From the NCBI GenBank assembly GCA_902630465.1, contig CACOVJ010000004.1:1-64000 (forward strand): 64,000 nucleotides of DNA, given 5' to 3'. The notes under the pieces were generated by a model. The model made no database searches, was not told where the DNA came from, and worked only from the letters and a program-made list of their open reading frames with translations. The stretch is from an uncultured Alphaproteobacteria bacterium. GTDB taxonomy: Bacteria; Pseudomonadota; Alphaproteobacteria; HIMB59; GCA-002718135. Shown here piece after piece: positions 1 through 64,000 of this stretch. The translations under genes and the position numbers were made by a program. How positions within the stretch are numbered: position 1 is the stretch's first letter; the number at the start of each line of letters is the position of its first letter.

Positions 1-2088
1 ACTTAAAACAAAAGCGATTTGCTTTCCTACTTCTAAACCGTGATCCATAATTTTCTTTTCATTGTATAGTTTTTCCAGTTTTACAAACATTTGATCCTTA
101 ACAGAGTTGCCACTCAATCTAAACTTTGGTTGTTCTGGTTTTATATAATCATTTTCGGTTTCATTTATTAAATCTATAGCACTATTGAGTTGTCTATCCC
201 TATTGATCACTACTTTATCTTTACCAAGAAAAAATTGGTTAGGTTTAGCTTCATTTGGTGAGCTAGAAGTAATTGCATAACCTATTAAATCAAAAACTTT
301 CATTGATGCAAAATCGGAATTGTCTTTACCTTCTGGTGTTTGAAGCCAGCGCCATAACATCTCTTTACATCCTCCACCTGCCGGAATTAAACCTACTAAA
401 GATTCAACAAGACCTAACACAACATTGGTATGTGAGACTGAATAGTCACAATGAAGTACAACTTCAAACCCTCCTCCTATAGCTAAGCCTGATGGTGCAG
501 CAATAAAGGGTTTATCTGCGTATTTAATTGTTTTACAAGTTTGTTGAAAATCGACAATAAATTTTTCAATCTTTGACCATTCATTATTTTTAGCAAAATC
601 CATTACGTAATTAAGATTTACTCCAGCAGAAAATTGCATCGCTTCATTAATAACAATTGTGCTTTTACCATTTTGAGCCGCATCTTTTAAAGCAAGCATT
701 GAATTTGTATCAAGTGCATTAGCTTTTGTAGTAAATTCAACAATTTGATAAGATCCTGCATTTTTAACATTTGCAGATGAATTACTAAAAGATTTTTCTA
801 AATTTAAAGAACGTAAGTTATCAATACTTGGATCCAAATAGCCTGGTCTTTTTTCAAAAATAAAATTATTTTTGAGATTTTTAAAATATTCTATGTCCAA
901 GTTATCTTCAATAAAACTGCTTGAGTCAATTGTTGATAGCATTTCAAAAGGACCAACAGTCCAATTAAAACCTAGTCTTAAAGCATCATCTATATCAATA
1001 TATTTAGAAGATACATCAGGTATCAAAAAAGCTGCATAGCGAATAACTTTGGTTAATATTTCTTTTGCATACTTGCCGTATATATCATCTCTACTTACTA
1101 GTTTTTTAATATCTATTTTATCTCCTAATCCTAAATTGATTTTTTTACTTTCATGATACTCACCTGTTTCCAAATTTATAGCTTCAAGAATTTTTTTTCC
1201 ATTAGCTTTATTGATTCTATAAAAGCCACCTTTTCCTTTTCTACCAGTATAACCCGTATCAATTAATTTTTTTACTAATGGAATTTCTTTTGCAACCTGA
1301 TGAAAAGGATCACTTTTAGGTAATTCTTTAATAAAACTTTTTAATACATCAGCCATTAGATCAATACCAATTAAGTCATACAATCCAAATATTCCTGTTT
1401 TAGGTATACCCATTGGTCTTCCAAATATAGCATCGGCTTCCTCAATTGAGATTTTCATTTTGAATGCTTCAGTCATAGCAACCTGCATGGCGTAAACACC
1501 AATTCTATTTCCTATAAAGCCAGGGGTATCATTACAAATTATTACCCCCTTTCCTAATTGCTCATCACAAAACGCTTTGAGTGAGTTTATTTTTTCAACA
1601 TCATTTATTGGTTCAGTAACAATTTCCAATAAGGCCATATAGCGAACAGGATTAAAAAAGTGTGTTATGCAAAAATTTTTTTTCATATCATCTGACATAT
1701 TAGCTGATAATATTTTAAGAGGTATAGTTGAAGTATTTGAGGAAATAATTGATTCAGGTTTTCTTACTGCTTGGATTTTTGAATATATTTCATGTTTTAT
1801 ATCAATTCTTTCAACAACAGCTTCAACGACCCAATCAGCCTTTTTGACTTCATCAAAATCATCATCGATATTACCAGTTGTGATTAATTGGGATTTTTCT
1901 CTCTCTACTAGTAATGGAGGTCTAGATTTAATGATTCGTTCTTTTGCGTTTTCAGTAATTTGATTTCTAGACCCTTCATTTGATGGTAAATCTAATAAAG
2001 TAACATTTATTCCAGCATTAGCAACTTGGGCTGCAATTCCACTTCCCATCGTTCCTGATCCTATTACTACTACTTTTTTGAATTTCAT
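1..2088 (-). CDS. 3-hydroxyacyl-CoA dehydrogenase / enoyl-CoA hydratase fusion (3' end outside window)
   Basis: This is a multifunctional fatty-acid beta-oxidation enzyme that hydrates enoyl-CoA and oxidises 3-hydroxyacyl-CoA with NAD. The first 696 residues are present and the reading frame stays open to the window edge, so the C-terminus is missing. The N-terminus carries a Rossmann motif, GSGTMGSGIAAQVANAG (about residues 10-26), typical of 3-hydroxyacyl-CoA dehydrogenases. Near residue 538 the motif AIGGGFE marks a crotonase (enoyl-CoA hydratase) domain. The order dehydrogenase first, hydratase last is that of the fused form common in alphaproteobacteria, not FadB/FadJ of enterobacteria. 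The ATG at 2088 directly precedes the Rossmann strand. It is divergent from argH across about 100 bases. Confidence 0.9.
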   Translation of the reverse strand, partial: MKFKKVVVIGSGTMGSGIAAQVANAGINVTLLDLPSNEGSRNQITENAKERIIKSRPPLLVEREKSQLITTGNIDDDFDEVKKADWVVEAVVERIDIKHEIYSKIQAVRKPESIISSNTSTIPLKILSANMSDDMKKNFCITHFFNPVRYMALLEIVTEPINDVEKINSLKAFCDEQLGKGVIICNDTPGFIGNRIGVYAMQVAMTEAFKMKISIEEADAIFGRPMGIPKTGIFGLYDLIGIDLMADVLKSFIKELPKSDPFHQVAKEIPLVKKLIDTGYTGRKGKGGFYRINKANGKKILEAINLETGEYHESKKINLGLGDKIDIKKLVSRDDIYGKYAKEILTKVIRYAAFLIPDVSSKYIDIDDALRLGFNWTVGPFEMLSTIDSSSFIEDNLDIEYFKNLKNNFIFEKRPGYLDPSIDNLRSLNLEKSFSNSSANVKNAGSYQIVEFTTKANALDTNSMLALKDAAQNGKSTIVINEAMQFSAGVNLNYVMDFAKNNEWSKIEKFIVDFQQTCKTIKYADKPFIAAPSGLAIGGGFEVVLHCDYSVSHTNVVLGLVESLVGLIPAGGGCKEMLWRWLQTPEGKDNSDFASMKVFDLIGYAITSSSPNEAKPNQFFLGKDKVVINRDRQLNSAIDLINETENDYIKPEQPKFRLSGNSVKDQMFVKLEKLYNEKKIMDHGLEVGKQIAFVLS

Positions 2089-2191
2089 TTTAATGTATAA
2101 AGTTGAGCTTATATAAGAAAAATTTGAAGTATGAAAATAATTTAATCATAAGGGTGGAAATTAATATAAATATCTCTTATAGGCCGAAAAA

Positions 2192-3577
2192 ATGAAAAAA
2201 AATCCTTCAAGAAATGTACACTTTTCTAAAGATCCTAGTGATCTCTTAGATGAGATAAACGCATCTATTGATGTAGATCAGCGTTTATATAAAGAGGATA
2301 TTAGTGGCTCAATAGCTCATGCTAAAATGCTTGGTAAGCAAAAAATTATCTCAAAAAAAGATTCAGATAGATTAGTAAAAGGATTAAAATCTATACAAAC
2401 TGACATAGATAAAAACAAAGTAAAGTTTTCAAGAAGTCTTGAAGATATTCATATGAATATAGAAAATCTTTTATTAAAAAAAATTGGTAAAGTTGCAGAA
2501 AAATTACATACTGCAAGATCAAGAAATGATCAAGTAGTTACAGATTTAAAATTATGGATAAAAAATAATTCAGTCGAACTTGATAAAGAATTAAAGAATT
2601 TTCAAAAAACACTTATCAAAATTTCAGAAAAAAATGTTGATACAATAATGCCTGGATACACTCATCTACAAATTGCTCAGCCTGTTACTTTAGCACACCA
2701 TTTATTAGCTTATGTTGAAATGATTGGTAGAGATCGATCACGACTTAAAGATTGTATATACCGTCTGGATGAAAATCCTTTGGGTTCAGCAGCTTTAGCA
2801 GGTACATCATATCCAATTGATAGAATGTATACAACTAAAGAACTTGGTTTTAGAGAACCAACAAGAAATGCAATGGATAGTGTCTCAGATAGAGACTTTG
2901 CAATTGAGTTTATTTTTTCTCTTTCATTAATAGGTGTGCATTTGTCACGAATGGCTGAAGAAATAATTTTATGGTCTAATCAACAATTTAATTTTATTTT
3001 TTTGCCAGATGAACTTTCAACTGGCAGTTCAATAATGCCACAAAAGAAAAATCCTGATGGTGCTGAACTTGTGAGAGCAAAAGCGAGTTTAATAATTGGC
3101 AATCTAGGAACAATATTAAATATTTTAAAAGGACTTCCTCTATCATATAGCAAAGATTTACAGGACGATAAAAACCTTATTTTTAATTCATACGATAATT
3201 TGCTATTATCTTTGAAAGTAATTAACGAAATTTTGTCTAAATCAAAATTTAATAAACTTAAAATGAAAGAGGTGGTAGAGAATTCAGATTCGACAGCTAC
3301 AGATCTTGCTAATTGGTTGGTACAAAATCTAAATTATACTTTTAGAGATGCCTATAAAACAACAGGAACGATAGTTGATTATTGCAGTAAAAAAAAGTTA
3401 AACTTAGGGCAATTAACATTAGAAGAGTTACAAAGTTTTGATAAAAAAATTAATATTAATGCAAAAAAACTACTTTCAGCAACAGATAGCGTAGTTATAA
3501 AATCAAGTTTTGGAGGCACTTCTCCTAAAAATACTAAGAAAATGATAAAATTTGTTATAAAAAAATATTTAAAATAA
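2192..3577 (+). CDS. argH: argininosuccinate lyase
   Basis: Catalyses the last step of arginine synthesis, cleaving argininosuccinate to arginine and fumarate in the cytoplasm. The 461-residue protein has the usual family length. TARSRNDQ lies at about residues 107-114, and the fumarase/aspartase superfamily signature GSSIMPQKKNPD, the flexible catalytic loop with its serine, at about 278-289. The stop codon overlaps the start of the small lipoprotein gene by one base, and lysA follows directly, so the three are probably co-transcribed. The argH-lipoprotein-lysA order is common in alphaproteobacteria. Confidence 0.97.
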   Translation: MKKNPSRNVHFSKDPSDLLDEINASIDVDQRLYKEDISGSIAHAKMLGKQKIISKKDSDRLVKGLKSIQTDIDKNKVKFSRSLEDIHMNIENLLLKKIGKVAEKLHTARSRNDQVVTDLKLWIKNNSVELDKELKNFQKTLIKISEKNVDTIMPGYTHLQIAQPVTLAHHLLAYVEMIGRDRSRLKDCIYRLDENPLGSAALAGTSYPIDRMYTTKELGFREPTRNAMDSVSDRDFAIEFIFSLSLIGVHLSRMAEEIILWSNQQFNFIFLPDELSTGSSIMPQKKNPDGAELVRAKASLIIGNLGTILNILKGLPLSYSKDLQDDKNLIFNSYDNLLLSLKVINEILSKSKFNKLKMKEVVENSDSTATDLANWLVQNLNYTFRDAYKTTGTIVDYCSKKKLNLGQLTLEELQSFDKKININAKKLLSATDSVVIKSSFGGTSPKNTKKMIKFVIKKYLK

Positions 3578-3762
3578 TGAATAGATTTTTTGCATTTGTT
3601 TTTTTAATCTTTCTTGCAGGGTGCGGTAAGGTTGGCCCCTTGAGTCTTCCAGAGGACCAAGTAGATAAATCTGTTATTACTTATCCTTGTGATGAAGCGT
3701 GTTTAGAAAGATTAGAAGAGGAGAAAAAACGTCAACAATCTGTAGTTGTAGATACTGAATAA
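3577..3762 (+). CDS. lptM: small LptM-like (YifL) lipoprotein
   Basis: A 61-residue lipoprotein. It has a short hydrophobic signal peptide ending in the lipobox LAGC (Cys at about residue 16), followed by GKVGPLSLPEDQ, which matches the conserved start of LptM/YifL proteins (C-G-x-x-G-P-L-x-x-P). In E. coli, LptM assists oxidative maturation of the LPS translocon LptDE at the outer membrane; that role here is inferred from the motif. Two further cysteines lie near residues 39 and 43. It overlaps argH by one base and abuts lysA, the usual place for this gene beside a lysine-pathway gene. The symbol is by family resemblance. Confidence 0.75.
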   Translation: MNRFFAFVFLIFLAGCGKVGPLSLPEDQVDKSVITYPCDEACLERLEEEKKRQQSVVVDTE

Positions 3763-5004
3763 ATGTTAGAAATTAAAAATAAACTTCCTTTTGTAGAGGA
3801 TACATCTTTACATGATATTATAAAAGTATGTCAAACACCATTCTATGTTTATTCCCAAAAAATGATTACACATAAAGTTGAGATGACAAAAAAGATCTTG
3901 GGTAAAAATATTTTTTTTTCTGTAAAGGCTAATTCTAATCAAGCAATTCTAAAATTAATGAATTCACTAGGTATTGGTGCTGATGTAGTTTCAGTTGGAG
4001 AGCTTAAAAGATCTTTAGATGCAGGCTTTCCACCAAATAAAATTATCTTTGAGGGTGTGGGTAAGTCAAAGGAAGATCTAATCTATGCAATACAAAAAAA
4101 TATTAGATTAATAAACACAGAATCATTAGAAGAAATTAAACTGCTTCAAAAATTAGCATTAGAAAAAAATAAGATTATAGATATTGGTGTTAGATTAAAC
4201 CCAAATATTGATGGTGGAACAATAAGTAAAATTTCAACAGGAAAGAAAACTGATAAATTTGGCATTGAGATAAATGAAATTGAAAAAATTGTTAATTTAA
4301 TTTCAAATTGTAATAACTTAAATTTGATAGGTGTAAGTTGTCATATAGGTAGCCAGATTAGTAATATTGATGCTTATAAAAATACATTTATTGAGATGAA
4401 AAAAGCTGCAGATAAGTTTATGGCATCAGGAATTAATATTAAACATGTTGATCTAGGTGGTGGGTTTCATGTTTCATACGGTAAAAATGATCCAAAATTT
4501 AGAATTGAAGATGTAAAGAGTGAATTAGACTCACAATTTAATTCCTCTAAATATGAATTATCGTTTGAGCCTGGTAGATATTTAATTGCTGAAGCAGGAA
4601 TTTTAGTAACTTCTATTATAAATACTAAAGAGAATGGAGGGGTAAATTATTTAATTGTTGATGCAGGAATGAATACTTTTGTGCGTCCTGCAATGTATAA
4701 TGCCCATCATGATATTGAGACAATAACTAAAAAAACTGATAATTCTATTCAATATACAGTTGCAGGACCAATTTGTGAGAGTACTGATATTTTTGTTAGA
4801 AATATATTGCTATCTAAACAAACTGTGGGTGATATTCTAATTATAAGAAATACTGGAGCGTATGGAAAAGTAATGTCATCAACCTATAATACTAGATCTT
4901 TACCTGCTGAGGTTCTTGTTAACAAAGAAAATTTTGCGATGATTTACATTCCAGAGAAAATTGAAAAAAATATTGAAGAAGATATTATTCCTAGTTGGTT
5001 ATAA
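3763..5004 (+). CDS. lysA: diaminopimelate decarboxylase
   Basis: PLP-dependent fold-type III decarboxylase that makes L-lysine from meso-diaminopimelate. The 413-residue protein has the PLP lysine in FSVKANSN (Lys55), HIGSQ near residue 194, a GGG phosphate-binding stretch near 230, an EPGR motif, and CESTD near residue 338, whose cysteine acts across the dimer interface. The start follows the lipoprotein stop with no gap. The other lysine-branch genes in the window, dapF (53280) and asd (45055), are far away, so the pathway is dispersed. Confidence 0.97.
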   Translation: MLEIKNKLPFVEDTSLHDIIKVCQTPFYVYSQKMITHKVEMTKKILGKNIFFSVKANSNQAILKLMNSLGIGADVVSVGELKRSLDAGFPPNKIIFEGVGKSKEDLIYAIQKNIRLINTESLEEIKLLQKLALEKNKIIDIGVRLNPNIDGGTISKISTGKKTDKFGIEINEIEKIVNLISNCNNLNLIGVSCHIGSQISNIDAYKNTFIEMKKAADKFMASGINIKHVDLGGGFHVSYGKNDPKFRIEDVKSELDSQFNSSKYELSFEPGRYLIAEAGILVTSIINTKENGGVNYLIVDAGMNTFVRPAMYNAHHDIETITKKTDNSIQYTVAGPICESTDIFVRNILLSKQTVGDILIIRNTGAYGKVMSSTYNTRSLPAEVLVNKENFAMIYIPEKIEKNIEEDIIPSWL

Positions 5005-5005
5005 A

Positions 5006-5446
5006 TCAATTAAGAATATTATAAATAATTTTTGCCAAATCAGAAATAATCAAATTTAAATTAAAAAAAAATTCTTTTATATAAAAATCAATTAATACTA
5101 AGGTATTGATTTCAAAAGATCTTGATATCCATATTCCTAAAAAAATAAATAATATTAATAACACAGCTGCAATGGAGTTTAATACGCTTGGTTTCTCTTG
5201 TCTGACTATGGTGCTTGGTAAATTCTTTACAATTTCATTTTTATGTTCGATATTTTTATTAAATTTTTCATTATCTACTGAATTCTCTTTTTTTGATGAA
5301 GGAACTGCAGAGAATACTTCTGTGTTATTTAAATCTTGGAACCATTGATGATTGCAATTTGCACATTCTACCATTCTTCCATTAGGTTTTAAATCGGCAG
5401 AATTTACTAAATATTTGAGCTTACAATTTGAGCATTCAATGAACAT
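5006..5446 (-). CDS. MJ0042-type zinc-ribbon membrane protein
   Basis: A 146-residue protein of unknown function. An N-terminal zinc ribbon has two Cys-x2-Cys knuckles (Cys5/Cys8 and Cys28/Cys31), matching the MJ0042 finger family. A polar linker of about 50 residues follows, then one membrane helix at about residues 90-108 and a hydrophobic C-terminal tail. In many alphaproteobacteria a protein of this type sits beside ftsEX, between lysA and an acyltransferase gene; here ftsE and ftsX are absent and the acyltransferase follows directly. It is convergent with lysA, with one base between stops. Confidence 0.8.
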   Translation of the reverse strand: MFIECSNCKLKYLVNSADLKPNGRMVECANCNHQWFQDLNNTEVFSAVPSSKKENSVDNEKFNKNIEHKNEIVKNLPSTIVRQEKPSVLNSIAAVLLILFIFLGIWISRSFEINTLVLIDFYIKEFFFNLNLIISDLAKIIYNILN

Positions 5447-5496
5447 AAATTATATATAGATCACTCAGGCTAGTATATAAAACAAAAATATATCTT

Positions 5497-6204
5497 ATGT
5501 TGATTTTTAAAAGTATAATTTTTTATATTTCTCTAATAATTTGGACATTATTTATGGGAATAATTTGTATACCTTTTCTCATACTCCCAAGTAAGTTCTT
5601 AAAATTTCCGACTAAAATTTGGATTAAGGTAATTTTTATTTTTTTGGAAAATATTTGCAATATAAAACATAGAATTGAGGGTATGGAAAACATGCCTGAT
5701 GAGTCAGTTTTAATTGCATCTAAACATCAATCTGCTTTTGAAACTCTTGCTTTGTACTTTTATTTAAAAGACTGTTTTTTTGTTCATAAAAAAGAACTAT
5801 TTTTAATTCCTGTATTTGGTCAGTACTTGTACAAATCAAATATGGTTTCAATAGATAGGTCTGGTGGAACGAAAACTATGCGGAAAATGTTAGAAGAAGT
5901 AAAAATAAAACTGGACAGAGGCAGTTCGATTATTATTTTTCCTGAGGGCACAAGAAAGATTCCTGGCAGTAAACCTGATTATAAAACTGGATTTATAGGT
6001 ATTTATAATCATTCAAAAAAGAAAATTCTGCCAGTTGCGTTAAACTCTGGTTTGTATTGGCCAAAACACACCTGGATATTAAAAAATGGAATTATTACGA
6101 TTAAAATCTTACCTATAATTAATGAAAACTATGATAAACAAACTGTATTAAACAAAGTTCAAGAGCAAATTGAAGTTGCTTCAGATAAACTTATTACTTC
6201 TTAG
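5497..6204 (+). CDS. plsC: 1-acyl-sn-glycerol-3-phosphate acyltransferase
   Basis: Membrane acyltransferase that adds the second acyl chain to lysophosphatidate in phospholipid synthesis. The 235-residue protein starts with a hydrophobic segment (about residues 5-30). The catalytic H-x4-D/E block appears as HQSAFE (His77 to Glu82), and FPEGTRK (about 148-154) is the glycerol-phosphate-binding block. Glu in place of Asp in the first block is, as I recall, usual in the alphaproteobacterial branch. Its 3' end overlaps the convergent tyrA by 11 bases. Confidence 0.9.
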   Translation: MLIFKSIIFYISLIIWTLFMGIICIPFLILPSKFLKFPTKIWIKVIFIFLENICNIKHRIEGMENMPDESVLIASKHQSAFETLALYFYLKDCFFVHKKELFLIPVFGQYLYKSNMVSIDRSGGTKTMRKMLEEVKIKLDRGSSIIIFPEGTRKIPGSKPDYKTGFIGIYNHSKKKILPVALNSGLYWPKHTWILKNGIITIKILPIINENYDKQTVLNKVQEQIEVASDKLITS

Positions 6205-7111
6205 TTTTTTCCGTTGGGTCAAAAGTACCAGCTTGTCCTATTTGCTCAATTATTTTTCTTATTTGTTTAGATTTAGAAAATTTATTTTCTAAAAAATTAA
6301 GGTCGTTATTTCTTATTGCTTTTTGGAAGGTTAACAAATCTTCACTAAAACGCCCTAACATTTCTAAAACAGCTTCTTTATTTTTATCATAAATGTCTCG
6401 CCACATGACTGGATCACTACCAGCAAGTCTTGTAAAATCTCTAAATCCAGCAGCTGAGTATTTAATTACCTCGTCCTTCATCTGAGTTTCAAGTTCTGTG
6501 GCAGTTCCTACAACAGAATAGGCAATTAGTTGTGGAATATGTGAAGTCATAGCTAATACTCTATCATGACGTTCTGCATCCATTATTTCAACAGTCATTC
6601 CAAAAGACTTCCAGATACTTAAAATGGATTCTATAAAGTTATCATTAGAATTTATTGGTGTTACAATACAATATCTATTATCAAATAGTTCTGCAAAACC
6701 ATATTGAGGACCACTTTTTTCTAATCCTGCAATAGGATGAGCAGGCAAAAAAGATATTTTATCATTGTCTATCTCAGATTTGAAATCATTAATAACACTA
6801 ACTTTAGTAGATCCTACATCTGTAATTAAAGTTGGTGTTTGAATAAAAGTATTAAGTTCATTAAAAATATTTTTATATGAACTAAGAGGAGTACATATAA
6901 AGATCAAATCCACTTGTTCAGAAAAATTTTGTAAATTTTCAAAAATCTCATCAACTATATTTAAATCTTTTGTAAGATTTATTATTGTTTTATCATTATC
7001 AATTGCAAAAACTTTTTCAGAAATTTTTTTTTGTTTTATAACTCTTGCGATTGAAGAACCAATCAGTCCCATTCCTATAATCAAAACAGATGTGTAAGAT
7101 TTATTATTCAT
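6194..7111 (-). CDS. tyrA: prephenate / cyclohexadienyl dehydrogenase
   Basis: NAD(P)-dependent oxidative decarboxylation of prephenate (or arogenate) towards tyrosine. The 305-residue protein has a Rossmann motif, GMGLIGSS, at residues 13-20 and the catalytic-histidine motif PAHPIAG with His125. There is no fused chorismate mutase or ACT domain. Its start overlaps the upstream chorismate mutase-aminotransferase gene by 8 bases, so the two are co-translated and together cover chorismate to tyrosine. Whether the substrate is prephenate or arogenate cannot be told from sequence. Confidence 0.93.
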   Translation of the reverse strand: MNNKSYTSVLIIGMGLIGSSIARVIKQKKISEKVFAIDNDKTIINLTKDLNIVDEIFENLQNFSEQVDLIFICTPLSSYKNIFNELNTFIQTPTLITDVGSTKVSVINDFKSEIDNDKISFLPAHPIAGLEKSGPQYGFAELFDNRYCIVTPINSNDNFIESILSIWKSFGMTVEIMDAERHDRVLAMTSHIPQLIAYSVVGTATELETQMKDEVIKYSAAGFRDFTRLAGSDPVMWRDIYDKNKEAVLEMLGRFSEDLLTFQKAIRNNDLNFLENKFSKSKQIRKIIEQIGQAGTFDPTEKTKK

Positions 7112-8453
7112 TAAAATTCTTTAAACTATTAATAGTAAGTTCCATTTCTTCTTTTGTGCCAATACTAACTCTGATGAAATTAGCCATATTATAGCTATCT
7201 AAGCGTCTTACAATTATTCCATCACTTGCTAATTGGTTAGCTATTTTATTAGCACCATCAACAGTAGTTTCAATTAAAGAAAAATTGCCCTCTGTTTCTT
7301 TTATTTTAATGTTTAATTTATTTAATTCTTTTTCAAACCAAGTTTTTATCTCAGAATTTAGTTTAACTACTTTTTCAATATATTCTTGATCTTCTAGTGC
7401 TTTTATTGCCATGAGTTGAGATATGGATGTCGTATTAAAAGGTGGTTTTATTTTATTTATAATATTAGCAACTTTTTTACTTGTATAACACCAACCAACT
7501 CTCAATGCTGCTAAGCCATAAGTTTTTGAAAAAGTTCTTGTCAGAATTAAATTGTCAAAATCTTCCGAGAGGCTAAATCCTTTGTCGTAATCTACTCTAT
7601 CTACATACTCAACGTAGGCACCATCTATAACAACAATTATATTTTTTGAAATTGTTTGCATTAATTTTACAATTTTTTCTCTTGGCAAATATGTGCCCGT
7701 AGGATTGTTCGGAGATGCTATATATATAACTTTTGTTGAATCTGTAATACTATCCATTATTGTATTAATATCTAGATTAAAATTTTGATCTTCTTTTACC
7801 TTCTTAGGTACTGCTCCAACAACTTTGCTTACAATGGAATACATTTCAAAGCCATGCGTAGCATGTAAAATTTCATCACCATCTTGACAAAAAGCTAAAG
7901 CAGCAAATAATAAAATTTCATCAGAGCCTGAGCCTAGTATAATTCTTTCTTCTTGCAATGAGTGTTTTTTTGCAATAGCGTTTCTGAGAGTTGATCCATC
8001 AATCTCAGGATATCTATGAAGATTTCTTTTCAAATTTTCATTATTGAGTACTTCAATTATTTTTGGTGACGGCCCATATGGATTTTCGTTAGATGACAAT
8101 TTTATTATTTTTTTTTCTGTGTCTAAAGTTGATTTTCCACCTTTATAAATATTTATATTCTCAATTGAACGCTTTGATTGAATATGAGAGTCAGTAATTT
8201 TTTGTAATTTCTCTGATGATTGAAATATTTCTCTCCATAATCTTACGATTGTATCTTTAGAATATAACCCTTTTGACTTAGCTAATAATCTGTCTAAAAC
8301 TTTTTGCTCTCTATCTAAATCAACAACTTTTTCTTCATTTTTATGTTTTCCAATTTGTAATACTATTTCTGATCGATTTGATAATAGCTGGAGTATCTCA
8401 TCATCAATAGAGTTGATTTTTAGTCTTAAAGCTTCAAGTTCTTCATTTTTCAT
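7104..8453 (-). CDS. chorismate mutase - HisC-type aminotransferase fusion
   Basis: A two-domain protein of 449 residues. Residues 1-85 form an all-helical AroQ-type chorismate mutase; the run LRLKINSIDDEILQLLSNR is characteristic. Residues about 100-449 are a fold-type I PLP aminotransferase of the HisC family, with SNENPYGPSP, SPNNPTGTY and the PLP lysine in TFSKTYGLAALRVG (Lys310). The next gene is tyrA, overlapping by 8 bases, so the aminotransferase probably acts on aromatic substrates (prephenate or 4-hydroxyphenylpyruvate) as well as, or instead of, histidinol phosphate. I chose the ATG at 8453, just before the mutase helix; an upstream start at 8495 would add 14 unlike residues. Confidence 0.88.
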   Translation of the reverse strand: MKNEELEALRLKINSIDDEILQLLSNRSEIVLQIGKHKNEEKVVDLDREQKVLDRLLAKSKGLYSKDTIVRLWREIFQSSEKLQKITDSHIQSKRSIENINIYKGGKSTLDTEKKIIKLSSNENPYGPSPKIIEVLNNENLKRNLHRYPEIDGSTLRNAIAKKHSLQEERIILGSGSDEILLFAALAFCQDGDEILHATHGFEMYSIVSKVVGAVPKKVKEDQNFNLDINTIMDSITDSTKVIYIASPNNPTGTYLPREKIVKLMQTISKNIIVVIDGAYVEYVDRVDYDKGFSLSEDFDNLILTRTFSKTYGLAALRVGWCYTSKKVANIINKIKPPFNTTSISQLMAIKALEDQEYIEKVVKLNSEIKTWFEKELNKLNIKIKETEGNFSLIETTVDGANKIANQLASDGIIVRRLDSYNMANFIRVSIGTKEEMELTINSLKNFNE

Positions 8454-8531
8454 AATTTGGCAGGTTCCTTTACAAATTAATAATGAATAAATCAAAATAA
8501 AGTAGAAATTTTTTTAAATTTTGGGCAAATG

Positions 8532-8559
8532 TTGACTTAAATAAATATATAAATATAAG
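8532..8559 (+). promoter_or_regulatory. sigma-70-type promoter of metX-metW-gloB
   Basis: TTGACT at 8532-8537 and TATAAG at 8554-8559 are separated by 16 bases. The predicted transcription start (about 8566) falls at the 5' edge of the SAM-II riboswitch, which independently supports the call. Confidence 0.65.
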
Positions 8560-8566
8560 CCTCATT

Positions 8567-8614
8567 ACACCGATTTGAGACAGCTTGCGGGTGGAGCAAT
8601 AATCAGCTAAAGCG
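8567..8614 (+). promoter_or_regulatory. SAM-II riboswitch upstream of metX
   Basis: The element has the SAM-II (metA motif) consensus in order. Stem P1 is CACC (8568-8571) with GGTG (8590-8593). The loop contains GATTTG and GCTTGC. The 3' tail contains GCTAAAGC (8606-8613). The H-type pseudoknot forms between GCTT (8583-8586) in the loop and AAGC (8610-8613) in the tail, as the class requires. SAM-II elements are known upstream of metA/metX genes in alphaproteobacteria and lower expression when S-adenosylmethionine is abundant. The tail ends 40 bases before the metX ATG. I see no intrinsic terminator between them, so translational control is the likelier output. Confidence 0.87.
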
Positions 8615-8653
8615 TTATATCTCCATTAAAATCTGTTTAATTGGTCACAAATT

Positions 8654-9805
8654 ATGAGTGATATTAAATTTACAACAGATAACAAACTTGATTGTGATAT
8701 TATATTTTTTAATAACATTGACTTCAGCTTGGAGTCAGGAGAAAAATTAAAAAATTTAAAAATTGCATTTAAGACATTTGGAAAACTAAATAGTGAAAAA
8801 TCGAATGGTATTTTAGTTTGTCATGCACTTACGGGAGACCAATACGTAACTGGAAATAATCCTATTACTAAAAAAAATGGTTGGTGGTCTCGTATGGTAG
8901 GTCCTAACAAACCAATTGATACAAATAAATTTTTTGTAATTTGTTCCAATGTAATTGGCGGTTGTGCTGGATCAACAGGGCCAAAAGAATTAAATGAAGA
9001 TAAAAATATTATTTATGGTGGTGAATTTCCATCTGTCACAATTAAAGATATGGTTAAAGCTCAATCTCTACTTGTTGACGCCCTAAATATTTCAAAATTA
9101 TTTTCAGTTATCGGAGGATCTATGGGAGCTATGCAAGCACTACAATGGGCAATTGATTTTCCAGAAAAAATATCAAATATAATTCACATTGCTGGTGCTT
9201 TAAAACATTCAGCTCAAAATATTGCGTTTCATGAAGTAGGGCGACAAGCAATTATGAATGATCCAGTTTGGAAAAAAGGTACATACTCTGATAATAGTGA
9301 AAGGCCCGAGCGAGGTTTATCTGTTGCGAGAATGATTGCGCACATTACATATCTCTCAGAGGATGCAATGCACCGTAAATTTGGTAGAAAGTTACAATCT
9401 AGAGATATAATATCTTTTGGTTTTGATGCTGATTTTCAAGTTGAAAGTTATTTACGCTATCAGGGGAAATCATTTGTTGAAAGGTTTGATGCAAATTCAT
9501 ATTTGTACTTAACTAGAGCGATGGATTATTTTGATTACGATGAAACATTTAATAAAAAGATAGAATTTAGTCAAAATTCAAATGATCATTTAAAATATTT
9601 GATAGTATCATTTACTTCTGATTGGTTATTTCCTACACAGGAAAGTAAAATAATAGTTAATAATCTTAATCAACTTTCAAAACAGGTTAGTTTTTTGGAA
9701 ATAGAGACTGACAAAGGTCATGATAGTTTTTTATTAGATGAACCTCAGCTGGATACATTGATTAACGGTTTCTTAGTGAGTAATTTTAAGGAATTAAATG
9801 AATAA
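8654..9805 (+). CDS. metX: homoserine O-acyltransferase (MetX)
   Basis: Alpha/beta-hydrolase-fold enzyme that acylates homoserine to start methionine synthesis. The 383-residue protein has the nucleophile elbow GGSMGAMQ (Ser156) and plausible Asp323 (TSDWLFP) and His356 (DKGHDSF) to complete the triad. Family members may use acetyl-CoA or succinyl-CoA, and sequence inspection does not settle which. It is preceded by a SAM-II riboswitch and overlaps metW by 8 bases; the metX-metW pair is typical of alpha- and some gammaproteobacteria. Confidence 0.96.
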   Translation: MSDIKFTTDNKLDCDIIFFNNIDFSLESGEKLKNLKIAFKTFGKLNSEKSNGILVCHALTGDQYVTGNNPITKKNGWWSRMVGPNKPIDTNKFFVICSNVIGGCAGSTGPKELNEDKNIIYGGEFPSVTIKDMVKAQSLLVDALNISKLFSVIGGSMGAMQALQWAIDFPEKISNIIHIAGALKHSAQNIAFHEVGRQAIMNDPVWKKGTYSDNSERPERGLSVARMIAHITYLSEDAMHRKFGRKLQSRDIISFGFDADFQVESYLRYQGKSFVERFDANSYLYLTRAMDYFDYDETFNKKIEFSQNSNDHLKYLIVSFTSDWLFPTQESKIIVNNLNQLSKQVSFLEIETDKGHDSFLLDEPQLDTLINGFLVSNFKELNE

Positions 9806-10481
9806 GATAGCAAGCATAAGAAAAGATTGGGGTTTAATTGAAACTTTAATTGAAGAAAATAGAAATATTTTGGACATAGGTTGTGGTGATGGCATGCTTA
9901 TGGAGCAACTTCAGAAAAATTTAAATGCTAAGACTCACGGTATTGAACTAGATAGAGAATTAGCATCTAAAGCAATCGCCAAAGGTTTCAATGTTATTCA
10001 TGGAGATGCTGAAATTGATCTTGCACAATACTCAAATCATAGCTTTGATTATGTAATTTTGAGTCAAACATTACAAGCAATGATGAGGCCAAAAGATATA
10101 TTATCTGAACTTTTACGAATTGGCTCAAAAGCCATTGTTTCATTTCCTAATTTTGGCCACTGGAAAATTCGATTTCAATTATTAATATCTGGTAGAATGC
10201 CAGTTACAGAAAGTCTGCCTTATACATGGTATGATACTCCAAATATTCATTTTTTTACGATAAAGGATTTCTTAAACCTTTGTAATGAAATGAATATTGT
10301 AGTCGAAAAAAGTATTGGCTTAACTTCTAAAGGTAAACAATTTGATATTAGTGAGTCGTTAACAAGTGTTAATTTTTTTACTCATGAAGCAATATTCTTG
10401 CTAAGTTATAAAAATTTTGAACCAATAAAAATAAAATCAACGAAAAAAATCTTCAACAAAAATTCAGTAATAGCTAGTTGA
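9798..10481 (+). CDS. metW: methionine biosynthesis protein MetW
   Basis: Class I methyltransferase-fold protein of 227 residues with SAM motif I, ILDIGCGDG (about residues 24-32), matching MetW. MetW works with MetX in homoserine acylation; its precise chemistry is debated in the literature. The last 25 residues are a Lys-rich tail. It overlaps metX by 8 bases, and its stop shares one base with the gloB ATG, so expression should follow the riboswitch-controlled operon. Confidence 0.93.
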   Translation: MNKIASIRKDWGLIETLIEENRNILDIGCGDGMLMEQLQKNLNAKTHGIELDRELASKAIAKGFNVIHGDAEIDLAQYSNHSFDYVILSQTLQAMMRPKDILSELLRIGSKAIVSFPNFGHWKIRFQLLISGRMPVTESLPYTWYDTPNIHFFTIKDFLNLCNEMNIVVEKSIGLTSKGKQFDISESLTSVNFFTHEAIFLLSYKNFEPIKIKSTKKIFNKNSVIAS

Positions 10482-11242
10482 TGAACTCAATTAGTGTAAA
10501 AGTAATAAACCAACTTAAAGATAATTATTCTTTTATATTGTCTAATCGAAGTAAAGATGCATGTGTGATTGATCCAGCAGATAGTTATCCAATTATTGAA
10601 TATGTAAATAAATATAGTTTAAAAATAAAAGATATATTTATTACACACCATCACAAAGATCATACTGCTGGTACCGAAGGTATATTAAAAAATTTTCCAA
10701 ATGTTAATATTCATTCACCCAGCTCTCATATTGAATATACTAGATTTGTATTACGTAATGATGATGAAATTGAAACAGCAATTAACACTTTTAAGATTAT
10801 TTCAACACCAGGACATACTTTAGACCATATAATTTACCTAGATAATAGCCATAAGATATTGTTTTGTGGTGATACTTTATTTAGGCTTGGATGTGGTAGA
10901 GTATTTGAGGGCGATTTAAAACAAATGTTTGCAAGTTTACAAAAAATAAATGAATTAGATGACAACCTGAAAGTTTATTGTGGGCATGAGTACACACTAA
11001 ATAATTTAAAATTTCTTGAAAGTATTTTAAATAAAAAAGAGTTATTTTTTAATATTCGACAAAAAATTGAAGAAGAATTAAGACTAAGTAAAAAGTCAGT
11101 GCCTTTTAATTTAATCGAAGAAAAATCATATAATTTGTTTTTGAACCAAAACTCTGAGATAGGCAGTTTAATCAAAAAAGAGCTAGGACTAAATAATTTC
11201 GATTTATTTCAACATCTTAGAGAAAAGAAGGATAACTTTTAA
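10481..11242 (+). CDS. gloB: hydroxyacylglutathione hydrolase (glyoxalase II)
   Basis: Metallo-beta-lactamase-fold thioesterase that hydrolyses S-lactoylglutathione to lactate and glutathione in methylglyoxal detoxification. The 253-residue protein carries the binuclear metal motif THHHKDH (His56, His58, Asp60, His61). Further ligands are in PGHTLDH and GDTLF, and the C-terminal substrate-binding part contains YCGHEYT. The ATG at 10481 is used; an in-frame TTG three bases upstream is less likely. It is the third gene of the metX operon. No glyoxalase I gene is in the window. Confidence 0.93.
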   Translation: MNSISVKVINQLKDNYSFILSNRSKDACVIDPADSYPIIEYVNKYSLKIKDIFITHHHKDHTAGTEGILKNFPNVNIHSPSSHIEYTRFVLRNDDEIETAINTFKIISTPGHTLDHIIYLDNSHKILFCGDTLFRLGCGRVFEGDLKQMFASLQKINELDDNLKVYCGHEYTLNNLKFLESILNKKELFFNIRQKIEEELRLSKKSVPFNLIEEKSYNLFLNQNSEIGSLIKKELGLNNFDLFQHLREKKDNF

Positions 11243-11326
11243 ATCTCTATTAGATTTAGAAAAATAGCCAAATTTTTAGTTTGACTATTAAGAAGGTTCA
11301 CTATAAACCCCGCCAAAAAGGTAGAA

Positions 11327-11845
11327 ATGCTAGCAATATTTAAAACAGGTGGAAAACAGTATTCAGCAAAAGCTGGAGAAATACTTAAAGTTGAAAAGCT
11401 TAATGGAGCTAAAGGAGATAAAATATCTTTTACCGATGTGTTAGCAGTTTCCGATGATAAAACAAATAGTATCGGCCAACCATTACTTAAGGATGCACTG
11501 GTTGAAGCAAAAATTATTGATCAAATAAGAGATAAAAAAATTATTGTTTTTAAGAAAAGAAAAAGACAAAACTATAGACTTACGCAAGGGCATAGACAAT
11601 ATCTAACAGTGCTAAGAATAGAAACTATTTCTTTTGATGGAAAAAAAAGCACAGCAACTCCAGTAGTTAAAAAAAACTTAAAAACAGAAAGTAAAGAATC
11701 GCAAAAAAAAGTTGAAACAAAGGAAGCAAAACCAACCAAAAAGAAAAATGTTACAAAAAAAACATTAAATAAGGCTTCACCTGTTAAGAAAAAATCAGTA
11801 AAGAAAACTGTAAAAAAAACAACAAAGAGTAAAGAAGATAAGTAA
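11327..11845 (+). CDS. rplU: 50S ribosomal protein L21 with Lys-rich C-terminal extension
   Basis: Residues 1 to about 105 are a normal L21 ([12 protein letters not shown] start, signature around [16 protein letters not shown]). L21 is usually about 103 residues; here a further 65 or so residues follow, almost all Lys, Thr, Ser, Glu and Val. This tail looks disordered and strongly basic. The gene starts an rplU-rpmA-obgE run, the standard arrangement. A candidate promoter lies at TTGACT (11281-11286) and TATAAA (11302-11307), with a short 15-base spacer. The stop shares one base with the rpmA start. Confidence 0.95.
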
Positions 11846-12099
11846 TGGCAACTAAAAAAGCAGGTGGTAGTTCGAGGAATGGAAGAGACTCGGCAGGACG
11901 AAGATTAGGTGTTAAAAAGTTTGGTGGTGAAAATGTTCTTGCTGGAAATATAATAGTCAGACAACGTGGAACAAAATTTCATCCTGGTAATAATGTAGGT
12001 ATTGGGAAAGATCACACTATCTTTGCAACTACAAACGGAAAAGTAACTTTTAAAAAAACAAGAGTTAGAACTTTTGTATCTGTTGTTCCCACACAATAA
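11845..12099 (+). CDS. rpmA: 50S ribosomal protein L27
   Basis: An 84-residue L27 with the diagnostic start [16 protein letters not shown] and the block KFHPGNNVG. The N-terminus begins directly with the mature-type sequence reaching towards the peptidyl-transferase centre, with no cleavable extension of the Firmicute kind. It overlaps rplU by one base and is followed after 27 bases by obgE. Confidence 0.97.
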
Positions 12100-12111
12100 T
12101 TAAACTTTTAA

Positions 12112-14211
<2,100 letters not shown>

Positions 14212-14215
<4 letters not shown>

Positions 14216-15465
14216 ATATTAAAGACAATATTTTTGAATTAGGCAAACAGGCTAGAAACGCCTCAGTTCAAATGAAATTATGTAGTAATAATCAGAAAAA
14301 TAAAGCTTTATCTAATTTAATAAAAAATATTTTAAAGAATAAAAATAGAATCCTTGAAGCAAATAATATTGATTTAGAAAATGGGAAGAAAAAATCACTA
14401 TCAAACCCACTTATGAATAGGTTAACTCTCACAGATAAATCAATTGAAGGTTTGGTAAAGAGTATTGAAGATATAATTATTATACCCGATCCAATTGGTT
14501 TAACACTTGAAGAATGGGAAAGGCCAAATGGTTTAAAATTTAGAAAAATATCAACACCGTTAGGAGTTTTAGGTGTAATTTATGAATCTAGACCAAATGT
14601 AACTGTTGATGCATCATGTTTGTCAATTAAATCTGGAAATTGTATAATTTTAAGAGGTGGTAGTGATAGTTTCTATAGCTCCAAAGAACTTGTGAATAAT
14701 ATAAGTTTAGCTTTTAGTGATGCAGGCCTTCCAAATCACTGTGTGCAAATGATAGACACTCCTGAAAGAGAAGCTGTTGATTACTTACTTAGTATGCAAG
14801 ATTATGTAGACGTTATTATTCCTCGAGGAGGGAAAAGTCTCATTGAAAAAATAAATTCTGCAAGCAAAATACCAGTGATAAAACATTTGGATGGTATTTG
14901 TCATGTTTACATAGATAAAGATGCTGACTTAAAAATTGCAGAAAAAGTTGTATTTAATAGTAAAATGAGAAGACCTGAAATTTGTGGAGCCGCTGAAACA
15001 CTTTTGATAGACAGTAATTTAAAAGATAAGGCTATGGAAATTTTACAACCGTTAAAAAATGTAAATTGTGAAATTAGAGGTGATGAATTTATTCAATCAT
15101 TGGATAAAGATTTTAAAAAAGCTGATGAAAAAGATTGGTCACTTGAATATTTGGATAAAATATTATCAGTCAAGATTGTTTCAGGAGTACAAGAAGCAAT
15201 TAATCACATAAATAATTATTCATCTGGACATACAGAATCAATAATTACTAATAATGAGCAAACATTTAAAACATTTTATGAAAAGATTGATAGTGCAATA
15301 ATTTTAAAAAATGCATCCACACAATTCGCTGATGGTGGAGAATTTGGTTTTGGCGCAGAGATTGGTATATCCACTGACAAAATACATGTAAGAGGACCAG
15401 TTGGGACAAAACATCTTACAACATTCAAATATGTTGTAGATGGAAATGGTCAGGAAAGACCTTAA
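14212..15465 (+). CDS. proA: gamma-glutamyl phosphate reductase
   Basis: NADPH-dependent aldehyde-dehydrogenase-fold enzyme that reduces gamma-glutamyl phosphate to glutamate semialdehyde for proline synthesis. The 417-residue protein has the catalytic cysteine in RRPEICGAAETLL (Cys258), an upstream PLGVLGVIYESRPNVT cofactor-site block, and the C-terminal RGPVGTKHLTTFKYVV. It is coupled to proB through ATGA. Its TAA stop directly abuts the TTG start of nadD. Confidence 0.96.
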
Positions 15466-16047
15466 TTGAAAAAAATAGGTTTGCTTGGTGGATCTTTTGA
15501 CCCTCCACATAAAGGGCATTTATTTATTTCTCTTGAAGCAAAAAAACTCTTAAAACTTGATGAAGTTTGGTGGATTGTCACTCCACAAAATCCACTAAAG
15601 ATAGTAAAACCTGCAACTTATAAGGAAAGAGTAAGTAATTGCAAAAATATTACAAGAAATTATCCAATAAATATAAAAGAAATAGAAAAGAAAATAGGAT
15701 CAAATTACTCTTATAAAACTATTAATTATATCTTACATCATTATAAAAATATTAAATTTTTTTGGTTAATGGGTGCAGATAATCTTATAAGTTTTCATAA
15801 ATGGCAAAAATGGCAAAAAATATTTAGTAATATGTCTATTGTTATTTTTAAAAGACACGGCTATAATACTAGTGCATTGAAAAGTATTGCTTCAACAAAA
15901 TATAATCACGCAAGAATATTTAAATCTCACGTCAATTATGAGGACTTTGATAAACTACCTTCCTGGACAATTATAGAAAACAAAGAAATAAAAATATCTT
16001 CAACAGAAATTAGAAATCAAAGAGACAGACTTAGAGGCAAAAATTAG
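15466..16047 (+). CDS. nadD: nicotinate-nucleotide adenylyltransferase (TTG start)
   Basis: Adenylates nicotinate mononucleotide in NAD synthesis. The 193-residue protein has the nucleotidyltransferase signature GGSFDPPHKGH at residues 8-18 and the C-terminal ISSTEIR motif. The start is a TTG immediately after the proA stop. An in-frame ATG further in would remove the essential GGSFDPPH motif, and no ATG lies upstream in frame after the last stop, so TTG is well supported. The proA-nadD-rsfS order is normal for alphaproteobacteria. Confidence 0.94.
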   Translation: MKKIGLLGGSFDPPHKGHLFISLEAKKLLKLDEVWWIVTPQNPLKIVKPATYKERVSNCKNITRNYPINIKEIEKKIGSNYSYKTINYILHHYKNIKFFWLMGADNLISFHKWQKWQKIFSNMSIVIFKRHGYNTSALKSIASTKYNHARIFKSHVNYEDFDKLPSWTIIENKEIKISSTEIRNQRDRLRGKN

Positions 16048-16072
16048 TACTTTTTCATTATCAGATAATATC

Positions 16073-16393
16073 TTGTCTATTTTAGATGATGCAAAAGCAG
16101 AGAATCTTAAAGTAGTAGACTTATCAAATAAATCTTCAATTGCAGATTGTTTTATTATTGCAACGTGTAGATCTACTAGGCATGCAGACTCAACGGCTGA
16201 TGATCTTGTAAGAAAGCTAAAAAAATTTGGTGTTAGATGTCCAAATCCTGAAGGGAGACCTCAATGTGATTGGATCATTGTAGACGCTGGGTCTATAATC
16301 ATTCATTTATTTAGGCAAGAAACACGAGAGCTTTATAACTTAGAAAAATTGTGGGAAGTAAGCTTTGAATCGTCAGAAATTAAACTAGCTTAA
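16073..16393 (+). CDS. rsfS: ribosome silencing factor RsfS
   Basis: RsfS binds L14 and prevents subunit joining when nutrients are low. The 106-residue protein matches the family length, with DLSNKSSIADCFIIATC near residues 17-33 and a C-terminal LWEVSF-type end. The best start I can see is a TTG at 16073; no in-frame ATG precedes it, and an ATT at 16043 is a remote alternative. The gene rlmH, which often follows rsfS in this class, is missing; ctpA comes next after 4 bases. Confidence 0.88.
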   Translation: MSILDDAKAENLKVVDLSNKSSIADCFIIATCRSTRHADSTADDLVRKLKKFGVRCPNPEGRPQCDWIIVDAGSIIIHLFRQETRELYNLEKLWEVSFESSEIKLA

Positions 16394-16397
16394 TAAT

Positions 16398-17705
16398 ATG
16401 AACGTTAGTAATAATTTTTTAAAGTTTTCAAAAATCATTTTAGTAATATCAGTAATACTTACCTTACCATCCAAAGCATCCTCAAATGATGAAGAAAAAT
16501 ATAAATACTTAGATCTATTTGGTGATGTGTTTGATCGAGTAAGGTCATCTTATGTGGAAGAAGTTTCAGACAAAGAACTAATTGAGAAAGCTATTGATGG
16601 TATGTTATCTGGTTTAGATCCACATTCTGGCTATATGAATGAAGAAGTCTGGCAGGAAATGCAAATGGATACAAAAGGTAAGTTTGGTGGACTTGGTATT
16701 GAAATTACTATGGAAGAAGGTTTTGTGAAAGTGATTGCACCTATTGAAGACACTCCTGCATATGAAGCTGGTGTTTTAGCAGGAGATTACATTATTCAAA
16801 TAGATGACACACCAGTTTTTGGACTAACTCTCAATGAAGCAGTTGAACTAATGCGTGGAGATAAAGGTGAGCCAATAATGATTACAATATCACGAGAAAA
16901 TACAGAACCTTTTGAATTGGAAATTATTAGAGATTTTATAAAAATTCGCTCAGTTAAAAGTGAAATAGTTGATGATGTAGGATACTTAAGAATTACATCA
17001 TTTAATGAACAAACTGAAAAGGGATTAATTGATGCAATTAAACAAATAGAATCAAATGCTGATGTAAATATAAGTGGATATGTTTTAGATGTTCGATCTA
17101 ATCCTGGTGGTTTACTCACACAAGCAGTTAAGGTAACAGATATTTTTCTCGAGAGAGGAGAAATTGTATCAACTAGAGGTAGAGATAAAAAAGACATTAG
17201 AAGATACAGGGCAAAAAAAAGTGATAGAATAAACGGTAAACCTCTTGTAGTAATAATAGATGGAGGATCAGCTTCAGCTTCAGAGATTGTAGCTGGTGCT
17301 CTTCAAGATCATAGGAGAGCAATAATTATTGGAACACAATCCTTTGGAAAAGGTTCAGTGCAAACTATTATGCCCTTTCAAGTTTCAAACACTGACGATT
17401 TAACAGGGATCAGATTAACAACAGCAAGATATTATACTCCGTCTGGAGAATCTATACAGGGAAAAGGTATTACACCTGACATTATAATTGAGCAGGGTGA
17501 ATTTGAGTCATTTGAATATAAAAGATTTTCAGAAGCTGATCTTAAAGATTCTTTAGACAATGGTAATGACGAAAATGAAAATAATGAACAAAATATCGAA
17601 GAGGAACTAACATTATTTGAAAAAAGACTTGCAGTTGATTACCAGCTACAAAGAGCAATAGATTTAATTCGGGGAGTTAGTCTTTATAAAGAAACAATTC
17701 AATAA
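16398..17705 (+). CDS. ctpA: C-terminal processing peptidase, S41 family
   Basis: Periplasmic serine protease of the Prc/CtpA type, 435 residues. It has an N-terminal signal peptide ending near residue 28, the conserved LDPHSGYM region, a PDZ domain (about residues 90-170), and the S41 core. The catalytic serine should be Ser293 in DGGSASASEI and the lysine Lys318 in SFGKGSVQ, the spacing seen in E. coli Prc. Such proteases trim exported and cell-wall-related proteins. The murein-hydrolase activator gene envC, which often precedes ctpA in alphaproteobacteria, is absent. rppH follows after two bases. Confidence 0.95.
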   Translation: MNVSNNFLKFSKIILVISVILTLPSKASSNDEEKYKYLDLFGDVFDRVRSSYVEEVSDKELIEKAIDGMLSGLDPHSGYMNEEVWQEMQMDTKGKFGGLGIEITMEEGFVKVIAPIEDTPAYEAGVLAGDYIIQIDDTPVFGLTLNEAVELMRGDKGEPIMITISRENTEPFELEIIRDFIKIRSVKSEIVDDVGYLRITSFNEQTEKGLIDAIKQIESNADVNISGYVLDVRSNPGGLLTQAVKVTDIFLERGEIVSTRGRDKKDIRRYRAKKSDRINGKPLVVIIDGGSASASEIVAGALQDHRRAIIIGTQSFGKGSVQTIMPFQVSNTDDLTGIRLTTARYYTPSGESIQGKGITPDIIIEQGEFESFEYKRFSEADLKDSLDNGNDENENNEQNIEEELTLFEKRLAVDYQLQRAIDLIRGVSLYKETIQ

Positions 17706-17707
17706 AT

Positions 17708-18172
17708 ATGGAGTCTAAATACCGAAGATGTGTCGGAATGATGATTCTCAACTCAGATAATAAAATTTTAGTTGGTAGAAGATTAGATCATCCAAGTGGT
17801 CATTGGCAAATGCCTCAAGGAGGCATAGATGAGAATGAAAATCCTGAAGAAGCAGTTTGGCGCGAAATGAAAGAAGAAATAGGAACTGATAATGCAACTA
17901 TGATTAAACAATCTAATCAATGGGTAAATTATGAAATTCCCTCTGAAACTCTAGCTACATTACCTTGGGGCAATATATATATCGGTCAGACTCAAAAGTG
18001 GTTCGCGTTCAGGTTTAAAGGTAATGACGAAGAAATTGATGTTGGCACAGAAAATCCAGAATTTAGTGAGTGGAAATGGTCAGATCATAATTTATTAGTT
18101 GAAAATATTGTACCTTTTAAAAGGGTTGTTTATGAAAAAATCTTAATTGAATTTAGAGAATTGTTTAATTAA
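17708..18172 (+). CDS. rppH: RNA pyrophosphohydrolase (Nudix)
   Basis: Removes pyrophosphate from the 5' triphosphate of mRNA, opening it to RNase E decay. The 154-residue protein carries a complete Nudix box: Gly38, Glu44, Arg52-Glu53, Glu56-Glu57 and Gly59 fit G-x5-E-x7-R-E-U-x-E-E-x-G-U. The start YRRCVGMMILN is typical for RppH/NudH. It sits between ctpA and a convergent atpC, with a 4-base overlap at the 3' ends. Confidence 0.95.
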   Translation: MESKYRRCVGMMILNSDNKILVGRRLDHPSGHWQMPQGGIDENENPEEAVWREMKEEIGTDNATMIKQSNQWVNYEIPSETLATLPWGNIYIGQTQKWFAFRFKGNDEEIDVGTENPEFSEWKWSDHNLLVENIVPFKRVVYEKILIEFRELFN

Positions 18173-18566
18173 ATTTTTTCGTAAAACTTTGAATTGAAAG
18201 CTTCCAATTTAGCTTTAGCAACTAAAAGTTTTTCTTCAGAATTTTTTTCATCTTTATTTTCTAAATTCTGTATCTCTTTTTCTATCGAAGATTTATCAAG
18301 AGTATTTAATTCAACAACACTTTCTGCGAGAACAATACATTTTTCTGGATTTATTTCTGCAAAACCACCAGATACAAAAAATGCCTTAAGCAAGTTTTTA
18401 TCTTCACCATAAACCATAATTCTTCCAGGTCTTAATGAAGACATCACTTTGCTATGTCCAGGAAGAACACCAAGATCGCCATCCTTTCCTGGAACAATAA
18501 TCATTCCAGCCTCATCATTAAATATGAGATTTTCAGGTGAAACTAAATCAAAAGAAATTGTTGCCA

Positions 18567-18567
<1 letters not shown>
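18169..18567 (-). CDS. atpC: F1 ATP synthase epsilon subunit
   Basis: A 132-residue epsilon subunit with an N-terminal beta-sandwich (FDLVSPENLIFNDEAGMIIVPGKDGDLGVLPGH). A C-terminal helical region of about 45 residues contains a Lys/Glu-rich stretch. It is the last gene of the atpHAGDC operon; its ATG shares one base with the atpD stop. It links the catalytic head to the c-ring together with gamma and can inhibit hydrolysis. Confidence 0.95.
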
Positions 18568-20892
<2,325 letters not shown>

Positions 20893-20895
20893 AAA

Positions 20896-22431
20896 TTAGT
20901 TACTAGCAAACTTTCCAACCATTTCATCTAAGATCGATTTTAATTTATCATCATTTTCTTTTGATAATTCTTTTTCATTAGCAATCGCGTCTAATAAATC
21001 ACTATGCTTAGTTCTAATTTCATTTAAAACTTCTGCTTCAAACTTGACTACATCGCCTACTGCAACTTTATCAAGATATCCGCGAACACCTGCATAAATA
21101 GATACAACTTGCTCTGAGACCGTTAGTGGTGAATATTGACCTTGTTTTAAGATTTCAACTAGTCTTGCACCACGATCAAGTAATTGTTTCGTTGAAGCGT
21201 CTAAGTCTGATGCAAACTGTGCAAAAGCAGCCATCTCACGGTATTGAGCTAATTCTAGTTTTACAGGACCAGCAATTTTTTTCATTGCTTTTGTTTGCGC
21301 TGCAGAGCCAACACGACTTACAGAAAGACCAACGTTAATAGCAGGACGAATACCAGCAAAAAATAAGTTTGTTTCTAAAAATATTTGTCCATCAGTAATG
21401 GAAATAACATTTGTTGGAATATAAGCAGATAAATCTCCTGCTTGAGTTTCAATAATTGGAAGAGCGGTCAAACTTCCACCACCATGTTCATCACTCATTT
21501 TGGCAGCTCTTTCTAAAAGACGACTATGAATGTAAAATACATCTCCAGGATATGCTTCACGTCCAGGAGGTCTTCTTAACAAAAGAGACATTTGTCTGTA
21601 AGCAACAGCTTGCTTTGATAAATCATCATAAACAATTAACGCATGCATACCATTATCTCTAAAATACTCACCCATCGTACAGCCAGTATAAGCAGATAAA
21701 AATTGCAACGGAGCAGGCTCTGATGCAGTTGCAGATACAACAATTGTATATTCCATTGCGCCATTATCTTCTAGCGTTTTTACAATTTGAGCAACTGTTG
21801 ATCTTTTCTGACCAATCGCAACGTATATACAATATAACTTTTCTTTTTCATTGTCTGATTGATTTACAGATTTTTGATTTAAGATTGTATCAATAGCTAC
21901 AGCAGTTTTACCTGTTTGTCTGTCACCAATTATTAATTCACGCTGCCCTCTTCCAACTGGAACAAGAGCATCAAGTGCTTTAATACCTGTCTGCATAGGT
22001 TCAGATACACTTTGACGAGGAATAATACCTGGAGCTTTTAATTCAATTCTTCTCTTTTCAGATGATTGAATAGGGCCTTTACCATCAATAGGATTTCCTA
22101 AACCATCAACAACACGTCCTAACAATTCTTTTCCAACAGGAACGTCAACAATTTCTCCTGTACGTTTAACTGTGTCACCTTCTTTAATTCCAGTATCATC
22201 ACCGAAGATTGAAACACCAACGTTATCCATTTCAAGGTTGAGGGCCATACCTTTAATGCCGCCTGGGAATTCTACCATCTCTCCAGCTTGTACTTGATCA
22301 AGACCATACACACGTGCAATTCCATCTCCAACACTTAGTACTGTTCCAACCTCAGCTACATCCGCTTTAGTTTCAAAATTAGCTATTTGGTCTTTAATTA
22401 CAGACGATATTTCTGCAGCTTTAATTTCCAT
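20896..22431 (-). CDS. atpA: F1 ATP synthase alpha subunit
   Basis: Non-catalytic nucleotide-binding subunit, 511 residues. The P-loop GDRQTGKT is at residues 169-176, and the family signature [14 protein letters not shown] is present. A nine-residue Ser/Asn/Glu stretch (NQSDNEKEK) lies shortly after the P-loop. The ATG shares one base with the atpH stop. Confidence 0.98.
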
Positions 22432-22988
22432 TATGCCCCCTTCATTGCAATTTTAAGTTTATTAAGTTTATTCGCTATAGATGTATCAATCATTTTGGAA
22501 CCAACCTTAACAATTAAACCACCAATAATGTCTTCATCAACATCAAAATTTAAAGACAATTTTTCACCTAAAGATTTTTTAAGTTGATTTGTAATATTAT
22601 TTTTTTCATCGTCAGATAATGTGTTTGCTGATGTTATGTCAGCAGTAATATCACCTCTTTTTTCAGAGTTTATTTTTTTAAATTGTAAAATAATAGAAGC
22701 GATATTTGAAATTCTTTTATTATTATCAAGAACTTTTAAAAAAGTTGTCGTAAGATTATGTAAATTTGCTTTAGAAAATAATTTTAGCAAAATATTAAGC
22801 TTCTCATCTGAGTTTACTAATGGACTTTTAATTACTTGTCTCAATTCTGAACTTTCTTTCAATGCTGTTTGCACTAATTCAAAGTCATTTAGAATATCAT
22901 CAATACATTTTTTTTCAGAAGCAAGATCATAGAGAGCTGCTCCGTACCTTTCAGATATAAGATCTCCAGATAATGTATTAGATGCCAT
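22431..22988 (-). CDS. atpH: F1 ATP synthase delta subunit
   Basis: Peripheral stalk subunit (OSCP homologue), 185 residues. It has an N-terminal helical domain starting [13 protein letters not shown] and the C-terminal motif [19 protein letters not shown]. It is the first gene of the operon. Upstream on the minus strand is a plausible promoter, TTTACC (23048 to 23043) with TAATAG (23025 to 23020) and a 17-base spacer. The F0 genes are not in this window, as is usual for alphaproteobacteria, where they are encoded separately. Confidence 0.95.
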
Positions 22989-23106
22989 AAATTAAGTTCA
23001 TAAGAAGTTTAGAAATAGGCTATTAACACATCAGAAAAAGTAGGTAAACTGTCAGTTTGTGCGTCAAATGAGTTAAATTGAAGATATTTTTAAAATTGTG
23101 GGTAAA

Positions 23107-25062
23107 TTACATAAATGAATAGGGATCGACATCGATAATTAACTTTACAGAAGAAGGTAGTTTGGTCTTTTCTACAATTTTTTTTGTGAATTTATTCAGA
23201 TTTTTTCTACTTTTGCTCTTCAATAATATTCTGTATCGATATTGTCCTCTAAGCAAAGAAATTGGAGCTTCAACTGGACCAAGAATTTTAATATTTTCAC
23301 TATTTTTATCTTTTTGAGCCAGTCTTGAAGCATATTTAAGAACTAAAGCCTTCGTATGACTAGAAATGATTATGGAAGTCATAAAACCAAAAGGTGGAAT
23401 ATTAAAATTCTTTCTCTCTTCTAGAGCTTTTTCAATAAAAGTTTCTCTCTCTCGAAGTTGAATCGACTTAATTATTTCTTGATCTGGAAAATATGTTTGA
23501 AGAAAAACTTTACCAATTTTTTTTCCTCTACCAGCTCTTCCTCCAACTTGCTGAAGTAGGTTAAAAGTTTTTTCTATTGCTCTTGGATCGCCACCAAATA
23601 AACCTGCATCCGCATCAACTATTCCTACTAATGACAAATTTGGAAAATCATATCCTTTTGCCATAATTTGTGTGGCTACAATTATATCTATATCTTTGTT
23701 ATTTATATCAGTAATAAATTTTTTAATTTTGTTTGGTGTGTTAACGTTGTCGCTAGACATGATGGAAATATTTTTCTCAGGAAAGAATTCTTTTAACTCT
23801 TCTGCAATTCTTTCAACACCAGGGCCAACAAATTTTATACTATCTTTTTCATTACATCGAGGGCAATCGAAATTTAATTTTTTAATAGTTCCACATTGAT
23901 GACATAAAAAAACTTTTTTGTGTTGATGCATAACCATCCATGATGAACATTGATCACATTCATATCTAAATCCACAACTATTACACAAGGTTAGTGGTGA
24001 GTATCCTCTGCGATTTAAAAAAATAAGAGTTTGTTCATTATTGTCTAAGCACTGCGAAATAGAATCTATAATTGATTGTGATATCCATTTATCTTTATCA
24101 AGTTTATCTTTATTTAAATCAATTATTGAAATTTCAGGTAACGGAGTTCCAGAGAATTGTTTTGATAAATAGACTTGATCATATTTCTTAATTTTAACAT
24201 TATTTATTGTTTCTAAAGACGGTGTTGCCGAAGCTAATAATATGAAATTTTTTTCAATTTTAGCTCTTACAACTGCAAGATCTCTTGCTTGGTAACGTAT
24301 ATTGTCCTCTTGCTTATAACTAGAATCATGTTCTTCATCGACAACAATTAATCCTAAGTTTGTAAAAGGAAGAAATAAACTTGATCGAGCACCAATAACA
24401 ATGAACGTATCACCTGCAAAACATTGATGCCAAATTTTTTGCCTATTTTTTTTTGTAATTTTAGAATGCCACAAGCACACTTCCATTCCAAAACGCTTCT
24501 TTACCCTTGTCTCTAATTGCGGTGTTAAACTAATTTCTGGAACCATTATTAATATTTGTTTTTTTTCCTTTAAAAATTTATCTATTATTTCAAAATATAC
24601 TTCAGTTTTACCAGAACCTGTTACCCCTTCTAATAAAACAGGTTTGTTTGATTTTTTAAATGACTTGGTTATTTCTTTAAATGAATTTTCTTGCTCTTCA
24701 CTTAAGGATACTAATGATGGTTCGGTGTTTTTGAAGATATCTAATTTTTCTTTATCAAATTCAACTATATCATTGTTAATAAGAAATAATTTTAAAACTG
24801 CTCCTAGTGGAGCTAAAGTATAACTTGCGATCCAATTTATAAAATCAATAGAAGAATTCTGAAGGATGAGATCATTACAAATTTTTGTAACCGCTTTAAT
24901 TTCGTATCCAGGATTTTTAACATTCTTCTTCCAAATAATTCCAGCTTCTATTTTTTTTCCAAATGGAACTAAGACTATTTGACCAATTTCAAGTTGCTCA
25001 TTTGTTGAAGAATAAGTGAAAACTTTGTCAAAAGGTCTTGTTACTACTACATCGTACAACAT
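23107..25062 (-). CDS. priA: primosomal protein N' (replication restart helicase)
   Basis: Superfamily 2 DNA helicase that reloads the replisome at collapsed forks. Starting at MLYDVVVTRPFDKVF (25062) it is 651 residues; an ATG 60 bases upstream would add an unlike Lys/Tyr-rich leader. Visible features are an N-terminal 3'-end-binding domain, Walker A GVTGSGKTEVYFE, the DEEH box in VVDEEHDSSYKQED, and eight cysteines in Cys-x2-Cys pairs (CNSCGF, CDQC, CHQC, CPRC) that bind two zinc ions. It is divergent from the transaldolase gene. Confidence 0.96.
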   Translation of the reverse strand: MLYDVVVTRPFDKVFTYSSTNEQLEIGQIVLVPFGKKIEAGIIWKKNVKNPGYEIKAVTKICNDLILQNSSIDFINWIASYTLAPLGAVLKLFLINNDIVEFDKEKLDIFKNTEPSLVSLSEEQENSFKEITKSFKKSNKPVLLEGVTGSGKTEVYFEIIDKFLKEKKQILIMVPEISLTPQLETRVKKRFGMEVCLWHSKITKKNRQKIWHQCFAGDTFIVIGARSSLFLPFTNLGLIVVDEEHDSSYKQEDNIRYQARDLAVVRAKIEKNFILLASATPSLETINNVKIKKYDQVYLSKQFSGTPLPEISIIDLNKDKLDKDKWISQSIIDSISQCLDNNEQTLIFLNRRGYSPLTLCNSCGFRYECDQCSSWMVMHQHKKVFLCHQCGTIKKLNFDCPRCNEKDSIKFVGPGVERIAEELKEFFPEKNISIMSSDNVNTPNKIKKFITDINNKDIDIIVATQIMAKGYDFPNLSLVGIVDADAGLFGGDPRAIEKTFNLLQQVGGRAGRGKKIGKVFLQTYFPDQEIIKSIQLRERETFIEKALEERKNFNIPPFGFMTSIIISSHTKALVLKYASRLAQKDKNSENIKILGPVEAPISLLRGQYRYRILLKSKSRKNLNKFTKKIVEKTKLPSSVKLIIDVDPYSFM

Positions 25063-25102
25063 TATATTTATGTATTTTTTATATGTTAACTTTCTAAATA
25101 AC

Positions 25103-25119
25103 TTGTATATGGTATACAA
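25103..25119. promoter_or_regulatory. operator-like dyad between priA and the transaldolase gene
   Basis: Perfect inverted repeat TTGTATA-TGG-TATACAA, 7-base arms around 3 bases, ending 6 bases before the transaldolase ATG. It overlaps the probable -10 region. No regulator is identified; the call rests on symmetry and position only. Confidence 0.4.
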
Positions 25120-25125
25120 CAAACA

Positions 25126-25785
25126 ATGAAATTTTTTATAGACACTGCTGATATACCTCAGATTGAAGAACTATTGCCTAGTGGATTAATAGACGGTGTT
25201 ACGACAAACCCATCTCTAATTGCAAAAAGTGGAAAGGATATGGGAGAAACTATTAAAACAATTTGCTCTATTGTATCTGGTCCAGTAAGCGCAGAAGTGA
25301 CGGCAACGGAATATAACAAAATGCTTGAAGAAGGTGAGTACTTAGCATCATTAGCTAAGAATGTTGCTGTAAAAGTTCCTCTCACACCTGCTGGTCTTCA
25401 AACGTGCAAAGCTCTTAGAGAAAAAGATATCATGGTAAATGTAACATTATGTTTTAGTGCTGCACAAGCATTACTAGCCGCTAAGGTTGGTGCAACATTT
25501 ATCTCTCCTTTTGTGGGAAGACTCGATGATATTGGTGAAAAGGGAATGGATCTGATTTCAGATATAGTAATAATGTATGAAAATTATGGATTTGATACTG
25601 AAGTATTAGTTGCTTCAGTAAGAAACACGCAACATTTGATTGATGCAGCTGTGATTGGTGCACATGTTTCAACACTACCACCTAAGGTTATTCATGAATT
25701 ATATAAACACCCTCTAACAGATAAAGGGCTCAAAGCATTTCTTGATGATTGGGCAAAAACAGGACAGCAAATCTTACCAAAATAA
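25126..25785 (+). CDS. fructose-6-phosphate aldolase-type transaldolase
   Basis: Class I aldolase of the small transaldolase (TalC/Fsa) subfamily, 219 residues, acting in the non-oxidative pentose phosphate pathway. [15 protein letters not shown] and [13 protein letters not shown] are family hallmarks. The Schiff-base lysine is Lys83 in [11 protein letters not shown]. Transaldolase versus fructose-6-phosphate aldolase activity cannot be told safely by eye. It is divergent from priA, with a strong dyad just before the start. The priA-transaldolase-DUF484 order is usual in alphaproteobacteria. Confidence 0.93.
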
Positions 25786-25790
25786 TCGTC

Positions 25791-26453
25791 ATGGCGCATG
25801 AAGATGAAATTAGCGAAGAACAAATAATAAATTTTTTAAGAAAAAATAAAAATTTTTTTATAAAAAATTCAGAATTAGTTAATGAACTAAATTTTCCCAC
25901 CCTTGATAATAGTTCAGATAAGGTTGTTGATTTAGAAGCTTACAGATATAAAAAAATATCTCAACAAAATATAGATCTACAAAATCAAATGACAAAAGTA
26001 TTACTTGCTGGAAAAAGTCATTTAAATGCTCAAAAAAGAATTCTTAAATCTACAATTAGAATTTTAAATGTAAAAAGTTTACAAAAATTAATAAGTTTAA
26101 TTAAAAATGACCTTAAAACAATTTTAGGTTGTGATGAAATGAATTGTTTTGTTACAAATGAAAATATTAGAGCAGAAAACTTATCACAACTGGATATTAA
26201 AATAGCAAATAGTTATTTCAAAAACAAAATAGTTACAAATTTAAATCAAAATCCTAAAGGTTTACTTTTATTTTTTCCTAATAAATCAGCAACAATAAAA
26301 TCATATATTTTGTTAAAAGTTAAATTTCGTGAAGATAGTATAATATTGGCTATGGGATCAAAAGATAAAAATAAATTCACAGTTGATATGCAAACTGATC
26401 TTGTTGAATACTTAATTAAAATTATAGAAGTAAATTTACTAAACATAAAATGA
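25791..26453 (+). CDS. DUF484 family protein
   Basis: A 220-residue cytoplasmic protein of the DUF484 family. The N-terminus EDEISEEQIINFLRKNKNFF and the LVDLEAYR-like stretch (DLEAYRYKKI) are typical, followed by a GAF-like C-terminal half. The ATG at 25791 is chosen; an upstream in-frame TTG lies inside the transaldolase gene. DUF484 is commonly followed by the tyrosine recombinase gene xerC, and a link to chromosome resolution has been suggested from that context. Here a secreted metallopeptidase-like gene follows instead, overlapping by ATGA. Confidence 0.85.
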   Translation: MAHEDEISEEQIINFLRKNKNFFIKNSELVNELNFPTLDNSSDKVVDLEAYRYKKISQQNIDLQNQMTKVLLAGKSHLNAQKRILKSTIRILNVKSLQKLISLIKNDLKTILGCDEMNCFVTNENIRAENLSQLDIKIANSYFKNKIVTNLNQNPKGLLLFFPNKSATIKSYILLKVKFREDSIILAMGSKDKNKFTVDMQTDLVEYLIKIIEVNLLNIK

Positions 26454-27772
26454 AAATATTACTAATAATTTTATTTTTATTAGTTAATTCTCAGAATTTA
26501 TTTGCCAATCCACAAATATGTAGTTGGATAATAGACGAACCATTTAAAGAATATCAAGAAGAGGCAAAAGATCAACATGCTGCGTTTTATGTTGTAGTCA
26601 ACGATGGTGAATGTGAATATGGAATGACAATTGGTGAAAATTCAGAAGATAAAGCAAAAAAAGTAGCTTTTAAAGATTGTGAGAAATGGAGAAAAGAAAA
26701 TAATATTTCTGGTAAGTGTGAACCCTTTGCTGTTAACGACAAAATTATTTGGGAAAATGTTGCCTTTGTTACAAATGATGAAGGAGAAACAGAATATGAC
26801 AATTCAGCCAATATGGTTGAATATGAATATAGAATTCCTGACTGGTATGGGCAGGAAAAAATTATATTTCCAAAATATAAAGGAGTCCCTGATGATCTTC
26901 ACAGTTTATTTATGGAAACCCTTGAATATTCCTACCTTGAGCTTGGTGAAAAACCAATTGCGGAAACTCATGTTATTATCTGGAATGAAAAAAAATCTAA
27001 TCTAAAAAAAGTTGCTCAAAATTGGTGTGAAGTAAATCGTGGGGAAAATTTTAATGAAGAATGTTTAAAAGTAGGTGGTGGTGATAACAAAAAATGGTTC
27101 AAAGAATGTGTAGCATCTGCCTATTTTTCACCTGAAACATTAAAAGGAAGTATTGAGGGTAATAAATGTTGGTGGAGAGGTTATAAGAATGAAGCGTGGA
27201 GTGTTGCAAAAATAGTAGCACATGAATATTTTCATGTTTATCAAAATATGAAAAAAAATTTTTTTGAAGATGAGAAACGTTTTGGTGTTGCCCAGTATAA
27301 ATTTAATGATGATATGCCAATGTGGATTGAAGAAGGTGGGGCAGAATATTTTGGTTATTATATTATTGGAAAAAATAATTTAGCTGATTATAAAAAAATT
27401 ATGAAACAGACACTAAAGTCCTTTCGCAAATGTGCAAAAAAAGGAATTAAACTCAAAGATGTAGAAAGAGAAGAAAATGCCATGAAACTGCGCAGTAAAT
27501 GTGATCAAGGCTTCGAGTATGATGGTGGTATGTGGGCAACAGCGTACCTGGCTTCTTTAAGTGGATCTAATCAAAAAGTATTCTTTGATTTTTATGAAGA
27601 TATTGCTGAATTTGAATTAGAAAAAAGGGAGGAAGGAGAAATCCACCAAGGATGGAGAGAATCTTTTAAGAAAAATTTTAATATGAGTTATGATGATTTC
27701 CTAATAGAGTTTGAAACATTTATTGGTTTAAAATCAAAGGAACAATTAAAAATTCTAGATCAAATAAATTAA
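26450..27772 (+). CDS. secreted Cys-rich HExxH metallopeptidase-like protein
   Basis: Unrecognised at family level. The 440-residue protein starts with a signal peptide (cleavage likely after LFA, residue 19), so it should be exported. Residues about 24-105 form a Cys-rich module (CSWIID, GECEYG, KDCEKW, GKCEPF) that loosely resembles DUF4189-type domains. A zinc-binding HEYFH motif lies at residues 258-262. WIEEGGAEYFGYY follows, with Glu295 in the place of the third ligand of gluzincins, about 33 residues downstream. I count ten cysteines after the signal peptide, consistent with disulfides. It overlaps DUF484 by ATGA. Substrate unknown. Confidence 0.72.
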   Translation: MKILLIILFLLVNSQNLFANPQICSWIIDEPFKEYQEEAKDQHAAFYVVVNDGECEYGMTIGENSEDKAKKVAFKDCEKWRKENNISGKCEPFAVNDKIIWENVAFVTNDEGETEYDNSANMVEYEYRIPDWYGQEKIIFPKYKGVPDDLHSLFMETLEYSYLELGEKPIAETHVIIWNEKKSNLKKVAQNWCEVNRGENFNEECLKVGGGDNKKWFKECVASAYFSPETLKGSIEGNKCWWRGYKNEAWSVAKIVAHEYFHVYQNMKKNFFEDEKRFGVAQYKFNDDMPMWIEEGGAEYFGYYIIGKNNLADYKKIMKQTLKSFRKCAKKGIKLKDVEREENAMKLRSKCDQGFEYDGGMWATAYLASLSGSNQKVFFDFYEDIAEFELEKREEGEIHQGWRESFKKNFNMSYDDFLIEFETFIGLKSKEQLKILDQIN

Positions 27773-27789
27773 TACAAAAAGGAGCATAC

Positions 27790-27993
27790 ATGAAAGGTTA
27801 TAGATTTATTACTGATGATGATACTGTTGATTTTTGTCAAAGAGTAACAGAGGCATTATCTAATGGTTGGAAATTACATGGAGAGCCAAAAATGACTTTT
27901 GATCATAAAAGAAAAGTTATGAGGTGTGGTCAAGCAGTTGTAAAACATTCATCAAAAAAATATAAAAAAGGAATGGATCTAACTAAAATTTAA
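27790..27993 (+). CDS. DUF1737 family small protein
   Basis: A 67-residue protein of the DUF1737 type (YRFITDDDTVDFCQRVTEALSNGW, then LHGEP). The family is a small domain of unknown function often found in short proteins. A good ribosome site, AAGGAG, lies 6 bases before the ATG, one of the clearer Shine-Dalgarno sequences in the window. It is separated from the metallopeptidase-like gene by 17 bases and is convergent with lpdA, with a 4-base overlap. Confidence 0.82.
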   Translation: MKGYRFITDDDTVDFCQRVTEALSNGWKLHGEPKMTFDHKRKVMRCGQAVVKHSSKKYKKGMDLTKI

Positions 27994-29387
27994 ATATGTA
28001 TTGCTCTGCCATCAACACTTAGAGCTGCTTCTTTTACTGCTTCACTAGTTGTTGGATGAGCATGACATACTCTAGCAATATCTTCTGCACTACCGCCAAA
28101 TTCAATTGTTGTAACAATTTCTGCAATCAATTGTCCTGCATCATGACCTATTATGTGAGCACCTAAAATTTCATCCGTTTTTTTATCGACTAAAATTTTA
28201 ACAAATCCTTCTGATGCAGAAGTAGTTAACGCACGACCATTTGCCATAAAAGGAAATTTTCCAACTTTGAAATCTTTATTTTCTTGCTTTAGTTGTTCTT
28301 CAGTTTTCCCAACAGATGCAATCTCTGGATTGGTATAAACAATTGCTGGTATAGCGTCATAGTTTATATGAGGTTTTTGACCATTTATAAATTCAACACA
28401 GGCCACTCCTTCTTCTTCGGCTTTGTGTGCTAGCATTGGACCTGGTGCTACATCACCGATTGCATAGATTCCTTCTACAGAAGTTTTAAAGTTATCTTTA
28501 ATTTCAATAGATTTTTTATCCGTTAGTTTAATTCCAATTTTTTCGAGATCCAGTCCCTCAGTGTTTGGTTTTCTTCCTACTGACATTAAAACTATTTCGT
28601 AGTTTTCTTTTAATTTCTTTTTATCTGATGTTTCCATTTCAACATCTACACCAGACTTGCTAGATTTTGCAGAACTAACCTTATGTGATAGTTTAAATTC
28701 TAATCCTTGTTTAGTAAGCATTTTCATAAACTCTTTTGCGATTTCACCATCCATCGTTGGAACAATTCTGTCTAGAGCTTCAACAACTGTTACTTTTGAA
28801 CCTAATCTACTCCATACTGAACCCATTTCTAATCCGATATAGCCACCACCTATCACCAGTAGCGATTTAGGAACTTTAGATAAAGAGAGAGCCCCAGTAG
28901 AAGATACGATTTGTTTTTCATCTACAGGAATATTTGGAATCTCTATAGAAGTAGACCCAGTAGCAATAATAAAGTTTTTTGCTGAAGCAGTAATTTCTTG
29001 TTTTCCATTTTTAATTGAAACTGTTTTGGAATCAACAAATGATGCTGAACCCGGGATATGGGTAATTTTATTTTTTTTAAATAAGAAACCAATTCCAGTT
29101 GTTAATTTTTTTACAATCTTAGTCTTTCTTTGCATCAATACATCTAAATCTAAATCAACCTTAGAAGTTTTAATTCCATGCTCAGCTGCATGATTTGATA
29201 TCTCTACAAATTTTTCAGAAGAATTTAATAGAGCCTTGGAAGGAATACATCCTATATTTAAACACGTACCACCAAGTGAGGATTCTTTCTCAATGCAGGC
29301 AACTTTCATTCCAAGTTGTGCTGCTCTAATTGCAGCAACATAACCACCTGGTCCTGCGCCAATAATAATTAAATCAAAATCTTCCAT
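27990..29387 (-). CDS. lpdA: dihydrolipoamide dehydrogenase (E3)
   Basis: FAD enzyme that reoxidises the lipoyl groups of 2-oxo-acid dehydrogenases using NAD. The 465-residue protein has the FAD motif IIGAGPGGYVAA at the start, the redox disulfide Cys42/Cys47 in GGTCLNIGCIPSK, an NAD Rossmann motif GGGYIGLEMGS, and the catalytic His in CHAHPTTSE near the C-terminus. Lying last in the sdh-mdh-suc cluster, it most probably serves the 2-oxoglutarate dehydrogenase complex; it may also serve other complexes. Confidence 0.97.
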   Translation of the reverse strand: MEDFDLIIIGAGPGGYVAAIRAAQLGMKVACIEKESSLGGTCLNIGCIPSKALLNSSEKFVEISNHAAEHGIKTSKVDLDLDVLMQRKTKIVKKLTTGIGFLFKKNKITHIPGSASFVDSKTVSIKNGKQEITASAKNFIIATGSTSIEIPNIPVDEKQIVSSTGALSLSKVPKSLLVIGGGYIGLEMGSVWSRLGSKVTVVEALDRIVPTMDGEIAKEFMKMLTKQGLEFKLSHKVSSAKSSKSGVDVEMETSDKKKLKENYEIVLMSVGRKPNTEGLDLEKIGIKLTDKKSIEIKDNFKTSVEGIYAIGDVAPGPMLAHKAEEEGVACVEFINGQKPHINYDAIPAIVYTNPEIASVGKTEEQLKQENKDFKVGKFPFMANGRALTTSASEGFVKILVDKKTDEILGAHIIGHDAGQLIAEIVTTIEFGGSAEDIARVCHAHPTTSEAVKEAALSVDGRAIHI

Positions 29388-29388
29388 A

Positions 29389-30579
29389 CTAAATTCCTAA
29401 TACTAGTTGTGATGGATTTTCTAACAATTTTTTAACACTTACTAAAAAACCAACACTCTCTTTACCATCAATAATTCTATGATCATAACTTAATGCTACA
29501 TACATCATTGGTCTAATTACAATTTCATCGTCCACTACTACTGCTCTTTTTTGGATATTATGCATTCCAAGAATACCTGATTGTGGTCTATTAATAATAG
29601 GTGTGCTTAGCATAGATCCATAAACTCCACCGTTAGAAATTGTAAATGTGCCTCCAGATAAATCGTCCATCGATAATGTTCCATCTTTTGCTTTAGTACT
29701 TAAGTCAATAATACTCTTTTCAATTTGTCCAAAATTCATTGTATCAGCATCTTTTAAAACAGGAACCACAAGTCCCTTTTCAGTTCCAACTGCTATACCA
29801 ATATCGAAGTGATTTTTATAAATAATATTTTCATCTTTGATTTCCGCATTAACAGCAGGAAATTCTTTTAAACTTTCTGTAACAGCTTTAACAAAGAAAG
29901 ACATAAGGCCTAATTTAACTTCATATCGTTCTTGAAATTCTTTATTTTTAGAATTTCTAATTTCCATAATATGAGACATATCAACTTCATTAAACGTAGT
30001 TAATATTGCAGCTGTGTTTTGCGCTTCTTTAAGTCTTTTTGAAATCGTCTGTCTAATTTTAGACATTTTAACAATTTCTTCTCTTTCACTAGATGTTCTT
30101 GGGTCTTTTCCTGAAGAATTAATATGTTTAACTACATCTTCTTTATTTATTCTTCCATCAGATCTAGATGATTTGATATCCTCAATACTAATATTATTTT
30201 CTTTTGCCATTTTTCTAGCTGATGGAGAAGATTTATTAGAATTTGCATCTACTTGCGGGTTTTCTTTTTTTTCTTTTTCAATGTTAGGTTCTACTTCTTT
30301 ATTTTGTTGCTTGATTTTAGGTGAAACTGGTTTGTCACCTTTGCTTTCATTCAATATACCTAAGATACCTCCAATATTTATATCAGTGCCTTCTTTAACT
30401 TTAATTTCTTTTAGAGAACCTGCATGAGGAGCTGGTACTTCAACAGTTATTTTATCAGTTTCAATTTCAACTAACGGCTGATCAGCTTCGAAACTGTCGC
30501 CTATATTTATTAGCCATTTTGAAACAGTTGCTTCTGTTATCGACTCACCAAGTGTTGGAACAATTAATTCTGTACTCAT
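29389..30579 (-). CDS. sucB: 2-oxoglutarate dehydrogenase E2, dihydrolipoyl succinyltransferase
   Basis: Core of the 2-oxoglutarate dehydrogenase complex, 396 residues. It has one N-terminal lipoyl domain with lipoyl-lysine Lys43 ([11 protein letters not shown]), a charged linker, a peripheral subunit-binding domain (about residues 117-150, [14 protein letters not shown]), and a catalytic domain with [11 protein letters not shown] near the C-terminus. It lies between sucA and lpdA, with one base to lpdA. Confidence 0.97.
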
Positions 30580-30609
30580 TTATATTACTTTAATAACATT
30601 TAGTTATAT

Positions 30610-33513
30610 TTATTCAATTGGCAGATTTGTTTTTAATTTTGTTGACACGCCTGCCCAGGATTTTTTAACATTTTTAATATCTCCTTCGGTTGCAAGACTA
30701 ATAATATTTTCCTGATTTGTTATGTGCCTTGGGAGTGATCCAGCAGCAGGTGAAGCAGCAGGGCTTCTGCCGACGTAGTAAAGTTCTTTTTGTTTAACAC
30801 CAGCTTCTGACATCACACTTTCAATTCTACTTCTAGCAAATCCCCATGCACCCATATTCTTTGGTTCTTCTTGAACCCATAATATTTCAGCATCTTTGTA
30901 ATTTATAAGTTCATCCTTAAATATTTCATATGGAAATGGATATATTTGTTCAAGACGAATAATTGCAAAGTTTTTAATATTTAACTTTTCCAATCTATCT
31001 TGAATTTCAAAATATATTTTTCCAGAACATAATAATAATCTCTTTTTTTTCTTTTTTTCACTATTAGGAATCAAGTCAGTTAATATTCTATGAAACGTTG
31101 AGCCATTTATAAATTGATCAATATCAGATGTATTTTTCTTATGTCTCAAGGTTGATTTTGGTGTAAAAATTATTAGTGGTTTTCTGAAGTTTCTATGCAA
31201 TTGTCTTCTTAAAACATGAAAATAGTTTGCAGGACTAGTACAGTTAATTATTTGCATATTATCTTCAGCACACATTTGGAGAAATCGTTCCAATCGTCCG
31301 CTTGTATGTTCTGGCCCTTGACCTTCATGACCATGAGGTAATAACAAAGTTAGGCCTGACATTCTTAACCATTTTCTTTCACCAGAACTAATGAATTGAT
31401 CAATCATAATTTGTGCTCCATTAGCAAAGTCACCAAATTGAGCTTCCCAAATTACCAATGTTTTAGGATCTGCTTGTGAGTAACCGTATTCAAAACCAAG
31501 AACTCCAAATTCGGATAAAAAACTATCAACTATTTCAAAGTAACCTTGTTTTTGTTGGAAATGTCTTAAAGGTACATGTCTTTTTTCATTTACTTGATCA
31601 TATAAGACTCCATGTCGATGACTAAAAGTTCCACGTCCAACATCTTGACCTGAAAGCCTAACTCCATATCCTTCGTTTAGAAGTGTAGCAAATGCTAGAC
31701 TCTCAGCAGTTGCCCAATCAATATTTTTTCCATTAACAACTGACTCTAATCTTTCACTATAGATTTTTTGGATTCTTTTATGTGCATTAAATTCACTTGG
31801 AATAAGATGTATTTTTTTTGCTATATCAATTAGTTCCTCTTTCTTTACAGAAGTTTTTCCTCGTCTTGCATCAAAAGTTGCAGTTGATAGACCGGTCCAT
31901 GTACCTTCAAGCCAGTCAGCTTTATTGGGGTTATAATTTTTTGCTGCTTCAAATTCTTGATCTAAAAAAGATTTAAAATCATCAACTATATTTTTTGATT
32001 CTTCTTCAGTCATAGTAGAGTTATCAACTAATTTCTTTTCATAAATTTTTCTTGTTGTTGGATGACTTTTTATTGCTTTGTACATTAACGGTTGAGTAAA
32101 TGAAGGTTCATCAGCCTCATTGTGACCAGATCTTCGATAACAGAACATATCTACAACTACATCAACTTTAAACTTATTTCTAAATTCTGTTGCTAAACGA
32201 CAAACATGAACTACGGCTTCAGGATCATCTCCATTAACATGAAATATTGGAGCCTGAACCATTTTCGCAATTTCAGTACAATATGGTGCCGATCTTCCAT
32301 ATTGAGGCATTGTAGTAAACCCAATTTGATTGTTTATAACAAAGTGTATAGTACCACCTGTCCTAAAACCCCTTAGTTGTGACATAGCAAATGTTTCAGC
32401 TACTACACCTTGACCAGCCACAGCAGCATCTCCGTGAATTAATAAAGCAATTACTTTATCTGTATTTTTATCTTTGGATAAAGTCTGTTTAGCTCTTACC
32501 TTTCCAACAACTACAGGATTTACTGCTTCAAGGTGAGATGGATTAGATGTTAAAGATAAATGGATTTTTTTACTTTCAAATTCTCTATCTGTAGATACTC
32601 CTAAATGATATTTTACATCACCTGATCCAAGAACTTCATTTGGATCATTAATTGAACCTTGAAACTTTGATAAAATATTTTTGTAGGACATCTCCAAAAC
32701 GCTTGAGAGCAAGGTTAATCGTCCTCTATGAGCAGTACCGATAATTATATCTTCAATACCTGATATACATGCTTGTTTAACAATTTGTTCGATACCAGGG
32801 ATCATTGACTCACCACCTTCGATACCATATCTTTTTGTGCCTAGAAATTTCTTATCTAAAAATTGTTCAAACAATTCAGATTCAACTATTCTTTTATAAA
32901 TTGCTTTTTTTCCTTCACTTGTAAAGTTAGTTTTATTTCTAACTTCTTCTATTCTTTCTTGAACCCATTGCTTCTGATCAGCTTGTTGAATATGCAAAAA
33001 TTCTACACCTATTGATGAACAATATGTTTCTTTTAATATTCTAATTATATCTTTTAGCTTGCCTCTATCCAATCCCAGACTGCCATCAATGAATATTTCT
33101 CTATTTAAATCGCTGTCAGAAAAACCATAGCTTTTATAATCAAGTTCAGGTGGGTAGTCTCTTTCTAAGATTTTAAGTGGGTCTAAATCTGCAATTAAAT
33201 GTCCGTTTATTCTAAAAGCTCTTATCAGTCTTAATGCTCTTATAGAATCTAAAGTTGATGTTTTAAAACTATCAAAATCAATATTTTGAATAGATCTTAT
33301 TTTTTTATCAAAAGAAATATCATCAATTACGTTCGATGGTCTCTGTTTCCATTCAGGTCCACCAAAGTCTTTTAATACTGAATAGTCGTCTTCATTTAAA
33401 TTGCTAAAGAAATCTTTCCAGTTACTATCAACACTATCAGGATTGTCTTTGTATTTAAAATATAATTCTGCAACATAAGGTGCATTTGCACTATTTAAAA
33501 AAGAATCATTCAT
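30610..33513 (-). CDS. sucA: 2-oxoglutarate dehydrogenase E1
   Basis: Thiamine-diphosphate enzyme that decarboxylates 2-oxoglutarate and passes the succinyl group to SucB. The 967-residue protein has the usual length. The E1o N-terminal tag is visible (NSANAPYVAELYFKYKDNP), as are GTAHRGRLTLL, the ThDP-binding GDAAVAGQGVV, and the C-terminal WVQEEPKNMGAW region. It lies 30 bases before sucB. Confidence 0.98.
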   Translation of the reverse strand: MNDSFLNSANAPYVAELYFKYKDNPDSVDSNWKDFFSNLNEDDYSVLKDFGGPEWKQRPSNVIDDISFDKKIRSIQNIDFDSFKTSTLDSIRALRLIRAFRINGHLIADLDPLKILERDYPPELDYKSYGFSDSDLNREIFIDGSLGLDRGKLKDIIRILKETYCSSIGVEFLHIQQADQKQWVQERIEEVRNKTNFTSEGKKAIYKRIVESELFEQFLDKKFLGTKRYGIEGGESMIPGIEQIVKQACISGIEDIIIGTAHRGRLTLLSSVLEMSYKNILSKFQGSINDPNEVLGSGDVKYHLGVSTDREFESKKIHLSLTSNPSHLEAVNPVVVGKVRAKQTLSKDKNTDKVIALLIHGDAAVAGQGVVAETFAMSQLRGFRTGGTIHFVINNQIGFTTMPQYGRSAPYCTEIAKMVQAPIFHVNGDDPEAVVHVCRLATEFRNKFKVDVVVDMFCYRRSGHNEADEPSFTQPLMYKAIKSHPTTRKIYEKKLVDNSTMTEEESKNIVDDFKSFLDQEFEAAKNYNPNKADWLEGTWTGLSTATFDARRGKTSVKKEELIDIAKKIHLIPSEFNAHKRIQKIYSERLESVVNGKNIDWATAESLAFATLLNEGYGVRLSGQDVGRGTFSHRHGVLYDQVNEKRHVPLRHFQQKQGYFEIVDSFLSEFGVLGFEYGYSQADPKTLVIWEAQFGDFANGAQIMIDQFISSGERKWLRMSGLTLLLPHGHEGQGPEHTSGRLERFLQMCAEDNMQIINCTSPANYFHVLRRQLHRNFRKPLIIFTPKSTLRHKKNTSDIDQFINGSTFHRILTDLIPNSEKKKKKRLLLCSGKIYFEIQDRLEKLNIKNFAIIRLEQIYPFPYEIFKDELINYKDAEILWVQEEPKNMGAWGFARSRIESVMSEAGVKQKELYYVGRSPAASPAAGSLPRHITNQENIISLATEGDIKNVKKSWAGVSTKLKTNLPIE

Positions 33514-33563
33514 ATAGGCTCATTACTATTATTTTTAATAAAGGATAATTGAAGAAATAGAAC

Positions 33564-34448
33564 TTAAATATTCCCATTTTGCATTGCTGTTTTCATTATT
33601 CTTCCTAAAGAAGCTGGTGATTTTGATACAAATACACCTGCTTTTTCTAAAGAATCAATTTTAGAACGAGCAGTGCCTTTTGAACCTGAAACTATCGCAC
33701 CGGCATGACCCATTCGTTTGCCTTTTGGTGCTGATTGTCCAGCTATAAATGCAGAGATGGGTTTTTTGATTTTTGAATTAGAAATAAATTCAGCAGCATT
33801 TTCTTCCTCTTCACCTCCTATTTCACCAATCATTAAAATTCCTTCAGTTTCGTCATCATCTAAAAACAATTTTATACAATCTACAAAATTGATTCCATGT
33901 ATTGGATCTCCTCCAATTCCTACACATGTTGATTGTCCTAGTCCTACTTCTGTTGTCTGAGCTACGGCTTCATAAGTCAATGTTCCTGATCTACTCACAA
34001 TCCCAATTTTACCTTTTTTATGGATAAAACTTGGCATAATTCCTATTTTACACTCTGAAGGTGTAATCAGACCTGGGCAGTTAGGTCCGACAAGATATGT
34101 TTTTTTTTCTATTATTCTTTTTTTAATATCGATCATATCCAAAACTGGGATACCCTCTGTAATACAAACTATTAGTTCAATATTTGCATCTAAAGCTTCA
34201 TGAATTGCTTTAGTTGCAAACTTAGCCGGAACATAAATAACTGTTGCATTTGCTTCAGTTTGTTTGACTGCTTCTGCTACTGTATTAAATACTGGTAAAT
34301 TTAAATGGGTTTGCCCACCCTTGCCTGGGGTTACGCCGCCTACCATGTTAGTTCCATAAGCTATTGCCTGTTCTGAATGGTAGGTTCCTTGAGAACCAGT
34401 AAATCCTTGGCAAATGACTCTCGTATTTTTATTAATTAAAATAGACAT
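33564..34448 (-). CDS. sucD: succinate-CoA ligase alpha subunit
   Basis: CoA-binding subunit of succinyl-CoA synthetase, the substrate-level phosphorylation step of the TCA cycle. The 294-residue protein has the CoA Rossmann region ([12 protein letters not shown]), PNCPGLITP, and the phosphohistidine in GHAGAIVSG. Its ATG shares one base with the sucC stop. Confidence 0.98.
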
Positions 34449-35632
34449 TATTCTGAAAGTTGTACAGCTTTTTGCGCTGCAATAGAAAAATCATCAATAG
34501 AAATTAATCCTAAAGATGAATTATTGATTATATCTCTTCCTTCTTGTGAATTTGTTCCTTGAAATCTCACTACAACTGGAAGTTTGAAATCTAATTCTTT
34601 AATTGCATCTATGATACCATTAGCGATCATATCACAATGAATAATGCCTCCAAAAATATTGATGAATACTGATTTTACATTCTTATCGGATTGAATAATT
34701 TTAAAAGCTCTAATTGCTCTTTCTTTATTTGCAGTACCGCCCAAATCCAAAAAGTTTGCTGGCTCCATTCCAAATTGTTTAATTATATCCATTGTTGCCA
34801 TAGCCAAACCAGCTCCATTGACCATACAACCAATTTTTCCATCAAGCTTTATATAAGCCATATCATTTTCAGATGCTTCAAGTTCTAATTTGTTTTCTTC
34901 TGATGTATCTTTTAGTTTTTCAATTTCTTGTTGTCTAAAAAGAGCATTATCATCAATATTAATTTTCGCGTCGAGCAAAATTAATTTTTCATCTTTTGTT
35001 ACTACTAATGGATTTATTTCAATTAAAGACGCATCTATTTCAACATATGCACGGCATAAATTAGAAATAATTTCTTTAAACTGATTAAATTCATTAATTG
35101 AAAAGTTTAATTTTTTTTGAAGATTATCACTAACTATAATATTTTCTGAATTATCAAAATGGATATAATGAATTCGTTCCGGACTCTTTTCAGCAACATC
35201 TTCAATATCTATTCCTCCAGCATCAGAGACCATCAACATTAATTTTGACAGTTTTCTGTCTAGCAAAATACTTAAATAGTACTCTCTATCAATTTCACAT
35301 CCAGCTTCTAAATAAACTCTTTTTACAAGCTTTCCTTCATTTCCTGTTTGTTTTGTAACTAAGGTATTTCCCATCATTCCCATAGCAATTTTTCGAGCAT
35401 CTTCAGAAGTATTGCTAATTTGAACCCCACCTTTTTCATTAAATGGTTTTAAAAATTTTCCAGCTCCTCTTCCACCTGCATGTATCTGTGATTTAATTAC
35501 CCACGGTGGGCCCTTAATATTTTCTATGTCTTTACTGAAATTATCAATGTTTTCTATATAGCTTTTACCCTGCAATATAGGTAAATTATACTTTCTTAGG
35601 AGGTCTTTAGCTTGATACTCATGTAAATTCAT
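34448..35632 (-). CDS. sucC: succinate-CoA ligase beta subunit
   Basis: ATP-grasp subunit of succinyl-CoA synthetase, 394 residues. It has [15 protein letters not shown] at the start, the Gly-rich nucleotide loop [21 protein letters not shown], and the FINIFGGI block near the C-terminus. ADP versus GDP preference is not resolved. It lies between mdh (41-base gap) and sucD (1-base overlap). Confidence 0.98.
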
Positions 35633-35673
35633 TTTGATTAAAACTTATTAGTTAGATTAATTAGTAAAGACAA

Positions 35674-36654
<981 letters not shown>

Positions 36655-37452
36655 TTATAATTCTGTAACAATAGCCTTTTTTAAACCGGCAATTTCCTTT
36701 GCAGGATTTAACCCCTTGGGACAAGAGCGAGTGCAATTCATTATTGAGTGACATCTATAAAGTTTTAACGAGTCATTTATTGCAGTTAATCTTTTTTTTC
36801 TTTCAGCATCACGAGAGTCTTCTACCCATCTTGCTGCTTGTAGTAATACAGCTGGTCCTAAATATTCATCTCCATTCCACCAATAACTTGGACAAGATGT
36901 TGTACAACAAAAGCATAAAACACATTCCCATTTTCCATCCAGTTTTTCTCTATCTTGTGGTGATTGTTTTTTTTCTTCATTTTGACTGTCTAAATTTTTA
37001 CCATTTGACTTAGATCTTTCGAGCCACGGTTTAATTGATGCTAATTGCTCATAAGCTTTACTCAAATCCGGTACTAAATCTTTAACAACTCGCATATGGG
37101 GTAGTGGATAAATTTTAATATCTTTTTTTACATCAGACATACTTTTTAGGCACGCAAGAGTATTAACTCCATCAATATTCATTGCACAAGAACCACAAAC
37201 GCCCTCTCGGCAAGATCTTCTAAATGTAAGTGTAGGGTCAATCTCGTTTTTAATTTTCATAAGTGCGTCTAAAACCATTGGACCACACTTACTCTGATCA
37301 ATTTCATAAGTATCTAATCTTGGATTTTTATCATCCTCGGGGTCCCATCTATAAATTACTAATTTTTTTGGTGATTCAGCTACTTCTTTACTAGAATGCA
37401 GTTTGCCGTTTGTTACTTTTGAATTTGCGGGAAGTGAAAACTCAACCATCAA
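36655..37452 (-). CDS. sdhB: succinate dehydrogenase iron-sulfur subunit
   Basis: Electron-transfer subunit of respiratory complex II, 265 residues. The 2Fe-2S ferredoxin domain has [11 protein letters not shown] and a later Cys. The 4Fe-4S and 3Fe-4S sites lie in [16 protein letters not shown] and [18 protein letters not shown] Lys/Glu/Ser-rich insertion of about 25 residues sits before the second cluster domain. It overlaps sdhA by 4 bases. Confidence 0.97.
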
Positions 37453-39242
37453 TAAACTCTTTTTTTAGGTGGAATTGGCTGAACATGGTTTGTTAATGTA
37501 TTCATATGGACTGCTCTTGAACCCATACTTACATCACCTTTTTCATTCAACCAAGCTAGAGAGTGAACTAACCAATTCTTATCATCTCTCTCTTTATAAT
37601 CTTCACGCGCATGCGCACCCCTACTTTCTTTTCTATTAAGAGCAGAATATAATGTTACTTTCGATTGAGCCATTAGATTATGGAGTTCCAGTGCTTCAAC
37701 AAGATCAGTATTAAATACTAGTGAATTATCTTTAATATCAATGTTATCCATTGAGCTTTCAATTTCCTGATATTCTTCAATACCTTTAGAAATTAAATCA
37801 TGGGTTCTAAATACTGCACATTTTTTTTGCATAACATGTTGCATTGTTGTTCTAAGTTCACCCGTCGTTGAACTACCTTTGCTGTATCTAATTTTGTCAA
37901 ATCTTTGAATGATATCATCTGTTTTAGATTTGCTTATCTCAATCTTTTTCGAATTTGGTTTTACTTTTTCTTTACAAGTTAAACTTGCTGCTTTTCCAAA
38001 AACTACTAAATCAATAAGTGAATTTGTTCCAAGTCTATTTGCTCCATGAACGGAAACACAAGCTGCTTCACCTACTGCCATCAAACCTTCACAAACATTA
38101 TCTTGATTTTGTTTAGTTGGTCTCAGAACTTCTGTCCTATAGTTAGTTGGAATACCTCCCATGTTATAGTGAACAGTTGGCAAAACAGGTATTGGATCTT
38201 TAGTTAAGTCTACTCCTGCAAATATTTTTGCAGTTTCTGAAATTCCTGGTAATCTTTTATGTAATGTGTCAGCATCTATGTGTTCGAGATGGAGAAGCAC
38301 ATGATCAGAATTATCTCCACACCCTCTATTTTCACTTATTTCTATAGTCATAGCCCTGCTAACAACATCTCTTGAAGCTAAATCTTTAGCATTCGGCGCA
38401 TAACGTTCCATAAATCTTTCACCATCACTATTAGTTAAATAACCTCCTTCACCTCTAGCTCCTTCGGTTATTAAGACTCCGGCTCCATACACACCAGTAG
38501 GATGAAATTGAATAAATTCCATGTCAGATAATGGTAAGTCTTGTCTTAAAGCCATTGCACTTCCATCGCCTGTACAGATATGTGCACTAGTTGATGAAAA
38601 GTAAGCTCTTCCATATCCACCTGTAGCAAGTATGGTTTGGTGGGATAAAAAACGATGTATAGAACCATCTTCTAAACACCATGCAACAGCTCCAATACAA
38701 TTGCCATTATCATCAGAAATCAAATCAAGGACAAAGTATTCAATAAAAAATTCAACATTATTTTTTAACGATTGTTGATAAAGAGTATGCAGTAATGCAT
38801 GACCTGTTCTGTCAGCCGCAGCACAAGCTCTCATAGCTGGTGCACCCTCACCATTATTTGTGAGATGACCGCCAAAGGGTCTTTGATATATTTTACCATC
38901 ATCTGTCCTGCTGAAGGGCATACCGTAATCTTCAAGTTCAATTACTGCTTCTGGTGCTTTAGAACATAAATACTCAATAGCATCTTGATCACCCAACCAA
39001 TCAGATCCCTTGACCGTGTCATACATGTGCCATTTCCAATTATCTTCACCCATATTTCCTAAGGCTGCACCTATTCCTCCTTGAGCGGCTACGGTATGAC
39101 TCCTTGTAGGAAAAACTTTCGAAATACATGCTGTTTTTAGACCAGCTTCTGCACATCCTAAGGTTGCTCTTAAACCTGATCCTCCAGCACCAATCACAAC
39201 AACATCATAATGATGGTCAATTATATTATATGAGTTAGGCAT
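37449..39242 (-). CDS. sdhA: succinate dehydrogenase flavoprotein subunit
   Basis: Catalytic subunit of complex II that oxidises succinate to fumarate with covalent FAD. The 597-residue protein has an N-terminal [12 protein letters not shown] dinucleotide motif, the flavinylation histidine in [17 protein letters not shown], and the active-site region [12 protein letters not shown]. Its start overlaps sdhD by 8 bases and its end overlaps sdhB by 4. Confidence 0.98.
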
Positions 39243-39573
39243 TAAAAATAGCTGTTTTTATTATAAAAAAAGTTAATAATATCATTAAAAAATACGAAGT
39301 TAAGTTAATTCCCCATTTACTTAAATTATAAATTTTTTTCGATGTGACATAATCATCTATTATTGTTTGAAGGCCTAATTTTGCGTGCAATAGCATGGCT
39401 ATCATCATTACATAAAATAAAAGTGAGTTTAAATAGGATTGAAAAAAGCTAATTGTTTCATCATACTCCATTTTAGAAAGTGAAATTGCAGAATATATGA
39501 ACCAAAAAGTTAGTGGTATGAGTAATGATGCTGTAATTCTTTGGATCACCCATTTTAAAGCATAATTTTTCAT
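39235..39573 (-). CDS. sdhD: succinate dehydrogenase membrane anchor subunit SdhD
   Basis: Small membrane subunit of complex II, 112 residues when started at 39573 ([16 protein letters not shown]), where ATGA couples it to the sdhC stop. A longer open frame to 39675 lies inside sdhC and is not credible. Three membrane helices are visible, and [14 protein letters not shown] matches the SdhD heme/quinone-side helix (His followed by a conserved DY pair). Confidence 0.92.
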
Positions 39574-39941
39574 ACTAGAAGCCAAACCGCTATAGTGGAT
39601 GAAAGTGTTAGGAACAGTACTATGTATCCAGATCGATATACAGTAGTTAAATCCATTCCAATTCCAAATGACCAATAGAGCTTTCTGCAGCCATTATAAA
39701 GGTGGTAGAAAATACCAATCGTCCAAATTAAAAGAATAAACTTAAATAAAATATTTTTTGAAATTATCTCAAAATATATAAAATAATTTGGGCCCAGACT
39801 TATAAGTAAAAACCAAATTGCAATTAGAATTGTTCCTAAACTTAGCCCAATTCCAGTTATGCGATGAAATATTGAAAAAAGGGCTGTAAGTACCTTTTTG
39901 TGTATTGATAGATGTGGTGATAATGGGCGATTATCAGTCAT
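39570..39941 (-). CDS. sdhC: succinate dehydrogenase cytochrome b556 subunit SdhC
   Basis: Membrane anchor of complex II, 123 residues with three hydrophobic helices. RPLSPHLSIHKKV and SIFHRITGIGLSLG are SdhC hallmarks; the Ser and Arg there belong to the quinone site, and a later His (YHLYNGCRKLYW) should be a heme ligand. It is the first gene of the TCA cluster. The gene-free region upstream (39942-40297) must hold its promoter and contains a candidate RNA on the other strand. Confidence 0.94.
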   Translation of the reverse strand: MTDNRPLSPHLSIHKKVLTALFSIFHRITGIGLSLGTILIAIWFLLISLGPNYFIYFEIISKNILFKFILLIWTIGIFYHLYNGCRKLYWSFGIGMDLTTVYRSGYIVLFLTLSSTIAVWLLV

Positions 39942-40150
39942 TGTATGCTTATAATTTTAATAGTTATATTTACTTAAGTATATATTTTTCCTAGAATTTC
40001 AAAAAAAAACGAGCATTTGAAATATTCTTATTTAGTAAAAGAAAATTATCTAAATTGTTAATAAAATTGATAAAACAAGGTAAAACTTAATATAAATAAT
40101 ACTAAAAAATCGCTATATTCCTTGAATTTTATACAGATTAATATTATTCT

Positions 40151-40298
40151 GAAAAAGCCGGATAATACTTAATTTCTTTGCTTCGGAGGAACGCCAAGAG
40201 ATTTTAATCATCTTACCCGCCGTTTGATGATTATATGAGTTTCTATTCTAGAGAAGTGTCTGCCAAGGTACTAACTAGTTGAGATATCCGGCTTTTTC
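40151..40298 (+). ncRNA. candidate structured non-coding RNA, class unknown
   Basis: Between sdhC and a hydrolase gene lies a 148-base segment whose ends pair perfectly over 14 bases (40151-40164 with 40285-40298). Inside are two further hairpins. Hairpin A: AATTTCTT 40171-40178 with AAGAGATT 40196-40203, plus an inner stem capped by GGAG at 185-188. Hairpin B: TAATCATC 40205-40212 with GATGATTA 40226-40233, with a C-rich loop ACCCGCC. A -10-like TATTAT (40142-40147) precedes the element and a run of five T ends it, favouring the plus strand. Size and paired ends recall 6S RNA, but I cannot match the 6S consensus. The rest of the 39942-40297 gap is A+T-rich with no ORF I would support. Confidence 0.42.
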
Positions 40299-41284
40299 TA
40301 TTTAAGATTAGAATTGAAAAATAATTCCATCTTATCAGCATATTCTTCTGGATATTTTATCATACTATCAACGTGATTTGAATCTTTGGCAAGCCAGTAT
40401 TGTGCGTTAATTCTATTTTTTGCAGTATAGTTTTTGTAGTATTCAAAATGTCTAGTTAATACTCTTGTATCATTGTCGCCATGAGTAAAAAAGTATGACT
40501 GTGTTTTAGTAAGCTTAAAAGCTGGAGATAATAAAGTAGGATCGATACCAGTTAAGATTTTCCCAGCAAAACTTACTGCTGGTCCAAATTCAATTGACAA
40601 TCCATACCTTGCTATTTCATCTGTTAGAGCCATATTGAATTCAGCTATTGGACTATCAGACCATATTGCTAAAATTTCTGGCTCCTCATATGCTGCAAAT
40701 ATAGAAGTACTAGCACCAAGAGATATTCCATGTAGCCCAATCTGATTACTCTTAAAACCAATATTTTTTAAAAAATCGAAAGCTCCTAGGATATCTTTAT
40801 AGCTTTTTAAACCTAAATCTTCATATTCAGAAGTTCTATCACTTTGTCCATAATTTCTTAAATCTATTGTTAAAACATTAAAGTTTTTACTAACTAATAG
40901 AGATGTAATTAAATTAGATTCTGATTTGCATTTACCATTAGGATTTATACCGTGTGTAACTATTATAATTGGTCTATTTGGAAAATAATTAAATAGCCAA
41001 CCATTTATTTTTATATCTTTTTCTCTTGATAAAAAATATACATCTTGCCACTCATCTAAATGATAATTTTTATATGGAAAATTTTCTCTGAGTTTTCTCT
41101 GTAAAATATCATCGTATTCGTGTGCATCAATTGATGTGCTCCAAGTATTTGGCAGTGATCCTTCGTGCATACCACAAGAAAAATCAATTTTTAAAATTTG
41201 GTAAGCTACGTAGAAACCAGCACCATAATAAATAAAAATTATGATAATAAATATACTGATTAGATATTTTAATAATTTTTTCAT
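40298..41284 (-). CDS. membrane-anchored alpha/beta hydrolase
   Basis: A 328-residue hydrolase. An N-terminal membrane helix (about residues 8-30) should anchor it in the inner membrane with the domain outside. Nucleophile elbow GISLG (Ser188), acid Asp270 or Asp272 in THGDNDTRV, and His304 in DSNHVDS make a complete triad; THGINPNGK is the oxyanion strand. It resembles YfhR/BAAT-type hydrolases, and the substrate is unknown. It is the last gene of a coupled operon and overlaps zapE by 4 bases. Its stop codon touches the end of the candidate RNA stem. Confidence 0.85.
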   Translation of the reverse strand: MKKLLKYLISIFIIIIFIYYGAGFYVAYQILKIDFSCGMHEGSLPNTWSTSIDAHEYDDILQRKLRENFPYKNYHLDEWQDVYFLSREKDIKINGWLFNYFPNRPIIIVTHGINPNGKCKSESNLITSLLVSKNFNVLTIDLRNYGQSDRTSEYEDLGLKSYKDILGAFDFLKNIGFKSNQIGLHGISLGASTSIFAAYEEPEILAIWSDSPIAEFNMALTDEIARYGLSIEFGPAVSFAGKILTGIDPTLLSPAFKLTKTQSYFFTHGDNDTRVLTRHFEYYKNYTAKNRINAQYWLAKDSNHVDSMIKYPEEYADKMELFFNSNLK

Positions 41285-42321
41285 TTTGTGGGTTGAACAA
41301 TTGTCATTTCGTAAAGTCTACTAGCAGTTCTTTTAAATTCTTCATTTAAACTTTGAATTAAATTTAAAGTAGTAATAGGTTTTGCTGCAAGAATTACTAT
41401 TGAACATTTATTTTCATAAAGCATATCAATAAGGCTTATGAATCTCCTACAAGAATCCTTTTTTTGATCATTAAGCTCAGGTACATTTTTAAGAAAAATA
41501 ATATTAAAATTTTTTGATATGTTTATGTAATCTTGATGGCTAAAATTCTCCTCACATAATTTTTTAAAGTCTGTCATTAAAATATTTGAACTGCATTTAT
41601 TAAAGACTATTTCTCTACTTTTTGTTTTTATTGTAATTGTAGTTAAATGAGTATTGTCGACAAATTTATTAAATAATATTTCGAACTCTTGTTGGGTTTC
41701 ATTATTTATTGGAGTAAAATATGTTTTTGACTGATTTAAAGTTTGCCTCCTATAATCTGTATTATGATTTATATTAATAATTTCAAAATTTTTTTTAATA
41801 AGATCAATGAATGGAATAAAATCATTTCTCTGCAAACCATCTTTATACAAGTCGTCAGGTTTAAAATTTGAAGAAATTATTAAAAAAATCTTTTGTCTGC
41901 TTAATAGAAAGAAAATTTTTTTAATTATTAATGCATCAACAATATTAAATATATGCATTTCATCAATAAATAAAATTTTAAAACTTTTACTAATATTTTT
42001 TATATATTCTTCAATTGCCTTATCTTTGTTACTAGAACGTTGAACAACATCATGAATTTCTATCATAAGGTTATTAAAGTGAATTTTTTTTCCTACTTTA
42101 GAGTTCTGATAAAAAAGATTTAATAGAAAAGTTTTTCCTGTTCCAACTGATCCATACAAATAAACCCCATCCTTTTTTTTTGAATTAACAAATAGACTAT
42201 TCTTTTTACTTTTGTTCCAAACTGAATTTAATTTATTAAGAACTTCTAATTGTGCCTCACTGGTTTTTATAAAATTATTTTCAACAAAACTATTATATTG
42301 GTCAATAACACTGAATGACAT
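41281..42321 (-). CDS. zapE: cell division protein ZapE (AFG1-like ATPase)
   Basis: AAA-type P-loop ATPase of the AFG1/ZapE family, 346 residues. Walker A GSVGTGKT is at residues 57-64 and Walker B FIDEMHIF near 118-125. In E. coli ZapE interacts with FtsZ under stress; in alphaproteobacteria the gene usually neighbours mdh/sdh, and that loose link persists here. The sequence is rather divergent and Lys/Asn-rich. Its start shares three bases with the stop of the upstream 46-codon ORF. Confidence 0.9.
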   Translation of the reverse strand: MSFSVIDQYNSFVENNFIKTSEAQLEVLNKLNSVWNKSKKNSLFVNSKKKDGVYLYGSVGTGKTFLLNLFYQNSKVGKKIHFNNLMIEIHDVVQRSSNKDKAIEEYIKNISKSFKILFIDEMHIFNIVDALIIKKIFFLLSRQKIFLIISSNFKPDDLYKDGLQRNDFIPFIDLIKKNFEIININHNTDYRRQTLNQSKTYFTPINNETQQEFEILFNKFVDNTHLTTITIKTKSREIVFNKCSSNILMTDFKKLCEENFSHQDYINISKNFNIIFLKNVPELNDQKKDSCRRFISLIDMLYENKCSIVILAAKPITTLNLIQSLNEEFKRTASRLYEMTIVQPTK

Positions 42322-42461
42322 TATTTTTTTCCTAAAAATGATGATAATTTCTTCAGTGTTTCAATTTCTGCTTTTGAAATTGTGTTCATTTCTTTTTTCT
42401 TTAACAGTCTTTTATATTCTTTTAAAAGAAAATTTAAACTTTCAGATATTCCTTTATTCAT
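42321..42461 (-). CDS. small hypothetical protein, 46 residues
   Basis: A short ORF that exactly fills the space between the MFS gene and zapE. Its ATG lies inside the last codons of the MFS gene (8-base overlap) and its TAA overlaps the zapE ATG (TAATG). Such coupling on both sides supports real translation. The product begins MNKGISESLNFLLKEYKRLL and is Lys/Glu/Leu-rich, probably helical, with no Cys, membrane segment or known motif. I do not recognise it; a ZapE partner is only a guess from position. Confidence 0.6.
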   Translation of the reverse strand: MNKGISESLNFLLKEYKRLLKKKEMNTISKAEIETLKKLSSFLGKK

Positions 42462-43644
42462 GATTATCAAAAATAATTGGTAAAAGTGTTGAAGCAACAA
42501 TCATAATTAAACAAATTATTGAAATTATGCCAATCCCAAAACCCCAATCTATTATATAACCAAAAATAACTGGTGAAAGAGCACTGGCTAATACTACAAT
42601 AGCGTGAAAAAGTGCTTTAACGGTTCCAAGACTTTCTACACCAAAAAGTTCAGCCCACAATGATCCAGTAAATGGAGCAGAAATTCCTAAATTCAATCCA
42701 TATAAGGACATGTAAATAATTAAGAAGTAAAAATTTTCAAATAACAATAAAACAACAATTCCAATAAATATTGGTAACATTAGATATACAATAGCTTTTT
42801 TAGGATTAAGCAAATCAATTAATGGACCCCCTAAAAGAAGTCCTATTATAGAAAACGCTCCTAAAAAAATAAACCCCGTTCCAAGCATGTCTAGTGTCCA
42901 GCCTTTTTGAGTAAATATGAAAATTTGGTGAAACATAAGTCCTGTCCCAATAAATGAGAATGACGTAGTTAAAGGAAGGTATATTAAAAATTTTTTATTT
43001 TTAATGACTTCTAAAGTGCTCCAAATTTTTTTTTCGTGTTTAATTGAATCACGAAACTTAGTCTGTCGATCACTTTGGTTGCTAAGAGTATAATATAACA
43101 CTGGTAAGAATAAAATTATAGATAAAGAGCAAAATAACCAAATTTGCTTAAAATCGAAAAACTTATTCAAATATACTATAATAATAGGCAGAAACATTAC
43201 GCCTAGCATTCCACCTAAGTTACCAAAAGATATTGCTTTACCCCTGTTCTCACCAAAGTATCTTGTCATTGATGTTATTCCTGCATGGGTCATTGCACCT
43301 TGACCAAAAAAGCGAAGTGCAAATATGATTAAAAAAAGAAAAAAAATATTTTCTGGAAGAAAATAAATAGCAACACACGGCAATAATAAACCAAGAGTGA
43401 CTAGAAAAGAATAAATTCTCAAATCAATAAAATCAATTAATTTTGCAAAATTAATAAGAAGCAATGAACTAGAGGTAGTTGCTAAGGCATATACCATTCC
43501 AAATTGACCATCTGAAAGATTATAAAGGTCTTTTATATCATCGTTGAATAGTGCAATAAAAAAAGTTTGCCCATAACTTGCAAAAAAAATTATTAAAAAT
43601 CCATATATTAAAAGTTTTGGATCATACAAAATAAAATTTTTCAT
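42454..43644 (-). CDS. major facilitator superfamily transporter
   Basis: A 396-residue polytopic membrane protein with about 12 hydrophobic helices, organised as two halves around a charged central loop (near residues 195-210). Start MKNFILYDPKLLIYGFLIIF; the region RYFGENRGKAISFGNLGGMLG resembles the MFS helix 4-5 area. Substrate unknown. Its start shares one base with the udgB stop, and its 3' end overlaps the small ORF, placing it in the udgB-zapE operon. Confidence 0.88.
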   Translation of the reverse strand: MKNFILYDPKLLIYGFLIIFFASYGQTFFIALFNDDIKDLYNLSDGQFGMVYALATTSSSLLLINFAKLIDFIDLRIYSFLVTLGLLLPCVAIYFLPENIFFLFLIIFALRFFGQGAMTHAGITSMTRYFGENRGKAISFGNLGGMLGVMFLPIIIVYLNKFFDFKQIWLFCSLSIILFLPVLYYTLSNQSDRQTKFRDSIKHEKKIWSTLEVIKNKKFLIYLPLTTSFSFIGTGLMFHQIFIFTQKGWTLDMLGTGFIFLGAFSIIGLLLGGPLIDLLNPKKAIVYLMLPIFIGIVVLLLFENFYFLIIYMSLYGLNLGISAPFTGSLWAELFGVESLGTVKALFHAIVVLASALSPVIFGYIIDWGFGIGIISIICLIMIVASTLLPIIFDNHE

Positions 43645-44321
43645 TAGTTTTCTAAGTCTCTTTTCACTTTTTTTAACAGTTTAACCATTTTAGATTCATT
43701 AATTCTTCCAGTATTTACATTACGAGGACTAGGATGATAACTGCCCATCAGTAACTTACTATCTGGAAGTTTGTTTTTACTTCCATGACTAAATACATAA
43801 TCTTTATTTTTTATATTATAATATTGTTTATAATAGTTGATACATGCGTCATGTCCAATTTTACCAAGTGCCAATATAACTGTTATATTCTTTAATGAAC
43901 TAATCTCTTTACTAAAGAAATTAAAACAAGTTTTTAATTCATTTGATGTAGGTTTATCTTCTGGAGGTACACATTTTAGGGCAGTCGTAAGATACAAATT
44001 ATTGAGTTGCAAACCATCATTTTTATTTACTGAAAGTGGTTGATTAGAAAAACCTGATTCATACAAACATTTGAACAAAAAATCTGCAGATTTATCACCA
44101 GTGAACACTCTTCCTGTTCTGTTACCACCATGAGCCGCAGGGGCTAAACCAACCATCAATAGTTTGGCATTAGGGTCGCCATAACCTGTTATAGGTTTAC
44201 CCCAATAGTCTTGATCAAAATATTGACGTCTTTTTTCATTGGCAATCTTTTCTCTAAAATTAACCAATCGATCACATTTTCTGCACTGAATTATTGATTT
44301 GTTTAATTTACTTAATGTCAT
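43644..44321 (-). CDS. uracil-DNA glycosylase, family 5 (UdgB type)
   Basis: Excises uracil (and possibly other deaminated bases) from DNA. The 225-residue protein has motif A GLAPAAHGGNRTGR (about residues 58-71), where family 5 carries Ala instead of a catalytic Asp/Asn, and motif C SYHPSPRNVNTGR. Cys13, Cys16, Cys117 and Cys132 are well placed to bind the 4Fe-4S cluster of this family. It is the first gene of a five-gene overlapping operon and is divergent from the DUF924 gene with almost no space. Confidence 0.9.
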   Translation of the reverse strand: MTLSKLNKSIIQCRKCDRLVNFREKIANEKRRQYFDQDYWGKPITGYGDPNAKLLMVGLAPAAHGGNRTGRVFTGDKSADFLFKCLYESGFSNQPLSVNKNDGLQLNNLYLTTALKCVPPEDKPTSNELKTCFNFFSKEISSLKNITVILALGKIGHDACINYYKQYYNIKNKDYVFSHGSKNKLPDSKLLMGSYHPSPRNVNTGRINESKMVKLLKKVKRDLEN

Positions 44322-44351
44322 ATGGAAAAGAATTATTTATATTACAGCTAT

Positions 44352-44915
44352 ATGATTAATGAAAGAGCTAAAGCAATACTTGATTTTTGTTTTGTTAAAA
44401 CACCAATGGAACAATGGTTTAAAAAGGATGAGAAATTTGATGGTCAATTAAGGAAATTGTTTTTAAATGATTATAACAATGCAGTAAGTAATAAATATGA
44501 TGAATGGCAAGATAATCCTGAAGAGTGTGTAGCATTAGTTATTTTGTTAGATCAGCTATCTAGAAATTTTTATAGAAATGATCCAAGAGCTTACCAACAA
44601 GATTACAAATGCAGATTAATAGTTAATGAGGCGGTAGATAGAGGTTTTTTGGAAGAGTTAGACAAAGATAAAATACATTTTCTACTTTTACCACTTATAC
44701 ACAGTGAGGATATTAGTGATCATATTTTTGGTCATCAATTAGTAGATACTTATTTAAAAAATCATATTGAATATACAAAGATTAAGAAAGCATGGGATGA
44801 CCACACAGTGGCAATTAAAAAATTTGGTAGATATCCTCACAGAAATAAAATTTTAAAAAGAAATTCAACTTTTAATGAAGAAGAATTTTTAAAGCAACCA
44901 GATAGCTCTTGGTAA
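44352..44915 (+). CDS. DUF924 family protein
   Basis: A TPR-like helical protein of the DUF924 family (ILDFCF, WFKKDEKFDGQLRKLF, VALVILLDQLSRNFYRND, and the later DHIFGHQ and GRYPHRN). Function unknown. I place the start at MINERAKAILDF (44352, 187 residues), where family members usually begin. An ATG at 44322, directly back to back with the udgB start, would add 10 residues. tRNA-Arg follows. Confidence 0.85.
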   Translation: MINERAKAILDFCFVKTPMEQWFKKDEKFDGQLRKLFLNDYNNAVSNKYDEWQDNPEECVALVILLDQLSRNFYRNDPRAYQQDYKCRLIVNEAVDRGFLEELDKDKIHFLLLPLIHSEDISDHIFGHQLVDTYLKNHIEYTKIKKAWDDHTVAIKKFGRYPHRNKILKRNSTFNEEEFLKQPDSSW

Positions 44916-44922
44916 TTTAAAT

Positions 44923-44951
44923 TTCTTAAAACCAATTACCTAATATATAAT
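44923..44951 (+). promoter_or_regulatory. promoter of tRNA-Arg
   Basis: TTCTTA (44923-44928) and a consensus TATAAT (44946-44951) with a 17-base spacer lie 14 bases before the tRNA. Confidence 0.55.
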
Positions 44952-44965
44952 AGTTATTTGAAAAT

Positions 44966-45040
44966 GGTCTCGTGGTGAAATGGATATCACACGTGTCTTC
45001 GGAACATGGATTTGGGGTTCGAGTCCCTACGAGACCGCCA
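44966..45040 (+). tRNA. tRNA-Arg (anticodon TCG), CCA encoded
   Basis: Acceptor stem GGTCTCG pairs with CGAGACC (45030-45036), discriminator G, then genomic CCA at 45038-45040. The anticodon stem CGTGT/ACATG (one G-T pair) encloses loop CTTCGGA with anticodon TCG, reading CGN arginine codons. The T arm GGGGTTCGAGTCCC... gives the standard TTCGA loop. The D arm has GTGAAATGGATATCAC. Confidence 0.96.
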
Positions 45041-45054
45041 ATTGAACTTAATGA

Positions 45055-46098
45055 TTAAATTTTTATGAAATTTGAATATTTACTAACTACCAATTCAGCA
45101 ATTTGAACAGCATTGAGGGCTGCTCCCTTTCGTAGGTTGTCAGATACAACCCATAAATTTAAACCATTATCTATTGATTGATCATTCCTAATTCTGCTAA
45201 TATAGACTTTATCTTCTCCGGCAATTTCTACTGGAGTCACATACCCTTCATCTTTTCTATGATCTATTACTGAAATACCCTCAGATTTAGATAATATTTC
45301 ATTCGCTTCTTTTTCATCCAAGGGAGAGTCAAATTCTATATTTATTGCCTCTGAGTGTCCTATGAAGACAGCAGTTCTGACACAGGTTGCTGAAACATTA
45401 ATCCCCTCATCAAGAATCTTTTTTGTTTCATCAATCATTTTTTGTTCTTCTTCTGTATTGCCATTCTCTAAGAAAGATCCGATATGAGGAATAGCATTGA
45501 ATGCAATTTGCTTTGTGAATTTTTCTTTTTTTAACTCTTGGTTTGCATAAACATTTTGTGTTTGATTAAATAATTCATCCATACCTGTTTTACCTGCCCC
45601 AGATACAGCTTGATATGTAGATACAACAACTCTATTAATTAATGCTTTTTCATGAAGAGGCTTTAAAGCAACAACCATTTGTATTGTAGAACAATTAGGA
45701 TTTGAAATTATATTAACTCTGTTTTCATCATCAAAAAATTCATCAAGAGCACTTGCATTCACTTCCGGTACAATCAATGGAATATTTTTTTGCATTCGAA
45801 AATGTGATGTATTATCTATTACTAAGCATCCTGCTTTAGATGCTTTTGGGGCATATTCAGCAGAAATTTTTCCTCCAGGTGAAAATAAAGCTATGTTTGC
45901 TTTTGAAAAATCAAAATCTGATAATTCTTCTACAATAATTTCTTTGTCTCTAAATTCTACTTTTTTTCCTTTTGATTTTGAAGATGCTAGTAGAAATAAA
46001 TTTTCTATTGGAAAATCTCTTTGTTCTAATATCTGAACAATTTCAGTTCCTACTGCTCCTGTTGCACCAGCAACTGCTAAATTATATTTTTGTGTCAT
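45055..46098 (-). CDS. asd: aspartate-semialdehyde dehydrogenase
   Basis: Reduces aspartyl phosphate to aspartate semialdehyde, the branch point to lysine, threonine and methionine. The 347-residue protein has GATGAVGTEIVQIL at the N-terminus, the catalytic cysteine in ISNPNCSTIQM, and a GHSEA histidine region. It is the last gene of leuC-leuD-leuB-asd and abuts leuB. A leu-asd association is common in alphaproteobacteria. Confidence 0.96.
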   Translation of the reverse strand: MTQKYNLAVAGATGAVGTEIVQILEQRDFPIENLFLLASSKSKGKKVEFRDKEIIVEELSDFDFSKANIALFSPGGKISAEYAPKASKAGCLVIDNTSHFRMQKNIPLIVPEVNASALDEFFDDENRVNIISNPNCSTIQMVVALKPLHEKALINRVVVSTYQAVSGAGKTGMDELFNQTQNVYANQELKKEKFTKQIAFNAIPHIGSFLENGNTEEEQKMIDETKKILDEGINVSATCVRTAVFIGHSEAINIEFDSPLDEKEANEILSKSEGISVIDHRKDEGYVTPVEIAGEDKVYISRIRNDQSIDNGLNLWVVSDNLRKGAALNAVQIAELVVSKYSNFIKI

Positions 46099-47211
46099 TT
46101 AATTTCCTGATAAAATTTTTAATTCTTCTATAACAGCATTACCCATTTCTTTAGTAGAAATAATTTTATCTGCACCATCTTTAATATCGGCAGTTCTCAA
46201 ACCTTTTAATAAAACATTTTGGACTGCTTTTTCAACTAACTGACTATCTTCCTGCATATCAAAACTATATTTGAGCATCATTGCAAAACTCAAGATCATT
46301 GCAAGGGGATTAGCTTTTGATTGACCAGCAATGTCAGGTGCGCTTCCATGAACTGGTTCATACATAGCAGCTCTAGTACCATTTTCTTTTATGGACCCAA
46401 GTGATGCAGATGGTAGCATACCAAGAGAACCAGTTAACATAGCTGCAGTATCACTTAATAAATCACCAAAAAGATTATCAGTAAGAATCACATCAAATTG
46501 TTTTGGATATCGTACTAGTTGCATTGCACAATTATCGGCTAAAATATGCTCTAAATCTACTGAGGAGTATTCATTTTTATGTAAGTCAGTAACTGTATTT
46601 CTCCAAAATAATCCAGTCTCCATAACATTTGATTTTTCAGCTGATGACACTTTATTTCTTCTTAATTTTGCTAAATCAAATGCGACTCTTGAAACTCTCT
46701 CAATCTCAGAAGTAGTATAAACTTGAGTATCAATTGCCTTACTTTCTATCTCATTAATTTTAGAAACCCCTCTTGGTTGACCGAAATAAACTCCACTTGT
46801 CAACTCTCTCACTATTAGAATATCTAATCCCTTTACTAAATCTGTTTTTAAAGAAGATGCTTCAGCAAGTGCGTCCAAGACAACTGCCGGTCTTAAGTTT
46901 GCAAAAAGATCTAAATCCTTTCTTAATCTTAATAAAGCAGCTTCTGGTCTTTTTGTTCTTTCAACATTATCCCATTTAGCTCCGCCAACAGCACCAAATA
47001 GTACTGCATCTGAGTCTAGTGCTACTTGCATTGTTTCATCACTTATGGAGTCACCTTCTTTATCATATGCAGTTCCGCCAACTAATCTTTCGGATATATC
47101 GAATGACATTGATTTGGTTTTTTCCATCCATTCTATAATTTTGAAAACTTCAGCCATGACTTCATTCCCGATGCCATCGCCCGGTAGTATAAGAATTTTT
47201 TTATTACTCAT
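46099..47211 (-). CDS. leuB: 3-isopropylmalate dehydrogenase
   Basis: NAD- and Mg-dependent oxidative decarboxylation in leucine synthesis. The 370-residue protein has [14 protein letters not shown] at the start, the substrate arginines in [15 protein letters not shown], the conserved [19 protein letters not shown] metal-site block, and [13 protein letters not shown]. It lies 6 bases after leuD. Confidence 0.97.
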
Positions 47212-47217
47212 AAAATT

Positions 47218-47817
47218 CTAGACAATCCACGGTTGGGTATTGTGAATTTTTTCTTCATGAATATCTATTTTTTTATTTTTCTGTAGAGTTAGCCCAATGT
47301 CATCCAAGCCCTCAATTAAACATTTTCTTCTAAAAGCATCTACCTCGAACCTGATTTCTTTATCATTATAAATAATAATTTGGTTTTCTAAATCTACTGA
47401 AATTTCTTTTTTATCTTCAGCTTCTTTCATTAATATATCTACATTTGGTTGATCTAATTTGATTGGTAATATTCCATTTTTAAAACAGTTATTATAAAAT
47501 ATATCTGCAAAACTCGGTGCTATTATGGATTTGAATCCAAAATCAAGCAAAGACCAAGGTGCATGTTCACGACTAGATCCACATCCAAAATTAGCACCAG
47601 CCACGAGTATTTTTGAAGTTTTGTAGGGATCCCAATTTAAAACAAAATCATTTTTTATATTTCCTTGAATATCGTATCTTAATTCATGGAATAAATTTTT
47701 TCCTAAACCTGACCTTTTAATAGTTTTTAGAAACTGCTTAGGGATTATCATATCAGTGTCAATATTAATCATTGGTAATGGCGCGGGTATACTTTTAATT
47801 GTTACAAAAGGATCCAT
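47218..47817 (-). CDS. leuD: 3-isopropylmalate dehydratase small subunit
   Basis: Small subunit of isopropylmalate isomerase. Starting at [20 protein letters not shown] (47817) it is 199 residues; a longer open frame runs back into leuC and is not credible. [13 protein letters not shown] and [15 protein letters not shown] are family hallmarks of the swivelling aconitase domain. One base separates it from the leuC stop. Confidence 0.95.
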
Positions 47818-47818
47818 T

Positions 47819-49222
47819 TTATAAGTCCTCAACGGTTGTGAAAGATCCTTTAATAGCAGAAGCAGCTGCAATTGCTGGACTAACTAGATGGGTCCTACCT
47901 TCTCTACCCTGACGACCTTCAAAATTTCTGTTGGATGTTGATGCACATCGTTCTTTAGGTTTTAATTGATCAGGGTTCATCGCTAAACACATTGAGCATC
48001 CTGGTTCTCTCCAGTCAAAACCTGCATCTATAAATATTTTATGAAGTCCTTCACTTTCAGCTTGTTTTTTTACTAATCCAGAACCTGGTACAATCATTGA
48101 TTCAACTGATACTTTTTTTCCTTTTACTATTTTTGCAACTTCTCTTAAATCTTCAATCCTGCCATTAGTACATGATCCAATAAATACTTTATCAATTTTA
48201 ATTTTTTGAATTTCTTGTTCAGGCTCTAAACCCATATATTCAAGTGATCGCTCCATAGCTTTTTTTCTATTAGGATTGCTCTCTTCATTAGGGTTTGGAA
48301 CAATACCATCTATTGCAACTACATCTTGCGGACTTGTGCCCCAAGTGATCTGAGGAGTAATATCTTCTGCTTCTATTATAATCTCTTTGTCATATTTTGC
48401 TCCATCATCAGATGGTAATGATTTCCAAAACTGTACGGCTTTATTCCAATCATCTCCAGCTGGTGCATATGGTCTACCTTTAATATATTCAAAAGTAATT
48501 TCATCCGGAGCAATTAATCCTGCTCTTGCCCCTGCTTCAATACTCATATTGCAAATAGTCATTCTACCTTCCATTGAAAGTTTAGAGATAGCTTCTCCTG
48601 CATATTCAATTACATAACCTGTTCCTCCAGCAGTACCTATTTGACCAATTATATGAAGAATTATATCTTTAGAAGTGACCCCAGATTTTAATTCGCCATT
48701 AACAAGTATTCTCATGTTTTTTGCAGGTTTCTGAATTAACGTCTGTGTTGCAAGTACATGTTCAACTTCACTAGTTCCAATTCCAAATGCAAGTGCCCCG
48801 AAGGCACCATGGGTGGCAGTATGACTATCGCCACAAACTATTGTCATTCCTGGTTGAGTTATTCCTTGCTCTGGCCCAACTATATGGACAATACCTTGTC
48901 TGCTGTCTAAGAGAGGAAAAAGAGTCACATCAAAATCCTTACAATTTTTTTCAAGTGTTTCTACTTGAATTCTACTTTCATTATTTTCAATTCCTTTTGT
49001 TCTGTCTGAAGTAGGAACATTATGATCAGCGACTGCAAAAGTGCTCTGTGGTCTTCTCACTTTACGATTTGAATTTCTTAAACCTTCAAATGCTTGTGGA
49101 CTAGTAACCTCATGAACAAGATGTCTATCAATGTAAATAAGACATGTACCGTCCTCTTGTTGATCAACAAGGTGATGTAACCAAATTTTATCAAATAATG
49201 TTTTTGGACTATTTTGATTCAT
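47819..49222 (-). CDS. leuC: 3-isopropylmalate dehydratase large subunit
   Basis: Catalytic 4Fe-4S subunit of isopropylmalate isomerase. Starting at [14 protein letters not shown] (49222) it is 467 residues. Cluster cysteines are in FIGSCTNGR and in [21 protein letters not shown] and the C-terminal [10 protein letters not shown] block are also visible. The start overlaps the end of rplS by 14 bases, so leucine genes run on from the ribosomal operon. Confidence 0.97.
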
Positions 49223-49799
49223 CCGAGTTATCTTCGGCTTTATGTTTATCTCCAGCTTTAGATCCCTCTTTAGGTTTGACTTCTTCTGCAATATTTTTCT
49301 GTTCTGCAGGTTGAGATCCCTCAGCTGAATTTACTACCTCAGCATTTGTTTGTTCCTCTATGGATTTTGCTTCTATATCTTGATTATTTTCAATTGGTTT
49401 AGTTTCTTCCACAAATTCATATTGATCTGCCTCATTACCTCTATCACGATCTGCTATTCTAGCTTTTTTACCAGATAGATCTCTTAAATAATATAGCTTA
49501 GCCCTTCTGACATCACCTTTACGTACAACATCAATTTTTTCCACAATTGGACTAAATAATGGAAAAACTCTCTCAACACCTTCTCCATGAGAAATTTTTC
49601 TAACTGTAAAATTAGAATTAAGTGAGTTGTTTTTTCTAGCAATACATATACCCTCAAAAGCCTGTAATCTTGATTTACTTCCTTCTGTTATTCTAACTGA
49701 TACTTTCAAAGTATCTCCAGCTCTAAATGCTGGAATTCTTTTTTTTGATATTAAACTTTCGATCTGATTCTTCTCATATGTTTCTAATAAATTACTCAT
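49209..49799 (-). CDS. rplS: 50S ribosomal protein L19 with charged C-terminal extension
   Basis: The first 115 or so residues are a normal L19 ([56 protein letters not shown]). About 80 further residues, rich in Glu, Ala, Lys, Asn and Ser and probably disordered, follow; the usual length is near 115-125. It lies one base after trmD, the standard rpsP-rimM-trmD-rplS order. Confidence 0.95.
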
Positions 49800-49800
49800 T

Positions 49801-50499
49801 TTATAAATCCTCTTTTAAAAGATCTGGTCTCATGCTTTTAGTTTTTTTCATTGCCTTATCTTTTCTCCAACTTCTAATCCTTTCATGATGCCCAGAGACT
49901 AATACATCTGGCACTTCATGTTTAATACCTTTTTTATCCTCCCAAACTCTGGGCTTGGTGTAGTGAGGATATTCAAGTAGTTTATTGGAAAAAGACTCTT
50001 CCAATAAACTTTCTGGGTGACCTAATACTCCAGGAATGAGACGAATACAACCTTCAAGTAGCACCTGAGCTGCAATCTCTCCACCTGACAGGACATAATC
50101 ACCAATACTTATCTCTTGGAAATCAAGTATTTCTATTGCTCTTTGGTCAACTCCTTCAAATCTACCACATAAAATGAGCATTTCTTCATGTTTTGATAAA
50201 TTATTAAGTTTAGTTTGTGACAATCTTTGACCTGATGGTGTCAGAAAAATTTTACAATAATTATCAGTTTTAAATGTAATTGAATTCAAAGCTTTTTCTA
50301 TTACATCTGGACGAATAACCATTCCAGGACCTCCTCCAAAAGGCTCATCATCTACACTACCTCTTTTGTCAATTCCAAAATTATGTAAATTGATTACTTC
50401 AAGAGAAAATCTTTTATTTTCTAATGCGTTTCCAATTACAGAATACCCTAAAGAACCAGGAAACATTTCAGGATAACAAGTTAAAATTACTACTCTCAT
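49801..50499 (-). CDS. trmD: tRNA (guanine-37-N1)-methyltransferase
   Basis: SPOUT-class enzyme that makes m1G37 in tRNAs and so prevents +1 frameshifting. The 232-residue protein has [37 protein letters not shown] and [12 protein letters not shown], the knot and SAM loops of TrmD. It lies between rimM and rplS with one base on either side. Confidence 0.97.
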
Positions 50500-50500
50500 A

Positions 50501-51007
50501 TTAATTAAGAATTCCCGATATTGGATTGGCTATAATTTCTTTTTTATTAATATTAACTGATAAAATATTTGTTTTATCAAAAGGTATAAGAATAAGTTTT
50601 TTATTATATTTTACTTCTAATAAATCACCTGCGCCAAAATTTTGAACACTTAAAACTTTGCCAATGCTTGATTTGTCTTCTAAGAAAACCATGCAATCAG
50701 TTAAATCATTTATGTAAAATTCATTATCTTTTGTTTTTGGAAAAAATTTTTTATTTGAGAAAATTTTTTGACCTTTAAGCTGTAAAACATCTTCCCTAGA
50801 AATGTATTCTTCAATCTGAACAACACACTTATTATTTTTAAATAAAATATTTTTAAAATTCCAAGCTACTGTACCATCAAAATTATAATAGTTTTTTAGA
50901 TTTTTAAAAACTTCAAATGAGCTAGTCATCATATTAATTTTTATTTCACCTTTTAATCCTACAGGAGACCCAAACTGACCGACAAGAATAATATTTTTGT
51001 TATTCAA
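50501..51007 (-). CDS. rimM: ribosome maturation factor RimM
   Basis: Assists 30S head assembly by binding S19. The 168-residue protein has an N-terminal beta-barrel (VGQFGSPVGLKGEIKI) and a C-terminal PRC barrel with GAGDLLEVKY and LIPFDK. The sequence is AT-driven and rather divergent. It lies 14 bases after rpsP. Confidence 0.92.
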   Translation of the reverse strand: MNNKNIILVGQFGSPVGLKGEIKINMMTSSFEVFKNLKNYYNFDGTVAWNFKNILFKNNKCVVQIEEYISREDVLQLKGQKIFSNKKFFPKTKDNEFYINDLTDCMVFLEDKSSIGKVLSVQNFGAGDLLEVKYNKKLILIPFDKTNILSVNINKKEIIANPISGILN

Positions 51008-51021
51008 AGCAAAAAATAACT

Positions 51022-51705
51022 TTATTCTTTTTTAGCTTCTGCTTCTTCTGCTTTTGGTTCTTCCGCAGGTTGTTCTTCTTCAGCTGGTTTAGCTTCTGCT
51101 TCTTCTGCTTTTGGTTCTTCCGCAGGTTGTTCTTCTTCAGCTGGTTTAGCTTCTGCTTCTTCTGCTTTTGGTTCTTCCGCAGGTTGTTCTTCTTCAGCTG
51201 GTTTAGCTTCTGCTTCTTCTGCTTTTGGTTCTTCCGCAGGTTGTTCTTCTTCAGCTGGTTTAGCTTCTGCTTCTTCTGCTTTTGGTTCTTCCGCAGGTTG
51301 TTCTTCTTCAGCTGGTTTAGCTTCTGCTTCTTCTGCTTTTGGTTCTTCTGATGCAGTTTTCGCAGCTTCTTCTTTTTCTTTAGCAGCAGCTAAACGTTCC
51401 TGTGCTTTTTTCTTAGGTAGATGTTTTTTTGTTTTTTCAGTAATAACTGGTTTTTCCATTACTCCAAGATTACTAAGAAAAATAGAAATTCTATCTGATG
51501 GTTTTGCTCCTTTTGCAATCCATTCCTTAGCTTTGTCTAAATCCATTTTAACTCTGTCAGCACTATCCTTTGGCAGCATTGGGTTATAAGTTCCAATTTG
51601 ATCTATAAATTTTCCATCTCTCGCTCTTCTAGAGTCAGCAACTACTATTCTATAAAATGGTCTTTTCTTTGCACCACCTCTTGATAATCTTATTCTTACT
51701 GGCAT
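51022..51705 (-). CDS. rpsP: 30S ribosomal protein S16 with long acidic repeat tail
   Basis: Residues 1 to about 85 are a standard S16 ([47 protein letters not shown]). S16 is normally 75-110 residues, but this one is 227. From about residue 86 a Lys/Ala/Glu-rich linker leads into a tail (about 120-225) built of 19-residue repeats of Ala, Glu, Pro, Lys and Gln (core [19 protein letters not shown]). The tail is strongly acidic and likely disordered. It lies 12 bases after ffh in the rpsP-rimM-trmD-rplS operon. Confidence 0.95.
51031..51348. repeat. tandem array of 57-bp repeats inside rpsP
   Basis: Units start at 51056, 51113, 51170, 51227 and 51284, with partial copies on both sides (51031-51055 and 51341-51348), about 5.6 copies. 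The five full units appear identical base for base. The unit length is a multiple of three, so copy-number change keeps the S16 frame open. Confidence 0.95.
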
Positions 51706-51717
51706 TTTATTTCCTTT

Positions 51718-53082
51718 CTAATTTAAGTTTGGAGGAAGATTTCCTTGTAATTTTTGCATTAAATCACTGGGAATTCCTCCTTTACCCATTGATTTCATTC
51801 TCTTCATCATTTTTTGTGATTGGAGAAACTGTTTTAATAACCTGTTAACGTCTTGAACTTTTGTTCCAGATCCTTTTGAAATTCTAATTTTACGTGAAGC
51901 TTTTATAATATCTGGATCAGCTCTTTCTTTTTTTGTCATTGAACTGATTATAGCTATTTGTTTATCAATCATTGAATTAGAAATCTTATTTTCTGCCATT
52001 AACTTCTGTGCCTTTGAAACACCTGGCATCATAGAAAGTAAACCGGAGACTCCACCCATTTTACCCATTTGCTTTAATTGATTAGCAAAATCTTCAAGAT
52101 CAAATTTTCCTTTAGCAATCTTTTTCGCCATATCTTCCATTTGTTCTTTATCAATATTTTCAGCAGCCTTTTCGACAAGAGATACAATATCTCCCATACC
52201 TAAGATTCTTTGTGCAATTCTTTCAGGATGAAAAGGTTCAAAATTTTCTACTTTTTCACCTAGTCCTATAAATTTTATAGGAGAGTTTGTGGTAGATTTA
52301 ATTGATAGTGCTGCACCACCTCTGCTATCACCGTCTATTCGAGTTAAAATTGATCCAGTAATATTTATTGCATCACTAAAACTTTTAGCTACATTTGCAG
52401 CATCTTGTCCTGTTAGAGCATCTGCTACTAATAACGTTTCGTCAGGTTTAAACTTATTTTCAATTTCTATTAATTCACTCATTAAGTCTTTATCTACAAC
52501 TTGTCGTCCAGCAGTATCTAAAATAAGAATATCAAATAAATTTTTTTGAGCATAGTCTATGGAATCATCAACAATCTTACTAGCTGATGATAGATTATGA
52601 TTAAAAAAATCTGAGCCGGTTTCTTCAGCTAATATTTTTAATTGTTCTTGTGCTGCTGGTCGATAAATGTCTGCTGATGCTAGTAAAATTTTTTTCTTTG
52701 AAGACTTCTTTAACAAATAGGAAAGTTTGGCAATTGATGTTGTTTTCCCAGATCCTTGTAATCCACAAAACAATATTTTTGTTAATTGAGAAGAAGATAA
52801 ATTTAGAGATTTATTTTCTGATCCAAGAATTTTTACAAGCTCATCTTGCACAAGCTTTATGATCATTTGATCTGGCTTAACAGATTTGAGAATTTCTTTT
52901 CCTAAAATGTTTGACTTGATGGAATTTATAAATTCTTTTACTACAACTAAGGAAACATCTGCCTCTAAGAGAGCAATTCTAATTTCACGTAATGTAACTT
53001 CAAGATCTGTTTCTGATATAACAGCCTTACCCCGAATACTTTGAACAATTTTTTCAAATCTTGTGTTCAGTGTATCAAACAT
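51718..53082 (-). CDS. ffh: signal recognition particle protein Ffh
   Basis: GTPase that binds 4.5S RNA and signal sequences and delivers ribosomes to FtsY. The start at 53082 (MFDTLNTRFEKIVQ) has a GGAG ribosome site 4 bases upstream, giving 454 residues; an open frame to 53142 lacks support. The N domain is followed by a G domain with GLQGSGKT (residues 107-114), DTAGRQ and TRIDGDSRGGAA. The Met-rich M domain ends MKRMKSMGKGGIPSDLMQKL. Confidence 0.97.
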   Translation of the reverse strand: MFDTLNTRFEKIVQSIRGKAVISETDLEVTLREIRIALLEADVSLVVVKEFINSIKSNILGKEILKSVKPDQMIIKLVQDELVKILGSENKSLNLSSSQLTKILFCGLQGSGKTTSIAKLSYLLKKSSKKKILLASADIYRPAAQEQLKILAEETGSDFFNHNLSSASKIVDDSIDYAQKNLFDILILDTAGRQVVDKDLMSELIEIENKFKPDETLLVADALTGQDAANVAKSFSDAINITGSILTRIDGDSRGGAALSIKSTTNSPIKFIGLGEKVENFEPFHPERIAQRILGMGDIVSLVEKAAENIDKEQMEDMAKKIAKGKFDLEDFANQLKQMGKMGGVSGLLSMMPGVSKAQKLMAENKISNSMIDKQIAIISSMTKKERADPDIIKASRKIRISKGSGTKVQDVNRLLKQFLQSQKMMKRMKSMGKGGIPSDLMQKLQGNLPPNLN

Positions 53083-53248
53083 AAATCTCCAATAGCCTTT
53101 TAACTCCAGGGCACGAAACTCGTGGGCTAGAGTACCTATCACAATTGTAACAAGCTCAATTCGTTTACAAATATAGGATTTGTTCGTGACCCTCTATTAG
53201 CTGAATAAGTGAAAGTCAAGTATTCTTAAATTTCGCATATTTACTGAG

Positions 53249-53262
53249 ATTTATCGATAAAT
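53249..53262. promoter_or_regulatory. 14-bp palindrome upstream of dapF
   Basis: ATTTATCGATAAAT is a perfect palindrome in the divergent ffh/dapF region. It lies 5 bases before a -10-like TATAAA (53268-53273), itself only 6 bases before the dapF ATG. Its position suits an operator. No regulator is known to me. Confidence 0.4.
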
Positions 53263-53279
53263 TAGGTTATAAAACAAAT

Positions 53280-54098
53280 ATGCAAAAAGTAGACTTTATA
53301 AAGATGCATGGACTTGGGAACGATTTTGTTATCATAGATAAAAGGTCTAACAATATCACAATCACTGAAGATATTATTAAAAGACTCAGTGACAGAAAAA
53401 CTGGAGCAGGATGTGATCAATTAATCACAATTAATAATACAAGTAATCAAAGTGCTGATGCTGAAATTGAAATTTTTAATCCTGGTGGTGATAGAGCCGA
53501 AGCTTGTGGCAATGGAACACGCTGCGTGGCAAAAATACTATTTGATGAAGATTCAAATAAAGAAATTTTAAAAATTCAATCTGATGCAGGAATATTAGAA
53601 TCAAAAAAAATAGATAACAATATAAGTGTCAACATGGGTTTAATAAAAAATAGTTGGGATAAAATTCCTTTAAGTAAAGAAGTTGATACAATGAATATAC
53701 CAATTTCAATTGATGGGTATAGTAATGGAGTTGCTGTTAATGTAGGTAATCCACATATAGTTTTTTTTGGGAAATCGATTCAAGAGACAGATCTTGAAAG
53801 TATAGGTCCTAGAATAGAAAATCATGAACTCTTTCCAAAAAAAACCAATGTTGAAATAGTTGAAGTTATTAATTCAAATTTAATTGAAATGAGAGTTTGG
53901 GAACGCGGAGTTGGAATCACGTTAGCTTGTGGTAGCGGTGCCTGTGCGGCTGTATATGCGGCGTGGAAAAAAGGGTTGATTGAAAATAACGCTGAAGTGA
54001 AACTTGAAAAAGGTTCACTGCACATAAATATAGTTAATAATGAATCTATTATGACAGGACCTGCAGAAATAAGTTATCGGGGTAACTTAGAAATATAA
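53280..54098 (+). CDS. dapF: diaminopimelate epimerase
   Basis: Cofactor-independent epimerase that makes meso-diaminopimelate for lysine and peptidoglycan. The 272-residue protein has the two catalytic cysteines: Cys76 in EACGNGTRC and Cys217 in LACGSGACAA. KMHGLGNDFVIID opens the protein. A TATAAA 6 bases before the ATG suggests a transcript with almost no leader. It is first in dapF-mtaB-ftsY-yciB. Confidence 0.97.
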   Translation: MQKVDFIKMHGLGNDFVIIDKRSNNITITEDIIKRLSDRKTGAGCDQLITINNTSNQSADAEIEIFNPGGDRAEACGNGTRCVAKILFDEDSNKEILKIQSDAGILESKKIDNNISVNMGLIKNSWDKIPLSKEVDTMNIPISIDGYSNGVAVNVGNPHIVFFGKSIQETDLESIGPRIENHELFPKKTNVEIVEVINSNLIEMRVWERGVGITLACGSGACAAVYAAWKKGLIENNAEVKLEKGSLHINIVNNESIMTGPAEISYRGNLEI

Positions 54099-54101
54099 TT
54101 T

Positions 54102-55361
54102 ATGAAAAATAAAAACTACGTAGTCAATCTAGGTTGTAGATTAAATATTTATGAAGGTGAAATTATTAAAAACCATCTTAAAACAAATAATTTAAATAAT
54201 GTTACAGTCATAAATTCATGTGCAGTAACTGAAGAAGCTGAAAAGAAAGTTAATTATGAAATTAGAAAGGCAAAAAAAAATTTTCCTAATAATAAAATAG
54301 TAGTTACAGGGTGTGCGGCTCAAATCAATCCATTAAAATATAAAGATTTAGAAGAAGTAGACTCAGTAATTGGGAACACAGAAAAATTAGAATTTTTAAC
54401 ATGGAAAAATATCGATCAGTCTAAAAATCTTAAAGTAGGAAATATATTAGATGAAAGTAAAACAGTACCTAATTCAATTGAAAAATTTGAAGGAAAATCG
54501 AGAGCTTATATTGAAATACAACAAGGTTGTAACCATAGATGTACTTTTTGTATCATTCCATTTGGCAGGGGCAATAATAGAAGTGTACCTGCTGGAGAAA
54601 TAGTAACTAAAATAAAAAAAATTGTTAGCAATGGATATAATGAAGTAGTCTTAACAGGAGTAGATATAACTGATTATGGAAAAGATCTTCCTGCAAAACC
54701 TACCTTTTCTAATTTAATTAAAAGAATTCTAAAATTAGTACCGGAATTGAGACAACTGCGTTTGTCTTCAATTGACTGTGCTGAAATAGACGAAGATTTT
54801 TGGGACGTTTTAAAGGACGAAAGATTAATGCCTCATTTTCATATAAGTTTACAAGCTGGAAACAATTTAATTTTGAAAAGAATGAAAAGAAGACATTCAA
54901 GGGAAATGGCAATTAATTTTTGTAAGAAAGTTTTATCTATTAGGAAAGATGCAACATTTGGTGCTGATATAATTGCCGGTTTTCCAACAGAGACAGAAAT
55001 GATGTTTCAAGATTCAATTAAACTAGTTGATGAGTGTAATTTAACTCATCTTCATATTTTTCCTTATTCACCAAGGGAAAACACTCCTGCATCTAGAATG
55101 CCTCAACTTCAAAAAAATATTATCAAAGATAGAGCAAGAAGACTTAGAGAAAAAGGTATGGACAAATTAAAACAACATTTAAAAAAAAATGTTGGAAAGA
55201 AGGAGCAAATTTTAATTGAAAGTAGAAAAGAAAATTTTTCACTTGGAAAAGATCAACATTTTTTAAAAGTAAAACTTGAAGAAGAATTTAAAGAGGGGAA
55301 TATAATTTCCTGTATATACACAGGCGTAGAAAATGATATGTTATTAGCAAGAATAGCATGA
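54102..55361 (+). CDS. mtaB: tRNA t6A37 methylthiotransferase MtaB
   Basis: Radical SAM enzyme that adds a methylthio group to t6A37 of tRNAs reading ANN codons. The 419-residue protein has N-terminal UPF0004 cysteines (Cys12, Cys40, Cys71) for one cluster and the radical-SAM triad Cys143, Cys147, Cys150 in GCNHRCTFC, plus a C-terminal TRAM-like region. IPFGRGNNRSVP is typical of MtaB rather than MiaB or RimO, and the dapF-mtaB-ftsY context agrees. It overlaps ftsY by 4 bases. Confidence 0.93.
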   Translation: MKNKNYVVNLGCRLNIYEGEIIKNHLKTNNLNNVTVINSCAVTEEAEKKVNYEIRKAKKNFPNNKIVVTGCAAQINPLKYKDLEEVDSVIGNTEKLEFLTWKNIDQSKNLKVGNILDESKTVPNSIEKFEGKSRAYIEIQQGCNHRCTFCIIPFGRGNNRSVPAGEIVTKIKKIVSNGYNEVVLTGVDITDYGKDLPAKPTFSNLIKRILKLVPELRQLRLSSIDCAEIDEDFWDVLKDERLMPHFHISLQAGNNLILKRMKRRHSREMAINFCKKVLSIRKDATFGADIIAGFPTETEMMFQDSIKLVDECNLTHLHIFPYSPRENTPASRMPQLQKNIIKDRARRLREKGMDKLKQHLKKNVGKKEQILIESRKENFSLGKDQHFLKVKLEEEFKEGNIISCIYTGVENDMLLARIA

Positions 55362-56278
55362 GTTTGTTCTCAATATTTAAAGATAAGTTAAGTAAAACTT
55401 CAAATATACTATCTTTAAATATTTTAGAAATTTTAAAAAACAAAAAAATAGACGATTTAACTTTAGAAGAATTAGAAAATGTTCTTATTTCGTCTGATAT
55501 TAGTTTAGATGTTGTAAATCAACTAATAGATTCTATAAAAAAAATAAAAATTTCAAATGATGATGGAGTAAAAAAAGTACTAGAAATCTTAGCTCAAAAT
55601 ATAGAAAGGATATTACTTCCAAGAGAACATGTTCTGATAAATGAAAAAGATGATGAAAAAAAAATATTAATTTTTGTTGGTGTAAACGGAAGTGGAAAGA
55701 CGACGACTATTGGTAAAATTGCAAATAAAATTTTATCAAATAAAAAAATTCTTATTGCAGCTTGCGATACATTTAGGGCAGCAGCTGTTGAGCAGTTGGA
55801 AAATTGGGCGAAAAAAAATTATAATGGTTTTATCGCTGGAAAAAGTAATCAAGATCCAGCAAGTGTAGCATATCAAGCAACTGAAGAATTTGGAAAAGAA
55901 AATTATGATTTTTTACTTATAGATACTGCTGGAAGATTATCAAATAATACTAACCTCATTAATCAACTAATTAAATTGAAGAATGTTATCTCAAAAGTTA
56001 ATTCCTCTTTTAATATTGAAACTGTGTTAGTTTTAGATGGAACGAATGGTTCGAACATGATCAAGCAAGTGGAAATCTTTGGAAATGAACTTAATGTTTC
56101 AAGTCTTATAATAACTAAATTGGATGGAACAGCAAAAGGCGGAGCATTAATTTCAATTGCAAATAAATTTGAAATCCCTATAAGTTATGTGGGGCTTGGT
56201 GAAAGTGTTGATGATCTTGTAACTTTTAATTCTCAAAACTTTGCTAGATCCATATTAAATCTGGAAGAACAAACATGA
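55358..56278 (+). CDS. ftsY: signal recognition particle receptor FtsY
   Basis: Membrane-associated SRP GTPase that receives Ffh-ribosome complexes. The 306-residue protein lacks the long acidic A domain of E. coli FtsY and begins with an amphipathic segment (MSLFSIFKDKLSK). GVNGSGKT is at residues 108-115; DTFRAAAVEQL, DTAGRL and TKLDGTAKGGA follow. ATGA couplings join it to mtaB and yciB. Confidence 0.97.
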   Translation: MSLFSIFKDKLSKTSNILSLNILEILKNKKIDDLTLEELENVLISSDISLDVVNQLIDSIKKIKISNDDGVKKVLEILAQNIERILLPREHVLINEKDDEKKILIFVGVNGSGKTTTIGKIANKILSNKKILIAACDTFRAAAVEQLENWAKKNYNGFIAGKSNQDPASVAYQATEEFGKENYDFLLIDTAGRLSNNTNLINQLIKLKNVISKVNSSFNIETVLVLDGTNGSNMIKQVEIFGNELNVSSLIITKLDGTAKGGALISIANKFEIPISYVGLGESVDDLVTFNSQNFARSILNLEEQT

Positions 56279-56814
56279 AGTCAATTTATAAATTATTAAT
56301 TGATATAGGCCCATTAGCTGTATTCTTTATTTTTTATACTAGAAGCGGACTAAAGGATGCAATACTTCCTCTTATGATTGCAACTGTAATTTCTGTAATC
56401 ATTTCTTACATACTAGAGAAAAAAATACCAATTATGCCAACTCTTGGAGCCTCTATTGTATTAATATTTGGAGGTCTAACAATTTATTTTGATAATGAGA
56501 TTTTTATCAAAATGAAACCAACAATAATAAATATGATCTTTGCATTGATTTTATATGGAGGAGTAATTGTAAAAAAACCTCTTTTAAAGTATCTTTTAGG
56601 TGCTGCACTTAAACTTGAAGAAGATGGCTGGCGAATATTAACTCAAAGATGGATTGCTTTTTTTATTGCACTTGCTGTTTTAAATGAAATTGTGTGGAGA
56701 ACTCAAAGTACTGACGTTTGGGTAAATTTTAAAGTTTTTGCTATCCTGCCAATTACTTTTATTTTTACCATGACTCAATTTCCTCTAATTAAAAAATATC
56801 AAATCGAAGATTAG
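56275..56814 (+). CDS. yciB: inner membrane protein YciB / intracellular septation protein A
   Basis: A 179-residue membrane protein with about five or six helices. The start DIGPLAVFFIFYTRSG and the blocks ILEKKIPIMPTLGASIVLIFGG, LEEDGWRILTQRW and NEIVWR are characteristic of the family (also called IspZ/IspA). It is linked to cell envelope synthesis and septation. It is coupled to ftsY and convergent with pgk, one base apart. Confidence 0.93.
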   Translation: MKSIYKLLIDIGPLAVFFIFYTRSGLKDAILPLMIATVISVIISYILEKKIPIMPTLGASIVLIFGGLTIYFDNEIFIKMKPTIINMIFALILYGGVIVKKPLLKYLLGAALKLEEDGWRILTQRWIAFFIALAVLNEIVWRTQSTDVWVNFKVFAILPITFIFTMTQFPLIKKYQIED

Positions 56815-56815
56815 A

Positions 56816-58012
56816 TTATAAATTATTTTTTTTTAGTGCAATAAATCCTGGAGATTTATTTCCTTCGAGCCACTCTAGAAATGCACCACCACTCGTAGAT
56901 AAATATTTAAATGCTTCATTGGCTTCAGCTTTTTTTATTGCAGAAACTGTATCTCCTCCTCCAGCAAGAGCTTCTAGTTGAGATTTATTTGAAAAATTTT
57001 GTATAATATTTGCAACCGTAATTGTACTTTTATCAAAAGGACTATACTCAAAAGCACCTAATGGCCCGTTCCACAATACTGATTTAGATTTCAATATCTC
57101 ATTTGAAATTAATTTTGTACTTTTTTTGCCAATATCTAATATCATTTGATCATTTGGAATATTATTGATTAGATAAGTCTTAGCAACTTCTCTATCTTCT
57201 AGATTTTTTGAACAAACAACATCAATTGGTAAAAGTATTTTGCAATTTTTTGATTCTGCTTTTTTTTGTATCTCTCTTGATAAATCAATAAAATCATTTT
57301 CTACTAAAGAAGATCCAATGTTATAGTTGTTTGATAGTAAAAATGTATTAGCCATTGCACCGCCTATTACTAAAGTATCAAAAATTTCAACTAAATTTTC
57401 TAAAACTTTGATTTTTGTTGAAACTTTAGAGCCTCCTATAATTGCCATATTTGGTTTTTTAGAATTTTCTAAAAAATTGTCTAAATTTTCAACTTCTTTT
57501 GAAAAACTTAATCCTGCATATGAGGGCAAAAAATTAGTAATACCTGTAATAGAAGCATGATTGCGGTGTGAAGCAGAAAAGGCATCATTTATATAAATTT
57601 CGAAATTGTCAGCCAGTTCTTTAGAAAAGTAATTTTTATTGCTTTCTTCTTCTTTATAGAAACGAACATTTTCAAATAAACATACTTCCCCATCTCTCAT
57701 CTCTAATTGTTTTTTCTTTATCTCTTCATTATTAAATGTTTTAAGAAAATGAATTTTGGACATTTTAAATTTTTTTCTGAGTTCTTCGGATAAAAAATTT
57801 ACTGATAGTTGCTCATTTACGATACCCCCAGGTCTTCCAAAATGAGTCACTATAAATATTTTATTTTTTTTCTTAGATAATTTTTTTATCGATGGAATAA
57901 TAGTATCAATTCTTGAATAATCAGTAATCTTATTATTAAATACTGGCACATTTAAATCTGCTCTGAAAATTACATTTTTACTAATAATATCTGAATTATC
58001 TAATGTTTTCAT
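56816..58012 (-). CDS. pgk: phosphoglycerate kinase
   Basis: Glycolytic/gluconeogenic enzyme that interconverts 1,3-bisphosphoglycerate and 3-phosphoglycerate with ATP. The 398-residue protein has FRADLNVPV at the start, THFGRPGG, AIIGGSKVSTKI, and the nucleotide-site GGGDTVSAI near the C-terminus. It stands alone on the minus strand between yciB and gcrA. Confidence 0.97.
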   Translation of the reverse strand: MKTLDNSDIISKNVIFRADLNVPVFNNKITDYSRIDTIIPSIKKLSKKKNKIFIVTHFGRPGGIVNEQLSVNFLSEELRKKFKMSKIHFLKTFNNEEIKKKQLEMRDGEVCLFENVRFYKEEESNKNYFSKELADNFEIYINDAFSASHRNHASITGITNFLPSYAGLSFSKEVENLDNFLENSKKPNMAIIGGSKVSTKIKVLENLVEIFDTLVIGGAMANTFLLSNNYNIGSSLVENDFIDLSREIQKKAESKNCKILLPIDVVCSKNLEDREVAKTYLINNIPNDQMILDIGKKSTKLISNEILKSKSVLWNGPLGAFEYSPFDKSTITVANIIQNFSNKSQLEALAGGGDTVSAIKKAEANEAFKYLSTSGGAFLEWLEGNKSPGFIALKKNNL

Positions 58013-58093
58013 TTATATTCACATTTATATTAAAAAAATACTGGAAATAATTGATATTTTTAAAAAAATCCCAGTTTATTCTTTTTTTATACA

Positions 58094-58134
58094 TATATTT
58101 AGTATATTACCTTCCTATTATACTACTAAATATA
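58094..58134. promoter_or_regulatory. inverted repeat around the gcrA promoter
   Basis: Arms TATATTTAG (58094-58102) and CTAAATATA (58126-58134) are fully complementary. Nested inside, TAGTATA (58100-58106) and TATACTA (58119-58125) also match. A -10-like TATACT (58119-58124) lies within the right arms. This may be an operator for gcrA or pgk. Confidence 0.35.
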
Positions 58135-58151
58135 GATCATAGGAGATTTTA

Positions 58152-58622
58152 ATGCCCTGGGATGAAAATAATGTATCAAAATTAAGAGAACTTTGGGACC
58201 AAGGTCTACCAACGGCTCAAATTGGAAAGTTGCTTGGTTTCACAAAAAATGCAGTTGTAGGAAAAGCTCACAGAATTGGATTGGAAAGAAGACCATCTCC
58301 CATAAGAAGAACAGCAATAAAACCAGATAGAAAAAAAGCTAGATCTCCAGTAATGCCTAAACTGAACTTTGAAAACAAGCATGATGAAGTGAAAACATCT
58401 ATTGAGGGCTCAAACTTTCAACCAATGGTCAAAAATTTATTTAATACTGCAGTTAAAAGAGGTTGTGAATGGCCATTGGGGCATCCAGATGAAAGTGATT
58501 TCCATTTTTGTGGAAAAGATAGGTTTGAAGATAAACCTTATTGTTTAGACCATTGTGCACTTGCATATGTAATTCCTGAAAAAGAAGAAAATGAAAGACA
58601 GGAAATAAATACAAGAATTTAA
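58152..58622 (+). CDS. gcrA: GcrA cell cycle regulator
   Basis: Alphaproteobacterial sigma-70 co-activator that binds promoters carrying the CcrM-methylated site GANTC. The 156-residue protein has the N-terminal helix-turn-helix (MPWDENNVSKLRELWDQGL, QIGKLLGFTKNAVVGKAHRI), a basic linker and a C-terminal region with cysteines (CEWPLGHP, FCGK, YCLDHC) that binds RNA polymerase sigma. AGGAG lies 7 bases upstream of the ATG. A complex inverted repeat covers its promoter. No ccrM gene is in the window. Confidence 0.95.
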   Translation: MPWDENNVSKLRELWDQGLPTAQIGKLLGFTKNAVVGKAHRIGLERRPSPIRRTAIKPDRKKARSPVMPKLNFENKHDEVKTSIEGSNFQPMVKNLFNTAVKRGCEWPLGHPDESDFHFCGKDRFEDKPYCLDHCALAYVIPEKEENERQEINTRI

Positions 58623-58657
58623 TAGAATTTTGTATTTTAACTGATATCACCCACATC

Positions 58658-59914
58658 ATGAATCGTCGAGGTGAGTCATCACTATTTACACCAGTTTTAA
58701 TAGCTGGAAGCTTAATACTGTTAATTAGTTTTGCTATTAGGTCTACATTTGGTCTTTTTCAAATTCCAATAGCTGAAGATTTTCTATGGGCTCGATCTGA
58801 ATTTTCTCTTGCTATAGCTGTTCAAAACTTAGCATGGGGAATTGGCACTCCTTTGTTTAGTGCGTTTGCTGAAAAATATGGTGATAGAAAAGCAATTACG
58901 CTTGGCTTAATACTGTATGCACTAGGTGTCTTTATTAGTAGCACTGCAACATCTCCAGAAGCTCATCAACTATTAAATGTTCTTATTGGTTTTGGAATAG
59001 CTGGTAGTGGATTTGGGCCAATACTTGCGGTTGTAGGTAGGGCATCTTCTAATGAAAAACGATCATTAGCCTTAGGCATAACTACAGCAGCTGGTTCGGC
59101 AGGACAAGTTATAGGACCGCCTTTTGCTGCAGCATTATTGTCATCTATGCCATGGTCCTCTGTTTTCGAAATTTTTGCAATCATAAGTATACTAACAATA
59201 ATTCTGGTTCCAATTTTAAAAACTAAAAGCGTTATTAAAAAGGAAACAAAAGAATCAGAGGAAAAGTTAAGCAAAGCATTAATTGAAGCAGTTAATGACC
59301 CTACTTATGTAATGTTATTTTTAGGTTTCTTTTCATGTGGATTTCAATTAGCTTTTATTACTGCTCATTTTCCAGCATTTATTGCTGAAGCAAGTAGTCC
59401 TATAATACAAGGAAGCATAATATCTCTAGTTTGTAATTCTGTTGAAGGCTTGGGTGCGCTTTCTATGGCTTTAATAGGTTTTTTTAATATATTGGGATGC
59501 TTGGCTGCAGGAGCACTTGGTAAGGGATATACAAAAAAATATTTGTTATCATTGATTTATACAGGTAGAACAGTTGCAGCTATTATATTTATAATCTTAC
59601 CAATAACTCCAATTTCAATTGCTATTTTCTCTATAGTCATGGGGTCTTTGTGGTTAGCCACAGTACCTTTAACATCGGGAATTATTGGCCATATTTATGG
59701 TATAAAGTTTATGGGAACTCTTTATGGAATTGTGTTTTTGTCTCACCAAATTGGTTCTTTTGTTGGAGTTTGGCTTGGTGGTATGTTTTACGATATTTAT
59801 GGTAGTTATGATATTGTCTGGTGGGTTGGTATAGGAGTAGGTGCATTTTCTGCAATTATTCACCTGCCAATTAAAGAAATTCCCTTAATTGAAAGAAAGG
59901 CACTAATAGTTTAA
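58658..59914 (+). CDS. major facilitator superfamily transporter
   Basis: A 418-residue membrane protein with 12 predicted helices. The MFS motif A region shows as EKYGDRKAITLG between helices 2 and 3, and a charged central loop (KKETKESEEKLSK) separates the halves. The general look, with a long conserved helix 1 (FGLFQIPIAEDF), is that of monocarboxylate/oxalate-formate-type carriers, but the substrate cannot be assigned. It starts 35 bases after gcrA. Confidence 0.88.
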   Translation: MNRRGESSLFTPVLIAGSLILLISFAIRSTFGLFQIPIAEDFLWARSEFSLAIAVQNLAWGIGTPLFSAFAEKYGDRKAITLGLILYALGVFISSTATSPEAHQLLNVLIGFGIAGSGFGPILAVVGRASSNEKRSLALGITTAAGSAGQVIGPPFAAALLSSMPWSSVFEIFAIISILTIILVPILKTKSVIKKETKESEEKLSKALIEAVNDPTYVMLFLGFFSCGFQLAFITAHFPAFIAEASSPIIQGSIISLVCNSVEGLGALSMALIGFFNILGCLAAGALGKGYTKKYLLSLIYTGRTVAAIIFIILPITPISIAIFSIVMGSLWLATVPLTSGIIGHIYGIKFMGTLYGIVFLSHQIGSFVGVWLGGMFYDIYGSYDIVWWVGIGVGAFSAIIHLPIKEIPLIERKALIV

Positions 59915-59931
59915 ATAAACTTATAAATAAT

Positions 59932-60051
59932 ATGGATGAAAAAAAAATTGTAATAAGGTTAATTATAGTAATATTTTTTTTAGTTATTATATATTCTTTA
60001 TTAAGAGTAGGTGTTGGTCTAGACCTAAGTTTTGGACCATACGTTAAATAA
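59932..60051 (+). CDS. tiny single-pass membrane protein, 39 residues
   Basis: A short ORF in the 256-base interval between an MFS gene and dxs. It starts MDEKKIVIRL, has one strong membrane helix (about residues 8-25), and ends with GVGLDLSFGPYVK. The charged start, single helix and compact tail look like a real small membrane protein rather than chance. I do not recognise the family. It could be a stop-to-stop accident in A+T-rich DNA. Confidence 0.42.
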   Translation: MDEKKIVIRLIIVIFFLVIIYSLLRVGVGLDLSFGPYVK

Positions 60052-60140
60052 ACGCAACTAGTCAAATAAAATTAAATTTTCCACATTGTTTGTAATTTAG
60101 TTATTATTTATAAGTTCAAGAATCCATAAAGATAGTAAAG

Positions 60141-60146
60141 TATAAT
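60141..60146 (+). promoter_or_regulatory. -10 box of a probable dxs promoter
   Basis: A consensus TATAAT lies 24 bases before the dxs ATG. The best upstream match, TTCAAG (60115-60120), is 20 bases away, so the -35 is weak. Confidence 0.4.
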
Positions 60147-60170
60147 CTAAATAGTTTTAGAAGAAAAAAA

Positions 60171-62087
60171 ATGGAATACCAACTTTTAGATAAAATTAAT
60201 TTTCCATCCGATTTAAGAAGTTTAAAAAAAAGTGATCTGCAAAATTTATCAAATGAATTAAGAAATAAAACTATTAAAACAGTTTCAAAGACCGGAGGTC
60301 ATCTTGGCGCTGGTTTGGGAGTAATAGAATTAACAGTCGCACTGCATTACGTTTTCAATACTCCTAGAGATAAACTAATCTGGGATGTAGGACATCAGGC
60401 TTATCCTCATAAAATTTTAACTGGAAGAAAAAAAAGAATAGAAACATTAAGGAAAAAGGATGGGCTTTATGGTTTTGTTAAAAGAACTGAGAGTGAATAT
60501 GACCCTTTTGGCACAGCTCACAGCTCAACTTCAGTGTCTGCTGGACTAGGTATTAAAATTGCAAAAGATATTAATAATGATGATGCCAACGTTATTTGTG
60601 TATTAGGTGATGGAGCTCTCAGTGCCGGACTAGCATATGAGGGTCTAAATAATGCTGGTGCTTTAAAAAAGAGACTTATTGTTATTTTAAATGATAATAA
60701 AATGTCGATCGACAAACCAGTTGGAGCAATGAGTACATATTTAACTAAATTGCTATCATCTAAATCTTATTCAAATATTAGGAGCATAATAAAAAAATTT
60801 AGTAAGAATTTACCAGATAATTTATCAAAAACTTTATACCGTACTGAAGAATTTTCTAAAGGAATGTTGTCAGGTGGGACACTTTTTGAAGAGCTAGGTT
60901 TTTACTATTTAGGACCGATAGATGGTCATAATATAAATGAATTAGTTAGTATATTAGAAAATATTAAAAATAATAAAATTGATAAACCTATATTTCTTCA
61001 TTGTATTACTAAAAAAGGCAAAGGTTATAAACCTGCAGAAAAATCAGATGACAAATTTCATGGGGTAAATGAATTTGATGTCAATACAGGTGAATCACTA
61101 TTGAAAACAAATAGTAAATCATATTCAAAAATCTTTGGAGAAACACTTACTAATCTTGCAGAAAGTGATGAAAAGATTGTAGCGATTACTGCTGCCATGA
61201 TGTCTGGAACAGGTTTAAATATTTTTAAAGATAAATTTACTAAAAGGTTTTTTGATGTTGGAATTGCAGAACAACATGCAGTTACAATGGCAGCAGGATT
61301 AGCAACAGAGAATTTTAAACCTTATGTTGCAATTTATTCTACATTTCTTCAAAGAGCTTATGACCAAATTATTCATGATGTAGCTATACAGAAATTACCA
61401 GTTAGATTTGCGATAGATAGAGCTGGGCAAGTTGGCTCGGATGGGCCTACACACGCAGGTTCATTTGACATAACTTATTTAACAACCTTACCTAATTTTA
61501 TTGTTATGGCCCCAAGTAGTCAAAATGAGTTGATCAAAATGATTAAGGCATCAACTTTAATTGATGACTGTCCTTCTGCGTTTAGATATCCAAGAGGTAC
61601 TGGGGTGTTGAATGATATAAATAGCGTACCTGAAATTGAAATAGGTAAGGGGTATATATTTAATAAAGGTAGTGATGTTGCTATATTAAATTTAGGCACA
61701 AGACTGGAAGCTTGCCTAGAAGCAAGTAATATATTGAATCAAAATAATATTTACCCAACAATTGCAGATGCGAGATTTGCAAAACCTTTGGATACAAAAT
61801 TAATAGATAATTTATTGGATAACCATAAATATTTGATTACGATTGAAGAAGGTGCAATTGGCGGTTTCGCATCACATGTTCTAAATTATATCCATAATAT
61901 TAGAGTGAAAAGAAACTCAAATGTTGTAAAAAACATTTTTTTTCCTGATAAGTTTATTAATCATATGAAGCCAGAAGAGCAATATAAAGAAATTAAAATG
62001 GACAGCAAATCAATAGTAAATAAAATATTAAAATTATATGACAATAAAGTTATAGAAATAAAAAATTATAATTTACAAGAAAAATAA
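60171..62087 (+). CDS. dxs: 1-deoxy-D-xylulose-5-phosphate synthase
   Basis: Thiamine-diphosphate enzyme for the first step of the MEP isoprenoid pathway, joining pyruvate and glyceraldehyde 3-phosphate. The 638-residue protein has IWDVGHQAYPHKILTGR, the ThDP motif starting at GDGALSAG (about residue 146) and ending in NDN, and the transketolase pyrimidine domain with DVGIAEQHAVTMAAGLA and DRAGQVGSDGPTHAG. The SDR gene follows after 9 bases. Confidence 0.98.
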   Translation: MEYQLLDKINFPSDLRSLKKSDLQNLSNELRNKTIKTVSKTGGHLGAGLGVIELTVALHYVFNTPRDKLIWDVGHQAYPHKILTGRKKRIETLRKKDGLYGFVKRTESEYDPFGTAHSSTSVSAGLGIKIAKDINNDDANVICVLGDGALSAGLAYEGLNNAGALKKRLIVILNDNKMSIDKPVGAMSTYLTKLLSSKSYSNIRSIIKKFSKNLPDNLSKTLYRTEEFSKGMLSGGTLFEELGFYYLGPIDGHNINELVSILENIKNNKIDKPIFLHCITKKGKGYKPAEKSDDKFHGVNEFDVNTGESLLKTNSKSYSKIFGETLTNLAESDEKIVAITAAMMSGTGLNIFKDKFTKRFFDVGIAEQHAVTMAAGLATENFKPYVAIYSTFLQRAYDQIIHDVAIQKLPVRFAIDRAGQVGSDGPTHAGSFDITYLTTLPNFIVMAPSSQNELIKMIKASTLIDDCPSAFRYPRGTGVLNDINSVPEIEIGKGYIFNKGSDVAILNLGTRLEACLEASNILNQNNIYPTIADARFAKPLDTKLIDNLLDNHKYLITIEEGAIGGFASHVLNYIHNIRVKRNSNVVKNIFFPDKFINHMKPEEQYKEIKMDSKSIVNKILKLYDNKVIEIKNYNLQEK

Positions 62088-62096
62088 TAGAATTTT

Positions 62097-62795
62097 ATGA
62101 AAAAAGTTGCTGTTTTGATTGCTGCCGGAAGTGGAATGGGGGCTGATGCTGCTAAAACATTAGCAAAGGATGGATTTAAGGTTGCAATAATGTCTTCTTC
62201 TGGAAAAGGAGAAAAATTAGCAAAGAAACTTAAGGGTGTTGGGTACACTGGATCTAATTTAGATCCTAAAAAAATTGAGGAATTCATAAATATTGTTTTG
62301 AAAAAGTGGGGTAGAATTGATGTTCTTGTTAATAGTGCCGGTCATGGTCCAAAGGGAGAAATTTTAAAAATTACTGATGAAGAATGGTTTAGAGGTATGG
62401 AAACATATTATTTAAATGTTGTTAGAGCAGTGAGAATTGTTACACCAATTATGAAAAAGCAAAAAAATGGGATTATAATAAATATTTCAACTTATGCTGT
62501 TTTTGAACCTGAAAAGAACTTTCCTACATCTGGAATAATGAGAGCAAGTTTGTCATCTTTTACCAAAATATATTCAGATGAATATGGTAAATTTAATATT
62601 AGAATTAATAATATTTTGCCAGGCTTTATTGATAGTTTAAAAACAAAATCAGAATTTGTTAAAAGAATTCCACTTAAGCGTGTTGGTAGAGTTAATGAGA
62701 TATCAGCTATTATAAGATTTCTTTCATCCACTAATGGATCTTATATCACTGGTCAAAATATTAGAATCGATGGTGGCATTACTCGATCCGTATAA
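62097..62795 (+). CDS. SDR-family protein with altered catalytic residues
   Basis: A short-chain dehydrogenase/reductase fold of 232 residues. The nucleotide-binding glycines are present (AAGSGMGADAA, 9-19), as are NSAGHG (79-84), GFIDS and the C-terminal GQNIRIDGGITRS. Aligned to FabG, however, the catalytic Ser-Tyr-Lys falls on Thr132, Ser145 and Arg149 (PTSGIMRASLSSF), so the YxxxK motif is missing. As I recall, SDRs with RAxLxxFTK and LPGFIDS form a recurrent alphaproteobacterial subgroup. The reaction is unknown. It lies between dxs and panB with small gaps. Confidence 0.85.
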   Translation: MKKVAVLIAAGSGMGADAAKTLAKDGFKVAIMSSSGKGEKLAKKLKGVGYTGSNLDPKKIEEFINIVLKKWGRIDVLVNSAGHGPKGEILKITDEEWFRGMETYYLNVVRAVRIVTPIMKKQKNGIIINISTYAVFEPEKNFPTSGIMRASLSSFTKIYSDEYGKFNIRINNILPGFIDSLKTKSEFVKRIPLKRVGRVNEISAIIRFLSSTNGSYITGQNIRIDGGITRSV

Positions 62796-62801
62796 CTTCT
62801 T

Positions 62802-63593
62802 ATGAAAAGAAAAATTATTAGAATTTTAAGCAAAAAGTTTAGCAAACCTCTAACTTGTTTGACATCGTATTCACCGACGATTTCAAAAATTTTAGATGGT
62901 AATGTAGACATAATACTTGTTGGAGACTCACTTGGAACCACCTTATATGGTATGAAAAACTTAAAAGGAGTTACAATAGAGATGATGAAAAAACATGGGC
63001 TAGCGGTAACGAATAATGTTCAAAAAAGTATTACTGCGATAGATATGCCATATAAATCTTACACTAATAAAAGACAGGCGCTAAAAAATGCAAAAGATAT
63101 AATAAAATATACTAAAGCAAAATTACTAAAACTAGAAATTAATAAAAAAAATATGTCAATAATTAAATATTTATCTGAAAAAAATTTTAATATTATTGCA
63201 CATATTGGAGTGACTCCACAAAGTTATAATGATTTTAAAAAAATTAAAGCTGTAGGTAGAACAAATATTCAAAGAGAGAATTTAATAAGATTGGCAATTA
63301 ATGCAGAAAAAGCTGGTGCCATAGGAGTGCTTTTAGAATGTATTACTCAAGAGACAGCTAAAAAAATTACATCTTCAATTTCAATTCCAACTATAGGTAT
63401 TGGCTCATCAAAATATTGTGATGGACAAATATTAGTTTTTGATGACCTTATTAATATTAATAAAATGGAAAAAACTCCAAGGTTTGTTAAACATTATTTA
63501 CAGTTTGCAAATCTTGCAAAAAAAGCTGTTCAAAAATACTCAAGAGATGTCAAAAAAGGTAAATATCCAAATAAGAGATATAGTTATAAATAA
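62802..63593 (+). CDS. panB: 3-methyl-2-oxobutanoate hydroxymethyltransferase
   Basis: Ketopantoate-forming enzyme of the pantothenate/CoA pathway. It uses methylene-tetrahydrofolate to hydroxymethylate 2-oxoisovalerate. The 263-residue protein has LTSYSPTISKIL, the metal-site aspartate in LVGDSLG, IDMPYKSY, HIGVTPQSYN and the late GIGSSKYCDGQILV. No panC lies next to it. Its 3' end overlaps the convergent carbonic anhydrase gene by 10 bases. Confidence 0.95.
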   Translation: MKRKIIRILSKKFSKPLTCLTSYSPTISKILDGNVDIILVGDSLGTTLYGMKNLKGVTIEMMKKHGLAVTNNVQKSITAIDMPYKSYTNKRQALKNAKDIIKYTKAKLLKLEINKKNMSIIKYLSEKNFNIIAHIGVTPQSYNDFKKIKAVGRTNIQRENLIRLAINAEKAGAIGVLLECITQETAKKITSSISIPTIGIGSSKYCDGQILVFDDLININKMEKTPRFVKHYLQFANLAKKAVQKYSRDVKKGKYPNKRYSYK

Positions 63594-64000
63594 GAAAAGT
63601 TCTCAAATATTTTTTTCTCTCTATTTAGGATCATAATCTTACCCGACTTTATTTCAAACCATAAACCATAAATATTTAATTGTTTCTTTGAATTTAATTT
63701 ATTTACAATAGGGATTTTTTCTAAATTTGATATTGAATTTATTATATTCATTTTTTCGAGAGAGTTTAATTGTTCTTTGCCACTTTTATTTCTATCTATC
63801 AATTTATATGCGGGTTTAATATTTTTTATCCAATTATCTAAAGATTGATTTTTATATTCTTCTTTATTAGAAAATAAATTAAGCGCATGATTTATTCCTC
63901 CACAATTTGAATGACCTAAAATAATAATGTTTCTAATTTTTAAAGATCCGAGCCCATATTCTAATGCTGCTAAAGTTTCATTACCTTTACTTGAGTTTTT
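63584..64000 (-). CDS. beta-class carbonic anhydrase (5' part outside window)
   Basis: The C-terminal 138 residues of a zinc carbonic anhydrase, which interconverts CO2 and bicarbonate. The visible part includes LAALEYGLGSL and ILGHSNCGG, where His and Cys are zinc ligands, followed by the typical WIKNIKPAY stretch. The frame is open to the window edge, so the start and the first Cys/Asp ligands lie outside. Confidence 0.9.
   Translation of the reverse strand, partial: KNSSKGNETLAALEYGLGSLKIRNIIILGHSNCGGINHALNLFSNKEEYKNQSLDNWIKNIKPAYKLIDRNKSGKEQLNSLEKMNIINSISNLEKIPIVNKLNSKKQLNIYGLWFEIKSGKIMILNREKKIFENFSYL

Follow-up and report, generated by a model that had tools for sequence, protein, structure and literature searches.

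A small RNA gene beside sdhC in marine Alphaproteobacteria with predicted pairing to the ftsZ ribosome-binding site

Introduction

Streamlined ocean bacteria keep few regulators, and their control of cell division is little understood. The window (the whole stretch of alphaproteobacterial DNA analysed here, 64,000 nt) contains a 148-nt element at positions 40151–40298 that had been singled out from its sequence as a candidate RNA gene. Is this element a gene, which strand would be transcribed, and what might the product do?

Results and Discussion

Genomic setting and fold

The element lies in the longest gap of the window. This gap (39942–40297, 356 nt) separates sdhC (39570–39941, the divergent neighbour) from a gene for an alpha/beta-hydrolase-like protein (40298–41284, the convergent neighbour), both of which are open reading frames on the minus strand. 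The next longest gap measures 256 nt. That second spacer (59915–60170) has a G+C content of 20% and carries a long AT-rich inverted repeat (59918–60116).

The two arms of the element, GAAAAAGCCGGATA (40151–40164) and TATCCGGCTTTTTC (40285–40298), are exact reverse complements over 14 bases, as had been claimed. The plus strand of the 148-nt element folds with an energy of -47.9 kcal/mol (z = -4.83), and none of 200 shuffles was as good. The minus-strand fold is weaker (z = -3.54), though also better than shuffles. Both a GGAG-capped hairpin and a hairpin with a C-rich loop, which had been described previously, are present in the fold. Two further parts were found, namely a short helix, P2 (ACUU/GAGU), that encloses both of these hairpins, and another large hairpin, the third (40248–40278).

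The G+C content of the element is 38.7%, compared to 16.8% for the adjacent spacer and 30.7% for the window. In a relative (G070), which has 59 spacers of at least 143 nt, the corresponding region ranks second in G+C content among their 143-nt stretches. A GC-rich island in an AT-rich spacer is the signature that Meyer et al. used to find structured RNAs in Pelagibacter (PMC2704228). The 14-bp stem alone is not extraordinary, since the window contains perfect 14-bp inverted repeats within 200 nt at three further sites, all of them AT-rich.

Conservation and covariation

We designate as f1 the family of AT-rich marine Alphaproteobacteria that holds the RNA (six genera), and as f2 its sister family in the same order. 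Family f1 probably belongs to the HIMB59/AEGEAN-169 lineage. A DNA search of 61 related genomes identified 22 same-genus homologues besides the window, located at the same place. The element scores 159 bits with a covariance model, and model R1 matched 72 of 150 genomes of the order, representing all six f1 genera and none of f2. In a class-wide sample of 289 genomes, the only matches were the window's genome and one other genome of the same genus. The RNA is present as a single copy in each of ten near-complete f1 genomes; these are all the near-complete f1 genomes, because the ten near-complete genomes without a match are f2 genomes of at least 90% completeness.

A pattern scan with the core of the third hairpin (hairpin C) across the genomes of 84,980 species returned 73 loci, nearly all from uncultured Alphaproteobacteria, including AG-series single-cell genomes, MarineAlpha5 bins and SAG-MED31. 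Weak matches of model R2 in G037, G044, G154 and G169 were not accepted, as the match in G037 is antisense within an ABC transporter gene and the others score 12–14 bits. One 16-mer match on a viral contig (L171) has no model match and was also rejected.

In the alignment of 51 distinct sequences, 95.1% of the cells are paired; an earlier set of 34 sequences, which did not yet include two U-U positions of hairpin B, gave 99.0%. Nine pairs show changes on both sides, compared to 2.9 in shuffles, and none of 500 shuffles was as high. Most of the compensation is carried by the closing stem P1 and hairpin B, each with four such pairs, and one pair is found in hairpin A. Hairpins A and C are nearly invariant; therefore, their pairs are consistent with the model rather than proven. 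In one locus (L066), the model misplaces the 5′ arm, and the true arm, AAAGCCGGAT, is located about 24 nt upstream.

Taken with the family-wide homologues, the stem covariation bears out the earlier suggestion of an RNA gene under selection, and indicates more than chance. A chance fold without function, to which the inverted repeats elsewhere in the window would lend some colour, is already refuted by conservation in six genera, accompanied by compensatory changes, next to a spacer that diverges freely, and we give it practically no credence.

Architecture of the RNA

The modelled plus-strand RNA is about 143 nt long (40154–40296), with its 5′ end predicted near 40155. In P1, the 5′ arm (40151–40164) pairs with the 3′ arm (40285–40298). 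The original prediction of a 14-bp stem is exact for this genome; however, only the inner seven pairs, GCCGGAT/ATCCGGC (5′ core at 40157–40163), are family-wide, and the outer A/T part is particular to the window's genome. The compensatory changes that had been proposed as a check of this stem were found at four P1 pairs across f1. The 3′ arm is followed by a T-run in this genome, and a T-run after the closing stem is found in many relatives, but not all.

Within P1, the 5′ strand of P2 (ACUU, 40167–40170) pairs with GAGU (40237–40240) and encloses hairpins A and B. P2 is paired in all sequences, with G-U as its sole variation. Hairpin A (40173–40201) contains the invariant core GCUUCGGAGGAACG with a GGAG tetraloop and is nearly invariant in A1–A3. 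Hairpin B (40206–40232) combines a covarying stem with an invariant apical loop, which includes the predicted seed CCGCCGUUU (40217–40225), whose CCGCCG is invariant in f1. Hairpin C (40248–40278) consists of CUAG...CUAG with an inner GUGUCU-GCCA-AGGUAC and is also nearly invariant. Intramolecular pairing between GGAGG of hairpin A and CCGCC of hairpin B was considered and set aside; it would contain one A-G mismatch, and both segments are invariant in f1.

Strand, promoter and neighbouring genes

The alignment contains 190 G-U cells on the plus strand versus 2 A-C cells, the form in which minus-strand G-U pairs would appear; thus, the functional strand is plus. A promoter-like block on this strand (40122–40148) consists of TTGAAT (40122–40127), a 15-nt spacer and ATTATT (40143–40148), the latter overlapping the previously noted TATTAT box (40142–40147). 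Relatives share a TTGAA box and a box of the TATTA/TGTAAT type about 30 nt ahead of the RNA, while the neighbouring spacer diverges. This block is probably the promoter of the RNA; we say no more than probable because a spacer of 15 nt is short for sigma-70 and a generic sigma-70 scan did not list the TTGAAT/ATTATT pair. Together, the G-U bias and the conserved block agree with the plus-strand transcription that had been favoured.

sdhC is syntenic in every locus that reaches that far, and, in f1 loci of sufficient extent, the hydrolase stop codon lies within 4 nt of the RNA 3′ end. In the window, the 3′ arm of P1 abuts this stop codon, in agreement with the original prediction. In MarineAlpha5_Bin5 (L069/L115), only an N-terminal fragment of the hydrolase remains (match to residues 21–97) and the RNA is intact. 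The RNA therefore does not serve the hydrolase, and the role in the 3′ end of that operon that had been suggested is not supported, given that the RNA is encoded on the strand opposite to the hydrolase gene and persists beside its truncated form.

The same observations bear on whether the element could instead be a minus-strand feature, such as a leader or terminator between the hydrolase gene and sdhC, or a cis-acting element of the sdh operon. The minus strand carries both neighbours, the spacer is the upstream region of sdhC, and the minus-strand fold also beats shuffles; however, the G-U bias, the conserved plus-strand promoter-like block, and the retention of the RNA beside a truncated hydrolase render such a feature highly improbable. 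We are nearly certain that the element is a real, conserved plus-strand RNA gene. This sRNA gene is previously undescribed and is kept beside the succinate dehydrogenase genes throughout f1.

Comparison with known RNA classes

An Rfam search gave no family match for the element, either here or in relatives, in keeping with the earlier failure to match it to 6S, SRP, tmRNA or RNase P. The 6S covariance model (RF00013) found nothing in the window at the gathering threshold or at E≤10, and nothing in 61 genomes of the order; the Caulobacter and E. coli copies used as positive controls were found. The element and 6S RNA fall in a similar size range, and in both the 5′ end is paired with the 3′ end. 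However, 6S RNA is a rod with a large central bubble that mimics an open promoter, whereas the conserved fold here is a branched multiloop with three hairpins and without such a bubble. The proposal of a highly diverged 6S RNA is thus not supported. SRP, RNase P and alpha tmRNA were also rejected, since relatives have their copies elsewhere (9/10, 10/10 and 10/10 genomes, respectively). No Hfq (PF17209) was detected in ten near-complete genomes, with a positive control.

A three-stem-junction ncRNA of Pelagibacter, located between SAR11_0635 and SAR11_0636, is thought to be separate and is of unknown function (Meyer et al., PMC2704228). Like the present RNA, it forms a GC-rich island within a streamlined, AT-rich marine genome, but it belongs to another locus and lineage. 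Kinship with the Pelagibacter motifs of Meyer et al. was rejected, as the present RNA has no Rfam match.

ftsZ as the predicted target

Conserved, mostly exposed segments of the RNA were compared with gene starts (-45 to +30) in large contigs, i.e. partial genomes, of two f1 genera (G061 and G070) that share 617 reciprocal orthologues. The hairpin B loop, CCGCCG(UUU), shows complementarity to the ribosome-binding site of ftsZ, AAACGGCGGAG, and the match overlaps the Shine-Dalgarno sequence. Among the 617 orthologues, ftsZ alone has a complement of CCGCCG at its start in both genera. By duplex energy with this loop, ftsZ comes first among 1,024 genes in the partial genome of one of these genera and among 880 in that of the other. 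Three loops were tested by energy, and ftsZ is at the top only for the loop of hairpin B.

The complementary motif ACGGCGGAG is present in all 58 f1 ftsZ leaders read, from 59 loci. It forms the only invariant columns among 48 distinct leaders, in an alignment that was anchored on the motif and therefore favours it. In several genera, the pairing between loop and site consists of six contiguous G-C pairs plus a bulge extension, and nothing more. The draft genome of the window itself gave no ftsZ match; a close relative, G015, carries both the RNA (L002) and the ftsZ site (L319).

Along the whole RNA, conserved 7–9-mer complements are not more numerous than in reversed or complemented controls. 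This count is uninformative because AT-rich words dominate it, and, since whole-RNA words do not separate from controls, the argument for the target is confined to the GC-rich apical loop. The ftsZ leader is also not outstanding in the length of its shared upstream sequence (rank 28 of 617).

Two other features of leader sequences were observed. A recurring TTGACGRTTTCG...TCGTTAA block, resembling a promoter or repressor site, lies about 30–45 nt upstream of the f1 ftsZ ribosome-binding site (L271–L329) and is not found in f2. An RppH-like NUDIX gene (G061 C1:363028–363498, and its G070 orthologue) has GAAACTC just before its start in both genera; as this is complementary to the conserved GAGUUUC of the RNA, the gene is a weak candidate for a second target.

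A counterpart in the sister family

Nothing in f2 is recognised by the f1 covariance models. The f2 ftsZ leaders have a different motif, [T/C]GCGGGG (11/11), and the f2 site before ftsZ is TTGCGGGG. When f2 loci were searched for the complement of this site, CCCCGCA was found in 8 of 8 loci; it lies upstream of sdhC and on the strand that reads divergently from this gene. It forms the apical loop of an invariant hairpin, CUCACCCCGCAUGAG, which is enclosed by an inner helix and by a closing stem that covaries. The whole structured element spans about 85–98 nt (L076:2023–2120, plus strand, and L077–L083) and has no Rfam match. The distance from the start of the element to sdhC is about 165 nt in L076, versus 193–269 nt in f1. 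TGCGGGG occurs ten times, counting both strands, in 398 kb of G037, corresponding to an expectation of about 0.006 per such spacer, a figure to be read with two 7-mers having been tried in about 14 loci. Of the 435 genes in these 398 kb, ftsZ ranks first for the f2 loop.

Matched duplexes between loops and leaders average -15.7 (f1) and -15.2 (f2) kcal/mol, compared to -11.7 and -8.0 kcal/mol, respectively, when swapped. Since the f2 loop matches the different site of f2, loop and ftsZ site changed together between the families, as read from their sequences. This concerted change is a single event; within f1, the loop core and the ftsZ site are both invariant, and the event between families is the sole co-change. 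Based on its position, orientation, architecture and matching target, and with no recognisable shared sequence, we infer that the f2 element is the counterpart of the f1 RNA. Since a gene for a TRAP-transporter small permease follows the f2 element on its own strand, this element may be a leader. Short f2 matches to the region past the f1 RNA end were discounted, as there is no hydrolase there.

The invariance of hairpins A and C raises another possibility, namely a structured housekeeping or protein-binding RNA, with a 6S-like function or as part of another RNP, in which these two hairpins do the work and the match to ftsZ is of secondary importance or incidental. The two hairpins indeed vary less than would be required of a pure antisense RNA, no 6S was found in the order, which would leave that role open, and each near-complete f1 genome has a single copy. 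Nevertheless, the RNA branches, unlike the rod of 6S, there is no 6S model score, and in f2 a match to ftsZ is found again with another sequence; we judge this explanation to be unlikely, albeit the strongest of the alternatives.

Comparison with EcpR1, DicF and DinR

EcpR1 of Sinorhizobium meliloti is a trans-acting, Hfq-independent sRNA with a conserved GC-rich loop, UCCGCCGCAUCU, that represses gcrA and dnaA; ftsZ was tested and is not regulated (PMC4414408). Both EcpR1 and the present RNA are alphaproteobacterial and have a conserved GC-rich apical loop (CCCGCCGUUU or UCCCGCCGGAU here) that is aimed, in our case by prediction, near the ribosome-binding sites of cell-cycle genes. In a comparison by eye with the published motif, CCGCCG is common to the EcpR1 and f1 loops, and UCCGCCG is found only in L062. 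EcpR1 is a 101-nt RNA of two hairpins downstream of divK-pleD (PMC4414408), whereas the present RNA is a closed, four-helix structure of 143 nt between sdhC and the hydrolase gene.

DicF of E. coli (PMC5069750) and DinR of Klebsiella (PMC10907235) are Hfq-bound and block translation of ftsZ by pairing at its ribosome-binding site, to which the present RNA is also complementary. They are unrelated to it in sequence and are processed from longer transcripts, in contrast to an apparently independent gene in genomes with no detectable Hfq. By analogy, the RNA may work like EcpR1, DicF and DinR, without membership of any of these being claimed.

That the similar loop of EcpR1 serves gcrA and dnaA, and not ftsZ (PMC4414408), would suit an sRNA that pairs through its loops with other or many mRNAs, ftsZ being at most one of several targets, as would the conserved GAAACTC of the RppH-like gene. 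Yet, in the partial genomes scanned, no second orthologue has a complement of the GC-rich loop in both genera: other shared complements number zero among the 617 orthologue starts. We consider this broader role quite doubtful.

Proposed mechanism

The reading we prefer, at a probability of roughly 70%, is a trans-acting sRNA that regulates ftsZ by pairing and blocks FtsZ translation without Hfq. The RNA of about 143 nt would be transcribed separately and fold into the closing stem, hairpin C, and an inner helix that encloses hairpins A and B, and it presumably accumulates in the cell. Hairpin B would present CCGCCG (CCGCCGUUU in the window's genus) as its apical loop, which is predicted to bind ftsZ mRNA in the cell by pairing with AAACGGCGG, overlapping the Shine-Dalgarno sequence. 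Such pairing would block ribosome binding and lower FtsZ synthesis, so that the effect on ftsZ would be repression, and would need no Hfq, none having been found. Given the match of the loop to the ftsZ ribosome-binding site, the RNA is probably a switch that tunes cell division. The invariance of hairpins A and C suggests a bound protein or a tertiary contact.

If true, this would mean RNA-based control of division in abundant marine Alphaproteobacteria, in genomes without detected Hfq or 6S RNA, and the switch of loop and site between f1 and f2 would constitute natural compensatory variants. A more ambitious version, which we offer tentatively and hold less probable than not, would be an order-wide, Hfq-independent FtsZ riboregulator whose loop and site co-evolve between families, which forms a stable ribonucleoprotein via hairpins A and C, and which ties division to the sdh/TCA locus. 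The site beside sdhCDAB invites the idea of a possible link to respiration.

The upstream region of sdhC has conserved sequences of its own. On the minus strand, conserved blocks at 39960–40075 include TTGAAA with TATACT 14 nt further on, and a conserved TTGTTAATAAAA-type box lies near 40058–40070. These blocks are probably the sdh promoter and a regulator site.
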